Assembly: GCA_003557545.1 (NCBI GenBank)
Contig: PWOD01000155.1
Location: forward strand, 1-10,988
Length of the DNA stretch: 10,988 nucleotides
Direction: 5' to 3'
From: a bacterium
Lineage (GTDB): Bacteria; T1Sed10-126
Part shown: positions 1-10,988 of the stretch, one piece after another
Numbering within the stretch: the first letter of the stretch is position 1
How the letters are laid out: every line of letters starts with the position of its first letter
Made by a program: the position numbers and the translations under genes
Notes under the pieces: generated by a model
Databases searched by the model: none
Told to the model about the DNA's origin: nothing
What the model saw: the letters and a program-made list of their open reading frames with translations, nothing else

Positions 1-71
1 AATATTACCAGTGGAAAGCAAAACAGAACAAAGGAAAAAACGATTCTAAAAAAGAAAAGAAAGCAGCTTAA
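1..71 (+). CDS. Possible 3' end of a gene cut by the left edge (lysine-rich tail)
   Basis: Reading from base 3, 22 codons are open and end in TAA at 69-71, directly followed by an in-frame TGA at 72-74. The tail starts YYQWKAKQNKGK and ends KKEKKAA, a strongly basic C-terminus. The tandem stop codons favour this frame. A second frame starting at base 1 stays open to a TGA at 115-117 and gives a basic tail ending in GGHFYTIYRT, so the frame is not certain. Nothing in the few visible residues identifies a family, and no clear terminator hairpin follows. Confidence 0.35.
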   Translation, partial: YYQWKAKQNKGKNDSKKEKKAA

Positions 72-181
72 TGATGCTTTCGCCGGAGGACACTTTTACA
101 CAATATATCGGACTTGACCCATGAGAAATTAATTTGCAAGAAATTAATCTCGAAAATATCATCAGTTTTATTTATTAAAAT

Positions 182-210
182 TTGATTAATCAATAAATTG
201 GCAGTATAAT
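182..210 (+). promoter_or_regulatory. Sigma-A-type promoter of the beta-barrel gene
   Basis: TTGATT (182-187) is followed by a 17-bp spacer and a perfect TATAAT (205-210). Transcription should start near 217, leaving a leader of about 85 nt before the ATG at 301. This is the best-matching promoter in the window. The overlapping ATTAAT motif could be an operator, but nothing proves it. Confidence 0.7.
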
Positions 211-288
211 CAAACAGGCGCTGAGATTAATTAGAATTTTTTGAAGTTTTTTCAGGGACAGTAAGTCATTCATAAACATTTCATAGTT

Positions 289-295
289 GAGGTGG
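289..295 (+). promoter_or_regulatory. Ribosome binding site deciding the ATG start at 301
   Basis: GAGGTGG lies 5 nt before the ATG at 301. The in-frame GTG at 292 sits inside this site and so would have no Shine-Dalgarno of its own at a usable distance. This favours 301. Confidence 0.6.
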
Positions 296-300
296 TTGCG

Positions 301-900
301 ATGTTTGAATCGATCTTGTGGAGAATTGTGGCAGCTCTGTTGATTGTCTTTGGGCTATGCGCTGGTGGGGGAGTTTCTCGAACCGAAGCAGCTGTCACTC
401 CTCGACCCTACATCGGAATTGGTGGTTTAAGCTGGGAATATGAACTGGAAGATTTAGAAGATAATTTTGCTGCTACCGGGGGGCTTGTTAAGTTGGGATA
501 TCAGCTTAAATATCTTGCTTATGAGCTGCGGGCTGGTGGGGGAGGAGTTGATCAACTTGATTTCCCCCCTATTGGTGAGGTGGAAATTAAGCTAGAACAT
601 GTTGCCAGTCTGCTGTTAAAACCTGGTATACCACTTGGACGGGGGCCTCGTCCTCCGGGTTGGATCTATGGCATTGTGGGAATTTCTAATCTCAAGCAGA
701 GCTATACAACTGCTCAGGGCACCCTGTCAGAATCAGAATCAGGGTTAACCTATGGGTTAGGAATAAGCCTTGGCGTCGGCAATTTTAGACTGTTTGGTGA
801 ATGGATTCGTTATCTTGAGGAAACTGATGATAACCTTACTACAGACGTTGATTATGAGTTTTCCGGTTATTCTTTTGGAATCAGTTATTTATTTAATTAA
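301..900 (+). CDS. Small outer-membrane beta-barrel protein (OmpA/OMP_b-brl-like)
   Basis: A 199-residue protein predicted to insert in an outer membrane. Residues 1-30 form a signal peptide with a hydrophobic core (VAALLIVFGLCAGGG) and a likely cut after TEA. The rest is alternating beta-strand sequence rich in glycine and aromatics: an opening strand RPYIGIGGLSWEYE, then strands around KLGYQLKYLAYELRAGGGG, LEHVASLLLKPG, GWIYGIVGIS, LTYGLGISLGVG and FRLFGEWIRYL. It ends SGYSFGISYLFN, which resembles the aromatic C-terminal beta-signal recognised by the BAM machinery. The length suits an eight-stranded barrel. It has its own promoter and faces a convergent lipoprotein gene. The role could be structural, adhesive or porin-like; the sequence does not say which. 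Its presence is the main clue for a diderm host. The family call is by pattern, not alignment. Confidence 0.75.
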   Translation: MFESILWRIVAALLIVFGLCAGGGVSRTEAAVTPRPYIGIGGLSWEYELEDLEDNFAATGGLVKLGYQLKYLAYELRAGGGGVDQLDFPPIGEVEIKLEHVASLLLKPGIPLGRGPRPPGWIYGIVGISNLKQSYTTAQGTLSESESGLTYGLGISLGVGNFRLFGEWIRYLEETDDNLTTDVDYEFSGYSFGISYLFN

Positions 901-933
901 CCGGTTAACCTGGTAGATTTCTGGCTGCTTAGT

Positions 934-958
934 CCTGCACGTTACGTTGTAAAGCAGG
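934..958. terminator. Weak hairpin between convergent genes, possible bidirectional terminator
   Basis: CCTGC (934-938) pairs with GCAGG (954-958), and inside it TTAC pairs with GTAA across a 3-nt loop. The stem lies between the ends of the beta-barrel and lipoprotein genes. There is no good T-run on either side, so termination is uncertain. Confidence 0.3.
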
Positions 959-980
959 TTAGTATAGTTTCTGGTGAAAT

Positions 981-1316
981 TTATTGTTTAACGTAAACCA
1001 CATCACCAAGGGGAGCTGTTGCAACCAATCGGATTTTATGCTGTATCTCTAGTTCTAAACCATCACCTAAAAACTGATTATCTAATTGTACTTTACCGTT
1101 TTCGATGGTGTAGGTTCCTTCGGCCTGCATCGGCAGCATGACAAAGGTACCATCCTGATTAAATTCAAACCCCAGGTTGCCAATCATCGATTCAATATAA
1201 TGTTCTTCACAGATCCAGCGACCCGAGAGGCTTTCGGCTCCACCACAACCTGTCAAACTAAAGATCAGCAAAAAACTGATAAATAGCGAAAGAGCAGCAG
1301 TTCCTAACAGTTTCAT
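981..1316 (-). CDS. Small secreted lipoprotein, lipocalin-like/DUF5640-like
   Basis: A 111-residue protein with a type II signal peptide: hydrophobic residues 3-20 and a lipobox LTGC with the lipidated cysteine at residue 24. The mature part begins SLSGRW and carries FEFNQDGTF and EGTYTIENGKVQL. That order (G-x-W, then F-N-x-D-G-T-F, then G-T-Y-x-I) is typical of small lipocalin-like beta domains such as DUF5640-type proteins. These are mostly uncharacterised, and no ligand can be named. The ATG at 1316 is chosen because GGGGTGA lies 5 nt upstream on the minus strand. The alternative GTG at 1325 overlaps that site and would add MSK. The gene converges on the beta-barrel gene and is transcribed away from the giant gene. 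It should be anchored on the outer face of the inner membrane or in the outer membrane. Confidence 0.75.
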   Translation of the reverse strand: MKLLGTAALSLFISFLLIFSLTGCGGAESLSGRWICEEHYIESMIGNLGFEFNQDGTFVMLPMQAEGTYTIENGKVQLDNQFLGDGLELEIQHKIRLVATAPLGDVVYVKQ

Positions 1317-1361
1317 TTTACTCACCCCGCGTTAGATTTATTATCTCTCAAACTGCTCTCA

Positions 1362-1374
1362 TTTTATCATAAAA
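1362..1374. promoter_or_regulatory. 13-bp palindrome upstream of the lipoprotein gene, possible operator
   Basis: TTTTAT-C-ATAAAA is a perfect inverted repeat 46 bp before the lipoprotein start. On the minus strand it contains ATGATAAAAT, a possible -10 context. It could be an operator or simply AT-rich symmetry. Confidence 0.25.
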
Positions 1375-1528
1375 CTAATTTCCTCTGTTAGAAAGATACC
1401 CTGTTGATTAGCAGAATAATCTGCTGTTTTATGGAGGACGATTTAATTCAGTGGTAGCTGATTGGTTAAGTTTTTGATCGGAGTGTCCATCCGAAGTTTT
1501 AAATTATCTTAAATCCTGGTAAATATAT

Positions 1529-1557
1529 TTGTCGAAAAGTTCGAAACATTATATACG
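1529..1557 (+). promoter_or_regulatory. Candidate promoter of the giant repeat-protein gene
   Basis: TTGTCG (1529-1534), a 17-bp spacer and TATACG (1552-1557) match the sigma-A pattern at 4 of 6 in each box. The sequence TCGAAA occurs at 1532-1537 and again at 1541-1546, a 9-bp period across the -35 box and spacer, and could bind a regulator. If used, transcription would start near 1564, about 110 nt before the start codon. Confidence 0.35.
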
Positions 1558-1572
1558 GGCCGCGCCGGTAAA

Positions 1573-1605
1573 TAGAGATTATTTTAGTGATCGAAATAAT
1601 CTTTG
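1573..1605 (+). promoter_or_regulatory. Stem-loop in the 5' leader of the giant gene
   Basis: AGATTATTT (1576-1584) pairs perfectly with AAATAATCT (1594-1602) around a 9-nt loop. Two G-U pairs and one A-U pair extend the stem to about 12 pairs. No T-run follows, so it is not a standard intrinsic terminator. It could be part of an RNA regulator, a protein site or an mRNA stabiliser. No known riboswitch consensus was recognised. Confidence 0.4.
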
Positions 1606-1662
1606 GCTCTCTCGTAAAGGGGTACAGCAGGCAGCGTAAAAAAATTAATTAGGACTTAATTA

Positions 1663-1668
1663 TGGAGG
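1663..1668 (+). promoter_or_regulatory. Strong ribosome binding site for a TTG start
   Basis: TGGAGG ends 6 nt before the TTG at 1675-1677. The spacing and strength fix this non-ATG start, which is followed directly by a well-formed signal peptide (MRKFSCSLWLVWLVIFL). Confidence 0.75.
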
Positions 1669-1674
1669 TATAAA

Positions 1675-4600
1675 TTGAGAAAATTTAGTTGTAGTTTATG
1701 GTTGGTCTGGTTAGTGATATTTCTAGGCTGGATTCCAGTGGTATTGCAAGCTTTTCCCGGATCAGGTGAGGGTACAGAATCTGATCCGTACCTGGTTGAC
1801 ACCTGGTATGCACTTGATGCAGTTCGTGAGGATCTTTCAGCGGTTTATCTCCTGACGGAAGATCTCACCAAAGATGCGCCGGGGTATGATCAATTGGCCG
1901 GTCCAGCTGCTGATTCTAATCTAGGTTGGAATCCCCTTGGTAGCCGGCAAACTCCTTTCACCGGAACTTTTGAAGGATTAGCCGGTAAGCGGATCGAGGG
2001 TCTGCAGATTAACCGGCCAGATGTTAATTATCTGGGTCTGTTTTCTTATCTTGAATCCTCTGCGGTGATAACCAATCTGCAGCTTGTTGATCTACAAATT
2101 GTCGGTCAGGATTATGTCGGTGGCCTTGCTGGATACAGTCGTGCAGAGATTGATGGTTTACAGGTTAGTGGGGAGGTAACTGGTGCGGGAATTTACGTTG
2201 GTGGATTAATCGGTTTTAGTGCCGGAGAGGGTAGAATCCGAAATTCTTCCAGTGCAGTTTATGTGGAGGGTGATGAGTCGGTTGGCGGCCTGGCCGGTAG
2301 AAATACTGGTGTACTTGCCAGTAGTTTTTCCACCGGTGCTGTTAGCGGTGGTTATCGAGTCGGAGGACTGGTCGGATTTAATATGTTGGGACAGATTGAT
2401 GATTGTTACGCACGTGTAGAGGTGACGGGGCTAGAAAATGTTGGTGGTCTTGTGGGTGACAATCGAAATACTATCCGCAATTGTTTTGCTACCGGAGCAG
2501 TAACTGGTGAGACAGATGTCGGAGGCCTTGTTGGATTTGGTCGGCATGGTGGTTCAGTTGCCAGTAGTTTTTGGGATCTGGATAGTTCAGGTCTGGCAGA
2601 AAGTTTTGGAGGCAGCGGCCAATCGACGGTCGCTATGCAGGATAGACAGTTGTATGATGATGCAGACTGGGATTTAAAGGGGGCCGCTGTGGGCTACAAT
2701 GACGGTTATCCCTTTTTAGCTGGCGAACCCGCCACCTGGTTAATTGAAGAGCCAGAGCTTCCTGTTAAATTAGAGATTCAGGGAGAAGGAACCGTTCTGG
2801 TTGACGGAGAGACCTATATTCAACCGTTTGAGGTTGAGGCTGGAACAACTCTGGAACTCCAGGCAATCCCCGATGACAACTATTTTTTTGCCGGCTGGCA
2901 GGGTGATCTTGGAGGAACAGTGCCTCAGCAGCAGCTGGTGGTTGATTATGATCGTAATGTTACTGTCCTTTTTCAGCCAGAAACCCGGCAGTTAACGGTT
3001 GATATAGTGGGGACAGGGGAAGTTCTTGTTAATGCTGAAACTTACGTTGAACCGGTTGATTTAAAGCTGGGAGAAACCGTTGAAATTATCGCCATACCCC
3101 AGCAGCATAACCAATTTATTGAATGGGATGGAGCAGTCAGCAGCAGTGATACAAAGTTGATTTTAACCGTTGATCAAACTCTCGAGCTTACCGCTTATTT
3201 TGCTACTGACACTTATAGTCTGGAGGTTTTTCAGCAGGGTCAGGGGTCGGTCCTGGTCGATGGAACCCCCTACATGTCACCCCGTACTTATAGCCCCGGA
3301 GATACTGTTAGGCTGACTGCGGAGCCTGCCGATAAATGGCGGTTTGAAGGCTGGGAAGAGGGGTATTCCGGGACTGACACAACGGTTGAGATCACAGTCA
3401 ACTCAGATCTTCAGGTAACTGCCCGGTTTGTCAGTGATAGTTATCAGTTAACCATTGACCTGTCAGGTGATGGTGTCGTTCTGATAAACGGTGAGACTTA
3501 CAGCCAACCGGCTGTTTTTTTTTCAGGCGACACGGTTATTCTTGAGGCAAAACCGGAAAAAAACTGGGAATTTGCTGGCTGGTCAGGTGACCTAAAAGAT
3601 ACGAATTTGATAGTTGAATTAACTGTTGAATCAGAACTTGCTCTGGAGGCAGAATTCCAACCAAAAACTTATCAATTAACCGTAGAAATCGCCGGCGTGG
3701 GTGAGGTTAATGTGGATCAGCAGAGTTATACCATGCCCCTGTTATTCGGGCCCGGGGAAACTGTTGAGTTGACTGCTATTCCAGGGGTTAACTGGCGATT
3801 TGAAGAGTGGACCGGAGATCTTACCGGAAGTGATACCATAGCCGTTCTGACCGTTGTTTCGGATCATACAGTTACTGCTAAATTTGCCAGTGATAGCTAT
3901 CTTCTTACCGTTGAAATTGAAGGTAATGGAAACGTTCTGGTTGACGGTGATAGTTATACTGAACCGGTTGCTGTGGGAGCCGACGATACGGTTATTTTGA
4001 CTGCAATTTCTGATCCGGAAAATCATTTTCGTGGTTGGCAGGGGGATCTGCTGTCGAGTGATACTAAAGCTGAACTGCAGGTCGGATTCACCAGCCATGT
4101 TACCGCTGTTTTTAGTCGTGACAGCTATTTGTTAACAGCAGATCTGGAGGGCAAAGGGAAGTTGCTGGTGGACGGTGAAACCTACGTGGAGCCGCTCGAG
4201 TTGACAGCCTGGGAGGAAATTGAGCTGCAGGCCATAGCGGATCCGTACTGGCAGTTTGAGGGCTGGCAGGGAGCAATTTCTGGCAGTGATACAGTTATCC
4301 ATCTGATACTCGATAGTGACAAATCAGTCGCGGCTGAGTTTGTTCGTAAAACTGGCTGGTTGACTCTGGAAATTGATGGGCGCGGTGAGATTCAGGTTGA
4401 CGGTGATCATTATAGTGAACCGTTGGAGCTTCCCCTGGGAGAGACGGTTAGTCTGGAGGCGCTGCCTGATAGTTACTGGGAGTTCGATGAATGGACCGGT
4501 GCCGTTAATGGGACGAACCGTGAGTTGAGTTTTATTTTTATCGAAGACAGTTTACTCACCGCGGTTTTTAGGGGTGATAGTTATAGTCTGCAAATTTCAC

Positions 4601-7600
4601 TCCAGGGGGCCGGTGAGGTACTGGTTGGGGGAACTGCTTATCAGGACGAACTTTTTTTCTCAGCCGGAGACACAGTTCAGCTTGAGGCGGTCAGCCAGCA
4701 GTTTTATTATTTTACCGGCTGGTCGGGCGATCTGAGCGGGGATGATTTAAATGTCGAGCTGCTGTTTGATTCGGATAAAATGGTGATGGCCGGTTTTGCT
4801 CGGGATAGTTATCTGTTGACGATTGATATTCAGGGGATGGGCACGGTCCTGGTGGATGGAGAAACCTATAGTTCGACTCGGTCGATAGCAGCGGGTGACA
4901 GTCTAAGTTTAACTGCGATACCGGGGGAATTATACGAGTTTTCTGGCTGGAGCGGTGATCTGGTCAGCTATCAGGCTGAAAGCCACCTGTTAGTTGATAC
5001 GGATAAACAGGTTACGGCCAATTTTCTTCATGATAGTTTTAATCTTGTCATTGATCTTCAGGGTCGGGGAGAGGTTCTGGTTAATGGTGAGACTTATACT
5101 GAACAGATGATTGTATTTACCGGGCAGGAGTTACTGCTGGAAGCGGTGCCAGGTCAACGGGAAGAATTTCTTGGCTGGCAGGGTGATTTTACCGGGGTTG
5201 AATCCTCAGTTTTATTTACTCCCACAAGGGATAAACAGATAACAGCTGTTTTTAGTCAGAATCTGTTAGAAGGTTCGGGAACATCGACAGATCCTTTTCT
5301 TATATCAGACTGGTATCAACTGGCAGAGATAGAAAATTTCCCCGAGGCTTATTTTAAGTTGATTGCTGATTTAACTGCAGCAACTGAAGGTTATACTGAG
5401 CTGGCTTCCGCGGCGGCAAATGGAAATCGTGGCTGGCAACCGCTTGGACAGAATACCGGTTTTAATGGTCAGTTTGATGGCAATGGATATCAGATACGGG
5501 AGCTTATGATCGATCGACCGGGAGAAAACCAGGTGGGGCTATTTGCTTCCCTGGATGGGGGATGTACGCTGTTAAATTTAACTTTAGTCGATGCTGATAT
5601 AGTTGGTAATAATCAGGTGGGGATTGCAGCTGGTTCGTCGTCCGGATTTCTCCAGGGAATTGTGGCTTCGGGAGTGGTTCGAGGAAATGATTTAGTTGGT
5701 GGTGTGCTGGGTGAACTGCGTGCCGGAAAAGCCCGGGGACTTGCTTCGACCGCTGAGCTGCGGGCCGGTCAAAAGCTTGGAGGGGTTGTTGGTAAAATAA
5801 ATTCTGGCAAGCTTATCAATAGTTATAGCCGGGGAGATTTAACTGGTTTTAATATGGTGGGTGGTCTGGTTGGTCTTAATCAGGGTGAGGTTAACAGTAG
5901 TTATGCCAGCACGAATCTCCAGGGATTTGATCATCTTGGTGGATTAATTGGTAAGGCGATTAACGGGCAGGTGGTAGCTAGTTACTGGGACGAACAAACA
6001 GTCGGGATTGGCGATAGCGCGGGAGGTGTAGGCCTGCAAACCGGACAGTTGAAGAATTATGATAAACTGCTCGGAGCTGGCTGGCAGATCACCGGAACTG
6101 ATGATTATCAGAATCAGGGTTATCCTTATCTACAACTATCAACTGGGGACTGGCTTATAAGTGGAATTTTGCAGGTTATTATCGAAGGACAAGGTGCTGT
6201 TCTCGTGGAGGGGGACACCTATACTACCAGCCTGGTTGTAGTTCCCGGTGAAAAGCTGTCTGTACAGGCAGTTCCCCGGCTTGATTTCGGTGAACGTGAA
6301 CTTTGGCGGTTTTCCCACTGGGAGGGAGATTTAGAGGGAACCGATGCAGATGAACAGCTTTATCTATCGTCGGACCGGCAGGTTACGGCAGTTTTTCAAC
6401 CGCTGTTTGCGGGGGGTGATGGTAGCCCGGAAAATCCGTTTGAAATTGTCGATTGGTACCAGTTGAATAATATCCGGGATTATCCCCAGATGAGTTATCA
6501 ATTAACAGAAAATCTTACCCGAGAAACTCCGGGGTATCAGCAACTGGTTGAACAGACGGCGGATGGAGCTGGCTGGCTGCCGGTGGGGAATCAGCAGCAG
6601 GGCTTTAGCGGCTCCTTTGATGGAACCGGCCGGCGTATTGAGGAGCTTTATATCTACCGTCCGGGAACTGACGGAGTCGGATTGTTTGGTCGGTTAACAG
6701 CAACTGGCCGGATTGAAAACCTTGAACTTGGCGATCTTGATATAACAGGTAATAACCGTGTTGGCGGGTTAGTTGGAATTAATCAGGGTGGGGTTCTGGG
6801 TGTTCAGAACACCGGTCGAATCAGTGGTAGTAATATGGTGGGTGGATTGATCGGTCAGATGATGGATGGTCGTTTAAGTTTTTCCGGCAGTCATGGTCGG
6901 GTGACTGGATTTGAGCAGGTTGGCGGTCTGGTGGGTGAGAGTATCGCCGGCCAGCTGGAGGATCTTTTTGCTACCGGTGAGGTAACAGGGTTTTTTCAAG
7001 TGGGAGGGCTGGTGGGAGAAAACTACAGTCAGATTGACCGAACATATGCCGCTGCGCGGGTGAATGGATTTACTCGTAGTGGAGGATTAATTGGTGCCGG
7101 GGAAGCGGGTAGTGTCAGGGGAAGTTTTTGGGATGTTGAGGCCTCAGGAACTGCCGAATCTGCTGGAGGAACCGGTCTCGATTCATCTGAAATTCGTAAT
7201 CTGGAGCGGTTTGTTGAGGCGGGTTGGGAGATTCAAAAATCCACTGAAAAACGGCAGGCTGGTTATCCCTATCTGACTCCGGGAGGTGAGTCGACCTGGG
7301 CTAAATCACATCTTTTAACGGTGGACATTATTGGCCAGGGTGAGGTTTTTGTGGATTCACAACAATATACAGTACCGGTGGCTATCGCGCTGGGTGAAAC
7401 TGTGCTGCTTGAAGCTTCTGTCAGTGACACCGGACGGTTTAAAGGGTGGTCGGGAGCAGTTAGTGAAACAGTTGAATCATTTGAATTTATCCCCGGCGAG
7501 TCGGCCATGATCACCGCAACTTTTGCAGATCGGGATTATCTTCTGACCGTCGACATAGTTGGCGAGGGAACAGTTTTGGTCGATGGGGATAGCTATAGTG

Positions 7601-8067
7601 CCCCTCTTCCTGTGAAACCCGGTCAGACAGTCACATTATCAGCCAGCCCCGCGTCGGACCATCTGTTTGATGGTTGGTCCGGTGATTTAAATTCCTCCCG
7701 GGTGGTTAGTTCTTTTGAAGTTGAAAAAGATATGGTTGTTCGGGCTGATTTTACTTTGATCAAACCGGGACTTTCTCAGATGCTGGTCGGCCCTAATCCC
7801 TTTAGAGGTTCTGATGGAAGGGCAAACACCGGTAATCAACAGATGTCGTTTGCTTTTAATTCACCGTCTGCCGGTGGTCCCTATGAGATCACCATATATA
7901 GTCTTTCCGGTGGTTTGGTTTTTAATCGGACAACTGAAAATGATCCCTATTCTTGGGATTTGCGAAATAATCGGGGCGAAGTTGTTAGTAGTGGGTATTA
8001 CATCTATCAGGTGCACGATCGTTCCAGTGGTGACAGGCAAACTGGAAAACTGGCTATAGTTCGGTAA
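1675..8067 (+). CDS. Giant secreted modular protein: GLUG cassettes, InlB-B-like repeats, FlgD-Ig-like C-terminal domain
   Basis: A 2130-residue exported protein. Residues 1-26 are a signal peptide (hydrophobic LWLVWLVIFLGWIPVVL, cut after LQA). Order after that: GLUG cassette 1 (27-364); eleven InlB-B/Flg_new_2-type repeats (365-1196); GLUG cassette 2 (1197-1497); one repeat (1498-1577); GLUG cassette 3 (1578-1878); two repeats (1879-2029); C-terminal domain (2030-2130). The last domain shows VGPNPF, ITIYSLSGGLVF, WDLRNNRGEVVSSGYYIYQV and a final GKLAIVR, the pattern shared by FlgD Ig-like domains and type IX secretion sorting domains. No catalytic domain, LPXTG or SLH motif is visible. Cysteines are almost absent outside the signal peptide and GLUG parts. 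Related GLUG and B-repeat proteins are large surface adhesins, so an adhesive, matrix or surface-layer role is likely but inferred. The domain layout is directly readable; ligand, attachment and export route are not. No frameshift interrupts it. Confidence 0.9.
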   Translation: MRKFSCSLWLVWLVIFLGWIPVVLQAFPGSGEGTESDPYLVDTWYALDAVREDLSAVYLLTEDLTKDAPGYDQLAGPAADSNLGWNPLGSRQTPFTGTFEGLAGKRIEGLQINRPDVNYLGLFSYLESSAVITNLQLVDLQIVGQDYVGGLAGYSRAEIDGLQVSGEVTGAGIYVGGLIGFSAGEGRIRNSSSAVYVEGDESVGGLAGRNTGVLASSFSTGAVSGGYRVGGLVGFNMLGQIDDCYARVEVTGLENVGGLVGDNRNTIRNCFATGAVTGETDVGGLVGFGRHGGSVASSFWDLDSSGLAESFGGSGQSTVAMQDRQLYDDADWDLKGAAVGYNDGYPFLAGEPATWLIEEPELPVKLEIQGEGTVLVDGETYIQPFEVEAGTTLELQAIPDDNYFFAGWQGDLGGTVPQQQLVVDYDRNVTVLFQPETRQLTVDIVGTGEVLVNAETYVEPVDLKLGETVEIIAIPQQHNQFIEWDGAVSSSDTKLILTVDQTLELTAYFATDTYSLEVFQQGQGSVLVDGTPYMSPRTYSPGDTVRLTAEPADKWRFEGWEEGYSGTDTTVEITVNSDLQVTARFVSDSYQLTIDLSGDGVVLINGETYSQPAVFFSGDTVILEAKPEKNWEFAGWSGDLKDTNLIVELTVESELALEAEFQPKTYQLTVEIAGVGEVNVDQQSYTMPLLFGPGETVELTAIPGVNWRFEEWTGDLTGSDTIAVLTVVSDHTVTAKFASDSYLLTVEIEGNGNVLVDGDSYTEPVAVGADDTVILTAISDPENHFRGWQGDLLSSDTKAELQVGFTSHVTAVFSRDSYLLTADLEGKGKLLVDGETYVEPLELTAWEEIELQAIADPYWQFEGWQGAISGSDTVIHLILDSDKSVAAEFVRKTGWLTLEIDGRGEIQVDGDHYSEPLELPLGETVSLEALPDSYWEFDEWTGAVNGTNRELSFIFIEDSLLTAVFRGDSYSLQISLQGAGEVLVGGTAYQDELFFSAGDTVQLEAVSQQFYYFTGWSGDLSGDDLNVELLFDSDKMVMAGFARDSYLLTIDIQGMGTVLVDGETYSSTRSIAAGDSLSLTAIPGELYEFSGWSGDLVSYQAESHLLVDTDKQVTANFLHDSFNLVIDLQGRGEVLVNGETYTEQMIVFTGQELLLEAVPGQREEFLGWQGDFTGVESSVLFTPTRDKQITAVFSQNLLEGSGTSTDPFLISDWYQLAEIENFPEAYFKLIADLTAATEGYTELASAAANGNRGWQPLGQNTGFNGQFDGNGYQIRELMIDRPGENQVGLFASLDGGCTLLNLTLVDADIVGNNQVGIAAGSSSGFLQGIVASGVVRGNDLVGGVLGELRAGKARGLASTAELRAGQKLGGVVGKINSGKLINSYSRGDLTGFNMVGGLVGLNQGEVNSSYASTNLQGFDHLGGLIGKAINGQVVASYWDEQTVGIGDSAGGVGLQTGQLKNYDKLLGAGWQITGTDDYQNQGYPYLQLSTGDWLISGILQVIIEGQGAVLVEGDTYTTSLVVVPGEKLSVQAVPRLDFGERELWRFSHWEGDLEGTDADEQLYLSSDRQVTAVFQPLFAGGDGSPENPFEIVDWYQLNNIRDYPQMSYQLTENLTRETPGYQQLVEQTADGAGWLPVGNQQQGFSGSFDGTGRRIEELYIYRPGTDGVGLFGRLTATGRIENLELGDLDITGNNRVGGLVGINQGGVLGVQNTGRISGSNMVGGLIGQMMDGRLSFSGSHGRVTGFEQVGGLVGESIAGQLEDLFATGEVTGFFQVGGLVGENYSQIDRTYAAARVNGFTRSGGLIGAGEAGSVRGSFWDVEASGTAESAGGTGLDSSEIRNLERFVEAGWEIQKSTEKRQAGYPYLTPGGESTWAKSHLLTVDIIGQGEVFVDSQQYTVPVAIALGETVLLEASVSDTGRFKGWSGAVSETVESFEFIPGESAMITATFADRDYLLTVDIVGEGTVLVDGDSYSAPLPVKPGQTVTLSASPASDHLFDGWSGDLNSSRVVSSFEVEKDMVVRADFTLIKPGLSQMLVGPNPFRGSDGRANTGNQQMSFAFNSPSAGGPYEITIYSLSGGLVFNRTTENDPYSWDLRNNRGEVVSSGYYIYQVHDRSSGDRQTGKLAIVR
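1753..2766 (+). repeat. GLUG cassette 1 (residues 27-364)
   Basis: An opening cap (GSGEGTESDPYLVDTWYAL, then GW-PLG, FTGTFEG, RPDVNYLGLF) leads into six GLUG repeats. Each is marked by VGGLAG, VGGLIG or VGGLVG followed by an N-x-G-x-I turn and a small-residue A-x-G-x-V-x-G strand. The close is SSFWDLDSSGLAES, then GYPFL. The GLUG repeat stacks as a right-handed beta-solenoid in known proteins. This copy is longer than the other two by about one GLUG unit. Confidence 0.85.
2767..5262 (+). repeat. Array of 11 InlB-B-like repeats with a 76-residue period (residues 365-1196)
   Basis: Repeats begin at residues 365, 439, 513, 589, 665, 741, 817, 893, 969, 1045 and 1121 and end at 1196. From the third repeat on each unit is exactly 76 residues (228 bp). 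The shared pattern is SYxLT, G-x-G-x-VLVDGETY, a G-D/E-T-V step, a hydrophobic-aromatic FxGWxGDL core, a D-T or D-x segment and VTAxF before the next (R/S)DSY. Sequences are diverged between units, so the array is old and not a recent slippage product. This matches the bacterial repeat family found in InlB-like and Flg_new_2 surface proteins. Confidence 0.85.
5263..6165 (+). repeat. GLUG cassette 2 (residues 1197-1497)
   Basis: The same cap as cassette 1 recurs: GSGTSTDPFLISDWYQL, GYTEL, GWQPLG, FNGQFDGNG, RPGENQVGLF. Five GLUG units follow (VGIAAG, VGGVLG, LGGVVG, VGGLVG, LGGLIG), then SYWDEQTVGIGDSAGGVG, a G-W motif and GYPYL. By my boundaries it is 301 residues, the same length as cassette 3. 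The first two GLUG cores are degenerate. Confidence 0.85.
6166..6405 (+). repeat. Single InlB-B-like repeat between GLUG cassettes 2 and 3 (residues 1498-1577)
   Basis: It begins ILQVIIEGQGAVLVEGDTY and ends VTAVFQPL, with the FSHWEGDLEGTD core. It is 80 residues long, because RLDFGERELWRF inserts a few residues before the core, so it departs from the 76-residue unit of the long array. Confidence 0.85.
6406..7308 (+). repeat. GLUG cassette 3 (residues 1578-1878)
   Basis: The cap reads GDGSPENPFEIVDWYQL, GYQQL, GWLPVG, FSGSFDGTG, RPGTDGVGLF. Five GLUG units follow (VGGLVG, VGGLIG, VGGLVG, VGGLVG, SGGLIG), then SFWDVEASGTAESAGGTG, GWEI and GYPYL. The parallel motif order and equal length show that cassettes 2 and 3 arose by duplication of a whole module. 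Confidence 0.85.
7309..7761 (+). repeat. Two final InlB-B-like repeats (residues 1879-2029)
   Basis: The units start HLLTVDIIGQGEVFVD and DYLLTVDIVGEGTVLVDGD and are 75 and 76 residues long. Both keep the G-W-S-G core (FKGWSGAV, FDGWSGDL). They act as a spacer between the last GLUG cassette and the C-terminal domain. Confidence 0.85.
7762..8064 (+). other. C-terminal FlgD-Ig-like / T9SS-CTD-like domain of the giant protein (residues 2030-2130)
   Basis: The domain starts near VGPNPFR, contains MSFAFNSPSAGGPYEITIY, SLSGGLVF, WDLRNNRGE and SGYYIYQV, and ends GKLAIVR. This matches the V-x-PNP ... Y-D-x-x-G-x-x-V ... W-D-G-x-N-x-x-G ... G-x-Y-x-Y pattern of FlgD Ig-like and type IX sorting domains. 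In Bacteroidota such a domain is the export signal; here the role is unknown, since T9SS is not established in Firmicutes. Confidence 0.75.
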
Positions 8068-8098
8068 TTAATTTTTCTGTTTATTGGTTAAATTAATT
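8066..8098 (+). terminator. AT-only hairpin at the end of the giant gene, weak terminator candidate
   Basis: AATTAATTT (8066-8074, overlapping the stop codon) pairs with AAATTAATT (8090-8098) across a 15-nt loop. The nine pairs are all A-T, and only a short TTTA follows. It may slow or end transcription weakly; a canonical GC-rich terminator is absent before the next gene. Confidence 0.25.
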
Positions 8099-8175
8099 TA
8101 TCTCCAGTTGAGATTAGTGTAGACTTGTTTTGAAAAGTCGTTGGGCCGGTTAATTTTTTTAGGGAAGTGGCCTCC

Positions 8176-8829
8176 ATGGCTATCTTAGACTGTTATGAAT
8201 GTGGCGGACAGGTTTCAGATAGAGCCGAATTCTGTCCTCACTGTGGAGCGCCGGTAGAATCATCTGAGGATCAATTTATCGACAAACAATCGGACATGTC
8301 GAAAGACTCCCCACCGCCAGTATTTTCCCAAAATTGTTCGGATGGAACATTAGTCATTTCTCGCTCATTGTTCGAGCCTTTTTTACTGTTTTTTGTTATT
8401 CAAATGATAGTTCTATCTGGTATATATGGACTCTTGCAAGGGTCGTTTGCTCTATTCCTGGTGGTTTCCCTGGGTGGTCTGATTATAGCAGCATTTCCTC
8501 ACGCTAGACCGGTACTGGCTATTTTAATCGCATGGCTTATGGCTGATCTGAGTTTTCGTCTTAGTCTTTACCATCTGGAGCTTTCGCCCGGAATGATTTA
8601 TACAATCTTCGGTATAGTATTTTTCCTGCTGTTGGTTAACAATTTATTGTCCTGTTTTTGTCATCTGACTGTTGCCCGTGAGAGCGATTTAATTGCCTGG
8701 ACAGGGGGACTGCTGGCATTCTTTTTGGTGCTGGTCGGACTGTTAATAATGTTTTTTCCCGATTATCATCCCGGCAGCCTGTTGGATCGTCATCTTGATA
8801 GTTTGCAGGAGTCGGAAATTGTTGATTGA
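8176..8829 (+). CDS. Zinc-ribbon membrane protein of unknown function
   Basis: A 217-residue protein. The N-terminus carries a zinc ribbon with C6-x-x-C9 and C20-P-H-C23, the short zinc_ribbon_2-type motif (FCPHCGAP) common at the start of bacterial membrane proteins. A polar linker (about 28-60) follows, then roughly five hydrophobic segments near 66-88, 89-107, 111-130, 138-163 and 172-194, and a short acidic cytoplasmic or external tail. The ribbon is expected in the cytoplasm. The ATG at 8176 is favoured because AGGGA (8161-8165) lies 10 nt upstream; the in-frame GTG at 8167 is too close to it. The gene follows the giant gene by 108 bp on the same strand without a strong terminator, so read-through is possible. 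I do not recognise a named family for the membrane part. Confidence 0.8.
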   Translation: MAILDCYECGGQVSDRAEFCPHCGAPVESSEDQFIDKQSDMSKDSPPPVFSQNCSDGTLVISRSLFEPFLLFFVIQMIVLSGIYGLLQGSFALFLVVSLGGLIIAAFPHARPVLAILIAWLMADLSFRLSLYHLELSPGMIYTIFGIVFFLLLVNNLLSCFCHLTVARESDLIAWTGGLLAFFLVLVGLLIMFFPDYHPGSLLDRHLDSLQESEIVD

Positions 8830-8873
8830 ATTGTCCTTTAGACTTACTTGATGAATTTATTTTAGTTTAGTTG

Positions 8874-8903
8874 AATAGCTTTATTTTGCTATTAACATAT
8901 AAT
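8874..8903 (+). promoter_or_regulatory. Hairpin and -10-like box upstream of the FMN-binding gene
   Basis: AATAGC (8874-8879) pairs with GCTATT (8888-8893), followed by a perfect TATAAT at 8898-8903, 24 nt before the TTG start. The hexamer 17 bp upstream (ATAGCT) is a poor -35, so this promoter would need an activator or another sigma context. It may instead be chance in AT-rich sequence. Confidence 0.3.
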
Positions 8904-8911
8904 TAAATTGG

Positions 8912-8918
8912 AAAGGAG
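8912..8918 (+). promoter_or_regulatory. Ribosome binding site deciding a TTG start
   Basis: AAAGGAG ends 8 nt before the TTG at 8927-8929, an ideal distance. No ATG or GTG occurs in frame before the membrane anchor, so the TTG start is well supported. Confidence 0.75.
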
Positions 8919-8926
8919 CTATATTC

Positions 8927-9388
8927 TTGACTAAACCAACCAAATCAATTCTTGTTGCTGTACTCATTTTAGGTTTCGTACTGCTGATTTTTATTGGGAT
9001 TGAGGTAGTTGATCAGCCCCAGGAAAATCTTTATCCGGATGGAACATATCGAGGAATTTTTGCCGATGGTAATGAGATCCAGGTTAATGTTCAGTTTGAA
9101 CTTAAAGATGGTGTGGTTGAATCTACCAGGTTTCGCTGGTTAAGACGTGATGAGGACTACAATCTTGATGCTGAAGAAGAACCCTACAGATCGGTTATTC
9201 AACAGTACAGAGAGGCTTTTGAGTATCTAGAAGGGAAAAATTTACAAAATCATCTGGATGACCTTTATACTCCAGAGAGGATTGTTTCAACTGAAGTAGA
9301 TGGGTATACCGCAGCAACGATACGCAGCCAGAAAATAATTTCGGCCGTGCGAGATGCTCTTAATAGGGGAGTTTATAGTCATAACTGA
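8927..9388 (+). CDS. Membrane-anchored FMN-binding-domain protein (FMN_bind-like)
   Basis: A 153-residue protein. Residues 7-28 (SILVAVLILGFVLLIFIGIEVV) form one membrane anchor after a short basic N-terminus, placing the rest outside the cytoplasm. The domain begins PDGTYRG, continues VNVQFELKDGVV and ends with DGYTAATIRSQKIISAVRDAL. In the FMN_bind family (PF04205, as in RnfG/NqrC subunits) the signature D-x-x-S/T-G-A-T-x-T/S carries FMN joined to the last Thr by ApbE. Here D125-G-Y-T-A-A-T131-I-R-S keeps the aspartate and target Thr131, but Gly is replaced by Ala and the usual Thr after it by Arg. It may be a flavin electron carrier of the periplasmic space, or a divergent member without flavin. 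No ApbE or electron-transfer partner gene lies in the window. It ends 29 bp before the convergent reductase gene. Confidence 0.7.
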   Translation: MTKPTKSILVAVLILGFVLLIFIGIEVVDQPQENLYPDGTYRGIFADGNEIQVNVQFELKDGVVESTRFRWLRRDEDYNLDAEEEPYRSVIQQYREAFEYLEGKNLQNHLDDLYTPERIVSTEVDGYTAATIRSQKIISAVRDALNRGVYSHN

Positions 9389-9417
9389 TTGTTCTTTTAA
9401 ATAGTTGGAGTAGTTTA

Positions 9418-10326
9418 TTAGCCCCAGTCAATATAGGCTCCTTCTCGTAGGTCATTTATTAAACTCAGGGCTGCTTTTGATCCCTCGCCAACTGCTGTGC
9501 TGATTTGCCTGGCTCCGCCAGTACAGTCTCCTGCTGCGTATACCCGGGGAACGCCGGTAGACATCTTTTTGTCCACTGACAGGACACCGTCTTCTATCAT
9601 AACTCCAAGGCTTCTGGCAAAATCTAAACTGCCACTTGTTCCCTGGGCGATCATTAAACCGTCCAATTTTTCCTCTTTTCCATTGATAATGATTCCAGTA
9701 AGAAACTCTTCGCCAACGACCTTATCAAGTTTTTTCTTTTCTATCGGGATCTGTTTTTGCTCCAGCTTTTTTTGTAGACTTTCAGGCATCTGAACTTTTT
9801 TGCCGTTAGTTAAAATCTTGATATTTTCTGTAAATTCATACAATTCCAGTGCCTCTTTGGCCACCAGATCTTCCGATCCAATCAGGCCTACTTTTTTATT
9901 TCTATACAGGGGTGCGTCACACACAACACAGTAGCTTACACCCCGGCCCTCAAATTTTTCGAGCCCTTTAAGCGGGGGTTTTTTATGCTGTATGCCGGTT
10001 GTAATTACCAGGGAGCGGCTGGTGAATTTATCCTCGGCAGTTTCGACTGTGTAATTTTCCCCATTTAGTTTGGTCAGTAAGGCTTTGTTTTCTAAAATTT
10101 TTGCACCAAAGCGTTCCGCCTGCTGGCGACCATTTTTTAGCAGTTGACTGCCTGAAATACCATCAGGGAATCCAAAGTAGTTGTCGATCTCTTCGGTCTT
10201 TTCAAGTAGCTGATTGGGAACATCAAGCACCAGGGTATTTAACCCAGCTCTACTTGTATAGATGGCAGCTGATAAACCTGCCGGACCTCCACCAATTATT
10301 ATTACTTCATAGTCTGTTTCAGACAT
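9418..10326 (-). CDS. Thioredoxin-reductase-like flavoprotein lacking NADPH motifs (FFTR-like)
   Basis: A 302-residue cytoplasmic flavin disulfide reductase of the low-molecular-weight thioredoxin reductase fold. The FAD Rossmann motif is G12-G-G-P-A-G17, the redox disulfide is C133-V-V-C136 followed by Asp137, and the second FAD motif is YAAGDCTGGARQISTAVGEG (Asp267). In NADPH enzymes residues near 150 read GGGNSA or GGGNTA and are followed by an HRRxxxR stretch that holds the NADP phosphate. Here the first is GSEDLV (150-155) and the second is absent (ILTNGKKVQMPES). The established family with this loss is the clostridial ferredoxin-linked flavin thioredoxin reductase (FFTR), so electrons probably come from ferredoxin; a divergent type such as DDTR is the alternative. 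Start ATG at 10326 has AGGAGG 8-9 nt upstream. Its own promoter lies at 10377-10406. The substrate is presumably a thioredoxin encoded elsewhere. Confidence 0.85.
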   Translation of the reverse strand: MSETDYEVIIIGGGPAGLSAAIYTSRAGLNTLVLDVPNQLLEKTEEIDNYFGFPDGISGSQLLKNGRQQAERFGAKILENKALLTKLNGENYTVETAEDKFTSRSLVITTGIQHKKPPLKGLEKFEGRGVSYCVVCDAPLYRNKKVGLIGSEDLVAKEALELYEFTENIKILTNGKKVQMPESLQKKLEQKQIPIEKKKLDKVVGEEFLTGIIINGKEEKLDGLMIAQGTSGSLDFARSLGVMIEDGVLSVDKKMSTGVPRVYAAGDCTGGARQISTAVGEGSKAALSLINDLREGAYIDWG

Positions 10327-10376
10327 GATTGTAACCTCCTGTTAAGTTTACTAAAAAATTTGCTGAATTTTACCCA

Positions 10377-10406
10377 ATTGTATGTTCCAACCAATCGGCT
10401 GGTCAA
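10377..10406 (-). promoter_or_regulatory. Sigma-A-type promoter of the thioredoxin-reductase-like gene
   Basis: On the minus strand TTGACC (10406-10401), an 18-bp spacer and TACAAT (10382-10377) match consensus at 5 of 6 in both boxes. Transcription should start near 10370, giving a leader of about 45 nt before the ATG. Confidence 0.65.
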
Positions 10407-10486
10407 GTAGCATAATCTGAATAACTGCATAGCTTTTGGGGTAAGCAGAAGTTTTTTATTAGAAATGAATTGTCACCTTACTGGAG

Positions 10487-10615
10487 GTGATTACCGGGTT
10501 TGATTTGAGATATCCAACGGAGTTAACCCGATGTTTTATAGCCAAAACCGGCGAGAATCAAGTCGGATTATACCTTGAATCACCAACTGGATGGGCAATA
10601 ATCAAACGACAATGA
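10487..10615 (+). CDS. Short open frame, doubtful small protein or gene remnant
   Basis: GTG at 10487 opens a 42-residue frame with FDLRYPTEL, FIAKTGENQVGLYLE and SPTGWAIIKRQ. The GGAGG at 10483-10487 overlaps the GTG; in-frame TTG at 10505 would sit 17 nt from it, too far for a normal site. The residue mix looks protein-like, but length and start are poor. It is unrecognised. Confidence 0.2.
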   Translation: MITGFDLRYPTELTRCFIAKTGENQVGLYLESPTGWAIIKRQ

Positions 10616-10715
10616 ATGTTTTGAAAAGGAATTTATTATACAGTCGCGGAAGCCGAGAAATACCAGATTGAAATGGAACTATGAGTCTACCGCAAAAAGC
10701 CTCCTTAATGGCACA

Positions 10716-10733
10716 CAATTTCTCTAAAAATTG
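10716..10733. repeat. Inverted repeat just upstream of the transposase gene
   Basis: CAATTT (10716-10721), a 6-nt loop and AAATTG (10728-10733) form a perfect small stem about 48 bp before the transposase start. It may mark the terminal region of the insertion sequence or its transcript leader. The true terminal inverted repeat cannot be fixed without the right end of the element. Confidence 0.3.
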
Positions 10734-10780
10734 ATAGAATGGTGTTTGCATAGAAACTTGGAATGAAAGGGGACCCCCTC

Positions 10781-10988
10781 ATGTTTAGAGAACATACCGA
10801 GCACGGCCAGAATTCCTTATTCGGCCTCCCACAACAACTCTCCGAGACTCGCCTGAAGCGGTTAAAGAACTCCATGGAAGCCACCTTTTACCAGCTGGTG
10901 TTTTGCAAGATTCCTGAGGAAGATTTTGCGGTGCTTTATTCCGACAAAGGAAGTCGCCCAAATACCCCGGTGAACGTTCTTGTGGCAG
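10781..10988 (+). CDS. Transposase N-terminus, IS1182-like (partial, runs off right edge)
   Basis: The frame from ATG at 10781 is open to the window end (69 codons visible). It reads MFREHTEHGQNSLFGLPQQL, then RLKRLKNSMEATFYQLVF, IPEEDFAVLYSDKGSRPNT and PVNVLVA. The segment from FAVLYSDKGSRPNT to PVNVLVA is the typical N-terminal (InsH N-terminal/DUF772) domain of IS1182- and IS5-like DDE transposases. The catalytic DDE residues lie beyond the edge. AAAGGGGA (10766-10773) gives a good ribosome site 7 nt before this ATG; an earlier in-frame ATG at 10763 has no comparable site. Whether the element is intact cannot be judged. Confidence 0.8.
   Translation, partial: MFREHTEHGQNSLFGLPQQLSETRLKRLKNSMEATFYQLVFCKIPEEDFAVLYSDKGSRPNTPVNVLVA

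Follow-up and report, generated by a model that had tools for sequence, protein, structure and literature searches.

A divergent TRi-type thioredoxin reductase in a barely sampled bacterial lineage and its hydrogenase-linked sisters in Aenigmatarchaeota

The question raised by this locus is where a thioredoxin reductase obtains its electrons when its NAD(P)H site has been lost. The gene lies in a window of 10,988 nucleotides (the whole stretch of DNA that was analysed), which is an entire contig of a 2.15 Mb draft genome with 239 contigs and 91.9% completeness. The original prediction had read the protein as an FFTR-like enzyme fed by ferredoxin or a similar donor and not by NADPH. Here we suggest a different family and, more tentatively, a wider reading of the electron source.

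The family in question, TRi, is already known, and the window protein adds a divergent member to it. Its description in 2017 drew on 17 homologues from Clostridia and Deltaproteobacteria and did not settle the reductant (Valette et al. 2017, PMC5627308). All TRi carry TQ/NGK instead of HRRD and a degenerate GGGxxA (PMC5627308). The type member, from Desulfovibrio vulgaris Hildenborough, is the 'isolated' thioredoxin reductase DvTRi (PDB 5NII), which is reduced by neither NADPH nor NADH in vitro; after chemical reduction it reduces Trx1, with which it can also form a mixed disulfide, and its deletion makes the cells sensitive to diamide (PMC5627308).

The gene and its motifs

The following features were located in the window.

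9418..10326, minus strand: TRi-type thioredoxin reductase gene (P0001), 302 aa, assigned from the ORF, Pfam, NCBIfam, tree, profiles and predicted fold
10335..10340, minus strand: ribosome-binding site AGGAGG, 8 bases ahead of the start ATG, read directly
10276..10293, minus strand: first FAD-binding motif GGGPAG, residues 12-17, from the translation
9919..9930, minus strand: redox-active disulfide CVVC, residues 133-136, from the translation
9862..9879, minus strand: residues 150-155, GSEDLV, where the NADPH pyrophosphate motif would read GGGxxA
9796..9810, minus strand: residues 173-177, TNGKK, where the 2'-phosphate motif would read HRRxxxR; corresponds to the TRi signature TQ/NGK
9514..9537, minus strand: second FAD-binding motif AAGDCTGG, residues 264-271
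8927-9388, plus strand: FMN_bind protein, 153 aa, convergent with the reductase gene, with 29 bases between the ends

The similarity of the ORF to thioredoxin reductases is far beyond chance. It matched Pyr_redox_2 in Pfam with an E value of 3e-31 and TIGR01292 over its full length with an E value of 2e-67, and by Pfam and NCBIfam together the product is classed as a low-molecular-weight thioredoxin reductase. The canonical NADPH enzymes (NTR, TrxB) belong to the same superfamily and have the FAD and CxxC chemistry in common with it, but the window protein has lost both NADPH motifs and its TIGR01292 score of 227 bits lies 116 bits under the NCBIfam cut-off for canonical enzymes (343). A canonical NTR identity was therefore ruled out.

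The motif reading of the original prediction was borne out in full by the translation: the CVVC disulfide and both FAD motifs are intact, GGGNxA is replaced by GSEDLV (GSEDLVAKE aligned to GGGxxAxE), and HRRxxxR is absent, with no HRR-like stretch elsewhere in the 302 residues. The coordinates of the prediction were exact as well, and the strand, which it had left out, is minus. In a set of 45 TRi sequences, G12, G14, P15 and G17 of the first FAD motif and both cysteines of CVVC are invariant, while T173 is kept in 91% and G175 in 96%; the TNGK of the window protein (residues 173-176) matches the TQ/NGK of the family. Of the thioredoxin-contact residues of TRi, G-R/K-G is kept as GRG (residues 127-129), but the two Phe that 93% of TRi have after the CxxC are Pro-Leu in the window protein (139-140).

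Placement within the TRi family

When the protein was searched against solved structures, 5NII was the best match (217 bits), and the FFTR structure 6GNA scored 139 bits. For a finer assignment, we used relatives from 80 loci obtained in a scan of public genomes, and built the profiles without the window protein and without its closest relative. The window protein scored 328 bits against the TRi profile, 245 against NTR and 217 against FFTR, and with both motifs masked the scores were 303, 232 and 210 bits, respectively. A leave-one-out control of this assignment gave no error in 42 cases, with margins of at least 114 bits. The margin of the window protein is 83 bits, compared to 129-215 for typical TRi members, which makes it an outlying member of the family.

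The tree that included the archaeal sister sequences placed the window protein inside TRi with a support of 97/94, and TRi had a support of 92-95 in a previous tree that lacked the majority of these sequences. The FFTR clade of the tree holds the clostridial type, without the FFTR of Gloeobacter violaceus. After removal of the motif columns from the alignment, TRi was still nearest to the window protein and the deep branches lost support.

A DvTRi-like fold and domain arrangement was predicted as well. The AlphaFold model, made with only the TRi sequences of the window and the loci as input (pLDDT 91), superposed on 5NII with a Z score of 39.9 (293 residues, 1.5 A), although 5NII may have been included in the AlphaFold training. 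The next best was FFTR 6GNA (Z 28.0, 4.5 A), and the Gloeobacter FFTR was a weaker structural match (Z 27.2, 7.0 A). Most NTR structures differed from the model by about 15-17 A, because their domains are arranged differently. In the Gloeobacter FFTR family, a Trp of the C-terminal tail stacks on the flavin of the partner subunit; the window protein also has a Trp near its C-terminus (residue 301), in a part of our single-chain model that was predicted with low confidence (pLDDT 48). The Gloeobacter enzyme (5J60, 6XTF) does not use NADPH, and its ferredoxin-bound structure has been solved (PMC12796991).

The sequence, the profiles, the tree and the predicted fold thus show that the protein belongs to the TRi family and has lost the NAD(P)H site. 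DvTRi resembles the window protein in fold, unusual domain arrangement, length (about 300 aa), degenerate GGGxxA, T-N/Q-G-K, CxxC and FAD motifs, but the two are only about 38% identical, and it is from the experiments on DvTRi that the window protein would be expected to be inactive with NAD(P)H and to reduce thioredoxin. We are fairly confident that the protein is a member of this family of NAD(P)H-independent FAD thioredoxin reductases and reduces thioredoxin without NAD(P)H. In this respect the original prediction of an enzyme that does not use NAD(P)H is well supported by the TRi membership and by the in vitro behaviour of the type member (PMC5627308), although its FFTR-like identity gave way to TRi in both the tree and the profiles.

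Two other identities deserve weighing. It is very unlikely that the protein is an FFTR, whether like those of clostridia or like that of Gloeobacter. The clostridial FFTR (6GNA, 6GNC, 6GND) is also a low-molecular-weight flavin reductase, neither of the two NAD(P)H motifs is present in it, it gave the second-best structural match, and its Clostridium members have CDAPLY after the CxxC like the window protein; in addition, a joint clade of the window protein with FFTR was not rejected by the AU test (p 0.106), a result that is not decisive. However, the FFTR profile was 111 bits worse than the TRi profile, the FFTR sequences formed a separate clade at 100/100 in every tree, including that with the archaeal sister sequences, the TNG signature of the window protein is absent from the FFTR proteins compared, and the domain arrangement matches 5NII. 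On the profiles and the tree, we rejected FFTR membership. Still less probable is an NADPH thioredoxin reductase that degenerated recently and lost its function or kept a weak use of NADH. The nearest relative among the genomes searched, one of the same family (G001), does encode a canonical NTR (HRRDDLR) and lacks TRi, but the frame in the window is intact, the residues for catalysis, those for FAD and those specific to TRi are kept, and an archaeal homologue with the same motifs is 69% identical. The motif loss is common to homologues in other phyla and is therefore old.

Distribution, gene neighbourhoods and host genome

That archaeal homologue is the closest relative of the window protein (L045 6001-6912), aligned over the full length on a contig labelled Thermoplasmatota. 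Its neighbours look archaeal, and the isolate name of the contig, GSL, perhaps refers to Great Salt Lake. A TRi-like gene was also found on a Haloarcula plasmid (L188 5992-6915; 294 bits with the TRi profile versus 221 with NTR). TRi was reported to be absent from archaea in 2017 (PMC5627308), but this no longer holds if the assignments of these two genes are right. TRi was likely transferred between the domains. Beyond Clostridia and Deltaproteobacteria, our loci add Fibrobacter, Spirochaetota and archaea to its distribution. A scan of viral contigs found no relative.

In the 57 TRi loci (e.g. L053, L083, L097 and L104), a thioredoxin gene was the commonest neighbour, with 11 cases. In nine of these it is the next gene downstream, in the same orientation and no more than 100 bases away. 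A Crp/Fnr-type regulator is nearby in eight of the 57 loci. A simple motif scan found no ferredoxin or flavodoxin gene beside TRi in the relatives. In Treponema saccharophilum, the TRi gene directly follows a glutathione peroxidase gene on plasmid pTS2 (L189 2374-3897), an arrangement in keeping with a function under peroxide or disulfide stress.

In the window, the TRi gene stands alone, with no thioredoxin neighbour and with the convergent FMN_bind gene as its sole neighbour. The FMN_bind protein has an N-terminus like a membrane anchor and a flavinylation motif that looks degenerate (DGYTAATIRS). We rejected it as the electron donor, as the two genes run tail to tail on opposite strands and the FMN_bind product looks membrane-anchored and extracytoplasmic. 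The window also contains a giant repeat protein of 2130 aa with Flg_new_2 and GLUG repeats (1675-8067, plus strand). Its C-terminal end resembles that of a smaller protein in the same genome (L126 12679-15711; PNPF...SGYYIY...GKLAIVR), and this common end may perhaps be a sorting or FlgD-like domain. At the end of the contig, another open frame begins (10781-10988, plus strand); it looked transposase-like by eye and had no Pfam match. Rfam gave no match within the window.

Protein and family-model searches, which gave matches in all of the 14 control genomes, detected no second thioredoxin reductase in the 91.9%-complete draft. TRi is probably the only thioredoxin reductase of the organism, as far as a draft of this completeness, broken into 239 contigs, allows a judgement. 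DvTRi differs in this respect, as it coexists with two NAD(P)H enzymes. TRi was also the single match in four further sampled genomes (G089, G229, G391 and G398), two of which (G089 and G229) belong to a Fibrobacter-like family (f89) and are 99-100% complete. This indicates that TRi can serve alone; the 2017 report had described it as the only reductase for Ruminoclostridium only (PMC5627308). Our finding adds a barely sampled bacterial lineage (its relatives at order, class and phylum level comprised only two genomes, and searches among them brought nothing further) in which TRi is apparently the only thioredoxin reductase, and its donor must then support the whole thioredoxin pool.

Electron donor and the hydrogenase-linked sister lineage

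We know of no TRi member with a proven physiological electron donor. The genome of the window encodes two thioredoxins above the curated cut-off (contigs C160 and C173), and a 2-oxoacid:ferredoxin oxidoreductase operon, followed by an ArsR-type regulator and then a thioredoxin (L126 1180-5269, contig C173; named by eye). In the proposed route, the 2-oxoacid:ferredoxin oxidoreductase would reduce ferredoxin, most likely the low-potential one-electron carrier for TRi; the reduced carrier would pass electrons to the FAD in two steps; the CVVC domain would then swing to the flavin, where its disulfide would become a dithiol; and the dithiol would reduce one of the thioredoxins of the organism. We infer the ferredoxin step and give it about an even chance. 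The iron-sulfur FTR beta subunit was not found in the genome. We rejected a [NiFe] hydrogenase as the donor in this organism, because its large subunit (PF00374) had no match in the draft genome.

It is possible, if on balance doubtful, that the donor of this TRi-type enzyme is not ferredoxin but flavodoxin, another small redox protein or some other carrier. The authors of the DvTRi study judged ferredoxin unlikely, given that DvTRi and the ferredoxin-dependent enzyme of clostridia have different pockets, and put forward flavodoxin instead (PMC5627308). A search of the incomplete genome with PF00258, the only family used here, found no free flavodoxin, however, and the sole Flavodoxin_1 domain is part of a flavodiiron protein. 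Since no free flavodoxin was found and ferredoxin metabolism is present, ferredoxin is mildly favoured. The substrate could also be questioned, and a different target in place of thioredoxin, for instance a thiol peroxidase or a disulfide of low molecular weight, would agree with the lack of a thioredoxin neighbour in the window, with the glutathione peroxidase neighbour in T. saccharophilum and with the Pro-Leu for Phe-Phe change in one thioredoxin-contact element. Nevertheless, this is unlikely, as GRG and CxxC are kept, the relatives are paired with thioredoxin genes, and DvTRi both reduces Trx1 and makes a mixed disulfide with it (PMC5627308).

The flavodiiron protein itself is of the flavorubredoxin type (L157 748-1941, contig C52), and its presence suggests a capacity for O2 or NO detoxification in this organism.

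A further hint at the donor comes from a lineage that is sister to TRi. Five genomes of Aenigmatarchaeota (L062/L158, L159-L162) encode a reductase of this lineage fused to an Oxidored_q6 domain (E 7e-20), the iron-sulfur small subunit of [NiFe] hydrogenases. The fusion proteins are 64-67% identical over the full length. A hydrogenase large-subunit gene, carrying RICGTC and DPCxxCxxH, directly follows the fusion with a short overlap.

L062 5989-8773: fusion and large-subunit locus

In the tree, the Aenigmatarchaeota reductases are sister to TRi (86/76), and both together with two further sequences are supported by 92/87. They resemble TRi in lacking the HRR motif and in their intact CxxC (L062, L158-L163), and differ in their link to [NiFe]-hydrogenase subunits, either within one fused protein or as adjacent genes; no such hydrogenase gene was found in the genome of the window.

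The fusion to a hydrogenase small subunit suggests that a reductase of this clade is built for taking electrons from an iron-sulfur cluster. It backs an iron-sulfur donor for TRi without proving one, and the fused protein is a candidate H2-driven thioredoxin reductase. We therefore suggest, tentatively and at somewhat less than an even chance, that TRi together with its sister lineage makes up a single large clade taking electrons directly from iron-sulfur proteins, with a built-in [NiFe] hydrogenase driving thioredoxin reduction by H2 in Aenigmatarchaeota and with free ferredoxin as the sole route in the bacterium of the window. If this reading of the whole clade is true, it would settle the question of the TRi donor; with an iron-sulfur donor, thiol repair in these cells would run on low-potential electrons and not on NADPH. 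The hydrogenase fusion provides a direct way to test such a donor. As we found no description of a hydrogenase-thioredoxin reductase fusion in the open-access literature, the fused sister lineage may be new. An unfused version was found in one genome (G524; L163 1495-3706), where the reductase, the large subunit and the small subunit are separate neighbouring genes: the reductase lies beside the large subunit, and the small subunit about 1.8 kb off on the same contig and strand.
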